From positions 2,294,001 through 2,358,000 of the forward strand of contig NZ_CP049366.1 of assembly GCF_014058425.1 (NCBI RefSeq): a stretch of DNA of 64,000 bases. Direction: 5' to 3'. A program made the translations under genes and the position numbers. The notes beneath the pieces are model-generated. The model was not told the DNA's origin. It saw only the letters and a list, made by a program, of their open reading frames with translations, and ran no database searches. This stretch comes from Companilactobacillus pabuli. Lineage in GTDB: Bacteria; Bacillota; Bacilli; Lactobacillales; Lactobacillaceae. The number at the start of each line of letters is the position of its first letter. The first letter of the stretch is position 1. This document shows, piece by piece, positions 1 to 64,000 of this stretch.

Positions 1-1416
1 CTTTTGGCTATCGGTACTACTAAGAGTGGTGCTTACTTAGGCGACTACTTTGGTACAAAAGGTATCCTATCAGCCTTTGTTTCAGCTTTCTTAACAGTAC
101 ATATTTACAAGTTCTGTGTTGAGAAAGATATTACTATCAAGATGCCTAAGGAAGTTCCTGGTGCTATTTCCCAAAACTTCCGTGATGTCTTCCCATTCTC
201 ATTCTCAATCATTGCTATGGGTATTATTGATGTTGCTATCCGTGCATGGTTGCATGTTCCATTCAGTGCTATGATTGCTACTTTGATTGCTCCATTGTTC
301 AAAGGTGCTGAAAGTTACTTTGGTATGGCAATTATTTGGTTCCTTATTCCTTTGTTCTGGTTCATGGGTATCCACGGACCTTCAGTTGTAAAGCCTGCTA
401 TTACCGCTGCTTTGTATGGTAATACAACTGCTAACTTGGCTTTGTTCAAGACCGGTCATTTCCCATTCCACTCACTAACAGAAAACTTTGGTAACTTCGT
501 TGGTGAACTTGGTGGTACTGGTGCTACATTTGTTGTTCCATTTATCTTCATGTTCTTAATGAAATCAAAGCAATTGAAAGCTATTGGTAAGGCCTCATTT
601 ATTCCCGTAATGTTTGCCGTTAACGAACCTCTATTGTTCGGTGCTCCAATCATTTTGAATCCTTACTTCTTCATTCCATTTGTTTTATCACCAGTTGTCA
701 ACGTTGTCGTTGGTAAACTATTTATTGATGTCTTCAATATGAGAGGGTTCATGTACGTTCTATCGTGGGCATTGCCTGGGCCTATCGGTGCGTTCTTGGA
801 TACTAACTTCCAACCAATTTCATTAGTATTAATGGTTCTATTACTAGCTCTAGATACATTGATCTACCTTCCATTCTGTAAAGCTTATGATGCTTCACTA
901 GTTGCTAAGGAAGCAGCTGTTGATGCAGAAGACGATGCTACAGAAGGTGTTGAACTTGCCGGTGCTACTGCAGGAACAACAGGTGCAGTTGCAACAGCAG
1001 CTACAGATTCAGCTACTCCAGAAACAGCAACAACAGAAGAAACATCTGATCCAGAAGCAAAGAAACTTGATAAACAAGTTAAAGTCTTAGTTCTATGTGC
1101 CGGTGGTGGTACTAGTGAACAATTAGCAAATGCTTTAACAGAAGGTGCTGAGAAATACGACGAACCTATCGTAGCCAGTGCCGGAGCTTATGGTTCTCAC
1201 CACGATATTCTTCCAAATTATGATTTAGTTGTCTTAGCTCCACAAGTTAGAACTTATTACGATGATCTAAAAGCCGATACTGATCGTTTAGGTATTCAAT
1301 TAGTTGCTACAAAAGGTCAACAATACATTGCCCTAACACGTGATTCTAAGAAAGCTTTGGACTTCGTTATGGAAAATTTGAATAAAAAAGATGACGAAAA
1401 GAAAGATGATAAATAA
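1..1416 (+). CDS. lacE: PTS lactose-family EIICB permease, 5' truncated by window edge
   Basis: This is the membrane and phosphotransfer part of a sugar PTS of the lactose/cellobiose (Lac) family, which imports and phosphorylates a beta-galactoside. The reading frame is open from base 1, so the N-terminus lies outside the window; a TTG at 4 is only an internal codon. Residues 1 to about 300 are hydrophobic EIIC with segments such as WFMGIHGPSVVKP and NEPLLFGAPIILNP. An Ala/Thr-rich linker follows, then a C-terminal EIIB domain with the phosphocysteine loop VLVLCAGGGTS. The fused IIC-IIB order and the GGGTS loop are typical of LacE, though a related aryl-glucoside or cellobiose transporter is possible. 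A terminator follows at once, so it ends its transcript. Confidence 0.85.
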   Translation, partial: LLAIGTTKSGAYLGDYFGTKGILSAFVSAFLTVHIYKFCVEKDITIKMPKEVPGAISQNFRDVFPFSFSIIAMGIIDVAIRAWLHVPFSAMIATLIAPLFKGAESYFGMAIIWFLIPLFWFMGIHGPSVVKPAITAALYGNTTANLALFKTGHFPFHSLTENFGNFVGELGGTGATFVVPFIFMFLMKSKQLKAIGKASFIPVMFAVNEPLLFGAPIILNPYFFIPFVLSPVVNVVVGKLFIDVFNMRGFMYVLSWALPGPIGAFLDTNFQPISLVLMVLLLALDTLIYLPFCKAYDASLVAKEAAVDAEDDATEGVELAGATAGTTGAVATAATDSATPETATTEETSDPEAKKLDKQVKVLVLCAGGGTSEQLANALTEGAEKYDEPIVASAGAYGSHHDILPNYDLVVLAPQVRTYYDDLKADTDRLGIQLVATKGQQYIALTRDSKKALDFVMENLNKKDDEKKDDK

Positions 1417-1438
1417 TAATCATCATTAAAGAAGAAAA

Positions 1439-1462
1439 ACACCCTCATTGAGGATGTTTTTT
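1439..1462 (+). terminator. Rho-independent terminator after the PTS gene
   Basis: An 8-bp stem (ACACCCTC against GAGGATGT, one mismatch) with a 3-nt loop is followed by a run of T. It lies 22 bp after the stop codon of the EIICB gene. Confidence 0.8.
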
Positions 1463-1524
1463 CGTCTAAATAACAATTTGGAGATATAATAAAATTAATA
1501 AATGAATATGGTGAGGTGACCAAG

Positions 1525-1746
1525 ATGTCTAGTATTTTTACTGCACAACATGTTTTCTCAGTTATATTTATCCTATTATCCTTGTATCAATTTAGAAATG
1601 CTCGTAATTATAAAAAGACGATTATGAAGCATGGTACCGGTCAACCGGTATCTTTTGGAGGAATGATGATCTGGAACAATTATGTAACGGCAATCGGATT
1701 ACTTTGTTTTGCCATTATGTTACTAGTTGGCCCATTGAGTCACTAA
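1525..1746 (+). CDS. Small two-helix membrane protein, unknown function
   Basis: A 73-residue protein with two predicted membrane helices (about residues 8-20 and 52-69) and a basic segment between them, so it is probably a hairpin in the membrane. The ATG at 1525 is preferred over the in-frame GTG at 1516 because the ribosome site GGTGAGG (1510-1516) is correctly spaced only from the ATG. It stands alone between two terminators. I do not recognise a named family. The frame, ribosome site and bracketing terminators make it a likely real gene. Confidence 0.7.
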   Translation: MSSIFTAQHVFSVIFILLSLYQFRNARNYKKTIMKHGTGQPVSFGGMMIWNNYVTAIGLLCFAIMLLVGPLSH

Positions 1747-1756
1747 AATCATTTAG

Positions 1757-1790
1757 ACTGTTCATCCTATCAAAGGGATGGGCAGTTTTT

Positions 1791-1792
<2 letters not shown>
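1757..1792. terminator. Shared terminator between convergent genes
   Basis: An 11-bp stem (ACTGTTCATCC with GGGATGGGCAGT, including G-T pairs), a loop of about 7 nt and then T7 on the plus strand. It lies just after the small membrane protein gene and abuts the stop codon of the convergent cystathionine enzyme gene. Confidence 0.8.
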
Positions 1793-3099
<1,307 letters not shown>

Positions 3100-3129
3100 G
3101 TTTGGGACCTCCTAATAATTGATGACTTG

Positions 3130-3158
3130 AGAATAGATGAATAAAATTAGTTTGTCAA
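3130..3158 (-). promoter_or_regulatory. Promoter of the attenuated trans-sulfuration gene
   Basis: Minus-strand TTGACA (3153-3158) and TATTCT (3130-3135) are separated by 17 bp. Transcription would start near 3123, about 24 nt before the leader peptide's ATG. Confidence 0.75.
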
Positions 3159-3166
3159 ATATTTTT

Positions 3167-3826
3167 TTATTTGAGCATTTGATTGTAGCTAGTGACGTGA
3201 TTTTCACCGTTATCACGAGTTAACATTGTTAAACTAGAGTTTCTAGGGCTGACCGTTACGTCGAAAGAACCATCGTTATAGCGGTCAGTGATAGAACGAA
3301 TCGTTGTTCCATGGGAAACTAAAAGAATCTTATCGCCATCTTTAGCAATTTGGTCTAATTTTTCGAAACCTTTATCGACACGATTCCAATATTCTTCAGC
3401 ATTTTCAGCTTCGTGGAAAGGATCGGCTTCTTTCATGAAGTCTTTAGTAGCATCCATGCCATATTTAGCAATGATTTCTGCAAAAGAACTAGCACCGTGT
3501 GGTTGACCAACCATGAACCAAGCTTCGGGTGAATTCATACCTTCATAATATCCGTAGAACTCTTCACGAAATTCCACCATTTTTTGTGGAGTGATTTTAT
3601 CGTGATTGATATTCTCATCAACGATTAATTTACAAGTATCGATAGCACGTCTAGCATCGGATGAGAATGCGGCCGCAAAATCGACATCTTTTAGTGCGTG
3701 AGCAGCTTGTTTAGCTACTTCAATTCCCTCGGGCGCAAGGGGAGTATCTGACCAGCCTTGCATTTTGTTGTAACGATTAAACCAAGTACGTCCGTGACGA
3801 ACTAAGTAAATTTGGTATTTTGCCAT
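3167..3826 (-). CDS. Histidine phosphatase (phosphoglycerate mutase-like), copy 1
   Basis: A 219-residue histidine-phosphatase protein. The N-terminal LVRHGRTW carries the phospho-accepting His (H11), and LLVSHGTTIR carries the second catalytic His. The central EFREEFYGYYEG matches the acid/base loop of the family. Such proteins are often annotated as phosphoglycerate mutase, but many act on other phosphoesters, so the substrate is not known. AGGAGG lies about 10 nt before ATG. A very similar paralogue follows upstream in the same direction, 43 bp away, probably in one transcript. The gene ends close to the promoter of the trans-sulfuration leader. Confidence 0.85.
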   Translation of the reverse strand: MAKYQIYLVRHGRTWFNRYNKMQGWSDTPLAPEGIEVAKQAAHALKDVDFAAAFSSDARRAIDTCKLIVDENINHDKITPQKMVEFREEFYGYYEGMNSPEAWFMVGQPHGASSFAEIIAKYGMDATKDFMKEADPFHEAENAEEYWNRVDKGFEKLDQIAKDGDKILLVSHGTTIRSITDRYNDGSFDVTVSPRNSSLTMLTRDNGENHVTSYNQMLK

Positions 3827-3869
3827 TAAAAAGTATCCTCCTGGTAATGTGTAACTTAATCTTACTACA

Positions 3870-4529
3870 TTATTTGATTAGAGACTGGTTGTACTTAGTG
3901 ATTTTGTTAGTATCTGTAGTTGGATCACGTTCTAGTAAAGTTAAACTGGCATTAGCAGGGATGTCATTTAGGACGATATCTTTAGTTTTATAGCGAATAG
4001 CAAAACCTAAAATAGTAATACTGTGAGTAACTAAAAGAATTTTGTCGCCGTCTTTAGCAATTTGATCGACTTTCTTGAAACCACGTTCGATTCGGCTCCA
4101 ATACTCTTGTGAATTTTCGGCATCGTGAAGTGGATCGGCTTCTTTAACGAAGTCCATTGTGGCATCGAAGCCGTATTTATTAACGATGTCCGCAAATCCT
4201 CTAGCGTGATGTGGCTTACCAATGGCAAACCAAGATTCATCAATACTGCGACCCTCAAAATAGCCATAGAACTGTTCTCTGAATTCGGATAATTCTTGTG
4301 GTACCAAATGATTTTTATTTCTTCTAGTAATGATGCGAGTAGTATCGACTGCACGTTTCATATCGGATGTCAAAGCTGCCGCAAAATTGACATTTTTGAG
4401 TGATTCAGCGGCTTTTTGAGCAACTGCGACCCCATCAGTCGTCAAAGGTGTGTCAGACCAACCTTGCATTTTTTCATATTCGTTGTACCAAGTTCTACCG
4501 TGTCTTACTAAATAAATTTGATATGCCAT
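3870..4529 (-). CDS. Histidine phosphatase (phosphoglycerate mutase-like), copy 2
   Basis: A 219-residue paralogue of the adjacent downstream gene, aligned along its whole length (YQIYLVRHGRTW, KMQGWSDTPL, EFREQFYGYFEG). The first catalytic His is in LVRHGRTW. The second is in LLVTHSITI, where the usual Gly after His is Ser, so specificity may differ from copy 1. The pair looks like a tandem duplication that has since diverged. The ribosome site and ATG at 4529 are clear. The substrate is unknown. Confidence 0.85.
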   Translation of the reverse strand: MAYQIYLVRHGRTWYNEYEKMQGWSDTPLTTDGVAVAQKAAESLKNVNFAAALTSDMKRAVDTTRIITRRNKNHLVPQELSEFREQFYGYFEGRSIDESWFAIGKPHHARGFADIVNKYGFDATMDFVKEADPLHDAENSQEYWSRIERGFKKVDQIAKDGDKILLVTHSITILGFAIRYKTKDIVLNDIPANASLTLLERDPTTDTNKITKYNQSLIK

Positions 4530-4640
4530 TAATTTCCGCCTCCTAGCACAACAAGTTTACTATAAAAGAGACTTATCTTTAGTGATTTTGCTCGTATTTG
4601 TGTAAAGTAAACTTGTCGAAAGAATTTGGAGGTAATGATT

Positions 4641-5261
4641 ATGAAAATAGCAGTTATTGGAGCTAATGGTAAAGAAGGTTCTTTGATCGTTGAGGAAGCT
4701 TTGGACCGTGGAATGGACGTGACCTCAATTGTGCGTGACGAAAAGAAGGCTAAAACGGATAAATTTTTAGTCCGTGACGTTTATAGTTTAAAAAAAGATG
4801 ATGTCAAAGACTTTGATGTGTTAGTAGATGCACTAGGATTTTTCGGACCTAACGTGGATCAATATGTACCCGCAACTAAGCACTTGATTGAAGTTTTGGA
4901 AGGTACGAACACTAGATTGTTAGTTGTTGGTGGAGCCGGTTCTTTGTACGTCGATAAAGCTCATACTAAACAACTTTATCAAGAAGCTGATTTCCCAGAA
5001 AGTGTCAAACCTTTGAGTGAAGAAATGGGTAAGTCACTAGATGTTTTGCGTGAAAGTGACATTAACTGGACCTTCATTAGCCCAGCTGCTAGTTTCGATG
5101 CTAAAGGACCAAAGACTGACGAATATGTTTTAGCTGGCGAAGAATTGACCTTTGATAAAAATGGTAAAAGCGAGATCAGTTACGCAGATTTTGCCTTAGC
5201 CATGGTTGATGAAATCGTTAATGCTAAACATCAAAAAGAACGTATTAGCGTTAGATGGTAG
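4641..5261 (+). CDS. NAD(P)-binding Rossmann protein (NmrA/YwnB-like)
   Basis: A 206-residue protein opening with the dinucleotide-binding motif KIAVIGANGKEGS, followed by a Rossmann fold and LLVVGGAGSLYV, as in small NAD(P)H-binding NmrA-type proteins. Members are oxidoreductases or redox sensors; no substrate can be read from the sequence. The ATG at 4641 fits GGAGG (4628-4632) with 8-nt spacing; the TTG at 4626 and ATG at 4635 sit on or too near the ribosome site. A flavodoxin gene follows 4 bp after the stop, so the two are one operon and may share a redox role. Confidence 0.8.
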   Translation: MKIAVIGANGKEGSLIVEEALDRGMDVTSIVRDEKKAKTDKFLVRDVYSLKKDDVKDFDVLVDALGFFGPNVDQYVPATKHLIEVLEGTNTRLLVVGGAGSLYVDKAHTKQLYQEADFPESVKPLSEEMGKSLDVLRESDINWTFISPAASFDAKGPKTDEYVLAGEELTFDKNGKSEISYADFALAMVDEIVNAKHQKERISVRW

Positions 5262-5265
5262 GTAA

Positions 5266-5709
5266 ATGATGAACATTTTGATAACTTATACTAGTATGAC
5301 TGGTCGTAATGAAAAATTAGCCAAGTATTTGACTGATTATTTAGAAAAAAATAATGCGGACGTGACCCTAGAACAAATGATCGACACTGATGCGTATGAA
5401 ATTTCTAATTATGATGCTGTGATTGTCGATACTTATACTTACAATGATGGTGAAGTACCAGAAGAAGCCCAGGATTTTTATGAAGACTTGGAAGATGTTG
5501 ATTTAAAAAGAACTAAGTTTGCGGTGTTAGGATCAAGTTCCAAAGGACACATTCACTTTGGTCGTGCCGTAGATTATTTTACAATGCAACTGAACTCCAG
5601 TAATGGCGAACAAGTTGCTGACTCCGTGAAGATTGATCAAGATCCATATGAAGATGATTTGAAACGTGTTCGGACTTTGGGTGATTATGTTATGAAGAGT
5701 TTAGGATAA
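5266..5709 (+). CDS. Flavodoxin
   Basis: A 147-residue flavodoxin, a small FMN electron carrier. The FMN phosphate loop is YTSMTGRNEKLA near residue 10. The second loop VDTYTYNDGEVP and the third GSSSKGHIHFG also fit. The protein is acidic, as flavodoxins are. It begins 4 bp after the upstream NAD(P)-binding gene; ATG codons at 5266 and 5269 are both possible, and the second is better spaced from the GGTAGG site. A terminator follows directly. Confidence 0.85.
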   Translation: MMNILITYTSMTGRNEKLAKYLTDYLEKNNADVTLEQMIDTDAYEISNYDAVIVDTYTYNDGEVPEEAQDFYEDLEDVDLKRTKFAVLGSSSKGHIHFGRAVDYFTMQLNSSNGEQVADSVKIDQDPYEDDLKRVRTLGDYVMKSLG

Positions 5710-5716
5710 AAAAATG

Positions 5717-5766
5717 AAAAGCTCTAGTATTGGAATCTTTTGGGATTCTGTACTAGAGCTTTTTAT
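5717..5766 (+). terminator. Terminator after the flavodoxin gene
   Basis: AAAAGCTCTAGTA pairs with TACTAGAGCTTTTT, enclosing a second small stem (GGAATC with GGATTC), and is followed by T residues. Confidence 0.8.
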
Positions 5767-5869
5767 TTGAGATGATTCACTTCTAAAACAAGTAATTGAG
5801 ATGGCATACTTGTAAGTATACTAAAAATGGTTTATTGATTTGAATCTTTTAACGAGGAACAGTATAGCA

Positions 5870-6697
5870 AGTTCTTGAAAAAATAGAAAGATATACTTCT
5901 AAAACCACGATCTCGATTTTTTACGATTATCTCATGGTTCTTAAGTAAATAGAAAGACATACTTCTAAAACTATTATCATCTGCAGTTCTCATTTGTGCT
6001 AGGTTCTTAAGTAAATAGAAAGACATACTTCTAAAACATCATTTTGGCAAGGATCAAGAGTTTTTTAGGTTCTTAAGTAAATAGAAAGACATACTTCTAA
6101 AACTTAGCTGAGTTACTTCGAGAATGCTTAACGGGTTCTTAAGTAAATAGAAAGACATACTTCTAAAACCCACACGTGGAAACAAACTATAATGCAGACG
6201 GTTCTTAAGTAAATAGAAAGACATACTTCTAAAACGCTCGTTTTGTTTTGGCTCTTCGATACTAGGGTTCTTAAGTAAATAGAAAGACATACTTCTAAAA
6301 CTTAGCTGAGTTACTTCGAGAATGCTTAACGGGTTCTTAAGTAAATAGAAAGACATACTTCTAAAACTTCAAATCACCAACAAACGCATGAGATTCTGGT
6401 TCTTAAGTAAATAGAAAGACATACTTCTAAAACGTTAGTCTCATCGACTTTAGTTTCGACATTAGTTCTTAAGTAAATAGAAAGACATACTTCTAAAACG
6501 ATGTCGGATGTGACAGAATTTAGAGAATTAGTTCTTAAGTAAATAGAAAGACATACTTCTAAAACTTGGATACGGTGGACAATTACTCCTAATGGAGTTC
6601 TTAAGTAAATAGAAAGACATACTTCTAAAACACTCTCATCTTTGTTGTGGCTAAGATTCTTAGTTCTTAAGTAAATAGAAAGACATACTTCTAAAAC
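5870..6697 (-). CRISPR. Type II-A CRISPR array: 13 repeats, 12 spacers
   Basis: Thirteen 36-bp repeats alternate with twelve 30-bp spacers at a strict 66-bp period. Repeats start at 5870, 5936, 6002, 6068, 6134, 6200, 6266, 6332, 6398, 6464, 6530, 6596 and 6662. On the transcribed minus strand each begins GTTTTAGAAGTATGTC, the type II-A pattern, and the match to the tracrRNA sets the strand. The repeat at 5870 is degenerate (GAAA for AAGT, one other change), which marks it as the old, leader-distal end. The leader side is at 6698, only 20 bp from the csn2 stop. Spacers at 6104-6133 and 6302-6331 are identical. The four leader-proximal repeats end in T where the next eight end in C (minus strand). 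Confidence 0.97.
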
Positions 6698-6717
6698 CGT
6701 TATTTTCTAATCAATTT

Positions 6718-7412
6718 CTAATAATCAAATCTAACGTGATCATTATCGATTGAATAGACTTTAGCATTTAATTTTTTCTCCTTAAAAATCATAGGGTAAG
6801 ATTCTAAAGAAACTAGCTTTAAATCAACGGATTTTAGATAAGTATGTATCTCATTTAACTGATTAACGTTCAATAGTCGACCAATGTTGTTAAAAATAAG
6901 CAATTTTTTATTAGTGAAATCAGAATAGAAACTGATTACATCCATAAGTTTATCACAGTAATTGGTCCAGTTACTAAAATCTATCTTGATGTCTTTTGAC
7001 TTTAAAAGTTGGCAAACATATCAAGGGTTAGAGGCAACGAATACCTAGTAATGGAATCAAAAACGACACTATTTAAATCGGTATTAACTTTTTCAATTTC
7101 GTTAAGCATTATTTGTGAGTCTTCGATTATCTTTTTTAAAATAATTTTCATTTGACTACTTGCATTGAGATTGAATGAACCAAGATCACCAATAAAACTA
7201 ATGTCTTTTAGATGTTCTTCAATAGAATCGTTGTCGTTAGTATAAAAATGAATAATTCGGTTGGTGTCGTCATAAAAAGTTTCACCATTTTTTAATTTGT
7301 TAATTCTAAAAATCAAACTAGAGAATTCATCAATATTCTGAAAATTGAGTAGTGTTATGCCATCATTTATTTCAAAAGGCTTATAAGGAAATACTGTAAT
7401 TGTATTAGTCAT
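6718..7412 (-). pseudogene. csn2: csn2, frameshifted at a T4 run
   Basis: Csn2 forms a DNA-encircling tetramer that works with Cas1, Cas2 and Cas9 in spacer acquisition. The first frame (7412 to 7002) gives 136 residues and stops in gccaactttttaa-like context with only four T. The rest of the protein continues in another frame from about 7000 to 6718. Adding one T to the run would join them as MFANFLKSKDIKIDF and give 231 residues, a normal Csn2 length. The ATG overlaps the cas2 stop by 4 bp (ATGA), as in an intact operon. The change is either a real one-base deletion or a sequencing error in a homopolymer. If real, adaptation is probably lost. Confidence 0.85.
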
Positions 7413-7714
7413 ATTACCGTCAACCTTTCAAAAGTATTTTCTTCTGAAGCATCTTTTTTACCAGTTAAAAATGAAATTGATGCAAATTGTTTTTCAGTAA
7501 CGATTAAGGATTGAACCAATCCCTTCTGTGGGGCGTACATAGAAATCCTTTTATTCAATAAATTAGCGGATTGACGATCAATTAAAATACACGTGTAAAT
7601 TGATTCTTGCATCATCGTGAAACCGTCATTTAAAAGTCGTTTTCTAAATTGACGATAATTTCTTCTATCTGCAGCAGTTAAAGTGGGTAAATCAAACATT
7701 ATTATTAAACGCAT
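7409..7714 (-). CDS. cas2: CRISPR-associated endoribonuclease-family protein Cas2
   Basis: A 101-residue Cas2, the dimeric partner of Cas1 in the integration complex. It opens MRLIIMFDLP with the conserved Asp, and has the typical RKRLLNDGFTMMQESIY segment. The ATG at 7714 is chosen because GAGGAG, overlapping the end of cas1, is 7 nt upstream; the in-frame ATG at 7729 sits on that site. The gene begins 4 bp after the cas1 stop and overlaps csn2 by 4 bp, so cas1-cas2-csn2 are translationally coupled. Confidence 0.93.
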   Translation of the reverse strand: MRLIIMFDLPTLTAADRRNYRQFRKRLLNDGFTMMQESIYTCILIDRQSANLLNKRISMYAPQKGLVQSLIVTEKQFASISFLTGKKDASEENTFERLTVI

Positions 7715-7718
7715 CACT

Positions 7719-8597
7719 CTACTCCTCATCTTTAAAACCTACTTTTTTGATTTCTACTTCTTGATTTGAATCTAAATATGAGATGCAATCTCGAATATAT
7801 TGAGATAAAGCATTTTTTAAGATAAAAGTTTTAGAACCGTAAGAGATTTCTTGATTTAAAATATCAACTAGTTCTAATTTCATATATTCATCAAAATTGT
7901 AGTCTAATTTTTGAAAGACCTTATCATCAACAAAGGGGCGAAAAGGTTCCATTAAATCACTAGATAAATTGAAACAATTCTTTAAACTATGATGATGGAT
8001 TCCCAATTGTGTTAGATATCCTTGAGCAATAATTTCTTGATTAGTAGCGGACAACAAAATGGTGTAACCGTAATTAAGCATGGCGTTTATTTTGGTATCT
8101 TTCCCGCGTGAGAAATTTTCATTAAAGAGTGCCAAGAAATATTTTCTAGCTATCACTGCTTCACGGTTTGAAGAATCATTTTCTTGAATAAATCTATATT
8201 CATTATCTAAAAAAGACGGTGATAGTTTGGCTCTTACGAGTACGGAACGCTGATTTTGCAATTTATTTTTGACGACTTGTGTCCATAAATCTTGTTTTTT
8301 AGGTAAAGACCAAGAAACTTGATTTTCAATATTTTGATTACGTTGAATATTGTTATAGTAACCGTTCAATTCAGCACAAGGATTGTGATCCTCGGCACAA
8401 AAAATAACTTTGATATTTTCGGATACTAGCTTTGAAATCAAATATCCTGTAATAACTGATTGCGTAGTAGCTATGATAATACAATTAATCTGGTGAAAAG
8501 GGATTTGCTTTATGTCCATATTAGTTTGAATAAGCAAATGATTAGCTTTGTAAGATAATTTAGCCTTCTGTGTAATATAAATAGTTCGCCAACCCAT
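7719..8597 (-). CDS. cas1: CRISPR-associated integrase Cas1 (type II)
   Basis: A 292-residue Cas1 of type II length, the integrase that inserts new spacers at the leader end. Metal-ligand positions are present: Glu in SNREAVIARKYF, His in GIHHHSLKNCFNLSSDLMEPFRP, and the acidic DLMEPFRPFVD segment. The frame is intact. AGGAGG lies just before the ATG. A 157-bp gap separates it from the cas9 stop, and that gap holds the tracrRNA on the opposite strand, whose promoter overlaps the region immediately upstream of cas1. Confidence 0.95.
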   Translation of the reverse strand: MGWRTIYITQKAKLSYKANHLLIQTNMDIKQIPFHQINCIIIATTQSVITGYLISKLVSENIKVIFCAEDHNPCAELNGYYNNIQRNQNIENQVSWSLPKKQDLWTQVVKNKLQNQRSVLVRAKLSPSFLDNEYRFIQENDSSNREAVIARKYFLALFNENFSRGKDTKINAMLNYGYTILLSATNQEIIAQGYLTQLGIHHHSLKNCFNLSSDLMEPFRPFVDDKVFQKLDYNFDEYMKLELVDILNQEISYGSKTFILKNALSQYIRDCISYLDSNQEVEIKKVGFKDEE

Positions 8598-8617
8598 AAT
8601 TTCTCCTCCTAAAAATA

Positions 8618-8646
8618 TTGATATAAAAATAGAAGTACGATAAACT
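8618..8646 (+). promoter_or_regulatory. Promoter of the tracrRNA
   Basis: TTGATA (8618-8623) and TAAACT (8641-8646) with exactly 17 bp between. The expected start, about 8653, is the first base of the anti-repeat. Confidence 0.7.
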
Positions 8647-8652
8647 GTAGTT

Positions 8653-8744
8653 GTTCTTAAGTAAATAGAAAGACATACTTAGATTAAAATAAACAATAAT
8701 GTTAAACGGTCATAAGACTGCTCCCACGTGGGGGCTTTTTTTTT
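8653..8744 (+). ncRNA. tracrRNA
   Basis: Starting at 8653, 28 bases are identical to positions 2-29 of the plus-strand CRISPR repeat, so the RNA is complementary to the repeat in pre-crRNA. The following AGATTAAAAT supplies a bulge and a lower stem against GUUUUA, as in the SpCas9 duplex. Two small hairpins come next: AACA-AUAA-UGUU (nexus position) and CGGUC-AUAA-GACUG. A terminator follows (GCTCCC-ACGT-GGGGGC, then T9). The RNA guides RNase III processing and loads Cas9. It is transcribed opposite to all cas genes and ends 11 bp before the 3' end of cas9. No damage is visible in it. Confidence 0.93.
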
Positions 8745-8754
8745 GCCCTTTTTG

Positions 8755-11700
8755 TTATTCGATGTGAATTCTTGTTTCATATAAGCCGGTTACAGATTGA
8801 TAAATAAAATCTGTATCATTGAGTGTTAAACCATGAGTTTTCCTTCCAAAAGCTTTTTTTTCTATATTGTTAAAAATTAAATGTGCTGAAGTAGAATTGG
8901 CATGTAAAAGAGTAATCAATTCTTCTAGCGAGTTTATTTTTTCAGAAGTAGTAGCCTGATTGAAATTTTCAATATTGGATGCTAGAAATTCCTGTTCATT
9001 TTTATAAAAAGGATAAAATTTTTTCATTTTTGTAATTAATTCTTGAAGTATTTCAACAAGAATATTTTTGTCGTAGAATGCTAGAATTTGATCTGGATCT
9101 TCATCAGGTATTTGAAGTATTCGTAATAATGCCGAGTGTTCAGGAGGCAAAATTAATTGTTGCCTGTTAGCAATTTCCCTATCCGAGTTTAATGATAAAA
9201 GACCAACTTTTTTGCTATAAATTATTTGTCCTATGGGAACATTATTTTTAATGATTTGAATAGATTTCTTATGTTTGACGTTTTCCTCCAGCCAATTTTG
9301 AAGTGTTTTTTTATCCTTCAAATCATTAATTAATCGAATTGGAATAGCAACAGGTTTAATTTTATTATTATCAATTTTGACAATTGTGATGGAAGATTTA
9401 TTGTCTCCACTAAAGCCGCCATATATATTTGGATCCATATCTTTCTTTTGAGCAATGAGTTTCTTATACTTGGGATTTTTAGGAGAATAGATTGTTTGAT
9501 CATAAAATTGGCCAGTTTTAATTTCAGTCTTTCTGGTAACGTTACATTGGTGGTAATTGAATATTTTTAAAATCTTATCTCGGAATCCGACATTCCAAAT
9601 AATTTCGCCAGTATTTCTATCATATTGAGTTGTTCCATTCACTAATGGAGAAATAATAAAGCCATTCTTTCTACTGTCAGGTAACTTTTTCTTTTTAGAA
9701 TATAATTCTTTTACTTGACCGTAGAATTTATTATATTCACCATTCATTAGTAACATTTCATCGGTAGGGAATCTACGTAAGCGATATGTACCTAAGAAAC
9801 TAGCCAAATAAGCATCCTGAGCATGATGAAAGTCATTGATATTACGGTTTTTGACTAATTCAGGGTGTTTAAAATGATATCTATCGTCTTGATCACTTAG
9901 GGCTTTTCTAAAAGCAGTAGAGAGGTTAGCTCTAGCTTGGATACAGGTAGTTCCCTGATTTTTATACATACTATTCAAAATATTGGCGACACCTTTTACC
10001 ATCTGAGAAGTTTGGACTAATTGACGATGAATAAATCCTAGTTTGTCTTTATCCGTAATTACACGTCTAGTTAAATTCTTAAATTTCTTTAGTCCCATCA
10101 TGTTGTTGTTTAACATGTAGGTCCATCGTTCTAGGTTTTTATCTATTACATTGGAATTTAATAATAAATCGTCTGCTTTACGTTGGTTTTCTTTAGCCAA
10201 TACTAAGGCTTTATTTTCCAAGGAATCATCAGGGATATAAGTTCTAGGTAAAATATGGTCAACTTGATAATCAGATAGTTTGTTTATATTTAGACTTTCT
10301 TCTGAGTACAATGATTTTCCATTTTGTAGGAAATAGAGCATGATTCGTTCACTAGACAAGTCATTTTTATGTTTTTTTAATTCTTCTTGAATTTTCTCAT
10401 TTGGAACCAAATATTTGCGTAATTGTGGTTTGAAACCATTGGCTTTATTGAGAAGTTTGCTTTGTAATCTTTGAATTCTTTTTCCACGTGAAGTAGTAAT
10501 TTCGGATTTTTTTGTTTCACGAGTAACTTCAATAAAAATATATTTAGGTGCATGTCCCATAAATTTAACTATTTCTTGAACTATCTTAATAGATTGCGTG
10601 ATTCCACGTTTAAGAGCAGGGGAGACGTGAATATCATTAACTAAATTAGATATGTTTTGATCTTCGTTTTTATTTAGATTGTGATTTTCTATATAATTCT
10701 TAAAGTCATATTTATCATTGGAAATGATGCTAATGAAATTATTGTTTGTTGTCCACATTAAATCTAGTACAGAGTAATTAGATAACTGCAAAGATTTTGG
10801 GGTATTAGTTTCAGTTGTAATACACGTAAGAATTTTTTTAGATAAACGTCCCCATCCCTTATAACGCATGTTAGATATTTTTTTGATTTGGTCAGATGTG
10901 TAAGAGTAATTAGAAGAATGAAGTTTTTCATTTAATATTTGCTTATCTTCGAAAATTGTTAGCCATTCAATGAGCTCTTCAATTTGATTGTAATTTTTAT
11001 TATTTTCCATAAAAGATGAGCCAAATATTTTTTTCATATCTAAATAAGTAGTTAAAGTAGAATTAAATTCATCTTTTTGTGATAATCCAATTAAAATAGG
11101 ATTTTTGTAATATCCTTGAGCAATTAACCATTTCGTTAACTTTTTTACGGTAATTTTTTTATAGTTTTTAAATAGTTCGTTGTAAATACGTTGTTTGGTT
11201 TCTACAGTTAATCTAGATCCAGTGGGATTTGTTTTTAGATTTTCTGTTATGCGAATATTGTTTAATTCGTTGAGAACTTCATATCGTTGGTATATCAAAC
11301 TATTTTTAGGTAAGACAGGTTCACCTACTAAATATGAATCTGTTACAGTCATACGGCGAATAAATTTATTTGAAGATTTTTCTCTATCTACTATTTCATC
11401 AAAGTTCCAAGGACGGGCATGGCCATTAGACTTACGTTCCATCCAAGCAAAAGGATTTTTTTCGGATGATTGTAAAGGTCCTACATAGTAAGGTATACGA
11501 AAGCTTAGTATTGACAGTAGTTTTTCCTTATTTTCTTTTAGAAATGGATAGTATTGGCTTTGATTATCAATGATCTTTTCCATTTCAATTTTATTCAATT
11601 GATAAGGAACGACGCCATTTTCACTATTACGTGGTTTTACTAGATATGTTCCTTTGGATATCTTTTCTTCAGCTTCTTTGGCTAAATTAGTTGGGAGAGC

Positions 11701-12825
11701 AACTTTCAAAAATTTTTTTAAACTAGTATATAATTCTTTAGTTCCATATTTTGGTTTATTTATATAGTCATCATAGGCTTGTCTTGATAGTCCAACAGCC
11801 TTTTCATTCTTGGTAGTATGCCACATATCGCGTAGTTTACATAAATCAATAGCGTGATTTTCGTATTGATTCACTTTAGCCATACTAAAATAAGATTCGC
11901 CGTTAAGAATCTCGTTCAAAGTGATAGTGCTATATATTCTGTTGGCTGTATCTAGAACTGTGAACTGATCATCATCTAGTATGGAATCTAGATCATCTAA
12001 TTTTGATTCTATATCTTTACCAGAAAAACTCAGTTTTTCTTCATCCTTAGTTAATGATGTTTTAAAGATAGTATTTAGATGTGCTACGTTTCCTAAGATT
12101 AGATTAATGACTTCTTTAAGCAATTTTTTAGTTTCTTTATCCAATGTAAAGTTGTTTAAAATATTGCTTGATTTTTGAGTAGCATTACCACGGCCAATTA
12201 AGATATCACTGATGTGGTTCCAATCACAATTGTCCGGGAAAGAAATGTCGTATTTTATTAATTGCTGATTAAGTTCAATTAGTTCTTTTGATAAATTGCT
12301 ATTTAAAGTAGAGATATTAAATTTTTGATGTTCGTAAGTAAAATTGCCACGATACTTAAGAATATTGTGGAGTGCTAAGTAGACTAAGCGAATATCCGCC
12401 TTATTTTTATTTATGATTAATTCTTTTCTTAAATGGAAAATTGTTGGAAATTCTCGATAGTATTCTTTATCCGTGTAAGGATTGTCAATGAATAAATTGT
12501 ACTTATCTCTTTTTCTATCAGGATCTTTTTTAGAAACCCAAGAATTTTGTAGTCGAATTAAAAAAGAAGGATCAGTGTTGGCTAATTCTTCACTAAAGAT
12601 TTCATTCAACCAGTTGATACGATTTTTGCGTCTTCTATAGCGTCATCTTGTTGAACGATTTAGTCTGGTTTCCTTAGCTGTTTGAGCGCCTTCAAATAAT
12701 CTAACCCCCCAGAGATTCTTCTTTTTGATATTAAGTAGATCATAATTGTCATTGGTAACAGCCCATCCAACTGAGCCTGTTCCGATATCTAAACCGATAT
12801 TGTAAGGTTGTTCTTTTTTAGTCAT
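8755..12825 (-). pseudogene. cas9: cas9 (type II-A), interrupted by one in-frame TGA
   Basis: Cas9 is the crRNA/tracrRNA-guided nuclease. The gene would encode 1356 residues, close to SpCas9. Translation begins at ATG 12825 behind GGGGG; an ATG at 12843 lies almost at the expected transcription start given the TATAAT at 12847-12852. The RuvC-I motif [13 protein letters not shown] (D13) is present. Codon 61 is TGA (12643-12645), between NRSTR and RYRRRKNRINW in the Arg-rich bridge helix. The frame then continues unbroken to 8755. A CGA-to-TGA change is the simplest cause. Beyond it, RuvC-II (FIEVTRETKK), the HNH motif YQVDHILPRTYIPDDS with NQRKADD, and RuvC-III HHAQDAYL are intact. No ribosome site precedes the next ATG (12609), so only a 60-residue peptide is expected unless TGA is read through. 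Confidence 0.92.
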
Positions 12826-13017
12826 AATATCCCCCAATTTCATTTAATTATAATGTAACCGAATTCAACACTTAAAGAATACAGTATATTTGAGGATTAA
12901 AGTAGTCTAAATCCTAGTTTTAAATAATTTTACGTAATCGAATACAATTCCCCTTGAGCCCAAGAAAAAATTCCCGTAACATGAACTAAGAATATTTAAT
13001 AAAAGGGGGACAAGGGG

Positions 13018-13605
13018 ATGGCTCAATCCAAAACAGCAAGCAAGAAATTTATTGCTTTATTGAGTATTTTGCTGTGTTTGCTAGTAGTTTCTGGCTGTTC
13101 TGAAGATGACTCAACATCAAATTCTTCTGATACAGCAACCAAGACTGAGTCGGTTCAAAAGGCTACCAAAACTGATAAGTCGAAATACAGTATCGCTAAA
13201 AAAGAAAATGTTGCCTTGTTAGCGAAGAAGAAAAAGCTTCAACAACAAGCTGACACTTTGGCATCACAAAAGGAACAGATTCAAAGTGATGAGAAAAAGG
13301 CTCAGGAACAGCAAGCTGCAGTTCAAAAGCAACAACAAAAACAGCAAGAAGAACAAAAAAAGCAGCAGGAGCAACAAGCTCAAACAGCAAATAACACTGC
13401 ATCTCAGCAGTCAACTCAACAAAACCAATCACAATCAAACACGGATATGAATACTTCCGACTCGGGGAAAATCGTCGGCAATGTTAATTCACATATTTAT
13501 CATGTCCCAGGTCAAAGTGGTTATCGAATGAACTCCAAAAATGCGGTTTACTTCAACACCGAACAAGATGCCATTAATGCAGGATATCGGAGGGCCTTGA
13601 GATAA
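13018..13605 (+). CDS. Lipoprotein with coiled coil and Ada-like C-terminal domain
   Basis: A 195-residue secreted lipoprotein. A basic start and hydrophobic stretch end in the lipobox VVSGC (C27). A long Lys/Gln-rich, probably coiled-coil region follows (about 55-140). The C-terminus, GKIVGNVNSHIYHVPGQSGY with NAVYFNTEQDAINAGYRRA, resembles the metal-binding Ada-like segment found with DNA-entry nucleases, but the usual zinc Cys residues are absent. Its stop overlaps the start of the downstream nuclease by one base (TAATG), so they are made together. It may tether or assist the nuclease at the cell surface; this is inference from the pairing. Confidence 0.75.
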   Translation: MAQSKTASKKFIALLSILLCLLVVSGCSEDDSTSNSSDTATKTESVQKATKTDKSKYSIAKKENVALLAKKKKLQQQADTLASQKEQIQSDEKKAQEQQAAVQKQQQKQQEEQKKQQEQQAQTANNTASQQSTQQNQSQSNTDMNTSDSGKIVGNVNSHIYHVPGQSGYRMNSKNAVYFNTEQDAINAGYRRALR

Positions 13606-14429
13606 TGAAAAATTTAGTTAAAATACTGATGGTTTTACTGATGATTCCAAGTGTTGCCTATGCCGGTCAACAGACTGAAGTAGAGGGCAAATCTGAGGTC
13701 GTCAGCAGTCAAACTTATCATAAACGGACAAAAAAGTTAGTTACTAAAAATAAGAAATTAAAGAAGTCGATCACTAAACTTCAAAAGCAGATTGCATCTG
13801 ATCAACAATTTATCAATGAACATTCTAATCAAAAGACCCAACAAGCTGATAATACAGACCTGGCAAATCTTGATTACAATGGCACGCAAGAGATTATCGT
13901 CAACAACAATAATCCTAATTTTTCACAGGCTGATTTGAGTACAGTTAATGGGGCATGGCAGAAATATGGTGACTTGGATAATTTGAATCGAGTTACGACG
14001 GCTAATGCTTTGTTGAATGTATCATTGATGCCTTCTGCTAAACGTGAACCACTCCACTGGAATCCAACCGGATGGCACAACAAACGTATCAGTGGTGGTT
14101 GGTTGTACAATCGAAGTCATTTGATTGGCTATCAATTAACTGGTCAAAATAATAATCCTAAAAACCTAATGACAGGAACTCGTTCATTGAATAGTCCGGA
14201 AATGTTAGCTCACGAAATGGACATTGCTTATTATTTGAAACAAAGTAGTTCACATTACATTAGATATCGTGTTACACCAGTCTTTCGTGGCAATGAATTA
14301 CTACCAAGAGGGGTTCAAATGGAAGCTCAATCTGTTGGTGATAATTCTGTTCATTTCAATGTTTATATTTTCAATGTTCAAGAGGGCGTTACTTTGAATT
14401 ACAACGACGGAACTAGTCAAATTGGATAA
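13605..14429 (+). CDS. Secreted DNA/RNA non-specific endonuclease (EndA-like)
   Basis: A 274-residue protein with a signal peptide (residues 1-20, ending VAYAG), a short coiled-coil stretch, and a C-terminal non-specific nuclease domain. The catalytic region reads NRSHLIGYQLTGQNNNPKNLMTGTRSLN, a variant of the DRGH motif with the general-base His and the conserved Asn. The family includes streptococcal EndA, a membrane nuclease for DNA uptake, and secreted nucleases that free nutrients or degrade extracellular DNA. GGAGG lies 12 nt before the ATG. The upstream lipoprotein is translationally coupled. A terminator follows. Confidence 0.88.
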   Translation: MKNLVKILMVLLMIPSVAYAGQQTEVEGKSEVVSSQTYHKRTKKLVTKNKKLKKSITKLQKQIASDQQFINEHSNQKTQQADNTDLANLDYNGTQEIIVNNNNPNFSQADLSTVNGAWQKYGDLDNLNRVTTANALLNVSLMPSAKREPLHWNPTGWHNKRISGGWLYNRSHLIGYQLTGQNNNPKNLMTGTRSLNSPEMLAHEMDIAYYLKQSSSHYIRYRVTPVFRGNELLPRGVQMEAQSVGDNSVHFNVYIFNVQEGVTLNYNDGTSQIG

Positions 14430-14432
14430 TAA

Positions 14433-14466
14433 AAAATCGCAATCAATATGGTTGCGATTTTTTTAT
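14433..14466. terminator. Terminator after the nuclease gene
   Basis: AATCGCAA pairs with TTGCGATT around a 9-nt loop and is followed by T7. A-rich sequence on the other side means it may also serve the convergent MerR gene. Confidence 0.8.
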
Positions 14467-14870
14467 GGGGCAAAACGCCGAGCAGCACGTAAGCTGTCAG
14501 ATTTTTGTCCTTTGATAATTTCTTCTTCACGTTTAATTTTTAAGTCGATTTGATCCATTCGTTCAACCGAATCTAATAAATCTTGTTTGGCTTTACTACG
14601 TTGTGTCAGTAACAATTTATAACGTTTTTTAACAGCTGCAGGACCACTGGCTTGGCATAACTTCATATATTCTTTGATTTCTGTTAAAGACATGCCTAAT
14701 TCTCTTTGAAATTTAATACCTTGTAGCCAGACGACTGCTTCATCGTCAAAGATTCGTTCGCCGGCTAAATCACGTTTTTCAGAAGGAATCATTCCTAAGT
14801 CCGAGTAATAACGAATGGTAGCAACGGATAATCCTACTGTTTTACTTACTTCAGAAATTTTCATCATCAT
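14463..14870 (-). CDS. MerR-family transcriptional regulator
   Basis: A regulator of about 135 residues. The N-terminal winged helix MKISEVSKTVGLSVATIRYYSDLGMIP is the MerR DNA-binding signature, followed by a coiled-coil dimerisation helix. No Cys cluster for metal binding is seen, so it more likely senses an organic ligand or stress. Three ATG codons in a row (14870, 14867, 14864) after a weak AAAAGAG site leave the exact start open by two residues. No obvious target is adjacent; MerR proteins often control their own promoter. Confidence 0.85.
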   Translation of the reverse strand: MMMKISEVSKTVGLSVATIRYYSDLGMIPSEKRDLAGERIFDDEAVVWLQGIKFQRELGMSLTEIKEYMKLCQASGPAAVKKRYKLLLTQRSKAKQDLLDSVERMDQIDLKIKREEEIIKGQKSDSLRAARRFAP

Positions 14871-14928
14871 CAACTCTTTTAAAGATTACCGTAACATCAA
14901 ACGAAAATCGCAACGTAGACAAAATGGC

Positions 14929-14956
14929 AAAAAAATAAGTAACCTTGCGGTTACTT
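14929..14956. terminator. Terminator overlapping a stop codon
   Basis: AAGTAACC pairs with GGTTACTT around TTGC, with a T run on either strand. On the minus strand the stop codon of the membrane protein gene lies in the stem. Confidence 0.8.
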
Positions 14957-15271
14957 GTTTTTACTGAATTTAAGTCTGATTTTTTTAACAATCGAACTAA
15001 TGATAAAGACGATTGCCGCCAACATAAAGACGAAAGTGACGATACTATTAATGTAACTTAAATTTTCTGGTAGTTTGAAGAAATTCGTCAACGTTAAGTA
15101 AATACAATAGATAGCGATAAGAGTTAAAGCGATTGTATCAACAGTCCAGATTTTTTCCTCATCGCGGTGTGAAACTTTAGAAATCATATAAATGATATAA
15201 ACAACTATTAAAAGGACTAAAACGATTGATGTAATAGCATTTCTGGCTAGTTCAAAATTAGCTGGTACCAT
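14951..15271 (-). CDS. Small three-helix membrane protein, unknown function
   Basis: A 106-residue protein with three predicted membrane helices and a basic C-terminus (KKIRLKFSKNK). The ATG at 15271 follows GGGGGAAAAATA; a longer upstream frame to 15373 runs through a hairpin and has no ribosome site. It sits between the lacD terminator and the MerR gene, each with its own terminator. I do not recognise a family. Confidence 0.65.
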   Translation of the reverse strand: MVPANFELARNAITSIVLVLLIVVYIIYMISKVSHRDEEKIWTVDTIALTLIAIYCIYLTLTNFFKLPENLSYINSIVTFVFMLAAIVFIISSIVKKIRLKFSKNK

Positions 15272-15318
15272 TATTTTTCCCCCAATATAAATAAATGTAT
15301 AAAATTGCAAAATAAACG

Positions 15319-15363
15319 AAAAACTGGATAATCTCAGACTTTCGCCTAAGAAAACCCAGTTTA
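15319..15363. terminator. Terminator at the end of the lac operon
   Basis: On the minus strand AAACTGG pairs with CCAGTTT and encloses a 7-bp stem capped by GAAA (CTTAGGC-GAAA-GTCTGAG), followed by T5. It lies 30 bp after the lacD stop. Confidence 0.65.
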
Positions 15364-15393
15364 TTCGAATCAATTAGTTCTAATAACTAAATA

Positions 15394-16389
15394 TTAGTCT
15401 TTTGAAACCTTGTCTTTCCATGAAGTTGCAGTTTCAGCAAGAACCTTGTTTAGTTCTTCGATGTTCTTCTTACCTTGATCGTTCATCCACTTCTTACCAG
15501 CGTCTTCACCGTCTTTAGCGAATGGTTCGATAGCGCCTCTCCATGTAGCACGGCCACATAGAACACCATTGAACTTAGCATCAGCATCTTTAGCTAGGTG
15601 TAGTTCATCTCTGAAGGCTTGTGCAGAAACACCAGCACTCAAGAAGATGTATGGCAATTTAGTAGCATCACTTTGTTCCTTGAAGTACTTGATAGCTTCA
15701 TCCTTTGTGTAAACAACAGGGTTGTCGCCGTTAAATCCTTCAACGTAGTCAAGGTTAATAGGAACTTCAACCTTCAAAACATCGATGTGATACTTAGGCT
15801 TTGAGAATTCTTTCATAGCTTCGATAACCTTGTGAGGCTTTACCTTAGCGTATTCGGCACTCTTAACATCACCGATTGAGTCGTCATATGTAACTAATTC
15901 AACGAACAAAGGAATATCTTCGGCAACACATTCGTCACCAACTCTTTCTACAAAGGCTTCCTTTTGATCGAGGATTGATTTATCTTCGTCTGGGTCGATG
16001 TATAGCAAGAACTTGATTGAGTCGGCTCCGGCTTCCTTCAAACGACGTACTGACCATACAGAAATCAAATCTGGTAATCTACCAGGTTCTGTTGCGTCAT
16101 AACCTGTCTTTTCGTATGAAACTAATAAACCTGAGTTCTTATCTCTAAGCTTTGAAGCTGGAAGACCATATTCTGGGTCCAATAGGATAGCAGAAGCATA
16201 AGGTGTTAATTCACTTGAAATAGCTTTCTTGAATTCAACGATATCTTCTTCGTTAGCGGGCTTATTTGCGGCTGCGGCTAACATTTTCTTCAATGAACCA
16301 CGTTGGTCAATAGCAAGAGCTGCAATAACTCCGTTCTTGTCAGACATTTTTTCTAGTGCTGCGTACTTACTTGGTGTTGTCATATACAT
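15394..16389 (-). CDS. lacD: Tagatose 1,6-bisphosphate aldolase
   Basis: Cleaves tagatose 1,6-bisphosphate to dihydroxyacetone phosphate and glyceraldehyde 3-phosphate, the last step of the tagatose-6-phosphate pathway. The 331-residue protein has the LacD opening TPSKYAALEKMSDKNGVIAA, the ALAIDQRGS segment, and DVLKVEVPIN, which holds the Schiff-base Lys of this class I aldolase family. GGAGG is 5 nt before the ATG at 16389; a second ATG at 16383 is also possible. It is the last gene of the lacR-A-B-C-D order, 27 bp after lacC. Confidence 0.93.
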   Translation of the reverse strand: MYMTTPSKYAALEKMSDKNGVIAALAIDQRGSLKKMLAAAANKPANEEDIVEFKKAISSELTPYASAILLDPEYGLPASKLRDKNSGLLVSYEKTGYDATEPGRLPDLISVWSVRRLKEAGADSIKFLLYIDPDEDKSILDQKEAFVERVGDECVAEDIPLFVELVTYDDSIGDVKSAEYAKVKPHKVIEAMKEFSKPKYHIDVLKVEVPINLDYVEGFNGDNPVVYTKDEAIKYFKEQSDATKLPYIFLSAGVSAQAFRDELHLAKDADAKFNGVLCGRATWRGAIEPFAKDGEDAGKKWMNDQGKKNIEELNKVLAETATSWKDKVSKD

Positions 16390-16416
16390 TCATTCCTCCG
16401 AATAATAAATTAAACA

Positions 16417-17361
16417 TTAGTACTTAACTATGTATACCTTTTCAAAATAATCTTTATATTGGCTAATGTCAATATTTCCAGTCTTTTCCTGTAAAGTATT
16501 TAGGATTCCGACTGTCATAGCTCTTTTCATGATATCTTCTGGTGTTTCATTCTTGACTAAACCTGCGGCCAAACCGGCTACAGTAGAGTCACCAGAACCA
16601 ACAGGGTTAACGGCGTGTATTTTTGGAATATTTACTTTGAAGAAGTTATTTTGGTATTTAACGAATGCGCCCTGTGATCCGAGTGATACTACAACCCAAG
16701 GAATTCCTTGGAAAATTTCTTCGGTTGCTAGTTTGTCCTTCAAGTCGTTCAAATCAGTGACTTCTTTGCCAATTAATTGAGCGATTTCATCTTGATTAGG
16801 TTTGATCATAAATGGTTTATCATCGCTTTCTAGAGCCAAACGCAATGCTTCATTTGAACTGTCCAAAATGACAGGAACATCGTGTTTTGCAGCAACTTGT
16901 ACCATTTTAGAATAAAGACTTGTTGAAAGTCCTTGTGGTAAACTACCGGAAATTGTTACCAATCCAAAGCTACCAACTTGATCGTTGAAATGTTCTAGAA
17001 AGGCATTTTCATCGTCTTTTGAAAGGATAGGACCGGCTTCAAGAATTTCTGTTTGATCGCCATTGTCGTGTAAGATAGCGATACAATTACGAGATTCTTG
17101 ACTGATTTTCATAAAAGCATGATCGATGTCATTCTCATCCAATTGATTAGTAATGAACTGACCAATCGTTCCACCGATGATACCTGATGCTGTTACGGAA
17201 ACGCCTAATTGTCTCAAAACCCTAGTAACGTTTAATCCTTTACCACCAGCTGTCTTGGAAACATCTTTTACACGATTAACGGTATCAATATTAAGATGTT
17301 CTAGTGGATAAGAGATATCAACTGAAGGGTTCATAGTGATTGTTAAAACCGAATTACTCAT
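16417..17361 (-). CDS. lacC: Tagatose-6-phosphate kinase
   Basis: A 314-residue PfkB-family sugar kinase that phosphorylates tagatose 6-phosphate with ATP. The N-terminal TMNPSVDISY and AGGKGLNVTRVL sugar-binding segments and the C-terminal NPVGSGDSTVAGLAAG anion-hole motif with catalytic Asp are present. The neighbours fix the identity: lacD lies just downstream and lacB and lacA upstream. A gap of 222 bp, with inverted repeats, separates it from lacB, so its expression may be tuned separately. Confidence 0.92.
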   Translation of the reverse strand: MSNSVLTITMNPSVDISYPLEHLNIDTVNRVKDVSKTAGGKGLNVTRVLRQLGVSVTASGIIGGTIGQFITNQLDENDIDHAFMKISQESRNCIAILHDNGDQTEILEAGPILSKDDENAFLEHFNDQVGSFGLVTISGSLPQGLSTSLYSKMVQVAAKHDVPVILDSSNEALRLALESDDKPFMIKPNQDEIAQLIGKEVTDLNDLKDKLATEEIFQGIPWVVVSLGSQGAFVKYQNNFFKVNIPKIHAVNPVGSGDSTVAGLAAGLVKNETPEDIMKRAMTVGILNTLQEKTGNIDISQYKDYFEKVYIVKY

Positions 17362-17440
17362 TGTGCGGACTCCTTTGTTTACTTTTAATTAGTCTGGTTT
17401 CGGCCATTAAAAATGGGTTCTACGAAACAAACCTCTCAAG

Positions 17441-17543
17441 TTAGCCCTGCGTTAAGCACTGTACCGTTTCAGTTCAGTGCATGACGCAAGGCTAATTTTT
17501 ATTTCATATAGCCCGGTTGATGAGTTACACAATGGTAGCTCAT
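17441..17543. repeat. Two inverted repeats in the lacB-lacC gap
   Basis: The larger hairpin (17441-17495) has arms TTAGCCCTGCGT and GACGCAAGGCTAA with an inner stem GCACTG/CAGTGC, about 55 bp in all. The smaller (17520-17543) pairs ATGAGTTAC with GTAGCTCAT (9 bp, one wobble) around 6 nt. Both are followed by T-rich sequence only on the plus strand, opposite to the operon. They could modulate lacCD mRNA level or stop antisense transcripts; neither is shown. Confidence 0.7.
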
Positions 17544-17583
17544 GTTTTATTTGAATCTAAGCGTTGCTTTCCACTCTCTAATC

Positions 17584-18099
17584 TTAGTCGTGGTAGAATC
17601 CTTCGTCCCATAGCTTCATTTCGTGATCGTAGAAGTGAGGGTTGTCATGTTGTTCTGGGTTGTCCTTTGATTCAACAGCATCGATCTTCTTAACTAGATC
17701 GTCATCTTCACCTAAATAGTCAGCAGCAAGGAATGTCTTAACGATTTCTTCAGCCAAGTGTTCACCGACAACGGCACCACCGAAACTGATAACATTAGCA
17801 TTCAAGTGTTCCTTAGCATACTTAGCAGCTGTTGTATCAGCAACTAAAGCAGCACGGATTCCTTGGTTCTTGTCAGCAGCAGTTGAGATACCAACACCTG
17901 TACCACAAAGTACAACACCATAATCAGCTTTGCCATCACGAACAAGGTTAGCAACACGTAGTCCGTAAATAGGGTAGTGAGTTCTTGTGTGGTCGTATGT
18001 ACCAACATCAATAACCTTGTGGCCCATAGCCTTTAACATTTCTGAAATTTTAATTTTAGTATCTGTAACAATATGGTCGTTTCCTAATGCAATAATCAT
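17584..18099 (-). CDS. lacB: Galactose-6-phosphate isomerase subunit B
   Basis: With LacA it forms the enzyme that converts galactose 6-phosphate to tagatose 6-phosphate. The 171-residue protein belongs to the RpiB/LacAB family and shows the start [15 protein letters not shown] and [23 protein letters not shown], which carries the active-site Cys. Length fits LacB. It lies 17 bp after lacA in the same transcript. Confidence 0.94.
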
Positions 18100-18116
18100 A
18101 AATTAATTCCCTCCTA

Positions 18117-18551
18117 TTAATATAATTTTTCTAGCATGTCCAAACGGATTTGGTGACGTCCACCAGCGTAGTTAACACCTAAGTATTCATCAACGATTGA
18201 TTCAGCACGTTTCTTACCAACAATTCCAGCACCGATAGCAATAGCTTTAGCACCATTGTGTTCTGTTGTCATGTGAGCTGTGTTTTCTTCAGTAACGTTA
18301 GCTGTAACCATGCCATGAATCTTGTTACTTGCCATAGCTGAACCTGTACCATATTCATCAAACATAATTCCACGATCTGTCTTGCCATCTAGTACGGCGT
18401 GTGAAAGTTCAACTGATGAATCAACAAAATCTGCAGCTGGTTCTTCTGATAGGTCAACGATTTCGTAACCTTTACCTTCATTTTCAAGATATTCCTTGAT
18501 GTAGTTCTTTAATTCAAATCCTGCTTTATCTGAAGCTAGTGCGATTTTCAT
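18117..18551 (-). CDS. lacA: Galactose-6-phosphate isomerase subunit A
   Basis: Partner of LacB in galactose-6-phosphate isomerase. The 144-residue RpiB-family protein shows KIALASDKAGFELK, the GIMFDEYGTGSAMASNKI segment (no Cys at the catalytic position, as usual for LacA) and AIAIGAGIVGKKRAESIVDEYL. It lies 18 bp after lacR, so regulator and enzymes share a transcript. Confidence 0.94.
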   Translation of the reverse strand: MKIALASDKAGFELKNYIKEYLENEGKGYEIVDLSEEPAADFVDSSVELSHAVLDGKTDRGIMFDEYGTGSAMASNKIHGMVTANVTEENTAHMTTEHNGAKAIAIGAGIVGKKRAESIVDEYLGVNYAGGRHQIRLDMLEKLY

Positions 18552-18569
18552 AAAATAATCCCTCCGTTA

Positions 18570-19331
18570 TTAGTTGGTTATAAGTCTTACATACTGTTGA
18601 TAATAATCGATAGTTTCTTTGGAAGTGCTCTTGTTAGTAATCAGATAATCAACATCGTCCAAACTATAGAAAGTATAAAAGTCATTTCTATTAAGCTTGT
18701 ATCTATCTGCGACGATATATTTCTTCTGAGAATTGTTTAAAGCAACGCTTTGAATCCGACCTTCTTCAGTATTGGCAGTCATAATTTGTGAGTTTTGAAT
18801 ACCATTGACACCAACGAATGCCTTATCGAATTTCAATCCACTCACCGCATTACTTGCTAAAGCGCCAATCAATGTTCCTGAGCGACTTCGATAAATACCG
18901 CCAGCCAAAATCAGTTCACAGTTAAGATCTGAATTTTTAAAGCTTTCAAAGACAGGAATACTAATCGTCACGACTCTCAAAGAATTAATGTTTTTAATAT
19001 TTTGAGCAATCAATTCAAGTGTTGTTCCTGGACCGATAAAGATAGTATCGAAGTTTTCGATTTCGTTAGCTGCTGATTTAGCTATTTCTTGTTTTTCCTT
19101 AATATGAACTTCTCGTTTCTCAACGTGGGAAGCTTCTTCTAATGGGGAAACACTGATTTTTTGTGCTCCTCCGTGAATCCTGATCAACTTGCCAGATTCT
19201 GACAACTCTTCAAGATCTCTGCGAATGGTCATATCAGAACAATCCAATAATGTAGTTAAGTCATTAACAGTAACAATATCGTTCTTATCTAACTCCGATA
19301 GTATCTTTAGAAAGCGTTCTTTCTTTAACAA
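18570..19331 (-). CDS. lacR: DeoR-family repressor of the tagatose pathway
   Basis: A 253-residue DeoR-family regulator. The N-terminal helix-turn-helix reads TLLDCSDMTIRRDLEELSESG; the C-terminal sugar-phosphate sensor includes FIGPGTTLELIAQ. In the family the effector for LacR is tagatose 6-phosphate. The start is TTG at 19331, placed by AAGAGGTGA 4-7 nt upstream. It heads the lacRABCD transcript, diverges from the PTS operon, and matching operator-like sequences lie at both promoters. Confidence 0.9.
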   Translation of the reverse strand: MLKKERFLKILSELDKNDIVTVNDLTTLLDCSDMTIRRDLEELSESGKLIRIHGGAQKISVSPLEEASHVEKREVHIKEKQEIAKSAANEIENFDTIFIGPGTTLELIAQNIKNINSLRVVTISIPVFESFKNSDLNCELILAGGIYRSRSGTLIGALASNAVSGLKFDKAFVGVNGIQNSQIMTANTEEGRIQSVALNNSQKKYIVADRYKLNRNDFYTFYSLDDVDYLITNKSTSKETIDYYQQYVRLITN

Positions 19332-19346
19332 AAGATCACCTCTTTT

Positions 19347-19401
19347 TGTTTACTATTGTTCGTTACAAACATAATTTAGCATCTAGTTGTTCACTTGTCA
19401 A
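19347..19401 (-). promoter_or_regulatory. lacR promoter and operator
   Basis: Minus-strand TTGACA (19396-19401) and TAAATT (19373-19378) have 17-bp spacing. Immediately downstream, at 19347-19371, lies a 25-bp element with ends TGTTT/AAACA and the core GTTTACTATTGTTC. The core recurs in front of the PTS operon, so it is the likely LacR operator, placed to block the lacR start. Confidence 0.75.
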
Positions 19402-19431
19402 TTCCTTTTCAAAGATAAATATTTAAAATTT

Positions 19432-19571
19432 TGAAAGCATTTACCTTGCTAATTAAACAGGAATTGTGAGTGATTCATTGGTATATATAGGAAAACTTAA
19501 TAAAAGGTTTATATTTTAATATTAAGTATTGACATATTTTATGAGAGCGTTTACCATTGTTCTTGTAAACA
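19432..19571 (+). promoter_or_regulatory. PTS operon promoter with cre sites and operator
   Basis: TTGACA (19529-19534), 17 bp, then TACCAT (19552-19557). A cre-like TGAGAGCGTTTACC (19542-19555) lies across the spacer and the -10 box, and a second, TGAAAGCATTTACC, is at 19432-19445; each has two mismatches to the CcpA consensus. The segment 19549-19571 contains GTTTACCATTGTTC followed by TTGTAAACA, matching the lacR operator core. Repression by both CcpA and LacR is inferred. Confidence 0.7.
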
Positions 19572-19603
19572 AAAACAAACAAAACGGGTAGGTGATGGTG
19601 TTA

Positions 19604-20116
19604 ATGGGTGAATTAGCTACTGACCAACTATTTAGCGAAAGCGAAGTTTATATTTCAAAAGCTTCAACACAAGAGGATGTGTTTCGTGAAATAGCTGATT
19701 CTTTGTTAAAGAAGGATCTAGTAACTAAGGACTTCATTAATAATTTAATGGAACGCGAACAAAACTATCCAACTGGAATTGATATGTCAGTTGTATCTCC
19801 AAAGATACCAAACATTGCAATCCCACATACGGAAAGTGAGTTTGTTAAAGCAAGAATGATTGTTCCAATTAAATTGGAAAAAGAGATTTCCTTCCATAAC
19901 ATGATTGATCCATCGAAGGAATTCCCAGTGAAGTTTTTATTCATGATCCTAAATAATGATCCAGAAGGCCAATCAAACATTTTGGCACAGATCATGGACT
20001 TTATGGCTCGTACTTCTGAAAACGAGCTTGTACCATTCTTTAAGAGTGACGATCCAAAAGAAATTTATTCTTTCTTAGATCGTAAATTTACTAAGTATGC
20101 AAAGAGCAACGAATAG
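19604..20116 (+). CDS. PTS galactitol-family EIIA (galactose uptake)
   Basis: A 170-residue EIIA of the fructose/mannitol type used with galactitol-like permeases. The phospho-accepting His lies in IAIPHTESEFVKA. It passes phosphate from HPr to the EIIB encoded next. Start codons at 19592 (GTG), 19595 and 19604 are possible; 19604 is preferred because GGGTAGGTG lies at a normal distance. It is the first gene of an EIIA-EIIB-EIIC operon divergent from lacRABCD, so the substrate is probably galactose taken up as galactose 6-phosphate. Confidence 0.88.
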   Translation: MGELATDQLFSESEVYISKASTQEDVFREIADSLLKKDLVTKDFINNLMEREQNYPTGIDMSVVSPKIPNIAIPHTESEFVKARMIVPIKLEKEISFHNMIDPSKEFPVKFLFMILNNDPEGQSNILAQIMDFMARTSENELVPFFKSDDPKEIYSFLDRKFTKYAKSNE

Positions 20117-20133
20117 AAAAGGAGATAGTTATT

Positions 20134-20439
20134 ATGTTTAAAATTTTAGCTGCTTGTGGTGCCGGAGTTAACTCAAGTCACCAAATCAAAGATGCATTGG
20201 AAACAGAAATGAGCAACCGTGGATACGATGTTCAATGTGATGCCGTAATGGTTAAGGACATTACAGAAGATATGTTGAAGGACTATGATTTGTTCACACC
20301 AATCGCTGCTACAGATCTTGGATTTACACCAAGTTGCCCAGTTATTGATGCCGGTCCTATCCTATATAGAATGCCCGCTATGGCAAAACCTGTATATGAC
20401 CAAGTAGAACAAGCCATTAAGGACAGCGGTAAAGCATAG
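20134..20439 (+). CDS. PTS galactitol-family EIIB
   Basis: A 101-residue EIIB with the phosphocysteine at position 8 in MFKILAACGAGVNSSHQIK, a typical galactitol-type loop. It takes phosphate from EIIA and gives it to the sugar on the EIIC channel. It starts 17 bp after EIIA behind AAAGGAG. Confidence 0.92.
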   Translation: MFKILAACGAGVNSSHQIKDALETEMSNRGYDVQCDAVMVKDITEDMLKDYDLFTPIAATDLGFTPSCPVIDAGPILYRMPAMAKPVYDQVEQAIKDSGKA

Positions 20440-20469
20440 TTTTTAAGACTTATCCTAGGGGAAAGAAAT

Positions 20470-21885
20470 ATGTCAGGAATAATTGATTTCGCCAATACGA
20501 TATTCAAGCCGTTAATTGATCTTGGTGCCGCACCAATGATGTTAATCGTTTTGACAATTATCGCGTTGGTATTCAGAGTTAAGTTCTCTAAAGCCTTGGA
20601 AGGTGGTATTAAATTAGCCATCGCCCTTACGGCTATTAGTTCAGTTATTAGTTTGCTAACTACAGCATTCCAAGATGCCTTGAACGCCTTTGTTAAATCA
20701 ACAGGTATTCAACTATCAGTAACTGACTTAGGTTGGGCTCCACTTGCTACTATCACTTGGGGTTCACCTTACACATTGTTCTTCTTACTTATTTTAGTTA
20801 TCGTTAATATCGTCATGATTCTTATGAACAAGACAAATACACTTGATGTTGATATTTTCGATGTTTGGCACTTAGCCTTTGTTGGATTGCTAGCTATGTT
20901 CTTTGGTGCAAACCTATTGATCACTACAATCCTAGTTATTTTCATTGGTGTTTTGAAGATTATCAATTCAGATTTGATGAAACCTACTTTTAATGATCTA
21001 TTAAATGCTCCAGCTTCAAACCCAATGACTACAACACACATGAACTACATGATGAACCCAATTATCATGGTCTTCGATAAGATTTTTGATAAAATCTTCC
21101 CATGGCTTGATAAATATGACTTCGATGCTGCTGCATTGAACAAGAAAATTGGATTCTGGGGAAGTAAATTCGCCATTGGTATTTATTTAGGTATCTTTAT
21201 CGGTTTACTTTCACACCAAGGTGTTAAGGAAATCTTTACACTATCATTTACAGCCGCATTCTGCTTGGAGTTATTCTCACAAATCGGTTCTTGGTTTATT
21301 GCCGCTGTTGAACCATTATCACAAGGTATTACAGACTTTGCTAACAAGAGACTTCAAGGTCGTACAATGAACGTTGGTCTTGACTGGCCATTCATCGCCG
21401 GACGTGCTGAAATCTGGGCTGCCGCTAACGTTTTGGCTCCTATCATGCTTCTTGAAGCTTTAGTACTACCTGGTAACAAGATCTTGCCTTTAGGTGGTAT
21501 CATCGCCATGGGTGTTACACCAGCCTTGCTAGTTGTTACACGTGGTAAGATTATTCGCATGATCGTTATCGGTGCTATTGAACTTCCATTGTTCCTATGG
21601 GCCGGTACATTGTCAGCTCCTATGGTTACTGAAACTGCTAAGAAGATCGGTGCATTCCCTAAAGGTGTTGCATCCGGTACAATGATTTCCCACTCAACTA
21701 TGGAAGGTCCTATCGAAAAATTCTTGGCTTACTTAGTAGGTAACGCTTCAACTGGTCAAATCAAGTTTATTCTTTACGCTGCATTAGCACTTGTTGCATA
21801 CCTATTGATCTTCATCTGGTACGCAAAGCAAATGAAGAAGAGAAACAAGATTTATGCTGACGAAGCTGCTGCAAAAGCAAAATAA
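20470..21885 (+). CDS. PTS galactitol-family EIIC permease
   Basis: A 471-residue integral membrane transporter of the galactitol EIIC family. Many hydrophobic segments are visible, with the family-typical TLDVDIFDVWHLAF, QGRTMNVGLDWPFIAGRAEIW and ISHSTMEGPIEKF. The specificity for galactose is inferred from the neighbouring Lac pathway; galactitol cannot be excluded, although galactitol degradation would need a dehydrogenase that is not seen here. A strong terminator follows. Confidence 0.9.
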   Translation: MSGIIDFANTIFKPLIDLGAAPMMLIVLTIIALVFRVKFSKALEGGIKLAIALTAISSVISLLTTAFQDALNAFVKSTGIQLSVTDLGWAPLATITWGSPYTLFFLLILVIVNIVMILMNKTNTLDVDIFDVWHLAFVGLLAMFFGANLLITTILVIFIGVLKIINSDLMKPTFNDLLNAPASNPMTTTHMNYMMNPIIMVFDKIFDKIFPWLDKYDFDAAALNKKIGFWGSKFAIGIYLGIFIGLLSHQGVKEIFTLSFTAAFCLELFSQIGSWFIAAVEPLSQGITDFANKRLQGRTMNVGLDWPFIAGRAEIWAAANVLAPIMLLEALVLPGNKILPLGGIIAMGVTPALLVVTRGKIIRMIVIGAIELPLFLWAGTLSAPMVTETAKKIGAFPKGVASGTMISHSTMEGPIEKFLAYLVGNASTGQIKFILYAALALVAYLLIFIWYAKQMKKRNKIYADEAAAKAK

Positions 21886-21905
21886 TTATTCAGAAATAAT
21901 AAAAA

Positions 21906-21939
21906 AGTTCTCAGAAATTATTCTGGGAGCTTTTTTTTT
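21906..21939 (+). terminator. Terminator of the PTS operon
   Basis: AGTTCTCAGAA pairs fully (with wobbles) with TTCTGGGAGCT around ATTA, then T9. Confidence 0.85.
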
Positions 21940-22069
21940 GCGCTCTAATAGACTAATCGTCAATTTAGCTAGTTAATCAATGTATCAAAAAATTAATCAA
22001 ACTATACTCGAGTTGGAAAGATGTCAGCAATAGTAGTAAATAAAATTTCTAGCTCGAGGTTATAGTGCA

Positions 22070-22936
22070 ATGAAATTTAAGTCAGTAGAAAATATGATTT
22101 TTGTAGGAATGCTTCTAATTCTTATGTATCAATATGCCTTACTTTATTTGAGCGTTATCGATGGTTCATGGCTCAATTTTTTGATTGTTTCATTAGTGTT
22201 TGTTTTTGGTTTATTGCTGGGACGGACGACTTATATTATTTTGGGTAGTGTTTTGTCCTTTGTCAGTATGAGTGCTGGCGGTTTAATGTTGATGATTCCT
22301 TATACTAGAGTGATGTATTTTTGGTCAGCTATCTCATTATTGACAATTACGCCCTTGATGACTTACTTGATGTACTTATTGGATCATCAATTATTAAAGA
22401 GAAAAGCTCTGATACAAGAAATGGAACAAATCCAAAAAGAAAAACCAGATTTGGACGTTATTACCGATGCTTTGAATCAAAGAGCTTTGGATAGAGACGT
22501 TGCCCAAGAATTGAAATTAGTTTATTACCATGGGAAAGATTACCGTTTCACATTAACGATGGTGAAAATCGATTTTTTAGAGAATATTATTAATTTCCTA
22601 GGCAACCAAAGATTCAATCGGTTATTAAAAGCTACCGCCGAACACTTGAATAGTATGTTATTTACTGTCGATGATTTGTATTACATTGGAACAGGTCGTT
22701 TTGTCATTTTATCGCCGATGCTAGGATCTGATAATGCCCCCGTAATGAAGAAAAAAATTAAAGACCACATTGATGATATTGCACAAGAATTTGGTTTGGC
22801 ACGTGATGCGCTCGTTTTGCGGATGGGACAAGTAAGTTATTCTACGCAAGATAATGTTCAAAATCGTAGTGTTGAAGATACATTAGCACAACTGGAGCGG
22901 AGTGCAGAAACCGATATTGTTAAAGAATACATGTAA
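22070..22936 (+). CDS. Membrane protein with degenerate GGDEF domain
   Basis: A 288-residue protein with about four N-terminal membrane helices (1-115) and a cytosolic GGDEF-like domain. The domain keeps the fold signature DALNQRALDRDV and LYYIGTGRFVIL, where IGTGRF replaces the catalytic GGDEF. It therefore cannot be a normal diguanylate cyclase; it may bind c-di-GMP or GTP, or act as a structural partner. It heads an operon with a 49-residue membrane protein, a GT2 synthase and a GH8 hydrolase, the composition of cellulose-like polysaccharide systems such as Listeria Pss. A regulatory role in polysaccharide synthesis is inferred. Confidence 0.75.
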   Translation: MKFKSVENMIFVGMLLILMYQYALLYLSVIDGSWLNFLIVSLVFVFGLLLGRTTYIILGSVLSFVSMSAGGLMLMIPYTRVMYFWSAISLLTITPLMTYLMYLLDHQLLKRKALIQEMEQIQKEKPDLDVITDALNQRALDRDVAQELKLVYYHGKDYRFTLTMVKIDFLENIINFLGNQRFNRLLKATAEHLNSMLFTVDDLYYIGTGRFVILSPMLGSDNAPVMKKKIKDHIDDIAQEFGLARDALVLRMGQVSYSTQDNVQNRSVEDTLAQLERSAETDIVKEYM

Positions 22937-22950
22937 GGGGAAATCGACAA

Positions 22951-23100
22951 ATGTTAGATAAATTCGGTTGGTTATTTTCATTTAGTCTAGGTATTACGAT
23001 AATTTTTGGCATTATTGTAGTTATTTTATCAATGTGTTGGTGGAAGATTTTTAAATTAACGATTCGCCATTTTAATTTGGAGGATAAAAATCATGATTAA
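22951..23100 (+). CDS. 49-residue single-helix membrane protein in the polysaccharide operon
   Basis: An ATG at 22951 follows AAGGGG and opens a 49-codon frame with one membrane helix (about residues 8-30) and a basic tail WWKIFKLTIRH. Its last 8 bases overlap the start of the glycosyltransferase (ATGATTAA), a coupling typical of subunits made in fixed ratio. Similar tiny proteins accompany bacterial polysaccharide synthases, so it may be a synthase subunit. It is too short to assign by family. Confidence 0.7.
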   Translation: MLDKFGWLFSFSLGITIIFGIIVVILSMCWWKIFKLTIRHFNLEDKNHD

Positions 23101-24391
23101 GATATTTTATGTGATTGCCATCATTACGATCTGGTTATCGTTGATCATGATGGTCGTGACACTCTTTGGTGGTATAACTTTTATTTTCAAACATATGCAA
23201 CATACCGATGTTGATAATTTACCAGCTTTAAAACGTTATCCCAAAGTTACTTTAGTTGTACCGGCACACAATGAAGAGCTCGTGATTCAAGATACGGTCA
23301 AAGCTGTTTTGAATTTAAATTATCCAAAGGATCGTTATGAATTGTTAGTTTATGCTGATAATTGTAAGGATCAAACAGCTCAAAAGGTTCGTGAATTAAT
23401 GGCTTTAAAACAATATCAAAACTGTAATTTTCGAGTGATTGAACGTACTGGTACTGGTGGCAAAGCCGGCGTTTTAAATGATGCTCTAAAAGTTGCTACG
23501 GGTGAATATTTGGCAGTATACGATGCCGATGCAGCTCCAGAAGCAAACGCTTTGTACTTTTTGGTTGAAAAGATTTTGGAAAATCCTACTCGTTATGCAG
23601 CGGCTTTTGGCCGGAACAAGACTCGTAATTACCAACAAAATTTTTTAACCCGTTGTATTAATTTGGAAATCGTTAATACGCAGCGAATTCAACACACTGG
23701 TTTATGGCAATTATTTAAAATCGGACGAATACCTGGAACAAATTTCATTATTAATAAAAAGGTAGTTCAAGATCTCGGTGGTTGGAATGATGGCGCTTTG
23801 ACAGAAGATACCGCGATTTCGTTTAGTCTGATGCGTGAAGGAAAATTAATTGCTCTAGCTCATCGGGCAGAAGCGTTTCAACAAGAACCAGAGACTTTAT
23901 TTGCCTATTATAATCAACGTAAGCGTTGGGCTCGAGGTAATTATGAGGTGATTATGGACAATATAGGTCATCTTTTTGACCATACACCATGGCGTATTAA
24001 ACTAGAAGTTTTCTATTATATCTGTACGTTCTTTTGGTTCAATCTGGCGATAATTGTCTCCAATTTTATTTTTCTATCTAATCTCATTATTGCTGGAATC
24101 CAGCGATTTTTCCCAGAGGTCCATCAAATAGTTGCTATAGGGACTCCGATGTCTATTTTGTTCATGGTTAATTGGCTATTGATGTTCTTTTTGTACTTAT
24201 TACAAATGAATATTGCTTTAGCTAGCGATTATGGGCAGGAAACGGTTAAGAATTTCATGTATACGTTAGTATCTTATTTCACCTATGCACAATTATTCAT
24301 CGTAGTTTCACTTGTAGCTGTTTGGGACATTATTCGCGATAAAGTTACTGGAAAAAATAATACTAAATGGTATAAAACTCAGCGTTTTTAA
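23093..24391 (+). CDS. Processive GT2 glycosyltransferase (polysaccharide synthase)
   Basis: A 432-residue membrane GT2 enzyme of the cellulose/hyaluronan/PNAG synthase type. One N-terminal and three or four C-terminal helices flank the catalytic domain. The processive D,D,D,QxxRW signature is complete: ADNCKD, VYDADAAP, LTEDTA and QRKRWARGN. No PilZ domain is present, so any c-di-GMP control would have to come from another protein. It overlaps the small upstream gene by 8 bp and lies just before the GH8 gene. The polymer is probably a beta-linked exopolysaccharide; its sugar cannot be read here. Confidence 0.9.
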   Translation: MIKIFYVIAIITIWLSLIMMVVTLFGGITFIFKHMQHTDVDNLPALKRYPKVTLVVPAHNEELVIQDTVKAVLNLNYPKDRYELLVYADNCKDQTAQKVRELMALKQYQNCNFRVIERTGTGGKAGVLNDALKVATGEYLAVYDADAAPEANALYFLVEKILENPTRYAAAFGRNKTRNYQQNFLTRCINLEIVNTQRIQHTGLWQLFKIGRIPGTNFIINKKVVQDLGGWNDGALTEDTAISFSLMREGKLIALAHRAEAFQQEPETLFAYYNQRKRWARGNYEVIMDNIGHLFDHTPWRIKLEVFYYICTFFWFNLAIIVSNFIFLSNLIIAGIQRFFPEVHQIVAIGTPMSILFMVNWLLMFFLYLLQMNIALASDYGQETVKNFMYTLVSYFTYAQLFIVVSLVAVWDIIRDKVTGKNNTKWYKTQRF

Positions 24392-24403
24392 GGAGTGATT
24401 TTT

Positions 24404-25564
24404 GTGTTCAGACGGCATAAATATCAATGGTTGATCGGTGGGTTAATAATTCTAGTTACTTTTGCTATTGGCATTGCAATTTATAATACCCAATCCCAAG
24501 AACGGCAGATTGGAATTAGTTCCCAAAAGATTCAATCGCAATATCGAATTTGGAAAAAATATTATTTAAAGGGGAATGAAATTCAAAAATTCGTCAAAAC
24601 CAACAATGGTAGTAAAAATCGTACCCTTTCTGAGGCTCAAGGATATGGAATGGTAATTACAGTGATGGCTGCGCAACAAGGATTTGGCAGTCAAAAAACT
24701 TTTGATCAGTTAACTAATTACTATTTAAATCATCGAATCAGTTCTCAAAATTCTTTGATGGCTTGGCGACAAAATCAACAAGGTGAAAGGATGACAAGTA
24801 CTAGAGCTGAAAAAACGAGTGCGACGGATGGTGATTTGGACATAGCTTATTCTTTGATATTGGCTGATAAAAAATGGGGTAGTAATGGAAAGCTTAATTA
24901 CCATGAATTAGCGTTACAATTGCTAAACGACATTTATAAACGTGAAATCAATCCTAAAACGGCTTTACCTAAAGTCGGAAACTGGGCTCACGGAAAGAAT
25001 GAAAACGTTGTGAGAACTTCCGATTTGATCTCAGCTTACTTTCGTGATTTTGCCAGTTATACCAAAGATGGTAGATGGACAAAAACTATGCAAAATAGTC
25101 AAAGGACTTTGCAAGAATTAAGCGGTCAGCATCGGACTGGTTTGATGGCTGATTTTGTAGTAGTCAGTGGTAATAATTTAAATATTAAAGCCGTTAAAGC
25201 CAATCAAATTGCTTCTAAGTATGATGCTCAGTATGGTTTCAATGCTTGTCGAATTCCATGGCGGGTAGCATACGATTATCAACTGAATCATAGTCAGATT
25301 AGTAAAAGCGTGGTAACTAAAATTGATAGATTCTTTGCGAGAAAAAAGAATATCACTGCTATCTATACTTTGGATGGAAAGCCGATGGAAACATATGAAA
25401 ATGAAGCCTTCTGTGCACCGGTGGCTTATTCCGCTGAAGTATTAGGTAATCAAACTTTGAAAAATCGGTATAAAAAAATTCTTACTGCACCAATTCGTAG
25501 TAAGGATTATTATCCAGCCACGATTCAAATGTTGACGTTGCTGGCTAGTGGCGAATTGAAATAA
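24404..25564 (+). CDS. Membrane-anchored GH8 family glycoside hydrolase
   Basis: A protein of about 386 residues with one N-terminal membrane helix and an extracellular GH8 domain. GH8 hallmarks are SEAQGYGMVITVM (general-acid Glu), SATDGDLDIAYSL (catalytic-site Asp) and NACRIPWR. The family contains endo-beta-1,4-glucanases and BcsZ/PssZ hydrolases that go with polysaccharide synthases and trim or release the polymer. The GTG at 24404 is chosen because AAGGAG is 8 nt upstream; the earlier GTG at 24395 lies within that site. Last gene of the operon. Confidence 0.88.
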   Translation: MFRRHKYQWLIGGLIILVTFAIGIAIYNTQSQERQIGISSQKIQSQYRIWKKYYLKGNEIQKFVKTNNGSKNRTLSEAQGYGMVITVMAAQQGFGSQKTFDQLTNYYLNHRISSQNSLMAWRQNQQGERMTSTRAEKTSATDGDLDIAYSLILADKKWGSNGKLNYHELALQLLNDIYKREINPKTALPKVGNWAHGKNENVVRTSDLISAYFRDFASYTKDGRWTKTMQNSQRTLQELSGQHRTGLMADFVVVSGNNLNIKAVKANQIASKYDAQYGFNACRIPWRVAYDYQLNHSQISKSVVTKIDRFFARKKNITAIYTLDGKPMETYENEAFCAPVAYSAEVLGNQTLKNRYKKILTAPIRSKDYYPATIQMLTLLASGELK

Positions 25565-25612
25565 TCTTGATAGAATTAGATTTAGTCATAGTTCTATCAG
25601 GATTATTTTTTT
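25563..25612 (+). terminator. Terminator of the polysaccharide operon
   Basis: AATCTTGATAGAA pairs over 13 bp with TTCTATCAGGATT and is followed by T7. It begins in the stop codon of the GH8 gene. Confidence 0.85.
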
Positions 25613-25751
25613 ATCGTTTTTATAAATACGAGCACAGTTTAGCCATACTTAAAAAATATATTTTGTTATAGTAAACTTTAATGAAAAAAATAACATCAGA
25701 TAATCGTTATCTAGGAAAGCTATTGTATAATAAATTTGAGGAGATGAGCTT

Positions 25752-27125
25752 ATGCATCGAACACCGTACACTTATCAAGATACTGATGCTTTCAAGAGTA
25801 CTGAACAATTGATCATCAGAGGCCGCTTTTTTGCGACGACTGTATCGGATAAGTTCAATCAATTTGAACCAAAGAAACGCAATATTCATAAGATTTTAAA
25901 CATCAAGAACAAACTATTAGTGCCAGAACTTTTGGCGGTCAAACGGGAAAGAATGTCTAAGTCATTGTTTGCCTTCTTTCGGGGAACGGTTGACGTCATG
26001 CATTATGATTTGTCGAGAAATGAAAACAGCGGTATCAAAGTTTTGGTTGGTGGTGACGCTCATCTAGGCAATTTCGGTTTTTATGGATCTTCTGAGGGAC
26101 AGTTACTGTTCGATATGAATGATTTTGATGAAGCCCATTTGGGTCATTGGGAATATGACTTAAAACGCTTATTGGTCAGTGCTTTGATAGTTGCCAGATC
26201 ACATGGCTTTCCAGAAACTGACGTTCAAGAATTCCTATTAACAGTGGTAGATACTTATTTTGATACTTTGCGTCACATGACGAAAATTTCAGAAATGAAA
26301 CGGTTTATTTTGCCTAACACTTTGCAAAATATTACTGAAATCTTTGGCAAATTGAAGGATAACGAAGAATATTTTCAAGAATCTTTCAATAAAATGATTG
26401 CCAAAAGTATCAAGAAAGCCCAAAAGAGCAATTCAAAATTAGTTATCGAAAAGTATACTGAAGTTGATGCAACTGGAGCCAGACGTTTTGTGGAAAATAA
26501 ACCAGTTACGCAACATATCAGTGAAAAAGATTATAAGAGCGTAGTTGATGGATATAAAAACTATAAAAAAGGTCAAAGAAGCGACGTTCGACTATTTTTG
26601 GAAGATTTCGACATTGTTGATATCGTACGCCATAGCGTGGGTGTTGGTAGCGTTGGAACATTATGCTATTTAATTTTGTTACAAGATTTGGATAGTAACT
26701 ATTTGGTATTGCAGGCTAAACAAGCATTGCCAATTTACAATGATGATAAATTGTATTCTGATGATGAAGTCAGTCAGGGTCAAAATATCGTTAATAGTCA
26801 ATTGATTCTTCAAAGTGCATCTGATCCATTTTTGGGTGCCTTTGATACGAAGAAATACAGCTTTTATATGCGCCAATTCAAGGATATGAAATCATCAATT
26901 AATTTGGATAAGTTGGACTTTGAATCGTTTGAGGATTACGTGAAAGTTTGTGTCATTTTATTAGCCAGAGCCCATTCTCATTCGCCAAACTATCCGTTGA
27001 TCATTGGATTTGGAGCCGAATATGCTGATATTGCTAACTCGTTGATGACTTTTACCAATAGCTATATCAAGCAAGTCGAATACGACTATGAATCATTTAA
27101 AAAAGAGCAGAGGGATGAAAGTTAA
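25752..27125 (+). CDS. DUF2252 protein (kinase-like fold)
   Basis: A 457-residue cytosolic protein of the DUF2252 family. Characteristic segments are RMSKSLFAFFRGT, GGDAHLGNFGFYGS and LLFDMNDFDEAHLGHWEYDLKR, which resemble the catalytic and metal-binding loops of aminoglycoside-phosphotransferase-type kinases. The substrate of the family is not known to me. A TATAAT-like box lies about 30 bp upstream. It is followed 28 bp later by polyphosphate kinase in the same direction, which suggests a link to phosphate or polyphosphate metabolism. Confidence 0.85.
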   Translation: MHRTPYTYQDTDAFKSTEQLIIRGRFFATTVSDKFNQFEPKKRNIHKILNIKNKLLVPELLAVKRERMSKSLFAFFRGTVDVMHYDLSRNENSGIKVLVGGDAHLGNFGFYGSSEGQLLFDMNDFDEAHLGHWEYDLKRLLVSALIVARSHGFPETDVQEFLLTVVDTYFDTLRHMTKISEMKRFILPNTLQNITEIFGKLKDNEEYFQESFNKMIAKSIKKAQKSNSKLVIEKYTEVDATGARRFVENKPVTQHISEKDYKSVVDGYKNYKKGQRSDVRLFLEDFDIVDIVRHSVGVGSVGTLCYLILLQDLDSNYLVLQAKQALPIYNDDKLYSDDEVSQGQNIVNSQLILQSASDPFLGAFDTKKYSFYMRQFKDMKSSINLDKLDFESFEDYVKVCVILLARAHSHSPNYPLIIGFGAEYADIANSLMTFTNSYIKQVEYDYESFKKEQRDES

Positions 27126-27153
27126 ATATTAGGAATGAAGGGTTATTAAGTAT

Positions 27154-29157
27154 ATGAAGGATAAATATTATAATAGGGATTTAAGTTGGATTTTATTTGA
27201 TAGAAGAGTTATTGATCAAGCCTACGACCCCAACGTTCCATTTTTGGAAAAATTAAAATTTTTGACTATTGCATCGAATAATTTGGATGAGTTTTTCCGC
27301 GTGCGAGTTCATAATATTCATAATTTAGTCGATGAAAATAAATGTGATAAACGAACAGGATTGTCTGGAAAAGGCGTATTGGATCGGGAATATGAACTAA
27401 ACAAAAGAAATATTTCTGAACAATATAAAGTTTATGATGCTTTGATGAAGGAAGCAGCTGATAAGGGTATTTTTCAACTGGTAAAGTATAAAGACTTGTC
27501 TGATTCAGAGAAGAAAACAGTCAAGAAATTTTATACAAAGAAAATTTTGCCACGTCTGGATATGCAACGCTTTTCCAAAGAATATAAATTTAGAAAAAAT
27601 CTTTATTTCTTAATGGAAACACCTAAGTATACTTATACTTGTCCTATTCCTGAGGACTTAGGACGTTTATTGGAAACAGGAGTTGCTGGTCGTTATATTC
27701 TGATTGAAGATGTAATGCGTGCAATGTTTAAAGACTTAATTAGAAAATACAAAATTTCTAAGATTATGGTCTTTCGAGCAACTTACGATCAAAACAAACC
27801 ATATGATTTCTTAGATAAAGATATGAGTGATGAAGAGTATCTTGAAAAAATGATTCATTACGTTGACACTAGAGATTTACGGGAAATTATGAGAATTGAA
27901 TTTTCGGACGAAGATGAAGAAAAGGGTCGTAAATACTTCTCTAAATTGATGAAATTGAATAAAAAGAGTGTTTATAAAATACCCGGTCCAGTTGATTTGA
28001 AATTTTTGAATATTTTTTATAAAAAATTCCGTGATCAATCAGAATTGGTCAATAAACCTTTTAATGGATTGAATTGGAATGATTCGAATAACATCCTAGA
28101 ATATTTGAGTCACTCATCATTGTTAGTGCAATATCCATACGACTCATTCAATGTTTTCATCGAATATTTGAATGCCGCAGTCCAAGATCCTAAAACTACT
28201 AAAATTTGTATTACTATTTATCGAACTGAAAAAGATTCAGAATTGTTACGCTTACTAAAGGAAGCCGCAGCTAAGGGAATCGACGTTACAGCGGTTGTAG
28301 AATTGCGCGCTCGATTCGATGAAGTTCACAATATCGAAGTTGCCAAAACACTTAAAGAAGCTGGCGTAAAAGTAATCTTTGGTGACAAGGTAAACAAGGT
28401 ACACTCAAAGATTTGTATGGTTTTGCATGCTGATAATACTGGTTACGTTCAAATCGGAACTGGTAATTATAATGCTATTACGGCAAAAGGTTTTACGGAT
28501 ATTAGTTATTTCACAAGTAATCAGACTTACGTTAATGATGCTATTAAATTCTTTAATTATTTAACTACTGGCAAAAAGTCTCATTATAATTTATTGACTG
28601 CTTCACCTAATGGGATTAATGATATGGTAATTGCCAATATAAAAAAAGCAGCCAAGGCATACTTGCGTGATGGACAAGGGGAAGTCTTCATGAAAGTAAA
28701 TGGATTGACTGATATTGACATAATCGATGCCATTTACGATGCGGCCAAAGTTGGTTTACCATTTAGATTGATTGTTAGAGGACCTTGTTCTTTGAAACTA
28801 GGTCTCTGTGGTCCAAAAGAGAATATCCGAGTAAAAAGTATTGTGGGACAATTGCTTGAACATAGTCGGATTTTTAAATTTCAATTTGGCAACGAGCATA
28901 CTGAAGTATGGATCTCATCAGCTGATATGATGACGAGAAACCTAGAACGTCGTGTTGAATTAGCTGTTCCAATTATTGAGGAAAAGCCTAAACAACAGTT
29001 GATTAAAATTGTTAAGCTCTTTTCTAAAGATACTGAAAATTCCTATGTTTTGGATGATGATGGCGATTATGCTAAGCATTCAAAAAAGCATGGTATTTCT
29101 GCCCAACAAACTTGGTTGAGTCGACTCAAGTGGAGAAAATATATTAAAACTAATTAG
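27154..29157 (+). CDS. ppk1: Polyphosphate kinase 1
   Basis: Makes polyphosphate reversibly from ATP. The 667-residue protein has the PPK1 layout: N-terminal domain opening YYNRDLSWILFDRRV, middle segment ASNNLDEFFRVRV, and a phospholipase-D-like C-terminal half. The autophosphorylated His is in GDKVNKVHSKICMV and the second catalytic His in LLEHSRIFKF. QIGTGNYN and RNLERRVELAVPI are conserved family segments. It is slightly shorter than the E. coli enzyme. The start is behind a weak AAGGG. It is probably co-transcribed with the DUF2252 gene. Confidence 0.95.
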   Translation: MKDKYYNRDLSWILFDRRVIDQAYDPNVPFLEKLKFLTIASNNLDEFFRVRVHNIHNLVDENKCDKRTGLSGKGVLDREYELNKRNISEQYKVYDALMKEAADKGIFQLVKYKDLSDSEKKTVKKFYTKKILPRLDMQRFSKEYKFRKNLYFLMETPKYTYTCPIPEDLGRLLETGVAGRYILIEDVMRAMFKDLIRKYKISKIMVFRATYDQNKPYDFLDKDMSDEEYLEKMIHYVDTRDLREIMRIEFSDEDEEKGRKYFSKLMKLNKKSVYKIPGPVDLKFLNIFYKKFRDQSELVNKPFNGLNWNDSNNILEYLSHSSLLVQYPYDSFNVFIEYLNAAVQDPKTTKICITIYRTEKDSELLRLLKEAAAKGIDVTAVVELRARFDEVHNIEVAKTLKEAGVKVIFGDKVNKVHSKICMVLHADNTGYVQIGTGNYNAITAKGFTDISYFTSNQTYVNDAIKFFNYLTTGKKSHYNLLTASPNGINDMVIANIKKAAKAYLRDGQGEVFMKVNGLTDIDIIDAIYDAAKVGLPFRLIVRGPCSLKLGLCGPKENIRVKSIVGQLLEHSRIFKFQFGNEHTEVWISSADMMTRNLERRVELAVPIIEEKPKQQLIKIVKLFSKDTENSYVLDDDGDYAKHSKKHGISAQQTWLSRLKWRKYIKTN

Positions 29158-29284
29158 GCAAAACAAAAAGAGGTTCTTTATTAAGTTAGGTTATTGTTAG
29201 ATATCGTCGTCTGGAGCATCCATAAAGCTGCCACTACCGACTGAATAATGGCATCTATTATTTATTCAAATTAATACAAAATCA

Positions 29285-29341
29285 AAATAAGCATCTATTC
29301 AGATATAGTCGATTAACTATTATCTGAATAGATGCTTATTT
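29285..29341. repeat. Long near-perfect inverted repeat after ppk1
   Basis: The arms 29285-29309 and 29316-29341 pair over 25 bp with a single bulged base and a 6-nt loop. Only three T follow on the plus strand, so it is a weak candidate terminator for the ppk1 transcript. It lies about 30 bp before structured element copy A. The stretch 29158-29284 shows nothing recognisable. Confidence 0.75.
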
Positions 29342-29373
29342 GGTTGATCCTATAAAAATTGAAAATCACTATT

Positions 29374-29541
29374 TAGTCCGGAATAGCAAAGAAAATTGGC
29401 TCAGTAGTGAGATTATTCTTAGCAACTTGTTGCTTAGAATAAGGCCGAGTTTTGAGATTTTGCGCACTTGGTTTATGCAAAAGCTCAAAATCGTGCCCAC
29501 AACGTTTTCGCCAAATTTTCTTTGCTATGGAGGACGGAACT
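29374..29541 (+). repeat. Structured dispersed element, copy A
   Basis: One of three related intergenic elements of about 170 bp. Helices: outer AGTCCG (29375-29380) with CGGAACT (29535-29541); a 17-bp P1 (29383-29399 with 29511-29528, one bulge); a 3-bp GTG/CAC helix in the junction; hairpin P2 (29413-29442), 14 bp with one T-T mismatch; and hairpin P3 (29446-29493) starting CGA-G-TTTTGAG. The sequence of P1 differs wholly from copies B and C, yet pairing is kept, so selection acts on the fold. It may be a structured RNA, a recombination site or a small mobile element. The orientation follows copy B. Confidence 0.8.
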
Positions 29542-29560
29542 TTACACCAATCTAAGTTTG

Positions 29561-30466
29561 TTAGTCGTTAAAGTTACCTGATTCAACATCTTTAATGAAT
29601 TGTTCCAAGTGATCGAAGTAAACAGGAGCATTATCGATCATGTGGTGGTGACCACCGTTTGGAGTTGTAACTAAACGTGCATGTGGAATTTCCTTTTGCA
29701 TAATCTTAGCAGTAGAAATAGGCATTGTTTCGTGTTCACCAAAAGTTAATAATGTAGGAACAGTGATTTCCTTAAGGTGTTTTCTGAAGTGCCAATCCTT
29801 TAATTTACCAGTAATAACGAATTCGTTGTCACCTTGGAATGTGTTGTAAACAGGAACGGACATTGTATCAATTAAGTGTCTGATAGCTGTTGGTTGTTTA
29901 CGATCAACATATTCGGCGTTTAGGATGTCAACATAGCTTTGGTATGTTGGATCTGATAATTCGTTTTTAGCTTCGATGTCTTGCATGTATTTAACTTTGT
30001 CAGGACCTAAAGTATCAAGACGACATTGGTTAACGTTCTTAACGTATTCGTCAATTTCGTCGACCATACTTGAGATGATAGCACCCTTTAGATGTTGACC
30101 ATATTTAGCAGCGTACATTTGAACTAAAGCGCCACCCCATGATTGTCCAATGAGATAGAAGTTATCTAGTCCCAATTTTTGTCTAACTTCTTCAACTTCT
30201 TCTAGGAAGTAGTCGTAAGTTAGGTATTTTTTAGCAATTTCTGGATCAGAATAGTCGGGTTGGTCTGAATACCATGAGCCAAGTTGATCGTACATTGTAA
30301 CTTGTACGCCAAGGTCAGCTAATTTTTCACCGAAGTTTTCCCAGTATTCGTGGTTACCACCAGGTCCACCGTGGAGACAAAGTAGTTTGATGTCACCGTG
30401 TCCTTGTGTATTAGTCCACAAATGATATCCGTTGTCGAGAGTTAGGATTGTTGTCCCTTGTTTCAT
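29561..30466 (-). CDS. Prolyl aminopeptidase-like alpha/beta hydrolase
   Basis: A 301-residue serine peptidase of family S33. The oxyanion segment LCLHGGPGGNHEYW, the nucleophile elbow LIGQSWGGALVQ and the C-terminal GGHHHMIDN (catalytic His) match proline iminopeptidases (PepI/PepIP) of lactobacilli, which remove N-terminal proline from peptides in the cytoplasm. The ATG at 30466 is preferred over the one at 30487 because GGAAGGTGA lies just upstream. It stands alone. Confidence 0.85.
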   Translation of the reverse strand: MKQGTTILTLDNGYHLWTNTQGHGDIKLLCLHGGPGGNHEYWENFGEKLADLGVQVTMYDQLGSWYSDQPDYSDPEIAKKYLTYDYFLEEVEEVRQKLGLDNFYLIGQSWGGALVQMYAAKYGQHLKGAIISSMVDEIDEYVKNVNQCRLDTLGPDKVKYMQDIEAKNELSDPTYQSYVDILNAEYVDRKQPTAIRHLIDTMSVPVYNTFQGDNEFVITGKLKDWHFRKHLKEITVPTLLTFGEHETMPISTAKIMQKEIPHARLVTTPNGGHHHMIDNAPVYFDHLEQFIKDVESGNFND

Positions 30467-30657
30467 AAAAAAGTCACCTTCCTGCATGTAATAAGTATAA
30501 GTATATATCTATCCATTAGTTTATTTCAAATAAAGCTATAATGCTACTTTAATACTTCTAATGAAAATAAATTCGATAATTTGAGAAACTTGTCTTATTA
30601 TTTCCAGAGAAAGATATTAATATGATAAAATTGGTATATGTTAAAGGGGACGATATG

Positions 30658-31974
30658 ATGAAAAAGGTTTTAATTAGTCTATTGTCTGTGGGGATGCTTT
30701 TGGGAATATTTGGTGTGGTAGGTCTGAACGATACGGGCTCACCCAATGTATTAGAAGAAACAGTTCAAGCAGATACAAACGATAGCGATAATAAAACAAT
30801 TAATTATGAAGTTTATAAGGAAAATTCCAATACTTTGTCACCGATGAATACTTTGTTTACTAAGAGTGCGACGATAGTTCCTAATAATGATGGGACTTAT
30901 AAAGTTGTCATGACTGCTCGTGTCAGTAATATCAGTAGTTTGACAATTTCTACTATTAATAATCAAACGCCTAAGGTTACATCAAAGGATAATAATCATC
31001 TGCAAATTAGTTTTACAATTGATAGTTTGAATGATTTGGACAAAGATATTCCAGCAACGGTGCAAACTAAATTGTTGGTATTAAACGTTGATAAGCAAAA
31101 TGTTACATTCAAATTCGATATGAGTTCATTAGATGATCCAAATTCACAAACTTTGGCTGATAGTCTCAATAAAATTACTCGAGCAGAGAATAATGTTACT
31201 AACACAGCTAATGATGCTAAGACATTGTTGAATGATCTTAAAGCAAGTGATGATTCTGACAATGATATCATTGCCACCCCAAATGAAGATGACGATGATA
31301 CCACTCAAGATAGTAATGACACTGACACCAACGATTCAACTGATAATCAAATGCCTAAGACTATTTTGAAAGAATTGACGTATCAAATTTCTAAAAATAA
31401 TGGTGACGGTTCGTTGATTTCACCTTACTTCACTAATACAGCTAAGGTCATGCAAAATTCTGATGGAACTTATTATGTAGAAGCAACAATCAAATATCCT
31501 AAGAAATTTGGTAATACTGCTTTTGAAATCAATGCCATCAATGGTCAAAAACCATTTAATTTAACCTTCAAGAGTGAAGGCGACAGCAACTATATTACTT
31601 TTGATTTTCCAATTAAGAAACTAACTGATTTGAGTAATTTGATTCCAGGAGATATTTCTTTAAACATTCCGGATTTTGGTTTGGATAAAGATTTAAACTT
31701 CGATTTGAATTTTGGGAGTTTAAACCCTTCCGATTTATCTAGTTTGTTAGATAGTTCTAGTTCTAATTCAGATGATACTTCTGGTTTAATTTCTGATTTA
31801 GGTAATTTGAGTAATATTGGCGATGTACAGACGGTTAAAGATGAAGACAATAAATCAAAAACTGCCACGTTGCCACAAACCGGTAGTGAATCAACTGATA
31901 TCGTTTTGGTCATAGCTGGTCTAGTCGTTTTATTGTGGCTAGTTTTGTTAAAAGGAATAACTTTGAAACGTTAA
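30658..31974 (+). CDS. LPxTG-anchored surface protein with two NEAT-like domains
   Basis: A 438-residue cell-wall protein. A signal peptide (KKVLISLLSVGMLLGIFGVV) is followed by two similar domains of about 110 residues, each opening with Y-x-V/I-x-K and containing N/SDGTYxV, as in NEAT domains. An Asp/Thr/Asn-rich linker lies between them. The C-terminus has the sortase motif LPQTG, a hydrophobic helix and a basic tail. NEAT domains can bind haem; I do not see the typical YxxxY haem-iron motif, so these may bind something else. The start at 30658 (or 30655) fits AAAGGGGA. A terminator follows. Confidence 0.7.
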   Translation: MKKVLISLLSVGMLLGIFGVVGLNDTGSPNVLEETVQADTNDSDNKTINYEVYKENSNTLSPMNTLFTKSATIVPNNDGTYKVVMTARVSNISSLTISTINNQTPKVTSKDNNHLQISFTIDSLNDLDKDIPATVQTKLLVLNVDKQNVTFKFDMSSLDDPNSQTLADSLNKITRAENNVTNTANDAKTLLNDLKASDDSDNDIIATPNEDDDDTTQDSNDTDTNDSTDNQMPKTILKELTYQISKNNGDGSLISPYFTNTAKVMQNSDGTYYVEATIKYPKKFGNTAFEINAINGQKPFNLTFKSEGDSNYITFDFPIKKLTDLSNLIPGDISLNIPDFGLDKDLNFDLNFGSLNPSDLSSLLDSSSSNSDDTSGLISDLGNLSNIGDVQTVKDEDNKSKTATLPQTGSESTDIVLVIAGLVVLLWLVLLKGITLKR

Positions 31975-31991
31975 AATGATTTGCAAAAATG

Positions 31992-32023
31992 AGTGGATTC
32001 ATGAAAATGAATCTACTTTTTTT
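31992..32023 (+). terminator. Terminator after the LPxTG protein gene
   Basis: AGTGGATTCAT pairs with ATGAATCTACT around GAAA, followed by T7. Confidence 0.85.
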
Positions 32024-32116
32024 ATTATTAAAAATAATCCAAAAACTGTTTTTCTAGATTAGAATATGTTAATAATAGTTTATTAAGACAAAATCTACCA
32101 TTTGGAGGGAGCCAGC

Positions 32117-32881
32117 ATGGAGACAATCACAGCAACAGAAATTGTCACTCTTTGTGGTCAAGTGGGTACGATTCTACTAGAAAATGGAGCGGAAACTGCT
32201 CGAGTTGAAAATACAGTTGAATATGTTGGAAGAGCTGCCAATTTACCGGTTGTTTGTCACGCGACAATGACTGGTATTTTTGTTAGTTCGGAAAAAGATG
32301 CGGCCACGAGAATTTTTAAAGTACGAGTGGGCGATTTCAACTTACAAAAAGTAGATGATATCAATACTTTATCAAGACAATTTTATAGACATGAGATTAC
32401 TTTCAAAAAACTCAAAAAAGAAGTGCAATTAGTCGATCATGAATCAAGAGACTTCTCTTGGTTGGTCAAATGTATCGGGGCAGGATTAGTTTCCATGCCA
32501 CCAATGCTTTTGTTTAAAGCTACTTGGGGTGATTTGTTTATCGCCTTTTTCGTAGGTATCATTGGCTATTTGATTTCCCAATTTGTAGCACATCACAATA
32601 AAACTCCTTATATACCAGTAGCTTTAGGAAGTTTGGCAATCAGTTTTATCGCTAATGTTTTAGGTGATATCGGAATTGCTCATGACGCTAACTATATTAT
32701 TATCAGTGCTTTGATGCCATTAGTTCCCGGAGTGCCAATGACTAACTCTCTACGAGAAATTATTGAACGAAATACAATTTCTGGATTGGTTCGAGCAACG
32801 GATGCAATTATGTCGGGTATTTCTATCGGTAGCGGTGTGATCGTCGGACAAATTTTAATGCACACAATTTGGGGAGGTTAA
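32117..32881 (+). CDS. Threonine/serine exporter, ThrE N-terminal-type subunit
   Basis: A 254-residue protein of the ThrE N-terminal family. A cytosolic N-terminal part with LLENGAETARVENTVEYV precedes five or so membrane helices containing MPLVPGVPMTNSLREII, which is typical. In many Firmicutes ThrE is split into two genes, as here. Start ATG 32117 follows GGAGGGAG; the TTG at 32102 lies upstream of that site. The partner gene begins 2 bp after the stop. Function as an amino-acid exporter is by family. Confidence 0.88.
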   Translation: METITATEIVTLCGQVGTILLENGAETARVENTVEYVGRAANLPVVCHATMTGIFVSSEKDAATRIFKVRVGDFNLQKVDDINTLSRQFYRHEITFKKLKKEVQLVDHESRDFSWLVKCIGAGLVSMPPMLLFKATWGDLFIAFFVGIIGYLISQFVAHHNKTPYIPVALGSLAISFIANVLGDIGIAHDANYIIISALMPLVPGVPMTNSLREIIERNTISGLVRATDAIMSGISIGSGVIVGQILMHTIWGG

Positions 32882-32883
32882 TC

Positions 32884-33348
32884 ATGGCAATGCAATTGAT
32901 TTATGGCTTTATTTTTGGCTTTTTGTCTAGCGTTGGTTTCGGTATTATTACCAATAATCCACGGCGGACTCTTGTTCCTGCAGGAATTGTTGGAGCGTTG
33001 GCATGGATAGTTTATATTCTCGTTGAATCAATCAATCATGGTCTAATTATGTCCAACCTCTTGGGAGCAGTCGTGATTGGTCTGTTGGGAAATTTATGTG
33101 CTATTTTAGTGCGAGCACCAGTTAATATTTTTTACGTACCTTGTTTGGTTTCACTAGTTCCGGGGGCTATTTTGTATGATAGTATGAAGAATTTTACTTT
33201 GGGAAAAGACGCCTTGGCAGCCTATGGATTTGTGAAAGCTTTGACTGTGGGGATGTCTTTGGCAATTGGTTTTATCATTGCGGAAACGATTGCTAATAAA
33301 ATTTATCCTCGCTTGAAACGGTATTTGTTAGAAAGAGAAAGTAAATAA
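32884..33348 (+). CDS. Threonine/serine exporter, second subunit (DUF3815/ThrE_2)
   Basis: A 154-residue membrane protein with about four helices and the segment VPCLVSLVPGAILYDSM, which mirrors the LVPGVPM segment of its partner. It matches the small C-terminal half of split ThrE exporters. The ATG at 32884 follows GGGGAGG, which lies within the end of the upstream gene, so the two are coupled. Confidence 0.87.
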   Translation: MAMQLIYGFIFGFLSSVGFGIITNNPRRTLVPAGIVGALAWIVYILVESINHGLIMSNLLGAVVIGLLGNLCAILVRAPVNIFYVPCLVSLVPGAILYDSMKNFTLGKDALAAYGFVKALTVGMSLAIGFIIAETIANKIYPRLKRYLLERESK

Positions 33349-33421
33349 TTCCGGCTATTTATAAAAAAAGTCTTACGTTGTACTCTATTCATATATAGAA
33401 AGAAGTATATTGAGGGAATAT

Positions 33422-34981
33422 ATGAGAGAGACGTTATTTAAATTTAATCATCGGGCTATAAAGATAATTTTTTATATCTTCTTTACGGCTACGTTTATTT
33501 TCGCTTTGACATCGTCCAATTTGATTCTGGGGGATAATCCGATTACCAAAATTGGTACAACGGCTTTTACGACGATAGTGTTACTGATATTTGGAGCGTT
33601 ATTTACTATTTGTTACGTCAATCATTCAGTCAGAGATTTTTTACTGTGGCTTTTAGTTGATCGAAGTTGGATTACAGCGACAGTTTGTTTTATAGTGGCG
33701 ATTTTACTGCAAATTGGTTTCGTTTCATTGATTCACTATGGCGTTCACGATGATGTTGGAGCAGTTCATGCTGCTTTGACGAATACCAAAGACGTCAATA
33801 TTATTGGTTATTTCAGCGTTAACCCTAATAACTTGGGATTATTGTTGTTACAGCACCAAATCGCTTTGATTTTTCACCATACATCATGGTTGTTCTTTGA
33901 TTTTATGACCATTTTTATGGTGGATTTAGCAGCGCTGTTCAATATAGGCTCTGTCTTTGTGATAGACAAATCCAAAATTCCGATTCTTTTGTATCTTCAA
34001 GCTATGTGGATGGCACTTTTTCCCGCAATAGTTGTTCCATATACAGATACTTGGGTTTTGCCATTCGTGGCGTTTTATATTCTTTGTTATGTCATCGTTG
34101 CTCGATCAGATATGGGCAAAGCTTTGAAATTAATTTTTGCTATTTTAGGTGGTCTCACAGTTGGAGCAACGTATTTTATCAAACCATCTGGAATTGTGCC
34201 GATGATAGCAATCATAATTATTGAATTAGTTAGTTTGCTTAATAAAAACAAAAAACATTGGTTCTGGTTATTTTTAGTAACAAGTATTTTTGCTCTCAGT
34301 GTTGGTGGCAGTTACTACAAAATCAACCACATAATTGACAATCAGACGTATATTCATGTTAATACTTTCCGGGCTAAACCGATGATTCACTTCATCAATA
34401 TGGGATTGTCTAAAACCGGTGGTTATAATGCTAAAGATTCATATAAGATGGTTATTTTGATCAATAAAAAAGACCGAATCGATTATTCAGTTAAATCCAT
34501 CAAGAAACGTCTGCACAAAATGGGCTTTACCGGCTACATTAAATTTTTGATTGTAAAGCAAAAGAATAATACTTCTGATGGAACTTTTGGCTGGCTACGT
34601 GAAGGTATTTCGGCACCTAGTAAATACACTCCAGATAAGCATGGGTTCAAGGGAAAATTGGAGAACTTTGTACTATTGTATGGTAACAATGTTGGAGACT
34701 TCCGTTTCCTTACCCAGATTTTTTGGTGTATTTGGTTAGGATTGATTTTCTTCGCATGGAAAGATAATCGAAAAATCGTACAAATATTGCGATTGTCTTT
34801 AGTCGGTGGCTTTATTTTCTTGCTGATCTTTGAAGGTGGCAGAAGTCGTTATTTGATTCAATTTTTGCCAGTGTTCTTGATTTTGGCAACTTTGGAATGG
34901 AAAACTTCAATTCAGCAAATTAGACGATTGTTGAAGTGGAATCTTAATCCCGGTCCTAAGCATCGGAAAAATGTACTTTAG
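33422..34981 (+). CDS. Polytopic membrane protein, glycosyltransferase-C-like
   Basis: A 519-residue protein with about eleven membrane helices and an extracellular loop between the eighth and ninth. HYGVHDDVGAVHAA early in the protein resembles the first loop of GT39/ArnT-like mannosyltransferases, where an acidic pair is catalytic, and GGRSRYLIQFLPVFLIL near the end is also typical. It would then transfer sugars from a lipid-linked donor at the outer membrane face. The donor and target are unknown. ATG 33422 fits GAGGG 6 nt upstream. Element copy C begins 17 bp after the stop. Confidence 0.65.
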   Translation: MRETLFKFNHRAIKIIFYIFFTATFIFALTSSNLILGDNPITKIGTTAFTTIVLLIFGALFTICYVNHSVRDFLLWLLVDRSWITATVCFIVAILLQIGFVSLIHYGVHDDVGAVHAALTNTKDVNIIGYFSVNPNNLGLLLLQHQIALIFHHTSWLFFDFMTIFMVDLAALFNIGSVFVIDKSKIPILLYLQAMWMALFPAIVVPYTDTWVLPFVAFYILCYVIVARSDMGKALKLIFAILGGLTVGATYFIKPSGIVPMIAIIIIELVSLLNKNKKHWFWLFLVTSIFALSVGGSYYKINHIIDNQTYIHVNTFRAKPMIHFINMGLSKTGGYNAKDSYKMVILINKKDRIDYSVKSIKKRLHKMGFTGYIKFLIVKQKNNTSDGTFGWLREGISAPSKYTPDKHGFKGKLENFVLLYGNNVGDFRFLTQIFWCIWLGLIFFAWKDNRKIVQILRLSLVGGFIFLLIFEGGRSRYLIQFLPVFLILATLEWKTSIQQIRRLLKWNLNPGPKHRKNVL

Positions 34982-34997
34982 GTATTGTTTATGATGC

Positions 34998-35162
34998 ATG
35001 CCGTCGTCCGTTCGGCCCTGAAAAACGCTGGAACGCTGCCGACACAACTTGAAACCAATCCCAAAATCGGGGATTGTTTCCAAGATTGGTCTTGTCCTAA
35101 GCGATAAATCGCTAAGGACAATTTGGCGGCTGAGCATTTTTCAGGACCTCGCTCCCGACTAG
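34998..35162 (-). repeat. Structured dispersed element, copy C
   Basis: Minus-strand copy of the element. P1 pairs 35133-35145 with 35016-35029 (CTGAAAAATGCT with AGCGTTTTTCAG). P2 is at 35092-35121, a 14-bp stem with the same T-T mismatch as in copies A and B. P3 is at 35048-35084 with bulges. The junction strands GCTCAGCCGCCA and TCGGCAGCGTTCCAGC are nearly identical to copy B, and the ends GTCG (35156-35159) and CGAC (35003-35006) pair. Stem sequences differ from copy B throughout P2 and P3 while remaining complementary. Confidence 0.8.
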
Positions 35163-35206
35163 ATAGTGATTTCTATCTTTATATAAATAACTTCAGAAAA
35201 TTAATA

Positions 35207-35264
35207 GAAGATATTATTAGAATTGCAGTATATTGCTGTGGTTCTGGTAGTATCTTCTTTTTTT
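35207..35264 (+). terminator. Strong terminator between element copies C and B
   Basis: A 22-bp stem rich in G-U pairs (left arm 35207-35228, right arm 35236-35257) is followed by T7. It would end plus-strand transcripts, for example read-through from the membrane protein gene across element C. No gene is recognised in 35166-35339. Confidence 0.8.
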
Positions 35265-35339
35265 ATGTAATGCTACAAAGAAATAGAGTAGTTATTCAGA
35301 AGGTATGTGTCTAATTCTATCCAAATAGAAATCGGACTC

Positions 35340-35508
35340 TAGTCGGGAGTAAAAGCCCCGTGATGGCTCAGCCGCCAGATTTTACTTAGCAACTTGTTGC
35401 TTAGTAAAAGGCCTAGTTTTGAGATTTTGCGTCTTTGGGGCCATGCAAAAGCTCAAAATAGTGCCGGCAGCGTTCCAGCCAATCACAGGGCTTTTGCGGA
35501 CGACGGCA
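35340..35508 (+). repeat. Structured dispersed element, copy B
   Basis: Plus-strand copy. P1 pairs 35351-35366 with 35479-35495, with a single bulge at the same place as in copy A. P2 is at 35380-35409 (TTTTACTTAGCAAC and its complement, one T-T mismatch). P3 is at 35413-35461, beginning CTA-G-TTTTGAG where copy A has CGA-G-TTTTGAG, with TAG against TCG on the other side. Outer GTCG (35342-35345) pairs with CGAC (35501-35504). It points away from copy C and towards the metal-ATPase operon. Confidence 0.8.
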
Positions 35509-35560
35509 TACTTAACCAAAACCAAAACTAAAATCAAAACTAAGAATCTTTTTCCTAAAC

Positions 35561-35602
35561 TTGACCCACATCAATTTTTTAATCCCGCTTACCCTTTAGA
35601 AT
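35561..35602 (+). promoter_or_regulatory. FNR/FLP-type activator box and -10 of the metal operon
   Basis: TTGACCCACATCAA (35561-35574) matches the FNR-family box TTGAT-N4-ATCAA with one change. A -10 box TAGAAT lies at 35597-35602 with no good -35. If transcription starts 7 nt later, the box is centred at about -41.5, the classical class II activator position. The operon's last gene encodes a Crp/FNR-type regulator, so self-activation is likely. Confidence 0.7.
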
Positions 35603-35635
35603 ATGTCTTGTAAGTTAAGAGAGAGGTAAAGCGAA

Positions 35636-37537
35636 ATGACAAAATTAAATATATGGATTTCGAAACATCAAAATAAGATGACCATATCAATCGCCGTATT
35701 GATTGCACTTAGTTTGATTTCAAGTTACTTGCTTCATTTTGAAACTATTGCCACAGTCTTCATGATTGTTGCTAGTATCATTGGGGCAATCCCAGTTGCA
35801 TTGCACGCATTTACTGCTTTGCAAAATAAAGTCGTTAGTATTGAATTACTAGTTACGATTGCTGTTATAGGGGCTTTTATCATTGGAGAATTTGAAGAGT
35901 CAGCTGTTGTTACATTCTTATTCCTCTTTGGTAATTACCTCGAACAAAAAACTTTGGAGAAGACACGTTCTTCAGTTAAGAGTTTAACGAAAATGGCTCC
36001 TACAACTGCTGAATTGGTCAACGACGACGGTACTACTGAAACTGTTGACGTTGATGATTTGGACGAAGGAGATCACGTTTTAGTTAAACCAGGTGGCCAA
36101 ATTCCTGTTGATGGAAAGATTATTGACGGAACTGGCTACATGAATGAAGCTTCAATTACAGGTGAATCAACACCCGTTCAAAAGAGTAATGGCGACAAGG
36201 TTTTCGCTGGTTCAATCGCCGACAACGGAACTATTACGATTGAAACAACTTCTGTCGGTGAAGATACTACTTTCGGTAAAATCATCGAATTAGTCGAAGA
36301 AGCTCAAGATAGTCAATCACCTGCCGCTCGTTTTATTGATAAATTTGCTACATATTACACACCTGCAGTTTTAATCATTGGTATTTTAGTTTGGATCTTT
36401 ACTCAAAACTTCCCACTAGCTATCACTGTTTTAGTTTTAGGATGCCCTGGTGCTTTAGTTATCGGTGCTCCAGTTTCTAACGTTGCCGGAATTGGTAATG
36501 GTGCTAAGAATGGTATTTTGATGAAAGGTGGAAACGCCGTTAATACTTTCTCACACGTTGATACTCTAGTTCTTGATAAGACTGGTACTTTGACTACTGG
36601 GAAGATGTCCGTTACTGATATCGATAACTTTGGTAAAGATAAGAATGAAGATTTAGGTTTACTTTCAGCAGTTGAAAAAACTTCTGATCACCCATTGGGT
36701 CAAGCTATTGTTAAATATATTAATGGTTTAGGAATTACTAACACACCAAAATTACCTGAATTAGATACTGTTAAGGGCCAAGGATTAGTTGGTCAAAATG
36801 ATGATTTCAAGATTTTGGTTGGTAATGAACGTTTGATGAAAGCTAACAATGTAAAGATTTCTGATGCACAAAGAAAAGCAATCGATAGTCGTATGAATGA
36901 TGGAGATTCTGTTGTTTTGATGGCAATTGATCAAGAGTTACGTTTAGTCGTTGGTGTTAATGACCAATTGAGACCAGATGCTAGAGAGGGACTTCAAGCT
37001 CTTAAGGATGCTGGTTTGAAACGAGTAGTTATGTTGACAGGTGATAACAAAATTGCCGCTCAACGTGTTGCACAAAGACTTCCAATCGATGAAGTTCACG
37101 CTGAATTATTACCAGAAGACAAAGTTGAATTTGTTAAGAAGTTCCAAGAACAAGGTAGTACCGTGGCTTTCGTTGGTGATGGTATCAATGATTCACCTTC
37201 ACTTGCTACTGCAGATATTGGTATTGGAATGGGTACTGGTACTGATGTTGCTATTGAAACATCTGATATTATCTTGATTAAATCAAGTTTTGATGCTTTA
37301 GCACATGCTTATACTTTATCCAAGAAGACCGTTGCTAATACTAAAGAAAATATCATTATCGCGGTTGGAACTGTTGCTTTACTATTATTAGGTTTGATCG
37401 TTGGCGTTATCCATATGGGTAGTGGAATGTTCGTTCACGAAATTAGTATTTTGGTAGTTATCTTCAACGCAATGAGATTAATTGGAAATAAATCTTCAAA
37501 ACTTGATTCAAATCAAGTTGTTAGTCCAGCAAACTAA
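35636..37537 (+). CDS. P1B-type metal-transporting ATPase with CPG motif
   Basis: A 633-residue heavy-metal P-type ATPase that exports a metal ion using ATP. Visible are the actuator motif TGESTPV, the phosphorylation site DKTGTLTTG, SDHPLGQA (HP motif), the ATP-site MLTGDN and VGDGINDSP. The intramembrane metal site reads VLGCPGALVIGAP, so CPG replaces the common CPC. No N-terminal HMA domain is present; a separate HMA protein is encoded next. The genes that follow are Dps and a Crp/FNR regulator, which suggests iron or redox-linked metal export, but the metal cannot be read from sequence. Confidence 0.9.
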   Translation: MTKLNIWISKHQNKMTISIAVLIALSLISSYLLHFETIATVFMIVASIIGAIPVALHAFTALQNKVVSIELLVTIAVIGAFIIGEFEESAVVTFLFLFGNYLEQKTLEKTRSSVKSLTKMAPTTAELVNDDGTTETVDVDDLDEGDHVLVKPGGQIPVDGKIIDGTGYMNEASITGESTPVQKSNGDKVFAGSIADNGTITIETTSVGEDTTFGKIIELVEEAQDSQSPAARFIDKFATYYTPAVLIIGILVWIFTQNFPLAITVLVLGCPGALVIGAPVSNVAGIGNGAKNGILMKGGNAVNTFSHVDTLVLDKTGTLTTGKMSVTDIDNFGKDKNEDLGLLSAVEKTSDHPLGQAIVKYINGLGITNTPKLPELDTVKGQGLVGQNDDFKILVGNERLMKANNVKISDAQRKAIDSRMNDGDSVVLMAIDQELRLVVGVNDQLRPDAREGLQALKDAGLKRVVMLTGDNKIAAQRVAQRLPIDEVHAELLPEDKVEFVKKFQEQGSTVAFVGDGINDSPSLATADIGIGMGTGTDVAIETSDIILIKSSFDALAHAYTLSKKTVANTKENIIIAVGTVALLLLGLIVGVIHMGSGMFVHEISILVVIFNAMRLIGNKSSKLDSNQVVSPAN

Positions 37538-37597
37538 TTAGAATAGTATTTGTAAGTTAAAGGAACAAAGATATTTGAAATACGGAGGAAATTAATT

Positions 37598-37828
37598 ATG
37601 GCAAAAGTTATTTTACAATTAGGCGAATTGACATGCCCATCATGTATGACAAAGATTAGAAAAGCAGTTGAAAATCAAGATGGCGTTTCAAACGTTAAGG
37701 TCCTCTTCAATGCTGGTAAAGTTAGAGCCGATATTGATCAAAGTAAAGTTACCGGTGATGACCTATCAACTGTAATCACAGATTTAGGATACGAAGTTAA
37801 AAAAGTTAAAACTAAGGAGCTTGCATAA
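37598..37828 (+). CDS. HMA-domain metal chaperone (CopZ-like)
   Basis: A 76-residue ferredoxin-like HMA protein with the metal-binding motif ELTCPSCMTKI. It would bind a soft metal ion and deliver it to, or sense it for, the ATPase encoded just upstream, which lacks its own HMA domain. A good GGAGG site precedes it. Its stop overlaps the start of the Dps gene by one base (TAATG). Confidence 0.88.
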   Translation: MAKVILQLGELTCPSCMTKIRKAVENQDGVSNVKVLFNAGKVRADIDQSKVTGDDLSTVITDLGYEVKKVKTKELA

Positions 37829-38382
37829 TGACAGAATTAACAATCGATGAAAAGTTTGCGGCAGAACAAAAACAAGCAGATGCCGATCACCACAAACCAA
37901 CAGCTGGGGCAATGACAGGACATATCGTTTCTAATCATTTCCTATTGAATATCAAGTTGCACCAAATCAAATGGTTCGTTAAAGGTGCCAACGCTGAAAA
38001 CTACAAGGCTGTTTTGAATCAAACAATTGATGAAAACAATGCTTGGTATGATAAGATAGCCGATGAATTATTGGACGAGGGTGAATTACCTCCTTCAACT
38101 ATGAAAGAATATTCTGAATACGCTATGATTGAAGAAGACGGTAAGAACAAGTATTTGAAGGCTGAAGATATGCTTCAAACTGTTGTTGATGACTTCACAA
38201 CTGATAACATGTTCGTAACTCGTGCTATCAAGTTAGCTCAAAAAGAAGACCGTCCTTTCATGGAACAAGTATTGGTTCAATTGTTAGGTTTCAATAACCA
38301 CCAAATCAGAATCTATCAAGCACTTCTTGGCAAGTCAGCTAAGGAAGGCTTTGAAGAAGAAGACGATGAGGACTTTGACTAA
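37828..38382 (+). CDS. Dps/ferritin-like protein
   Basis: A 184-residue four-helix ferritin-like protein of the Dps type. The N-terminal helix has NHFLLNIKLHQIKWFVKG with the conserved His, and TIDENNAWYDKIADELLDEGELPPST supplies the acidic ligands at the dimer ferroxidase site. Such proteins oxidise and store iron and protect DNA. The C-terminus is very acidic (EEEDDEDFD). It is translationally coupled to the HMA chaperone. Confidence 0.85.
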   Translation: MTELTIDEKFAAEQKQADADHHKPTAGAMTGHIVSNHFLLNIKLHQIKWFVKGANAENYKAVLNQTIDENNAWYDKIADELLDEGELPPSTMKEYSEYAMIEEDGKNKYLKAEDMLQTVVDDFTTDNMFVTRAIKLAQKEDRPFMEQVLVQLLGFNNHQIRIYQALLGKSAKEGFEEEDDEDFD

Positions 38383-38395
38383 GGAGCGATAATTA

Positions 38396-39082
38396 ATGGC
38401 AAAACTAGCGCATGACCACACAGCTGAGGATTGTGTTGAATTAGTTTCAATTTTTGATAATTTATCTAAAGATGATAAGAATACGATAGCAACTTTGGTG
38501 ACACACCATCACTATAAGACCGGCGAGTATTTGTTCTCTGCTGGAGATGAAGCTGATTCATTGATCATCGTGGCTCATGGTCAGGCAAAAGTTTTCCAAA
38601 TGGCTGCTAGTGGTAAGGAACAGATGTTAAGAATTTTGCAAACAGGTGATTTCGATGGCGAGGCAGCATTGTTCACTAACAGTGATCACAATAGCTTTGC
38701 TCAAGCCTTGATGAAGACTGATGTTTGTCAGATTTCTCGAGGAGATTTCCAAAGACTGATGAAAAAGACTCCCGAGATGGCTGTCAATATGGTCAATGCT
38801 TTAGGTAAAAGAATTGCTCAATTAGAGCAACAAACAACTGAAGTAACGACTGCCAGTGTTGAAAGTCGCTTAGCTAATTACTTACTAGAAACTAGTGCCG
38901 GCTTGGATCAAGAGGTATTTAAATTACCTCTCAAGAAAAAAGATATCGCAACTTATCTAGGAACGACCCCTGAAACTATTAGTCGTAAACTCACATCATT
39001 GACTAAACAGGGTATGATCGAAAAAATTAGTAATAATGAATTTAAAATCTTAGACGCTGATCGGTTAATGATGATCGATTGA
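38396..39082 (+). CDS. Crp/FNR-family regulator, FLP-like
   Basis: A 228-residue regulator with an N-terminal cyclic-nucleotide-binding beta-barrel, a dimer helix and a C-terminal helix-turn-helix (KKDIATYLGTTPETISRKLTSL). It lacks the FNR Cys cluster, but has two Cys, C13 (AEDC) and one in TDVCQISRGDF near 110. This spacing resembles Lactobacillus casei FLP, where two Cys form a redox-switched disulfide. It is the last gene of the metal operon, and an FNR-type box lies in front of the operon. A redox-controlled, self-activating regulator is inferred. Confidence 0.85.
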   Translation: MAKLAHDHTAEDCVELVSIFDNLSKDDKNTIATLVTHHHYKTGEYLFSAGDEADSLIIVAHGQAKVFQMAASGKEQMLRILQTGDFDGEAALFTNSDHNSFAQALMKTDVCQISRGDFQRLMKKTPEMAVNMVNALGKRIAQLEQQTTEVTTASVESRLANYLLETSAGLDQEVFKLPLKKKDIATYLGTTPETISRKLTSLTKQGMIEKISNNEFKILDADRLMMID

Positions 39083-39084
39083 TT

Positions 39085-39111
39085 AAAAGCCAGCTGAAAA
39101 GCTGGCTTTTT
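39085..39111 (+). terminator. Terminator of the metal operon
   Basis: AAGCCAGC pairs with GCTGGCTT around TGAAAA, followed by T residues, right after the regulator's stop. Confidence 0.85.
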
Positions 39112-39191
39112 GTGTTGCTTATTTTTACCCTGTATAGTACCTTTTAATTAGTATAGACCAATCTTTAATATGGGAATAAAAAGAGGTAAAT

Positions 39192-39833
39192 ATGCGTAAA
39201 ATAATTTTCACATTAATGATTTTATTTGGCGTGGGGATGTCGTTTGAACCAACAGTTGTGTCAGCTGCGACGGACGATTTTAATATTAAAATTGATGGTA
39301 AATTTGCGGATTGGGATGATAAGCCAAAACACGATGTTTACTATGATTATGGTCCTGTGAAAGAGGCCTCTTTATTGGCTGATGATAAATATATTTATTA
39401 TTATGTCAGTATGTCGAAGAGCCACAAGGATACTTATCCTTTTCAGACGATTGATTATCAATTAACAGTGGGCAATCGTCAACATACGATTTATATTAAG
39501 AATGCTTGGGATATTAAACCTAATAAGAATACTAAGGTTTTGTTGCAAGATACGAGTAATGGCGATAGAAATTTAGTCAATTCGCCGGCAATCGTTCACC
39601 GATTCGTTGGTCCTGGGTATGACTATGCGATTATGGAGTGTCGAATTCCTTATGAGGATTTGGATGCTACATCAATGGCAGGACAAAAAATTAGCATGAA
39701 AACACCACAATTAGGGATGCAAATTATCACGGCAGTTGGTGGAAGCACGGGTCCATTTGTTTTGGCCGGTGTCGGTGTAATTATTGCTGCATTTGGAATA
39801 TTCAAATATCGAAAAAGAAAAATAGTTAAATAA
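39192..39833 (+). CDS. Secreted protein with C-terminal membrane anchor, unknown function
   Basis: A 213-residue protein. A signal peptide (residues 1-25, ending VVSAA) is followed by an extracellular domain with DDFNIKIDGKFADWDDKPKH, resembling carbohydrate-binding or cell-surface DUF domains that begin with a DG-x-x-x-DW motif. The C-terminus is Gly-rich, then a membrane helix and KYRKRK, without LPxTG. This tail resembles the Firmicu-CTERM type of putative sorting signal. The function is not known. A terminator follows. Confidence 0.65.
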   Translation: MRKIIFTLMILFGVGMSFEPTVVSAATDDFNIKIDGKFADWDDKPKHDVYYDYGPVKEASLLADDKYIYYYVSMSKSHKDTYPFQTIDYQLTVGNRQHTIYIKNAWDIKPNKNTKVLLQDTSNGDRNLVNSPAIVHRFVGPGYDYAIMECRIPYEDLDATSMAGQKISMKTPQLGMQIITAVGGSTGPFVLAGVGVIIAAFGIFKYRKRKIVK

Positions 39834-39835
39834 AA

Positions 39836-39868
39836 TAATGCAAATCATAATCGGTTTGCGTTATTTTT
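39836..39868 (+). terminator. Terminator
   Basis: AATGCAAA pairs with TTTGCGTT around a 10-nt loop, then ATTTTT. Confidence 0.7.
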
Positions 39869-39967
39869 ATGCATACGTGTTATACGAACTATTATTGGGA
39901 AAATCATTGACCTTGTTCGTAATATGCTGTATTTTTAATTCACCAAATCTAAATGTGGGGATTAATT

Positions 39968-40732
39968 ATGTTTACTCCGGAAGAAATTTTACACAAGAGT
40001 ATCAATGCAGGAACTAACAAGTTGAAAAAGACTTTGTTAGCTAAAATGATTTTAGGTTTTGTCGGTGGGGCGATGATTTCTTTAGGATTTCTCGCTTACG
40101 TGAGAGTGACGGCTTCGATTCCCAAAGATTTAGCCAGTATCAAGGCCTTAGTCGGTGGAGCAGTCTTTCCAATTGGTTTGATTGTGATTTTGTTAGCCGG
40201 TGGCGAATTGGCGACTGGGAATATGATGGCTGTTGGAACATCATTATTCGATAAAAAAGCTCACTTGTTAGATTACTTGAAAAATTTGTTGGTAATTACA
40301 TTGTTTAATTTTATCGGTGCAATTTTTGTTGCCTACTTTTTTGGTCACGTGGTGGGATTGACGCATGCACAACCTTTCCAACAAGCGGTGATAGGTATTG
40401 CTAGTGCTAAGACTGATGCTAGTTTTGGGTCAGCTTTGATTTCTGGTATCGGCTGTAATTGGTTAGTCGGCTTGGCTGTTTGGTTATCCTTTGGAGCCAA
40501 AGATGCAGCCGGAAAGATTTTGGGAATTTGGTTTCCTATTATGATCTTTGTGGCAGTAGGATTCCAGCATAGTATTGCTAATTGTTTTATCATTCCCGCA
40601 GCGATTTTTGAGGGTGGCAGTACTTGGGGATTGTTCCTTCAAAACTTTATTCCTGTATATCTAGGTAATATCATCGGTGGATTAATTTTTGTGGCTGGTT
40701 TTTATTACTATAGTTATGCTGAGAAAAAATAA
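39968..40732 (+). CDS. Formate/nitrite transporter family channel
   Basis: A 254-residue membrane protein of the FNT family (FocA/NirC/HSC), pentameric channels for small monovalent anions. Six helices are predicted. Family segments are LLAGGELATGNMMAV and VGFQHSIANCFIIPAAI, the latter holding the central His. The substrate could be formate, nitrite, hydrosulfide or lactate. ATG 39968 follows GTGGGG; the ATG at 39953 lies before that site. It is a single gene with its own terminator. Confidence 0.9.
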   Translation: MFTPEEILHKSINAGTNKLKKTLLAKMILGFVGGAMISLGFLAYVRVTASIPKDLASIKALVGGAVFPIGLIVILLAGGELATGNMMAVGTSLFDKKAHLLDYLKNLLVITLFNFIGAIFVAYFFGHVVGLTHAQPFQQAVIGIASAKTDASFGSALISGIGCNWLVGLAVWLSFGAKDAAGKILGIWFPIMIFVAVGFQHSIANCFIIPAAIFEGGSTWGLFLQNFIPVYLGNIIGGLIFVAGFYYYSYAEKK

Positions 40733-40748
40733 ATAATGGTAATAATTA

Positions 40749-40784
40749 ATACCACAGTGATGGAATATTCATTGTGGTATTTTT
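40749..40784 (+). terminator. Terminator after the FNT gene
   Basis: AATACCACA pairs with TGTGGTATT around a loop of about 16 nt that can pair further, then T residues. Confidence 0.8.
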
Positions 40785-40860
40785 GTTGTCATAACGGCTC
40801 TTCTTTGAAATCGCTAGTCAATAATGGTAACATTATATAACTTTAATTTAAGAGGTTGTT

Positions 40861-43182
40861 ATGATGACAGATAAATCTAAAGTTAGTGAATTAGATGAAA
40901 AACAAATTGAACAGGCACATCTCGATGATGTGGTTGATAAAATCAAGAAGTCTGAAACTAAACTTCAAGAACACATTACCGTCGCTGAAGAAGATCTAAA
41001 AGTTATTAATGATGCTTTTGATGACATCCATTTAGGTGTCAGTGGCGACTCAATTTCGATGGATGCGGCACTTTCGATTCATCAACAACAACAAATGCTT
41101 GATGAAAGAAATAACAGTTGGCAACAATCACGTCAACGTTTGGATATTTTAAAGAAACTGGAAAAGACACCATTTTTTGCCCGATTAGATTTCCAAGAAA
41201 AGGGTGAACCTAAAAGAGAATCAGTTTATATTGGTTTGAGTTCTTTTACTGATGAAAAAGATCATTTCTTAGTTTATGACTGGCGAGCACCAATTTCTTC
41301 AATTTACTATGATGGAAAATTGGGTGAAGTTACTTATCAAACTCCAGATGGTGAGCAATCGGTTGATTTATTTTTAAAACGTCAATTTTTAGTTGAAAAT
41401 GGCAAAATCAAAGCCTATTTTGATACTCAAGAAACTATTGGGGACCAAATGTTACTAGAAGTCTTGGATGGTAAATCTTCGACCCACATGAAGGGTATCG
41501 TCAAGACTATTCAGAGTGAACAAAACAAGATCATTCGTGATACGAAATCCAAGTTATTGTTCGTTCAAGGAGCTGCCGGATCTGGTAAAACCTCAGCTAT
41601 CTTACAAAGAATTGCTTTCTTGCTATATAGATATCGTGGGACATTGACTTCTAGTCAAGTAGTTATGTTCTCACCAAACTCATTATTTAATGACTATATC
41701 AAAGATGTTTTGCCTGAAATGGGTGAACAAAACATGGTTCAAATGACTTATAAGCAATTCCTAGCTCGTCGTTTGCCTAATTTAAGTGTAGAAACACTCT
41801 CAGAACAATTTGAAACTGTCGTTGATACAGAGAGCAAGAATATTGGGAAATTTGTCTCTGACCTTGAATTCTTCAAAATTATGACTAACTACAGCAAATT
41901 GCTAGGACAAAGTGGGATGGCCTTCAAGGATATTAAATTCCAAGGCAAAGTCTTCATTCCTAAGGAAAAAATTCAAGAGATTTATTACAGTTACGGTCCA
42001 CAATACAACCTTGGTAATCGTTTGGATGCGACAGTCGATCGACTAGTTAAAATGTTGCGTCGTAAGATTGGTTCAGAAATGCGTTCCAAGTGGGTTTCTG
42101 AACGAATCGAAAACTTGAGTAAAGAACAATTACAAGCTCTTTATGTGACAGCTGATCAAGAATTCAAAAATGGCGATGAAGAAAGAAGATTCTTGGCTCG
42201 AAAGATTGTCACAACTATGATGCAAGGTGTTTATAAATATATCAAACACTTACGTTTCTTGAATGTAGCGGCCAACTATTTGAATTTCTTGAAGGCTGTA
42301 CCTAAAATTGTTGATTTGCAAAAACATGGTATTACTGAAGAACAATGGAAAAAGTATGTCGAAGACTTTATTCAAAACTTTAATAATAAGCAAATTTCAA
42401 TGAATGACCTCAGTCCATATTTGTACTTGTATGATTTAGTAACCGGCAAACACGGTGAATTGGAAATGAAATTCGTCTTTATCGATGAAATTCAAGATTA
42501 CACGCCATTCCAACTAGCCTATATGAAGTACAAGTTCCCAAGAGCTCGTTACACAATGCTAGGTGACTTGAATCAATCGATTTTCACCAAGAAAAATAGT
42601 CAAACTCTGCTTTCCGAAGCCCAAAGTTTGTTCGATGCCGATGAAACTCGAGTGGTGCAATTAGTTCATTCATATCGTTCGACAAAACAAATTACGGACT
42701 TTACAAAAGCAATTTTGACGAATGGACAAAAAATTGAACCATTCAATCGAAATGGTGATTTGCCTAACCTTTGGCAAGCAAAATCAGAAGCAGAATCGGT
42801 TCAACAAGTTATCAATCAAATCAAATCTAATGATGAACATAAATATACAACGGCTATCATTGCTAAAACCTTAGAAGATGCTGATCATTTGCATAAGATG
42901 TTAAGTGAGCAAGGTGTTAGATCAACTTTGATTCGCTCTGAAAACCAACGTTTAGCAACTGGTACGATTGTCTTGCCATCATTCTTAGCTAAAGGTTTGG
43001 AATTCGATGCGGTTATTATGTGGGATGCTTCAAAGGACAAATTCGATGAAGATGAGCAACAGTTAGTTTATACGATTGCTTCTCGTGCTATGCATAGATT
43101 GACGATTACTTCGATCGGTGAATTGTCACAGTTATTGCAACGAGTACCAGAGAAGTATTACCAGATTGAAGAAAAAGCTTAA
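40861..43182 (+). CDS. helD: HelD-like UvrD-superfamily motor protein
   Basis: A 773-residue ATP-driven protein that recycles stalled RNA polymerase in Firmicutes. The N-terminal coiled-coil arm is followed by the HelD-typical VYDWRAPISSIYYDG segment, Walker A FVQGAAGSGKTSAILQRI, Walker B VFIDEIQDYTPFQ, and C-terminal superfamily 1 motifs (LVHSYRSTKQI, SRAMHRLTI). Length and domain order fit HelD rather than UvrD/PcrA, which lack the DWRAP segment. AGAGG precedes two adjacent ATG codons; the first is used here. A terminator follows. Confidence 0.92.
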   Translation: MMTDKSKVSELDEKQIEQAHLDDVVDKIKKSETKLQEHITVAEEDLKVINDAFDDIHLGVSGDSISMDAALSIHQQQQMLDERNNSWQQSRQRLDILKKLEKTPFFARLDFQEKGEPKRESVYIGLSSFTDEKDHFLVYDWRAPISSIYYDGKLGEVTYQTPDGEQSVDLFLKRQFLVENGKIKAYFDTQETIGDQMLLEVLDGKSSTHMKGIVKTIQSEQNKIIRDTKSKLLFVQGAAGSGKTSAILQRIAFLLYRYRGTLTSSQVVMFSPNSLFNDYIKDVLPEMGEQNMVQMTYKQFLARRLPNLSVETLSEQFETVVDTESKNIGKFVSDLEFFKIMTNYSKLLGQSGMAFKDIKFQGKVFIPKEKIQEIYYSYGPQYNLGNRLDATVDRLVKMLRRKIGSEMRSKWVSERIENLSKEQLQALYVTADQEFKNGDEERRFLARKIVTTMMQGVYKYIKHLRFLNVAANYLNFLKAVPKIVDLQKHGITEEQWKKYVEDFIQNFNNKQISMNDLSPYLYLYDLVTGKHGELEMKFVFIDEIQDYTPFQLAYMKYKFPRARYTMLGDLNQSIFTKKNSQTLLSEAQSLFDADETRVVQLVHSYRSTKQITDFTKAILTNGQKIEPFNRNGDLPNLWQAKSEAESVQQVINQIKSNDEHKYTTAIIAKTLEDADHLHKMLSEQGVRSTLIRSENQRLATGTIVLPSFLAKGLEFDAVIMWDASKDKFDEDEQQLVYTIASRAMHRLTITSIGELSQLLQRVPEKYYQIEEKA

Positions 43183-43193
43183 TAAATTCAAAG

Positions 43194-43226
43194 AATACCT
43201 ATTAGATTGGAGTCTAATAGGTATTT
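43194..43226 (+). terminator. Terminator after helD
   Basis: AATACCTATTAGA pairs over 13 bp with TCTAATAGGTATT around TTGGAG, followed by T residues. Confidence 0.85.
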
Positions 43227-43318
43227 TTATTGTCGGAATTGTATTCTAGACTCTCTTGATGTTTTTTATACACCATGTAATAATATTAATTATGTTATTA
43301 CGAGTTTGGGGATAAAAT

Positions 43319-43975
43319 ATGGATTATAAAAAAATATCAGGAATTGCCATTATTGTTTTATTTATCGCAGCTTTGGGGTACGGGGGTTACCAAGCTGTTG
43401 CTAATCAAACTAAAGATGTCAAAGTTGAGGCTAAGGATTCAGCTAAAGTGAAAAAGGCTCCTAAAAAAGAAGCTCCTTCACCTAAAAACGTCAAAGATGA
43501 CAAAGATATGGTGCCATTGAAGGATTTTGATTATAATACAGCTTCAGAAAAGAAGGACTATCCTAATTTAGCAGATTATCCAGATGCCTTTGTCGACGTC
43601 GATATTGCAACACAAAGAATGTATATCAAAGAAGGTAAAACAATTCTTTATGAGATGTACGCATCAACTGGTAAAAAAGATGCCACACCAAAGGGCACTT
43701 ATCATGTTCAAGGTGAACGTGGAGAATTTTTCTATACTCAACCATTGAAATTGGGTGCTTATTATTGGGTTTCATTTTTAAATCATGGCGAGTATTTGTT
43801 CCATACAACACCAACTGATGAACAAGGAAACTACGTCGAGTCAATTGCCAAGACTTTAGGTAGAGAACCATCATCACATGGTTGTATTCACTTGTCTGTG
43901 CCCGATTGTAAGTGGGTCTATGAGAATGTACCTTACGGTATGAAAGTCGTTATCCATGGTGATTTTAAAGCATAA
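43319..43975 (+). CDS. L,D-transpeptidase (YkuD domain)
   Basis: A 218-residue envelope protein with one N-terminal membrane helix, a Lys/Pro-rich spacer and a C-terminal YkuD domain. The catalytic motif is EPSSHGCIHLSVPD (Cys nucleophile), preceded by GEYLFHTTP with the conserved His. Such enzymes form 3-3 peptidoglycan cross-links or attach proteins to peptidoglycan and resist most beta-lactams. Single gene with a terminator. Confidence 0.9.
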   Translation: MDYKKISGIAIIVLFIAALGYGGYQAVANQTKDVKVEAKDSAKVKKAPKKEAPSPKNVKDDKDMVPLKDFDYNTASEKKDYPNLADYPDAFVDVDIATQRMYIKEGKTILYEMYASTGKKDATPKGTYHVQGERGEFFYTQPLKLGAYYWVSFLNHGEYLFHTTPTDEQGNYVESIAKTLGREPSSHGCIHLSVPDCKWVYENVPYGMKVVIHGDFKA

Positions 43976-43978
43976 TAA

Positions 43979-44014
43979 AAGAGGTTAGTTGCGATTGCAA
44001 CTAACTTCTTTTTT
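43979..44014. terminator. Terminator after the L,D-transpeptidase gene
   Basis: GAGGTTAGTTGC pairs over 12 bp with GCAACTAACTTC around GATT, then T6. It lies between convergent genes. Confidence 0.85.
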
Positions 44015-44032
44015 GCTATTTAGAGAGTAATT

Positions 44033-45508
44033 CTATTTTTTTAGTTCATTAGCGGCTGTTTCACCAGCAATTCGACCAGAATTCCAAGCAAAAGCACAAC
44101 TGATACCTTCAAGAGTTGGATAAGAAGTATCATACATACCACTGGCGTTATTTCCAGTAACGAATAAATTAGGTAAAATTTGTCCGTCAGTCTTTAAAGC
44201 GTGTAGTTTATCATCGACTGAGATTCCACCAATAGTACCTAAAGTAGTTGATTGAGCTTTAATGGCATAGAATGGAGCTTTCGAAACATTAAATTTCAAA
44301 AATTCAGAATCTTTACCAAAATCACTATCATCTTTTTCAGATACGACATGATTGTATTGTTCAAAACTCTTTTCAAGAATAGTGGGGTCAAAATTCAATT
44401 TCTCAGCTAGATCTGCAATATTTTTACCACAAACGGCGGCACCTTGATCAATGGCTTCTTGTAAGTCGGAATCAATATTTTCAAAAGGACCAACGGCATG
44501 AGTCATCGGATCGTGTGAAAGGGTCTTGAAAGTTCTTTCAAAAGAATCAGTCCAATTTAATTTATTATTCTTCAAGTAATCGATTGTTTTTTGATCAAGT
44601 ACAAAATAATAGTATCCACCGTTAGTGTAAGTAGTATTACCCCACAAGGAGAAGTCGTAGACGATGTCTTCATTAACGAATCTTTCGCCACGACGATTCA
44701 ACCACAAGAAAGGTAAATTGGTTAAGGAGAAGATAGTATTGTTATGCCACTTAGGGTCATTTTTAGAAACAACTGATGCAGCGTGATTTTCAAAAACACC
44801 TAGGCCACTGTTGTCAGCACCTAATTCTGTCAACATCTTAATACCATCGCCGGTAGCTTTACGTTCACCCATACTGTATAGATCTTTACTGTCGATAGTT
44901 AAATATTTATCGACCATTTCTTGGTTTCCAACGTAACCACCATCGGAGAAAATCACTTTAGAACAAGTTATTTGTTTACTGTCGCCATCCTGATTGATGA
45001 TTAATTTGATTAAATTATCGGCTGAATAATTAATTGATTCAACAACAGTTTTGGTTAATAATTGTCCACCATTATTAGTGAAATTATTCATCAATTTTTG
45101 AAAACCGTCGAATTTATCAATGTATTGATGATAAACACGAGGATGTTCTTGATGAACTTCTTGAGTATTGTTTACTAATTCTGTTTGTAGACCATTTTTT
45201 GCTAACCAATCGATTGTGTCGGCTGATTTGTTGATAATAGCCTTTGTTAAACGAGTGTTAGAACGGTAATGGGTATAACTAAGCATTTCTTTATAAGCAT
45301 CATTAGGGGAGTAGTTTATACCATTTTGTTTTTGTAATTTGCTGCCAGCAGCGAATAATCCTTGAGCACCAAACATACCGGCACCGCCAAATTTATCACC
45401 TTTTTCTAGTAAAAGAACTTTTCCACCTTTTTCTGATGCGGCAAGAGCAGCTCCAATTCCTGAGGCTCCAGCACCGATGACTACTATGTCTGTTTGTAAT
45501 TCATTCAT
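44033..45508 (-). CDS. FAD-dependent oxidoreductase (fumarate reductase/flavocytochrome-like)
   Basis: A 491-residue flavoprotein of the FAD_binding_2 family. The N-terminal DIVVIGAGASGIGAALAAS binds FAD, LLLEKGDKFGGAGMFG follows, and LGTIGGISVDDKLHAL is a family-typical segment near the C-terminus. Relatives reduce fumarate, urocanate or 3-oxosteroid-like substrates; the substrate here is unknown. No FMN-binding domain is fused, unlike the protein at 56.2 kb. It follows an NmrA-like gene by 19 bp and lies downstream of a LysR gene, a likely functional unit. Confidence 0.85.
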   Translation of the reverse strand: MNELQTDIVVIGAGASGIGAALAASEKGGKVLLLEKGDKFGGAGMFGAQGLFAAGSKLQKQNGINYSPNDAYKEMLSYTHYRSNTRLTKAIINKSADTIDWLAKNGLQTELVNNTQEVHQEHPRVYHQYIDKFDGFQKLMNNFTNNGGQLLTKTVVESINYSADNLIKLIINQDGDSKQITCSKVIFSDGGYVGNQEMVDKYLTIDSKDLYSMGERKATGDGIKMLTELGADNSGLGVFENHAASVVSKNDPKWHNNTIFSLTNLPFLWLNRRGERFVNEDIVYDFSLWGNTTYTNGGYYYFVLDQKTIDYLKNNKLNWTDSFERTFKTLSHDPMTHAVGPFENIDSDLQEAIDQGAAVCGKNIADLAEKLNFDPTILEKSFEQYNHVVSEKDDSDFGKDSEFLKFNVSKAPFYAIKAQSTTLGTIGGISVDDKLHALKTDGQILPNLFVTGNNASGMYDTSYPTLEGISCAFAWNSGRIAGETAANELKK

Positions 45509-45527
45509 TTTTCTACCTCACAAAATT

Positions 45528-46463
45528 TTATGCATCAACTGAATGACGTGCACCGATTTGATATTCATCAGAATTTTCAAACATATTTTGAACGGTACGT
45601 GGTTGTTGACCAGTTAATTTGAAGAAATCTTTAGAGAAAGTTCCCATTTTACCTTCACGAATAGCTTTACCAAAAGTTACCATACCATCTGATGAGAAGG
45701 GAGCAGAACTGTCTTTCTTGAATTTACCGTCGGTAGTACGGGGAACACCCATTTTATCGAAGACTTCATAATCTTGTTCATCAGTAATTTCTTGGTATTT
45801 AACATCGTTGCCACTAACTTTGTTTCCGATATTTACTAAGTCAGAAATCGTCATTAATTCTGGTCCGTTGATGTTTAAAATTGAGTGTTCCAAGTTTGAA
45901 GCCATAGCGTAGGCAGCCGCAATGGCACAATCTTGACGAGAAATGTAAGCCATCTTACCATCGCCTTGATTATTAGCTAGGACACCAGTTTTTGCCATTG
46001 TATAGTAGTTAGTAATCATTGCTTCAGCGTATTGAGAATTACGTAGAAAAATATAATCCAATTCGGCATTTTCAACATAAGATTCTGTCCAAGCATGATC
46101 TAGTTTTTCGATACTTGGATTAGTTGGGTCGGTTGAATTAACTAAAGAAGTATAAACGATTTGTTGTACACCGCTAGCAACACAAGCATCGACAACATTT
46201 TTGTGAGCTTGACGACGTTTTTCACCAACGAAAGGCATGGAAATGAGTAATACTTTTTTGGCCCCTTGGAAGGCTTTGGCTAAACCGTCAGGATCGTTGA
46301 AGTCAGTGACGCGAGTTTCATAACCTTGATCACGATATTTTGCAATTCCTTTTTCAGTAGGAGCGGTGAAAATTAGTTGAGACTTGTCGAGTAATTTAAT
46401 GGCTGTTTCTGCAGCTATACCACCGAAATTGCCATCTACACCAGTAAAAATATATTTGTCCAT
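45528..46463 (-). CDS. NmrA-like NAD(P)-binding protein
   Basis: A 311-residue atypical short-chain dehydrogenase. The N-terminal YIFTGVDGNFGG is a variant dinucleotide-binding loop, followed by VLLISMPFVGEKRRQAHKNVVDAC and VYTSLVNS. The family includes NmrA-type redox sensors and quinone oxidoreductases such as QorB. The substrate is unknown. The gene is in one operon with the FAD oxidoreductase. A 97-bp gap separates it from the LysR gene upstream and probably contains its promoter. Confidence 0.8.
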   Translation of the reverse strand: MDKYIFTGVDGNFGGIAAETAIKLLDKSQLIFTAPTEKGIAKYRDQGYETRVTDFNDPDGLAKAFQGAKKVLLISMPFVGEKRRQAHKNVVDACVASGVQQIVYTSLVNSTDPTNPSIEKLDHAWTESYVENAELDYIFLRNSQYAEAMITNYYTMAKTGVLANNQGDGKMAYISRQDCAIAAAYAMASNLEHSILNINGPELMTISDLVNIGNKVSGNDVKYQEITDEQDYEVFDKMGVPRTTDGKFKKDSSAPFSSDGMVTFGKAIREGKMGTFSKDFFKLTGQQPRTVQNMFENSDEYQIGARHSVDA

Positions 46464-46560
46464 AGTTCAATACCACCTTTGATTAATTATTAAGTTCATT
46501 TTATGTGAATAAATTAACAATATCCAACATGGAATTGAAGTATGGTATAAGTGAATGCTT

Positions 46561-47436
46561 CTAACTATGAAATAGACGAATAACTTTTTGTAAATCAGGA
46601 TTGGTATTATTTTTTCGCCAAGCTAAACAAATTTTATACGTATGTTTCGTGTTTTTTATGTGAATACGATGAAGGTTGTTAAATTCACTTGAGATTCTTT
46701 TATAATCAGGCATAAAAGTAATTCCCTTGTTTAACTGGACTAGTAAAAAAGCAGTATCTATATCGGAAACGGTCGCAACTATATTAAGTGGAACATTATC
46801 TTGTCTGGCATGATCACGCATTTTTAAATATGAATTGGTATTTGGACGATTGGCAACGTAAATGACTTTTTCATTGAGCAAATCTTCAGGATTGATAGTG
46901 GATCTCTGATACCAAGGATGTTTAGTTCCGACCACAACGTCATAATTTCCTTTGGCAAGATTAATGGTGGCTAATTGATTTCTATCAGTGATTTCTGAAT
47001 CAAAAGTAATTGCTAAGTCGACAGTTTGATTTAGTAATTTATCTTGAATATCATTTAAATCGCTTTTGACTAAATACAATTCTAAATCATCGACGTTTTG
47101 AATTTTAGGTAAAACTAGTTGTTCGACAGGTTCCACAGCACCGTTAGGATAAGCCACCGTCAGAGTATTTTGTGTTTGACGCAATTGGGCTATTTCACCT
47201 TTTAAGACACTGTATTGTTCAAGGATTATTAATGATCGACGATTAACTACTTCGCCAATTCTAGTTAATTCGATTGGTAATTTATTACGGTCAATCAATG
47301 TGACGTTAAGTTCTTTTTCTAATTTTGCGACTTGTTGACTGATAGCTGTTTGAGATATGAAGTTTTCATCGGCAGCTTTTGAAAAGCTATGTAGACGGGC
47401 GACGTCGCAAAAGTAATGTAGACGAGTGAAATTCAT
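46561..47436 (-). CDS. LysR-family transcriptional regulator
   Basis: A 291-residue LysR regulator. The N-terminal helix-turn-helix reads FSKAADENFISQTAISQQVAKLEKEL, followed by a periplasmic-binding-like effector domain. It probably controls the two oxidoreductase genes downstream in the same direction; LysR genes are more often divergent from their targets. The ATG is at 47436 behind AAAAGGAG. Confidence 0.88.
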   Translation of the reverse strand: MNFTRLHYFCDVARLHSFSKAADENFISQTAISQQVAKLEKELNVTLIDRNKLPIELTRIGEVVNRRSLIILEQYSVLKGEIAQLRQTQNTLTVAYPNGAVEPVEQLVLPKIQNVDDLELYLVKSDLNDIQDKLLNQTVDLAITFDSEITDRNQLATINLAKGNYDVVVGTKHPWYQRSTINPEDLLNEKVIYVANRPNTNSYLKMRDHARQDNVPLNIVATVSDIDTAFLLVQLNKGITFMPDYKRISSEFNNLHRIHIKNTKHTYKICLAWRKNNTNPDLQKVIRLFHS

Positions 47437-47452
47437 AATTTTCTCCTTTTAT

Positions 47453-47483
47453 AAAAAAAGACACCCTCACAAGAGGATGCCTT
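47453..47483 (-). terminator. Terminator between the GPP34-like and LysR genes
   Basis: On the minus strand AGGCATCCTC pairs with GAGGGTGTCT around TTGT, followed by T7. Confidence 0.85.
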
Positions 47484-47493
47484 TAGTTTTCCG

Positions 47494-48129
47494 TTAACTC
47501 AAAAGTGTCAAAGTAACGCGGTTCAAACGTTTCGATAATTCAAATAACTTCTCATAAGTAGGATCTTCGTTGTACAATCCCATCTTATCTTTGAGTTGTT
47601 TTTGTTCAAATTGTGAGAAGTAAAACTTCAAATCATGGTTGCCATAAAGTGTAGCTAACAGCGCGAAAGCTTCAGGTGAAATTTTATCAGCCGTCAGGAT
47701 TTCTTTACGCAAGTCAGAAACTAAATCACGTTTGACGTTTCTGTTAGGCAAATAATTGTTAGTTTTGAAGACTAATCCGGTCACAGCTTTAGTCACATCG
47801 ACTTGATCAACTAAAGAATCACCGATTTCATTATAAATAGCTCGAGTGATTTTTTCGTTGGTAGCCATGGCTCGCAAAACGTGAGTGACGCTTTTACCTT
47901 GATTTTTGTTGATAATTTGGAAAAATTCGTTCAAATATTTTTTGTCATCCGGCAAAACCTTATTAATGATGACACTGTTGTCAGTCAAATCGATAATGTC
48001 ATTTAGCGCTAAATCAAAGAATGAACTTTCGGCTAAATAAGCACGACGTCTGGTATTCTTAAAAATACGAATACTACCTTTTTCGTTACACGATAAAATA
48101 AAATATTTTTGAGGAATATTTAAATCCAT
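47494..48129 (-). CDS. GPP34/GOLPH3-like protein, tentative
   Basis: A 211-residue soluble protein. The opening KYFILSCNEKGSIRIFKNTRRRAYLAESSFFDLALNDIIDL resembles in pattern the start of bacterial GPP34 (GOLPH3/Vps74-like) proteins, which bind phosphoinositide-like head groups in eukaryotes and have no settled bacterial role. The remainder is helical with no catalytic motif that I recognise. It follows the SGNH hydrolase gene by 11 bp and ends at a terminator, so the two form an operon. Confidence 0.5.
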   Translation of the reverse strand: MDLNIPQKYFILSCNEKGSIRIFKNTRRRAYLAESSFFDLALNDIIDLTDNSVIINKVLPDDKKYLNEFFQIINKNQGKSVTHVLRAMATNEKITRAIYNEIGDSLVDQVDVTKAVTGLVFKTNNYLPNRNVKRDLVSDLRKEILTADKISPEAFALLATLYGNHDLKFYFSQFEQKQLKDKMGLYNEDPTYEKLFELSKRLNRVTLTLLS

Positions 48130-48140
48130 AAAGTGCTCCT

Positions 48141-48716
48141 TTAGTTCGACACTAACTGGTTAGTTAATGTGGCTTTTATTTCTGGTATTAACTCGTCTTC
48201 TAAGAGGCTATAACCTTGCTTGGTAAAGTGCAAACCGTCTGCTTGTAGCAAGTCATTAAGATTATCGCAATTAGCCATGTCATGTAGCAAGTCGATATAC
48301 GATACGTCTAGTTGCTTGCTCAAATGTTCTGTTACCAACTCGAATTGCAATTGGCGGGTCCAAGGTCTAGTAGGATCTTTGATCCAGTCAATATAAGGAG
48401 GAGATAATAAAATAACTTTGCTTGATCCTAAAGTTTCTATTATATTGGTCAAATTGGCCGCAAATTTACCAGGTTTGATTTCATCGTCTGTCGAAATATC
48501 GTTGACGCCAAATCCCAAAATCACAACGGCAGGATTCAGACGTTTAACTCGATCAACACGTGTCATAGCATTATTGGTCTTGTAGTCGGAAATCGACATA
48601 TTAATGACTTCATAACCAGGAAAGTCCCTTCGGATGCGCTTAGCCAAGATATCACTAGCTTTGCCATCACGAAAACCCATCATGGTCGAGTCCCCAAATA
48701 ATACTATTCTCTTCAT
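48141..48716 (-). CDS. SGNH/GDSL hydrolase
   Basis: A 191-residue esterase or acyl-hydrolase of the SGNH fold. Block I is VLFGDSTMMGF (catalytic Ser), block III is LGFGVNDIS (Asn), and block V is DGLHFTKQG (Asp and His). No signal peptide is seen, so it acts in the cytoplasm. Its substrate is unknown. First gene of a two-gene operon. Confidence 0.87.
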   Translation of the reverse strand: MKRIVLFGDSTMMGFRDGKASDILAKRIRRDFPGYEVINMSISDYKTNNAMTRVDRVKRLNPAVVILGFGVNDISTDDEIKPGKFAANLTNIIETLGSSKVILLSPPYIDWIKDPTRPWTRQLQFELVTEHLSKQLDVSYIDLLHDMANCDNLNDLLQADGLHFTKQGYSLLEDELIPEIKATLTNQLVSN

Positions 48717-48808
48717 ATATTGTTTCCTTTTTCAAAAAAGTTCTATACTATACTAGAATACCAGAAATCTAATAAAAGTTAATTATTATATTAAGTAGGT
48801 TTGACAAT

Positions 48809-49735
48809 ATGCAAAGTTTAGCTAACTATGATGAATTTACTCGAAAGCAATGGGAAAACTTCCACGGTGAATATACTAAGCAGGCGATTACTGATGGAGA
48901 ATTGCGTAAGATTAAGTCGTTAGATGATGAGATTTCAATTGACGATGTCCGTTCGATTTATGCGCCAATCCGCCATTTACTTCATATTTATTTGAAAAAT
49001 TATCGCAAGTTGACCAAGTTAAAAACTGAATTTTTAGGTGGAGATGCTCGTAAAGTTCCGTTTATCATTGGTGTTTCCGGTTCAGTAGCGGTTGGAAAGA
49101 GTACCACGGCTCGATTATTAAAAATAATGTTGGAGCGGGCTTATCCGCAATACAAAGTTTCGCAAATGACCACAGATGGATTTTTGTATCCTAGTAAGAT
49201 TTTGAAGGAACGTCATTTGATGAATAAAAAGGGCTTTCCAGAAACTTATGATATGGAAAAACTTTTGAAGTTTTTAGGTGATGTCAAAACTAAAGGTGGT
49301 CGTATCAAGTATCCACTTTATTCACACAACATTTATGATATTATTCCGGGAAAATACGAAGAGACAGACAATCCGGATATTTTAATCGTTGAAGGGATAA
49401 ATGTATTACAATTACCTCAGAATGAACAGATTTATGTCAGTGACTTCTTTGATTTTTCAATTTATATTGACGCTGAAGTGAATGATATTGAAGAATGGTT
49501 CTTAAATCGTTTTGAAACGCTATTAGATTTGGCACGTAATGATCCCAATAGTTACTATTACCAATTTACCCAGATGCCGGAAAAAGAAGCGATGGATATG
49601 GCTAAGAACGTTTGGGATACGATTAATTATCCAAATTTACGTGATTATATTAAGCCAACGATGAATCGCGCGGACTTGATTTTACACAAATCTGAGGACC
49701 ATCAGATCAATAAAATTTACCTAAGAAAATATTAA
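48809..49735 (+). CDS. coaA: Type I pantothenate kinase
   Basis: Phosphorylates pantothenate, the first and controlling step of coenzyme A synthesis. The 308-residue protein has the P-loop GVSGSVAVGKSTTARLL, the MTTDGFLYP segment with catalytic Asp, and SHNIYDIIPGKYEE. Length and motifs fit CoaA rather than types II or III. It lies directly before guaA, an arrangement common in lactobacilli. Confidence 0.95.
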   Translation: MQSLANYDEFTRKQWENFHGEYTKQAITDGELRKIKSLDDEISIDDVRSIYAPIRHLLHIYLKNYRKLTKLKTEFLGGDARKVPFIIGVSGSVAVGKSTTARLLKIMLERAYPQYKVSQMTTDGFLYPSKILKERHLMNKKGFPETYDMEKLLKFLGDVKTKGGRIKYPLYSHNIYDIIPGKYEETDNPDILIVEGINVLQLPQNEQIYVSDFFDFSIYIDAEVNDIEEWFLNRFETLLDLARNDPNSYYYQFTQMPEKEAMDMAKNVWDTINYPNLRDYIKPTMNRADLILHKSEDHQINKIYLRKY

Positions 49736-49748
49736 GCGTATACAATAT

Positions 49749-49777
49749 ATGACATGGAACGTGATTTCGTATACAAT
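49749..49777 (+). promoter_or_regulatory. Promoter of guaA
   Basis: ATGACA (49749-49754), 17 bp, then TACAAT (49772-49777). The expected start near 49784 excludes the upstream ATG at 49754 as the guaA start. A direct repeat GTATACAATA occurs at 49738-49747 and 49769-49778. Confidence 0.7.
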
Positions 49778-49807
49778 AGAATAAATAAAAAAATGGGGGA
49801 AATTGAT

Positions 49808-51358
49808 TTGAGCAAGCAATGGCCTGATGCTGATAGCATCATCGTTCTAGACTACGGTAGTCAATATAACCAATTGATTACTCGTCGTATCAGAGATATT
49901 GGTATTTACTCTGAATTACTACCAAACACTATTACTGCTGCAGAAGTTAAAGAAATCAATCCTAAAGGTATTATCCTTTCTGGTGGACCAATGAGTGTCT
50001 ACGACAAGGATGCCTTTTCAATCGACCAAGACATTTACAAGCTAGGTATTCCTATCTTAGGTATTTGTTACGGTATGCAATTGATGTCTTATAACCTTGG
50101 CGGAAAAGTTGAATCAGCTGATAACCGTGAATACGGACGTGCTGATATTGAAGTTACTGATAAGGACGCTGTATTATTCAAAGACTTACCAGAAAAGCAA
50201 TTCGTTTGGATGAGTCATGGTGACCTTGTTAAAGAAGCACCAACTGGTTTCAAGGTAGTAGCTACAAGTAAAAATGCACCTATTTCATCAATCGCTGATG
50301 ACGAACGTAAAATGTATGGTGTTCAATTCCATACCGAAGTTAGAAATACTGAATTCGGTTCAGAAATTTTGAAACACTTCGCATTTGACGTTTGTGGCGC
50401 AGAAGCTAACTGGTCAATGGATGATTTCATTGATCAACAAATTCAAAAGATTCGTGACACTGTTGGTGACAAGAAGGTTCTTCTTGGACTATCAGGTGGT
50501 GTTGATTCTTCTGTTGTTGGTGTTTTGCTACACAAAGCTATCGGTACACAATTAACAAGTATCTTCGTTGATCACGGTCTTCTAAGAAAGAACGAAGCCG
50601 ACCAAGTTATGGACAGTTTGGAAGGTAAGTTTGGTTTGAACATCATTAAAGTTGATGCTCAAAAACGTTTCCTAGATAAACTTGCTGGCGTAACTGATCC
50701 AGAAAAGAAACGTAAGATTATCGGTAACGAATTTATCCAAGTCTTCAATGACGAAGCTCAAAAGCTTGATGGAATTGATTTCTTGGCTCAAGGTACACTT
50801 TATACTGACGTTATCGAAAGTGGTACAAGTACTGCTCAAACAATCAAATCTCACCACAATGTTGGTGGACTTCCAAAAGACATGCACTTCAAGTTGATCG
50901 AGCCTCTTCGTACATTGTTCAAAGATGAAACTCGTGAACTAGGTGAAAAACTAGGCATGCCTCACGAATTAGTATGGCGTCAACCATTCCCAGGACCAGG
51001 TCTTGGAATTCGTGTTATCGGTGAAGTTACCGAAGACAAGTTACAAATCGTTCGTGATAGTGACTGGATTCTTCGTGACGAAATCGCTAAAAACGGCCTA
51101 GACGAAAAAATCTGGCAATACTTCACAGTCTTACCAGGTATTCGTTCAGTTGGTGTTATGGGTGATGGTAGAACTTACGATTACACAATCGGTATCCGTG
51201 CCGTTACATCAATCGACGGTATGACAGCTGACTTCGCTAAGATTCCTTGGGACGTCTTGCAAAAGATCTCCGTAAGAATCGTAAACGAAGTAGATCACGT
51301 CAACCGTGTAGTTTATGATATTACTTCTAAGCCGCCCGCAACTATTGAGTGGGAATAA
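49808..51358 (+). CDS. guaA: GMP synthase (glutamine-hydrolysing)
   Basis: Converts XMP to GMP with glutamine and ATP. The 516-residue protein has a class I glutamine amidotransferase domain ([17 protein letters not shown] with the Cys, [11 protein letters not shown] with the His), an ATP pyrophosphatase domain ([17 protein letters not shown]) and the C-terminal dimer domain ending [10 protein letters not shown]. The start is a TTG at 49808, 7 nt after GGGGGA; a 5' extension in frame to 49754 lies upstream of the promoter. A terminator follows. Confidence 0.96.
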
Positions 51359-51371
51359 TATTCCGTAGATT

Positions 51372-51407
51372 AAAAGCATCTCTGATTAAATTCGGGGATG
51401 CTTTTTA
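51372..51407 (+). terminator. Terminator after guaA
   Basis: AAAAGCATCTC pairs with GGGGATGCTTTTT over 11 bp, then T residues. Confidence 0.8.
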
Positions 51408-51478
51408 TTCTGCTTTCGGTTATTATTGTTAAAATTAAATATAGTATGTTATGTCTTTTTGAAAGGATGGAAACGGTT

Positions 51479-52084
51479 ATGTCAGCGAAAGACGGTAAAG
51501 TGGATAAATTCATTAAAGCAGTAGATAAATTAACAGATTCCAAAGGAATTTCAAAACTAGGTAAGACCTTAAATAAAACAATAGACATTGCTGGCAATAT
51601 AATCAGTTCCACAGCCGAAGTTACTAATCATCAAATAGACGAACGTAATAAACGCCACCAATTTGATATTAAATTACCAGATATCAGTGGCTTAAGTTTG
51701 GATCAGACAAAAGATTTATTTGATTCGGTAGGTCTTAAATATGCTTTTGTAAAGGTTGATCCAGATATTAAATTGGCAACTACTAAAATTGATACTGTTA
51801 TGAAAACTGTCCCCAAACCCAAAACCGTCTTGCCGGCGGGTGGGTTTGTAAAAGTTTATTATCTTGATGCCGAGGGTTTGGAAGAAAGTAAAAAAATCTT
51901 GGAGGATTCCATTAATAAGAAACAATCTCGAAAAGATTCAGCCAAAGCTTTAGTTAATAAAGTTGGTCATGGTACGGCAATGGGAGCTAATAAAGTTTTG
52001 AAGGTTTCTAAGAAGTTAGTTCCACATTCAAAGCGGTATAGGAAAATTAAAACTTCTAAGAATTCTGATGAAATAGAAAAATAA
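51479..52084 (+). CDS. PASTA-domain protein without a membrane segment
   Basis: A protein of about 201 residues. A helical N-terminal half (KVDKFIKAVDKLTDSKGI) is followed by one PASTA-like domain beginning LPDISGLSLDQTKDLFDSVGLKY and ending AGGFVKVYYLD, then a basic tail. PASTA domains usually lie outside the cell on Ser/Thr kinases or penicillin-binding proteins and bind peptidoglycan. Here no kinase, signal peptide or helix is seen, so the location is unclear. The ATG at 51479 fits GGATGG; upstream in-frame codons reach 51398 without a ribosome site. A small membrane protein gene follows. Confidence 0.65.
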   Translation: MSAKDGKVDKFIKAVDKLTDSKGISKLGKTLNKTIDIAGNIISSTAEVTNHQIDERNKRHQFDIKLPDISGLSLDQTKDLFDSVGLKYAFVKVDPDIKLATTKIDTVMKTVPKPKTVLPAGGFVKVYYLDAEGLEESKKILEDSINKKQSRKDSAKALVNKVGHGTAMGANKVLKVSKKLVPHSKRYRKIKTSKNSDEIEK

Positions 52085-52126
52085 TTATCCAATAAATGGA
52101 ATTGTCTTTAAAAAGGGGTTTCCATT

Positions 52127-52504
52127 TTGAAGAAGCAAGATATAGATTGGAAAAAAATTTTAAAAATAGTTGGAATAATTGCTCTGGTCATTATTGGAAT
52201 CATAATTATTTGGCATATAATTGTTTGGCTCATTTCTTTAGTGGAATACCTATTTGGCGTAGTTGTAGCAGGGATTGAATGGATTATAGGATTCTTCATC
52301 TTTGTATTAGTATTTAAAGCACTGTTTGGTGGAAAAACTACAAGTAGTTCGACACATGTAAAGAAACCATTCTTTTTACCTAGTGCAAGCGACAATATCA
52401 AAGAGGCAAAACACCAAGTTCATGATGCTAGAGATGATGTTGCAGATTCCAGAGATTATGTTGGTCATTTGAATAAAAACGAACGAGATCGTAGACGTTG
52501 GTAA
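52127..52504 (+). CDS. Two-helix membrane protein, unknown function
   Basis: A 125-residue protein with two long membrane helices (about 11-45 and 48-67) and a charged cytosolic tail ending in Arg and Trp (NERDRRRW). The start is TTG at 52127, placed by AAAGGGG 10 nt upstream. It lies 42 bp after the PASTA gene and may be in its transcript. I do not recognise the family. Confidence 0.65.
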   Translation: MKKQDIDWKKILKIVGIIALVIIGIIIIWHIIVWLISLVEYLFGVVVAGIEWIIGFFIFVLVFKALFGGKTTSSSTHVKKPFFLPSASDNIKEAKHQVHDARDDVADSRDYVGHLNKNERDRRRW

Positions 52505-52648
52505 AATAAGCTTTCGCATTTATTGCAAATCGATAACAAAACGCCCGAATGTAAAAATAACGTAAAGAAAACGTATAAATTATTTCTCAAAATGGCTCGT
52601 ATAATGGAATTACTGAAAGATTTGTAATTGAGGAAATGAGGTAATCTC

Positions 52649-53575
52649 ATAAGAGTTCAAAAGAGAAGACGCAAAAAATACTTACGTTTATTTTTAGTGG
52701 TTTGTTTATTAGTTGTCGGATTTGGTTACTATCACAACAATTCACAAGCTTCGATAAGTAGTAGCGACAATTCTAAAGTAACTAAAGCTGTTAAAAAGAA
52801 ACGTAAAATTATCAAAACTAATCTAACTAACTATTTAAATACTGTGACTGACGACGGAACAGCTAGTGTCAGTTTTTACAATTTAGGAAATGACGATAGT
52901 AATTCTAATAGTCAGTACAATCAAGTCTATCAAGAAGGAAGTTTGGAAGTTGAATCCAATGCTTCGACGGTCAAAACGGCTGCTAGTACGTACAAGTTAT
53001 ACTTATCAGCTTTCTTGATGGGTCAAAAACAAGCAGGCAATTTTAGTTGGACTAGTGATAATAATACTGGCTTCACAAAAATGATTGTTAATAGTGAAAA
53101 TGATTTCGCTGAAGAACAAATTAATAATTATAGTGCTGATACAATCAGTTCTTACTTGAAAAAACAAGGCTATTACGGCAATGTCTTCCAAGAAGGACAA
53201 GCAGCTCAGACTACCAGTTATAGTTTGGAACTATTGTTAAGGGATTTGGAAAACGGAACAGGTTCATTTAAGAATTCATCGGATCAACAGAAGTTACTCA
53301 ATCTCATGGGCAAGCAAATTTATCGAACAGGAATTCCAACTGGTGTAGCACAGGCCAATTCCGGTACAACTGTTCAGGATAAAGTTGGTTTTCTTGATGA
53401 TACTAACAATGATGCAGCGATTGTCACTTTACCAAACGGTCAAAAATACGTTCTTGTTATCATGACTGATGGACACAATCAAAGTGGGTTGAGTGGTTTC
53501 TCAAGAATTGCGGAAATCGCTAAGAACGTTCAAGAAATCGTTTATGGTAAGAATGCCGGAGAAAAAAATAGTTAA
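52649..53575 (+). CDS. Class A beta-lactamase-fold serine hydrolase with apparent ATA start
   Basis: A membrane-anchored extracellular protein of the class A beta-lactamase fold. ASTYKLYLSA holds the SxxK active-site pair, NSENDFAEE stands where SDN is usual, and QDKVGFLDD where KTG is usual. This suggests a relative of carboxypeptidase or lactamase-like enzymes rather than a resistance enzyme. The frame is open from 52640 but has no ATG, GTG or TTG before 52697. The best ribosome site, ATGAGG (52636-52641), is 7 nt before an ATA at 52649, and the intervening codons give a basic signal-anchor start (RVQKRRRKKYLRLF). Either ATA is used, the ATG has mutated, or translation begins weakly at GTG 52697 (293 codons). 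Confidence 0.75.
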   Translation: MRVQKRRRKKYLRLFLVVCLLVVGFGYYHNNSQASISSSDNSKVTKAVKKKRKIIKTNLTNYLNTVTDDGTASVSFYNLGNDDSNSNSQYNQVYQEGSLEVESNASTVKTAASTYKLYLSAFLMGQKQAGNFSWTSDNNTGFTKMIVNSENDFAEEQINNYSADTISSYLKKQGYYGNVFQEGQAAQTTSYSLELLLRDLENGTGSFKNSSDQQKLLNLMGKQIYRTGIPTGVAQANSGTTVQDKVGFLDDTNNDAAIVTLPNGQKYVLVIMTDGHNQSGLSGFSRIAEIAKNVQEIVYGKNAGEKNS

Positions 53576-53594
53576 TTACTCAAATAACTAAAAG

Positions 53595-53627
53595 ATATCT
53601 TTGATTAAATTCAAAGGTATTTTTTTT
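53595..53627 (+). terminator. Terminator after the lactamase-fold gene
   Basis: ATATCTTTGA pairs with TCAAAGGTAT over 10 bp around TTAAAT, followed by T7. Confidence 0.8.
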
Positions 53628-53736
53628 GACCAATAATTCCTGAATGAGAATAATTTTTTTTATATTAGTACTTTTTAAACGACTGGGGATGGATGTATAA
53701 TCGACGTGAAAGTCTGAATTAGGGGGAAAAGTTGAG

Positions 53737-54720
53737 ATGAGAATCAAGCAATTAGGATTAGTCGCAACTTTATTTTTAGGGGCTTTGATGTTATCAGGAT
53801 GTGGCAATCAAAATAGTTCAAAAGATGAATCGCATCCGAAAACTACGGTTAAAGCAACTAAAAGTAAATCGACAAAAACTAAAAAGAAAAGCACAACTGA
53901 TCAAAAGTCGACTGCTTTGTGGAATGATACTAAAGATAAGCAATTAGAAAGCTTTATTAATCAGTGGGCACCAACAATGAAACAATCGTATGTTAAATAC
54001 AATGGGACAGATTCATTGAAAACTTCAGTAGGAACGACTTATCCGGATGATTTATCAAAAGTTAGTGTTGAAGGAACAAATAGTTCTATAGGTTGGAGTA
54101 AAACGGGTAAAGGAAATTACTCATACAATGTGGTCGCTATTTATAATTACGATGGCACTACACCACCGCTTCCAAATCACATTACGTATTTCTTCGCCTT
54201 TCATGATGGTGAACCAGTCGCGTTAGTTGATCAGAGTCGAGATGGTACACCAAACTTGCTTGAAACGAAGAATACTAAGGTAAAGGAAAGCTTCGATGCT
54301 ATTGTTGACGGCAATTATAAGGCTGATTCAAATGCTTCATCGGATACTTCTGATACAAAGACAGATGATTCTTCCAACAAAGAAACGGTTACTGATCCAA
54401 AAATGATTGGAGTTATGGTGCACGAATTAGCTATGCCAGGTGATGATGTCTCTCAAGAAAGTCAACTAGGAGTTTATACTGCTAACGGAAAATATTGGAT
54501 TGGTATCGGGACTTCAGCTTCAAATGTTGGTTATACAATTGATGGTGATACAATCCACTATTTCACTAAAGATCCTGATGCAGAATCGACAGCTACTGCT
54601 GAACTGATTGATCATACTGTTAGTTTGGATGATTTGATTTCAAAATATTATTCAACAGCAGATCAGAAACAATTAGTTCAGGATACTGCTAACAGAATGC
54701 CAGCTATCGATAGCGAATGA
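53737..54720 (+). CDS. Lipoprotein with DUF4767 and Lreu_0056-like domains
   Basis: A 327-residue lipoprotein with lipobox MLSGC (C22). After a Lys/Thr/Ser-rich spacer comes a DUF4767-type domain (LWNDTKDKQLESFINQWAPTMKQSY), then a second spacer and a C-terminal domain (DPKMIGVMVHELAMPGDD, YWIGIGTSASNVGYTI) like that of the Lreu_0056 family in lactobacilli. Both families have unknown function. It is a single gene behind GGGGG. Confidence 0.8.
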   Translation: MRIKQLGLVATLFLGALMLSGCGNQNSSKDESHPKTTVKATKSKSTKTKKKSTTDQKSTALWNDTKDKQLESFINQWAPTMKQSYVKYNGTDSLKTSVGTTYPDDLSKVSVEGTNSSIGWSKTGKGNYSYNVVAIYNYDGTTPPLPNHITYFFAFHDGEPVALVDQSRDGTPNLLETKNTKVKESFDAIVDGNYKADSNASSDTSDTKTDDSSNKETVTDPKMIGVMVHELAMPGDDVSQESQLGVYTANGKYWIGIGTSASNVGYTIDGDTIHYFTKDPDAESTATAELIDHTVSLDDLISKYYSTADQKQLVQDTANRMPAIDSE

Positions 54721-54803
54721 TATTCCAAAATTAAGATTTTTATTGAATACTTTTAATGACGTGATTAAATTAATAATCAAAAAAATATAGGGGAGAGTAT
54801 ATC

Positions 54804-56114
54804 ATGAAATTTTCTATGGGAAAATCAGCAGCAGTTCTTGCCGCATTGGCAGTAGCTACTACTGGAGCAGCAATGTTTAACCAAACTAAAGCACAGGCTT
54901 CAACAGTCGCAACCGTTCACTCTAGTTCAATCGCATTACTTTACAACAGCAAGGGACAAACTTTGACTAACCGTGCCTTAGCACCTAATTCAGCTTGGGC
55001 CGTTGGGAAAATCGTTACGATCAACAATCAAACGATGTACCAAGTCGCAACTGACGAATATCTAAGTGCTAGTGATTCGAGTTTAAATGGTCAGACTCAA
55101 TCTAATAAATTAGTTGGAACAACCACAACACAATTGAATTTATACAACAGTAAAGATGGTGCAATGTCCAGTCGTGCTTTAGCCAAAAATTCAGCTTGGA
55201 TCGTTGGTAAATATATCGTTAATAAAGATGGCCAACTATTTGCTCAAGTTTCAACTAATGAGTACGCTGATGCAACAAAGATGTCATTTAACATGGCTTT
55301 ACCAGAACCAACTTATGTAGCGGATTTTGGTATTAGTAGTAATTTCAATGTTCACGATGCTTCTAAGGATGAGAATTTCAATAACGAAAATACCAATACA
55401 TCAAAGGATGACTCAATGGCTGTTGGTACTATCGTTAACGGTGATGCTCCAATGTACTTCACACAAACTAAAGGTGATGTTCAAAAATACCGTGTTCTAA
55501 AAAATGGTAGTAAATGGCAAGTTGATCGAGCTATTAAAGATGTTAACGGGAACGTTTATTATGAAGTTGCTCTGGGCGACTTTATCAGCGCTGATCATAT
55601 AACAGTTAATAAACCAGTTGATACGATGACGATTAATGTTAAATTCCCTGGATATTTGGGGATGAAAGATAGTATAACTACTGATAATAACCAAACATCG
55701 AATAATACTACATCGACGAGTGATGTTGCTAGTATCCAGGCAGCTTTGTTAAAATCAATCAATAATGAACGTGCTACAAAGGGAATTGCGCCAGTAACAC
55801 AAACAGCCGCTTTAGATAATACAGCTCAAATTCGCGCTAAAGAAATTTCAACTAAATTTAGTCACCAAAGACCAGGTGGTGGTGATTGTTTTTCAGCTTT
55901 CCCAGCAGGCGGAGGTTATGAAGCAGAAAATATTGCTGAGGGTTATACAGGAACTCCTGCACAAATGGCTGAAAGTTTGATGGAAGCATTCAGAGCCGAA
56001 GACTATGCACCTAGTCACTATACAAATTTGATGGATTCACATATGACTCAAGTAGGTCTTGGAGTTTATAACTCAAATGGTACTTACTATCTTGTAGAAG
56101 ATTTCATGGGTTAA
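54804..56114 (+). CDS. Secreted SLAP-repeat and CAP-domain protein
   Basis: A 436-residue extracellular protein. A signal peptide (residues 1-32, ending AQAS) is followed by three repeats of about 60 residues with LYNSKG, NRALAPNSAWAVGK and YQVATDEYLSA, as in bacterial SLAP surface-layer domains that bind the cell wall. A Thr/Asn/Ser-rich linker leads to a C-terminal CAP (SCP/PR1) domain: SINNERATKGIAPV, FSHQRPGGGDCFSAF and AENIAEGY with its conserved His and Glu. CAP domains in bacteria are of uncertain activity. Terminated at 56128. Confidence 0.88.
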   Translation: MKFSMGKSAAVLAALAVATTGAAMFNQTKAQASTVATVHSSSIALLYNSKGQTLTNRALAPNSAWAVGKIVTINNQTMYQVATDEYLSASDSSLNGQTQSNKLVGTTTTQLNLYNSKDGAMSSRALAKNSAWIVGKYIVNKDGQLFAQVSTNEYADATKMSFNMALPEPTYVADFGISSNFNVHDASKDENFNNENTNTSKDDSMAVGTIVNGDAPMYFTQTKGDVQKYRVLKNGSKWQVDRAIKDVNGNVYYEVALGDFISADHITVNKPVDTMTINVKFPGYLGMKDSITTDNNQTSNNTTSTSDVASIQAALLKSINNERATKGIAPVTQTAALDNTAQIRAKEISTKFSHQRPGGGDCFSAFPAGGGYEAENIAEGYTGTPAQMAESLMEAFRAEDYAPSHYTNLMDSHMTQVGLGVYNSNGTYYLVEDFMG

Positions 56115-56127
56115 TATAATTATTTCG

Positions 56128-56158
56128 ATAAGTCTCAATTATTGAGGCTTATTTTTTT
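56128..56158 (+). terminator. Terminator after the CAP-domain gene
   Basis: ATAAGTCTCAA pairs over 11 bp with TTGAGGCTTAT around a 3-nt loop, followed by T7. Confidence 0.85.
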
Positions 56159-56180
56159 GTGAGTAATTTAGCAATGCCAA

Positions 56181-56228
56181 TTACACTATAAAGAAAAGTT
56201 ATGCTACCATTTTAAGTAATCGATTACA
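56181..56228 (+). promoter_or_regulatory. Promoter and cre site of the FMN/FAD reductase gene
   Basis: TTACAC (56181-56186) and TACCAT (56205-56210) with 18 bp between form a plausible promoter. AGTAATCGATTACA (56215-56228) matches the CcpA cre consensus at all but its first base and contains the palindrome GTAATCGATTAC. Its place around the transcription start suggests repression on preferred sugars. Confidence 0.75.
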
Positions 56229-56248
56229 TAAAATGGAGGATGATGCTT

Positions 56249-58048
56249 ATGAGTAATGTACAAACATTCAAGGGAACTGCTCAAAGTTTCCATGGACCAG
56301 TAACTGCCATCGTAACAGTTACAGACGGAAAGATTTCCAAAGTTGAGAGTGACAATATCGCTCCTAACACAGTTGGAAAACTAGCGATTGAAAGTATGCA
56401 AAACCAAATGACATCTGGACAAACTGAGGATATTGATGCCATTTCTGGTGCTTCATCCAGTACTAGTAATTTTAAGAAAGCTGTCGAGAAAGCTTTGGCA
56501 GTTTATCGTGGCGAGCTATCACAAGAAGATGCTTTGGACGTTAATGTTTTAGCACCAACTGATGGTGGCAAGGATAAATCAATCAATCGTCCTAAACCTT
56601 CACCTGCTAGAGGACCAGTTTATTACAGTGATGGTTTGAAATTTGATGATTCAGCCGATGTTGTTGTAGTTGGTTCAGGTGGGGCTGGATTAGCTGCTGC
56701 AGCACAAGCTGCTCAAGATGGTTTATCAGTTTTGATTTTAGAAAAAGCCGGAGTTCCTGGTGGGACAACTAACTATTCTGGTGGTGTTATTCAAGCTGCT
56801 GGAACTAAATACCAAAAAGAATTTACCAAATATCAAGATGATACTCCTGAAAAGCACGCCAATTTGTGGTTAGCTGCTGGAGAAAATCGTGTTAATCCTG
56901 AATTAGTCAAAGATTTAGCCAACGGTGCTCCTAAGAATATCGAATGGCTAGCTGATCAAGGAATCAAATGGAGTTCAGTTTATGGTCACTGCCACATTCC
57001 TTACGTTAAAGATGAAGATTTTGCCGATAGAATTCACGTCTATGATGGCGGTGGCGGCATGGGTCAAGGAATTGTTTTGACTCAAGCTTTGTTAAAGACC
57101 GCTTTGGACAATGGAGCTAAAATCAAGTATCAAGCTCCAGTAGTTTCTTTGATTCAAGTTGTTGGAACTAAAGAAGTTAAAGGTGTTGTAGCACAAACTA
57201 AAGCCGGGGATATTTACGTCAAAGCTAACAAAGGTGTGATTTTGGCTACCGCAAGTATCGATCACAATGAAGAGTTAGCTCACGACTTGAATGCTCAACA
57301 ATATCACGACTTACAAGACCACGCTTGTCTTTCAACTGTGACTGATACTGGTGACGGAATCAAGATGGGCCAAATGGCCGGTGCCGCTGTTGCTGGTATG
57401 GGTGGAACGATTGATTTTGATAACAAGACCGGTAATGCGACTGATGATCGAGTTCCAACGATGCCTTCGATTTTTGTTAATAGTCAAGGTCAACGTTTCG
57501 TTTGTGAAGATGCTACATACGCTTATACTTATCGGGCAATTTTCCAACAAGAAGCTCAACTCGGTGGATCAACTTACATGATTTTTGATGAGAAATCACT
57601 TTCTGCTAAAGGTAGTGTCTGGAATCAAGAATCGTTGGAAAAAGATTTGGATAAAGGCGACGTTCAAAAGGCTGATTCAATTGAAGATTTGGCTGAGTTG
57701 ATTGGTGTGCCGGTAGCTAACTTGCAAAATACACTAGATGTTTGGAACACTAACGCTGCTACTGGTAAAGATCCAGAATTTGGTCGTCGAACAGGAATTC
57801 AAATTTTGGCCGCTCCATTTTACGTACATAAAAATAGAGAAGCTAATCTTGGTGCTATCGGTGGTTTGAAGATCAACGTTAACTGCCAAGTTTTGGATAA
57901 CGCTAACCAGCCAATTAGTGGATTGTTCGCCGCTGGATTGAATGCCGGTGGTTGGATTGGACCTTACTATCCAGGTTCAGGTACAGCTATTTCTGGTATC
58001 GTTCATCAAGGACGTAAAGCCGCGCAATTTATTAAAGAAAATAATTAA
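56249..58048 (+). CDS. FMN-binding domain and FAD reductase (fumarate/urocanate reductase-like)
   Basis: A 599-residue soluble flavoprotein. The N-terminal FMN-binding domain (about 1-90) has DAISGASSSTSNF, which fits the ApbE flavinylation motif for covalent FMN on Ser/Thr. The FAD domain starts DVVVVGSGGAGLAAAAQAA and continues LEKAGVPGGTTNYSGG. A catalytic-type segment HCHIPYVKDED and the end GWIGPYYPGSGTAISGI are visible. Relatives reduce fumarate, acrylate or urocanate as electron sinks. No signal peptide is seen, so it acts in the cytoplasm. ATG 56249 is chosen for its distance from GGAGG; an ATG at 56240 is too close. A near-consensus cre lies upstream. Confidence 0.88.
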   Translation: MSNVQTFKGTAQSFHGPVTAIVTVTDGKISKVESDNIAPNTVGKLAIESMQNQMTSGQTEDIDAISGASSSTSNFKKAVEKALAVYRGELSQEDALDVNVLAPTDGGKDKSINRPKPSPARGPVYYSDGLKFDDSADVVVVGSGGAGLAAAAQAAQDGLSVLILEKAGVPGGTTNYSGGVIQAAGTKYQKEFTKYQDDTPEKHANLWLAAGENRVNPELVKDLANGAPKNIEWLADQGIKWSSVYGHCHIPYVKDEDFADRIHVYDGGGGMGQGIVLTQALLKTALDNGAKIKYQAPVVSLIQVVGTKEVKGVVAQTKAGDIYVKANKGVILATASIDHNEELAHDLNAQQYHDLQDHACLSTVTDTGDGIKMGQMAGAAVAGMGGTIDFDNKTGNATDDRVPTMPSIFVNSQGQRFVCEDATYAYTYRAIFQQEAQLGGSTYMIFDEKSLSAKGSVWNQESLEKDLDKGDVQKADSIEDLAELIGVPVANLQNTLDVWNTNAATGKDPEFGRRTGIQILAAPFYVHKNREANLGAIGGLKINVNCQVLDNANQPISGLFAAGLNAGGWIGPYYPGSGTAISGIVHQGRKAAQFIKENN

Positions 58049-58052
58049 GATT

Positions 58053-58082
58053 AAGGGATGTCTTTACTGGCATTCCTTTTTT
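58053..58082 (+). terminator. Terminator after the FMN/FAD reductase gene
   Basis: AAGGGATG pairs with CATTCCTT over 8 bp, followed by T residues. Confidence 0.75.
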
Positions 58083-58138
58083 AATATTCTCGTGAATGTA
58101 ATAAAATAAAACTAACTAAACATTTGTGAGGGATAACA

Positions 58139-59374
58139 ATGGATATGGATGGAGAAGACCAACTACTAAAGTCGGATATTATTGACCAGCACGTTCGACA
58201 AAATCTCAATCTCAGTTGGTTGAATTTTGCGGTCTTATTTTGTGCGACAATAATTGCTTGTGTTGGTTTGAATATGAATTCGGTGGCGGTAATTATTGGT
58301 GCCATGCTGATATCGCCAATTATGGACCCTATCATCGGAATGGGTTACGGTGTCGGGATTCGTGATACGAAACTATTGAGAAAAGCCGTCATGGTTTATT
58401 TGATTGAAATGATTGTCGGTTTGATTGCGGCAACGATTTATTTTTCACTTTCACCGATTAAAGATGCTAGTGAACAAATCATTGCCAGAACTCAGCCGGC
58501 CATTTGGGATGTGTTAGTAGCTTTCTTTGGTGGTGTTGCCGGTATTATCGGTTCAGCTAAAAAAGACCCTGGCAATATTTTACCCGGGGTTGCGATTGCG
58601 ACGGCCTTGATTCCACCATTATCGACTGTGGGATATGGTCTAAGTCAGTTTAAATGGTCGATAGTTTTCAGTGCCGGCTATTTATTCTTGATTAACACGT
58701 TTTTCATTGCCTTAGCGACGATGCTAGGAACGTTGGTCTTTAATTTTAAACAACACCGTGCTAGTGGAATTCCCGTAAAAAATCAAGTGTTGATTATCAT
58801 TGCGGCGATTGTCATTACAATTCCGAGTTTGATCTCAGCTTCGACTTTGGTCAAACAAACATACAATGAAACACAATTAACAAGTTTTATCGATAATGAA
58901 CTGCCCGGTTTGTACGTGGTCAATAAACAGTTCGAGGATAAAAAAATCAAGTTGGTCGTTATCGGGGATGATTTGAACAAGTCAGAAATTAGTAGTCTGG
59001 ATAATCGTTTGAGCGACTATCAATTGGGCGATTATAAATTACAATTCCAGCAACTTTCGAAGGGTAATTATTTGAGTGTCAATGCCTTCAAGAAGTATGT
59101 CGACCAAGAGAAGAGCAGTACCACTCAAACGACAACAAGTAGTAGTGATAAGAATTTATTGCAGTTAAAGAGTCAAATTACGAAGAAGTATCCAGATGCG
59201 GTAGAGAAAGTTTATATCGGTCAATTAGTTGAGAAGAATAAGAGCGATAAGGCTTTGATTTTGGTTAAATTAAAAGATGATACTCCTGACAATCAAACGA
59301 CAGTTAAGAAATTTGTTAAGACGTCAGCTGATAAATTGAATATTGATTATTCGTTGCATTTTACCAAAGATTAA
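58139..59374 (+). CDS. DUF389 membrane protein
   Basis: A 411-residue protein of the DUF389 (TIGR00341-like) family. Six or so N-terminal helices carry the family segments VAVIIGAMLISPIMDPIIGMGYG and ATALIPPLSTVGYGL. The C-terminal third (from about 250) is hydrophilic with a Ser/Thr-rich break and probably two small alpha-beta domains. Function is unknown; a transport role is only a guess. It stands alone after a terminator. Confidence 0.87.
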   Translation: MDMDGEDQLLKSDIIDQHVRQNLNLSWLNFAVLFCATIIACVGLNMNSVAVIIGAMLISPIMDPIIGMGYGVGIRDTKLLRKAVMVYLIEMIVGLIAATIYFSLSPIKDASEQIIARTQPAIWDVLVAFFGGVAGIIGSAKKDPGNILPGVAIATALIPPLSTVGYGLSQFKWSIVFSAGYLFLINTFFIALATMLGTLVFNFKQHRASGIPVKNQVLIIIAAIVITIPSLISASTLVKQTYNETQLTSFIDNELPGLYVVNKQFEDKKIKLVVIGDDLNKSEISSLDNRLSDYQLGDYKLQFQQLSKGNYLSVNAFKKYVDQEKSSTTQTTTSSSDKNLLQLKSQITKKYPDAVEKVYIGQLVEKNKSDKALILVKLKDDTPDNQTTVKKFVKTSADKLNIDYSLHFTKD

Positions 59375-59461
59375 AATACAGATTGTAAAGAAATAATTAT
59401 CGGATAATCCTACAATTGGCTATATAATTATGTTTAAGAAAGCTGATTGGAGGATTGGGTT

Positions 59462-60001
59462 ATGGCACGGAAAGTTATTCTATTTATTGCGGAGACTTTA
59501 GATGGATATATTGCGGAAGAAAACGGCAATATCGACTATTTGATTGACAATGATTTTACTTCGGGGGAAACGAAAGATCGTGAGTATGAGAAACTCGTCA
59601 AACATGTCGATACAGTAGTTATGGGCCGCAAGACTTATGATCAAGTTGCCAATAAGCTGTCTCCCAATGATTATCCATATGATAGTTTTGAAAATTATAT
59701 TATGACTAGACATCCCGGGGACGATGTTGGAAATATCCACTTCATTGATGAAGATGTTGAAGACTTAATTCGAGGTCTAAAACAAGAATCATCGAAAAGG
59801 GATATTTGGATCGTCGGTGGCAGCAGCGTGATTGCTCCATTAGTTAACAGTGATTTAATTGACGTTTATCAAATTGGCATCGTTCCAATTGTCTTGGGTA
59901 AAGGGATTCCGTTGTTTTCCGATAAAACTAAATTTAAAGAATTCAACTTGGTAACAGCTAAAAAAGTAAATGGTATCGCATATTTAACATATGAAAAATA
60001 A
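59462..60001 (+). CDS. Dihydrofolate reductase-family protein (RibD C-terminal-like)
   Basis: A 179-residue protein of the RibD-C/DHFR-like superfamily. It opens KVILFIAETLDGYIAEENGNIDYL, has VVMGRKTYDQV and the dinucleotide-binding IWIVGGSSVIAPLVNSDLIDVY, then VLGKGIPLF. These standalone proteins bind NADPH but seldom are true dihydrofolate reductases; the substrate is unknown. The ATG at 59462 fits TTGGAGG; the TTG at 59447 lies within that site. A terminator follows. Confidence 0.87.
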   Translation: MARKVILFIAETLDGYIAEENGNIDYLIDNDFTSGETKDREYEKLVKHVDTVVMGRKTYDQVANKLSPNDYPYDSFENYIMTRHPGDDVGNIHFIDEDVEDLIRGLKQESSKRDIWIVGGSSVIAPLVNSDLIDVYQIGIVPIVLGKGIPLFSDKTKFKEFNLVTAKKVNGIAYLTYEK

Positions 60002-60006
60002 TAAAA

Positions 60007-60047
60007 CCACTCAATTTTGATATTTGAAAATTGAGTGGCTTTTTTGT
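60007..60047 (+). terminator. Terminator after the DHFR-like gene
   Basis: CCACTCAATTTT pairs perfectly over 12 bp with AAAATTGAGTGG, followed by CTTTTTT. Confidence 0.88.
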
Positions 60048-60298
60048 TGGATATGTTTTATATATCATAGTGATGTTTGTACATTATATTTATGATTTAT
60101 TTTATTTATAAAGTTATAAAAGGCTTGTAATCAGTTACATAATAAGTGTTATTATCAAGGTATTAGAATGTTTCTAAGATTTGCCGTTATGCTAATTAGG
60201 CTATTTCATTCGGATTCTTCAAGTGAAGTAACTTTTTTAATTTTTATATATGTTATTGAGATTAATTAAAGTTTTTTGAAAAACGGAGGGGTTTTTCT

Positions 60299-63200
60299 AT
60301 GAAGAAGAATGTTAAATATATTGGTAGTGCAATTGCAGTAGCACTTTTAGCTGCTGGAGCTCCGGTTGTGATTCCTATGATGATACCGACTTCAATGGTT
60401 CAAGTTAAGGCTGCCGGAATTCCTAATCCAAATGAAACTCCATTGGAAATGTTGACTAAATTCAGAAATCAATTTGATGATCGTTATGTTGCGGGAACTG
60501 ATAGTATAACGTCCCCACTTGATGATTTAGTGGGTGAAGGTAACTGGGGGTTCTTTTATTTCGGACCTTTAACTTCGGATGATCCTAGTAGTTATCAACA
60601 TATATTCGATATTCAAAATGATGAATATTTAACTAAATTAAAAGATCAGAATAAGATGCAACCAAGATCTTACTTCCATGCTCCAGGGAATGATTGGTAT
60701 TATTATGACATTCACGGTTATTTGACTATTTCATCTGGTGGAAAAGTATTAAAAACTACTACTCCTGATGACCTAAGTTCCGTATCAGCGGGTATTAAAA
60801 ATGGAATAATAAGGTTCCCTCTTACTATAACTATTCATTTACTCCAAGGTACTTCCTCAAGTGATGGGACTTATGATCATCCATCATTACAGGGGATTCC
60901 AGATGACTTAAAAACCTTTAGTTTTAAGATAAGTTTAAGTCAATTTGATATTAAAACTACTAATGGATCTGTTCCTTCATTGCATACGGGGTCAACATTG
61001 TCTGATTCGTCACTGATGACTGGCAACTCATTGTATATAGATGATAACTATACAGGAGATTCCAAGTATACTGCTAGTTTAGCCTCTGCAGAGAAACCAA
61101 TTTATGGACAAAGTTTGTTCACTGATAAAGACGATGCTTTAGATTATGCCAAGAGCGATACTTTTGATCCTCAATTATCCGATAAAGGAAATGCATCCGA
61201 TGATCAATTTAAGGATAATTTGGTTATCGAAAAACCGGGAGTATATTATCAAACTGTATCTTATAATTTAAAAGGCGATGGCAGTAATGGAACTAGTCCG
61301 GCTGGTGCGGATCAAGCTATAGGATATATGATTTCTGGAGAAGTAGATCCCTTAACTAAAAGTACCATTGCAATGTATACCACGTATATTGACGATCAAA
61401 AAAGTACTGATTATGCATTCAACAAAAATACGGGCATGTTAACAATAGCTCGAAAAATTTCTGTCGGAAAAAGTTTAAATGCAAAATTAACTACTCCTAC
61501 AGTCAATACGGGTACAGCAATTAGTAGTATAGATACTACCGGAAATACGATAGTTGATGGAAACGATACTATACCTAGTAATGTTGCGGCTGGCGATACT
61601 TATTACACAGACGATGCCGCAACGAATGTAGCAACTTCTGATGAAGTTGACGGTGGAGTATTTAAAAAAGCTGGAACGTATTATCGTAAGTTAACTTTTA
61701 CGTTAACTAATGGAAAGACCAGTGATTATAATATTTCTGGAGATTTGAGTGCTGATAGAACTGATACTACTGTTACGTACCTTCAAGAGATAGATGTTAA
61801 AAATGGAACAGTACCTACTATTAAATCTGCAAGTGCTAATATTGGTGATTCAACTTCAGAAGATTCCGTAACAAAAGGTAATGATTTGGCCAATAATGAC
61901 GGTTCATTACTTGATACGACAAAGGGCGATTATGCTGGAGTAAGCTTTGGTAAAACGTACTATCAAGAAGATGCTACTGAGGCTAACAAAGCTGCTATTA
62001 TTGCTGGAAAAGGTGAAAATGCTGTAGATGGTGTAGTTAGTTCGGATGGAACAACGTTTGAAAAAGCAGGAAGTTACTTAAGAACGATTACTTTCTATTT
62101 AACGAAAGAAGAAATATCTAATAATTCCTTTGATGATGTAGATCCTAATGTGCAAGTTAATGTTAGAGAAAGTACTGTAACTTATGTACAACAAATAAAG
62201 ATAAGTGCCGTTGGTATTAAACCGAAGATTGATAATCCGGTTGTTTCAATTGGAACAAAGATAAACGATGATAAGTTAACGGATACTACTAATAACAGCT
62301 TTGATTACAATGGTGAATCACTTCTTAATATAAGTGAAGGTTCCAAGGGTATTAAATTGGGAACCACTTATTATGATGATCCACAATTAAACACGCCAAC
62401 TACAGATATTACTAACGATGTTTTGAATAAAGCTAAAACTTATTATCGTACAATTAAGTTTTATTTGACTGATGAAGCATTTAACAATTATTCATTTTCA
62501 GATGCTTATGGTTCACCAAATCGAAATGATAAATCAGTAACATATGTACAGTCCGTTACAGTCAGCCCGGCAGAAACCTCAACTTTCAACAATAGTGAAT
62601 TAAATGTATTGGCAGGAACAACGACTGATGGTGTCGATATCAATGGTAGACAATTAACAGATACAACAGAATATATTTTGAAAGACGACAAGGACGGAAC
62701 TAAGGTTCTTAATGATTCCGATGATGTAACGATTGGAAACTATTATTCTACAGAAGATGATGCGGCCAAAGAAAATAACCCATTAACAATTACTGACTTT
62801 GAAGCAAATAAGACTTATTATCGTACGATTACTATTAAAGTTGCTTCTGGAGATGGTTATTCTTACACGTACCCAGGAGCAAGCTCAGTAGATAAAGATA
62901 AAGGTCTTGTAACGTATATTCAACAAATTAAGGTAGGTAAAGATCAAGCCACTGTAAAAGTTGGTTCTATTAATGATGTTAAATCAGGAACAATGACAAG
63001 TACTTTAAATAATGATTTTACTGGAGATTCAGTAGTAAATAGTACAGGTTCAATCGTTGCTATTGATGGAATTAGTTTTGGAACAGACTATTATGATAAC
63101 CCTACTGATGCCTTAAATGGAAATACATCTGAAAAATCTGCTCGTGTAACATCAGACGGGCAAATAATTGGTGGACAGGGAACTTTATATCGCACGATTA

Positions 63201-64000
63201 CCTTTACTTTAAATAAGGGTGCTGTTGATCAAAATACATTTGTACCAGGTATAGCAAATGAAGATTATAAAATTAATGGCGATACGATTACTTATGTACA
63301 ATCTATAAATGTCATTAGTAATGCAGCTCAAGTGTCGATTAACCCAGTTACAGGAATTAAAACTGGTACTTTAACTAAGGATTCCGATATTCTAGCTGAT
63401 AGTACTATTTCGGCAAATGATGTCTCGGTCATTGATGAAACCAAGGATATTAAATACGGAACGAAATATTATGATAGTATCGAGGATTATAGGGAATCTA
63501 AGGAATCTGTAGATGTTCAAGACGGTATTTTTACAAATGCACATAGATATTTCAGAGAAGTAACAATTCCCTTGGAAGAAAATGTCACAACTGCCTATAA
63601 TTTTGGCGGTAATAACTTTGTTAGAGTTAATGACGATAACTCGGTCACTTATCTGCAGGAAATTGATGTAGAAAAAGTGAATGCAAGTCTAGACAGTAAG
63701 CCTGTAGCCGTTAAGGCTGGATCTAATGTAAGTGATGATAAGGCTGAGACAAATAACGGTTTAACTTCAGATGATGGAAACTCAATTGTTGGAGATAAAG
63801 GAATTCAGTATGGAACTACTTACTATGATGCGGATTCTGCTGATGAAGATGTACTTATGGGGATAGCTACAACTGAAAATGCAGTGACAGATGGAAAATA
63901 TAGTACTCCAGGTACTTATAAACGTATAGTTGTCTTTCATTTACAGCCTAATGCGGCGACTGAGTATACTTTCCCTGGGAAACAGGGAATTAACTACATG
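60299..64000 (+). CDS. Large secreted repetitive surface protein, 3' truncated by window end
   Basis: A frame open for 1234 codons from ATG 60299 to the window end, behind CGGAGGGG. A signal peptide (residues 1 to about 40, MKKNVKYIGSAIAVALLAAG, ending VKAAG) is followed by a unique domain of roughly 450 residues and then at least six repeats. Each repeat ends in V/I-T-Y-L/V/I-Q and contains G-x-x-YY-x-D and AG-x-Y-x-R-x-I-T-F. The VTYxQ starts fall at codons 492, 627, 747, 871, 997 and 1116, so units are 119 to 135 residues. The pattern is that of an adhesin or S-layer-like stalk. No wall anchor is visible because the C-terminus lies outside. The 250 bp upstream (60048-60298) hold no gene that I can see. 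Confidence 0.9.
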   Translation, partial: MKKNVKYIGSAIAVALLAAGAPVVIPMMIPTSMVQVKAAGIPNPNETPLEMLTKFRNQFDDRYVAGTDSITSPLDDLVGEGNWGFFYFGPLTSDDPSSYQHIFDIQNDEYLTKLKDQNKMQPRSYFHAPGNDWYYYDIHGYLTISSGGKVLKTTTPDDLSSVSAGIKNGIIRFPLTITIHLLQGTSSSDGTYDHPSLQGIPDDLKTFSFKISLSQFDIKTTNGSVPSLHTGSTLSDSSLMTGNSLYIDDNYTGDSKYTASLASAEKPIYGQSLFTDKDDALDYAKSDTFDPQLSDKGNASDDQFKDNLVIEKPGVYYQTVSYNLKGDGSNGTSPAGADQAIGYMISGEVDPLTKSTIAMYTTYIDDQKSTDYAFNKNTGMLTIARKISVGKSLNAKLTTPTVNTGTAISSIDTTGNTIVDGNDTIPSNVAAGDTYYTDDAATNVATSDEVDGGVFKKAGTYYRKLTFTLTNGKTSDYNISGDLSADRTDTTVTYLQEIDVKNGTVPTIKSASANIGDSTSEDSVTKGNDLANNDGSLLDTTKGDYAGVSFGKTYYQEDATEANKAAIIAGKGENAVDGVVSSDGTTFEKAGSYLRTITFYLTKEEISNNSFDDVDPNVQVNVRESTVTYVQQIKISAVGIKPKIDNPVVSIGTKINDDKLTDTTNNSFDYNGESLLNISEGSKGIKLGTTYYDDPQLNTPTTDITNDVLNKAKTYYRTIKFYLTDEAFNNYSFSDAYGSPNRNDKSVTYVQSVTVSPAETSTFNNSELNVLAGTTTDGVDINGRQLTDTTEYILKDDKDGTKVLNDSDDVTIGNYYSTEDDAAKENNPLTITDFEANKTYYRTITIKVASGDGYSYTYPGASSVDKDKGLVTYIQQIKVGKDQATVKVGSINDVKSGTMTSTLNNDFTGDSVVNSTGSIVAIDGISFGTDYYDNPTDALNGNTSEKSARVTSDGQIIGGQGTLYRTITFTLNKGAVDQNTFVPGIANEDYKINGDTITYVQSINVISNAAQVSINPVTGIKTGTLTKDSDILADSTISANDVSVIDETKDIKYGTKYYDSIEDYRESKESVDVQDGIFTNAHRYFREVTIPLEENVTTAYNFGGNNFVRVNDDNSVTYLQEIDVEKVNASLDSKPVAVKAGSNVSDDKAETNNGLTSDDGNSIVGDKGIQYGTTYYDADSADEDVLMGIATTENAVTDGKYSTPGTYKRIVVFHLQPNAATEYTFPGKQGINYM

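Follow-up and report, generated by a model that had tools for sequence, protein, structure and literature searches.

The window analyzed here, a 64,000-nt stretch of the Companilactobacillus pabuli genome (contig NZ_CP049366.1, positions 2,294,001 to 2,358,000 of the forward strand), contains three copies, A, C and B, of a folded element of about 170 bp that had been noticed from the sequence alone. A search with the covariance model R1 recovered exactly these three plus a 44-bp remnant; since the training copies of R1 include A, B and C, the search confirms their coordinates and is no independent test. With the accompanying hairpins and a terminal repeat, the features are as follows (the fold z values of A, B and C are against dinucleotide shuffles):

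29172..29189, plus strand: inverted repeat that ends the D/A unit on its left (GGTTCTTTATTAAGTTAG), differing from the family repeat GGTTCTTTCTTAAGTTAG at one position
29202..29245, minus strand: remnant of a D arm, consisting of the foot and P1 only with the core deleted (R1 17.7 bits, E 0.0017)
29286..29342, strand unassigned: D/A spacer hairpin (AATAAGCATCTATTCAGATA..TATCTGAATAGATGCTTATT; -33.4 kcal/mol, z -9.7)
29372..29539, plus strand: copy A, an A-type arm with a three-way junction (R1 169 bits; fold z -5.8)
34999..35163, minus strand: copy C, the C-type arm of a C/B unit (R1 159 bits; fold z -6.7)
35206..35262, plus strand: C/B spacer intrinsic terminator (-29.8 kcal/mol, z -9.2; called by the terminator scan)
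35338..35508, plus strand: copy B, the B-type arm of the C/B unit (R1 187 bits; fold z -5.0)

Copy C begins 17 nt past the stop codon of the gene at 33410-34981, and the terminator between C and B has a stem of 25 bp that contains many G-U pairs when read on the gene strand, followed by a T tract. The hairpin in the D/A spacer appears terminator-like in both directions by eye and received no terminator call from the consensus scan. The remnant reads CAGTCGGTAGTGGCAGCTTTATGGATGCTC..GACGACG, the same as intact D arms, and a repeat match of the GGTTCTTTATTAAGTTAG type is expected by chance 0.11 times per window.

The sequence-only reading took the ~170-bp element as the unit. This misjudged the architecture: each such element is one arm, units usually comprise two different arms placed head to head, and A, B and C do not represent independent insertions. 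All 36 close clusters of arms contain such a pair (-,+), two of them with an additional weak plus-strand hit. Pairs that can be typed by P1 join C with B or D with A, the exceptions being two A/B clusters; in three further pairs the second arm is truncated or too diverged for typing. The window holds one C+B composite and another unit in which A is partnered by the D remnant. Spacers range from 43 to 307 bp and many include a terminator-like hairpin, while the D/A spacers of 45-56 bp are without the long one. The arms are mostly intergenic and lie between convergent gene pairs more often than divergent ones (24 vs 10, based on a simple ORF call). Out of about 120 arms, five clusters overlap predicted reading frames in a coding test, all of them short and located on the element itself. 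At the C/B locus of the sister species, the left arm carries an A-type P1 and the spacer is unchanged, which indicates that an arm can be exchanged without loss of the unit.

About 40 places in the C. pabuli genome match copy B by blastn, while R1 finds 120 hits, of which 103 exceed 140 nt and about 17 are partial, so that the covariance search adds about 100 copies to those in the window. The arms are approximately 165-205 nt long with a three- or four-way junction, and all copies share one branched fold despite sequence change. Among 28 diverse copies from this genome with the three-way junction, 96.8% of the 1519 pair cells hold a standard pair, in comparison with 77.7% in shuffled controls and 33-45% when the partner was slid; relatedness is preserved by the slid controls and not by the shuffles. 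Both sides have changed in 316 cells (90 when shuffled) and 39 of the 55 pairs are doubly changed, although these copies are kin and the pair counts are non-independent events. The earlier suggestion that the stems are maintained by covariation is therefore borne out against both types of control. The base pairs quoted for it also hold, with outer P3 pairs of CGA/TCG in A and CTA/TAG in B, and a junction helix of GTG/CAC vs GCC/GGC. The T-T mismatch in P2 is present as described, and has been restored to a pair in a small number of copies elsewhere in the genome, such as L013 and L018 (CTAAGC). P1, P2 and P3 each occur as a few discrete versions that are combined as modules, and deletion derivatives have lost the core and retained P1.

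Within the genus, R1 matches were found in 34 of 36 genomes. Distant copies have a fourth hairpin, and a second model built from them (R2) has hits in 116 of 398 Lactobacillaceae genomes, representing 12 of 40 genera. Weak R2 matches extend to genomes from two further families of the order, one of these genomes having an S2 protein closest to E. faecalis ribosome entries. A class-wide sample of 300 genomes searched with strict filters gave a match in the C. pabuli genome alone, two E. raffinosus megaplasmids gave none, and copy B has no blastn match in plasmid and phage collections. As the sequence-only reading had supposed, the element does not correspond to a named Rfam family, with zero matches above the gathering score in the window and in eight loci with distant copies. 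Neither Rfam nor the literature searched yielded a description of this family or of its multibranched fold, paired arms or ISL3 link. The family is apparently undescribed, while structured MITEs that prefer terminators are already known as a class.

Counting only pairs that are at least 70% Watson-Crick, the outward-reading strand of the arms has more G-T than A-C, by 83:18 in the wide set and by 91:32 in the C. pabuli genome, with strand p values that are nominal because the alignments are model-fitted and the copies are kin. By arm type within this genome, the excess is clear in C and D arms and not in A arms. Across genera, the arms keep bulged A's and, in the foot, a GGA/GGA internal loop. 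Because of the G-T excess, it is probably the outward strand that folds, either as RNA or as single-stranded DNA.

The D/A units provide the evidence for mobility. Beyond the D/A arms lies the inverted repeat GGTTCTTTCTTAAGTTAG, matched at 39 places in the genome in comparison with 8 for a reversed-pattern control, and 11 D/A units have it at both ends with up to four mismatches per end. Adding two insertions of a long insertion sequence (IS) described below gives 13 sites for analysis. Target duplications with at least six matching bases flank 10 of the 13 sites, in comparison with 5 of 156 mismatched flank pairs. Folding of the rejoined sites gives -12.3 kcal/mol vs -6.8 kcal/mol (permutation p<5e-5 for each of the two comparisons); three sites are without a clear duplication. 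The duplications are roughly 7 bp in size and mostly lie in or close to the loop of a terminator hairpin of the host; in the clearest cases, such as AATTTCT (L124) and AATTGAG (L122), they are the loop itself. Comparison of orthologous regions revealed an empty site for the copy A unit in C. futsaii and C. formosensis, both of which have a plain terminator hairpin there; in the window the host hairpin is gone and the left repeat alone is recognizable. With inverted ends, target duplications, no coding content and an autonomous relative with matching ends, the D/A units are MITEs, i.e. non-autonomous derivatives of a DDE transposon, and this branch of the family inserts into terminator hairpins at gene ends. 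The C/B units have no ISL3-type terminal repeats and no interrupted host hairpin, and neither feature is seen in 16 pairs of arms from other species, C. futsaii among them. Consequently, the transposase link is shown for one subfamily only.

The autonomous relative is a long ISL3-family IS (~609 aa) present in two congeners, G009 and G006, with D/A-like ends (GGTTCTTTCTTAAACTTGG and GGTTCTTTCTCAAGTTTGG) and the same type of target. Its duplications, GTTTTGCC and CATCTGA, are 7-8 bp and lie in the hairpin loop. Intact copies are found in 2 of 398 Lactobacillaceae genomes and are absent from the C. pabuli genome; the arms of G009 are located outside its IS. Another ISL3 IS does reside in C. pabuli (about eight copies, 418 aa) and is likewise found at terminators with 8-bp duplications. 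As a direct partner it was rejected, its ends (GGTTCTAAACTTTCTGG / GGCTCTTTGTCAAATCG) being unlike the D/A repeat, though it might conceivably cross-mobilize D/A units.

A genome search of G493 with R2 yielded eight hits of about 205 nt (30-35 bits, E ~1e-6). The arm relative there is a weak one, scoring 34 bits (E ~4e-8), and its fold is longer than the arm. The group of G493 is probably Aerococcaceae, as judged from a weak match that sits on an Aerococcus tenax replicon. In each of the five intact G493 copies that we read, the arm relative lies inside an ISL3 IS of about 1785 bp, past the gene for the 450-aa transposase and before the right end, and a sixth copy is disrupted by an inserted transposase gene. 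Eight-bp duplications are readable at four sites of this IS, three of which adjoin a terminator hairpin. The arm was rejected as a general component of ISL3 elements, with no examined ISL3 locus apart from G493 having an internal arm.

We propose, with a probability of about 0.7, that A, B and C belong, as arms, to small MITE-like mobile units and that the D/A units are mobilized by an ISL3-type transposase. A typical unit consists of an outward arm, a spacer that often has a terminator-like hairpin, and a second outward arm, with no open reading frames of its own. The transposase would move D/A units into terminators, and the terminator hairpin of the unit, where present, may limit the damage so that intergenic insertions are tolerated. 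More speculatively, the likeliest role of the arm would be that of a folded outward strand serving as a structured 3' element of a transposase transcript, an idea suggested by the position of the G493 arm between the transposase gene and the right end; the units might then be derivatives that retain this 3' element at both ends. That the arm RNA or strand aids ISL3-type transposition, for example by helping the transposase find terminator hairpins, seems very improbable to us. The sequence-only reading, which offered a structured RNA family or a folded-DNA recombination or mobile element, is thus partly supported: 'RNA family' and 'mobile element' each apply in part, whereas a folded-DNA recombination site is conceivable but unsupported by positive evidence, and a resident Y1 transposase is absent from the C. 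pabuli genome. Neither of the outcomes named in advance as refuting that reading occurred: the covariance search brought further copies in this genome and relatives in other genera, covariation is strong, and Rfam has no corresponding family.

The conserved fold could alternatively belong to a stand-alone structured noncoding RNA that acts in trans or bound to protein, is transcribed outward from the spacer or by read-through, and is mobile only secondarily. Such a role would account for the strong covariation, the unpaired core positions conserved across genera, the foot GGA/GGA loop and the one-strand excess of G-T over A-C. It is nevertheless unlikely, given that about 100 paired copies per genome with terminal repeats and duplications behave as mobile DNA and that the arms in the window have no promoter signal upstream; divergent RNAs from a spacer promoter were rejected on the same grounds, as neither spacer of the window has a prominent consensus promoter. 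The G-T asymmetry would also fit an arm that acts as a giant REP-like hairpin of single-stranded DNA with a (G/C)TAG foot, the pair being REPIN-like and moved or cleaved by a Y1 (HUH) enzyme. The (N)(G/C)TAG directly 5' of the fold and the inverted pairing do resemble GTAG-tagged REPs (PMC3733652), yet neither the C. pabuli genome nor the arm-rich genomes G002, G003 and G006 have a Y1 transposase (PF01797), and duplications with DDE-type terminal repeats suit the D/A units better, which makes this explanation improbable.

The complementarity itself might arise without selection, if hairpin template switching corrects quasi-palindromes and swaps stems, thereby producing double changes in one step. 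The discrete, modular versions of P1, P2 and P3 are in line with such a process, as are double changes mostly from Watson-Crick to Watson-Crick with just 2.1% G-U in the C. pabuli genome, and the one locus where a whole arm differs between species next to an identical spacer. However, correction would erase the mismatches, A bulges, GGA/GGA loop and junction bases that many copies have kept, a strand-neutral process is not expected to favor G-T over A-C on one strand, and P2 covaries in distant genera also. We consider it doubtful as the full account, while such correction of stems could have produced some of the double changes.

If mobile units with structured arms are indeed the correct reading, a covarying multibranched element absent from Rfam is present in roughly one quarter to one third of the Lactobacillaceae genomes sampled, with about 100 copies in at least one genome and at least one subfamily that enters terminator loops. 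The use of terminators as safe sites for mobile DNA, and any re-tuning of termination between neighboring genes, would become testable, and one could ask why a mobile repeat retains a complex fold during sequence turnover. The copies in the C. pabuli genome represent unusually rich data with which to distinguish structural selection from hairpin-templated correction.

By analogy, EFAR, the Enterococcus faecalis repeats, appear to be the nearest known kind. The EFAR units are reportedly palindromic, mostly of about 170 bp and with interchangeable sequence types; they are said to fold as two adjacent stem-loops and to integrate into stem-loop targets, with much of the target hairpin lost. Against this description, the modular arms of about 170 bp are similar, as is the replacement by the window's A unit of the terminator hairpin seen in the sister species, and EFAR-like integration into stem-loops applies to the D/A subfamily only and not to C/B units or the pairs in other species. 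The three- or four-way junction, shared core bases, head-to-head pairs and ISL3-type ends differ from EFAR as so described. EFAR have been cited as a MITE (PMC3733652, its reference 22 being De Gregorio et al. 2009 FEMS Microbiol Lett 292:7). The pneumococcal BOX, RUP and SPRITE repeats (PMC3049150, PMC10969869) are likewise modular, stem-loop-rich and intergenic, with terminator-like members and a MITE nature, but, comparing descriptions alone, their fold, sequence and host group all differ from those of the arms. REP and REPIN sequences (PMC3733652) share palindromes with a GTAG-like foot, inverted pairs and a location mostly between or downstream of genes; they are 20-40 bp, in contrast to multibranched arms of 165-205 nt, and a REPIN with its RAYT needs a dedicated Y1 gene, whereas C. 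pabuli has no resident RAYT/Y1. ISL3 insertion sequences (PF01610, NF033550) encode a transposase and the units described here are without a transposase gene; the G493 members contain an arm relative while nearly all other examined loci are without an arm, and the terminal repeats and target behavior of the D/A units match those of the long ISL3 IS.

About 102 of the 120 arms in the C. pabuli genome lie within 0-750 kb and 1.75-2.43 Mb, and few are present on the chromosome between 750 kb and 1.75 Mb. Among the 36 genomes searched in the same genus, no arm was found in two (G007 and G034). Arms adjoin the end of the pip gene both in the window (copy A) and in C. kedongensis, a species distant from that of the window, in which an arm pair is located immediately 3' of the pip stop codon (6681-7214 of locus L183). 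This gene end is likely a site that arm elements have used repeatedly. Elsewhere in the window, the ORF at 30622-31974 has a signal-like start and an LPQTG-type C-terminal anchor, features by which its product is probably a surface protein.

The C. pabuli chromosome (1-2435232) also carries about eight copies of an ISL3 insertion sequence of ~1456 bp with a 418-aa transposase. At all five sites read (loci L366-L370) it lies at intrinsic terminators and is flanked by 8-bp duplications, such as TTTTTATT, ACTCTTTT and TTTTGATT. Targeting of terminators may be general in the ISL3 family here.
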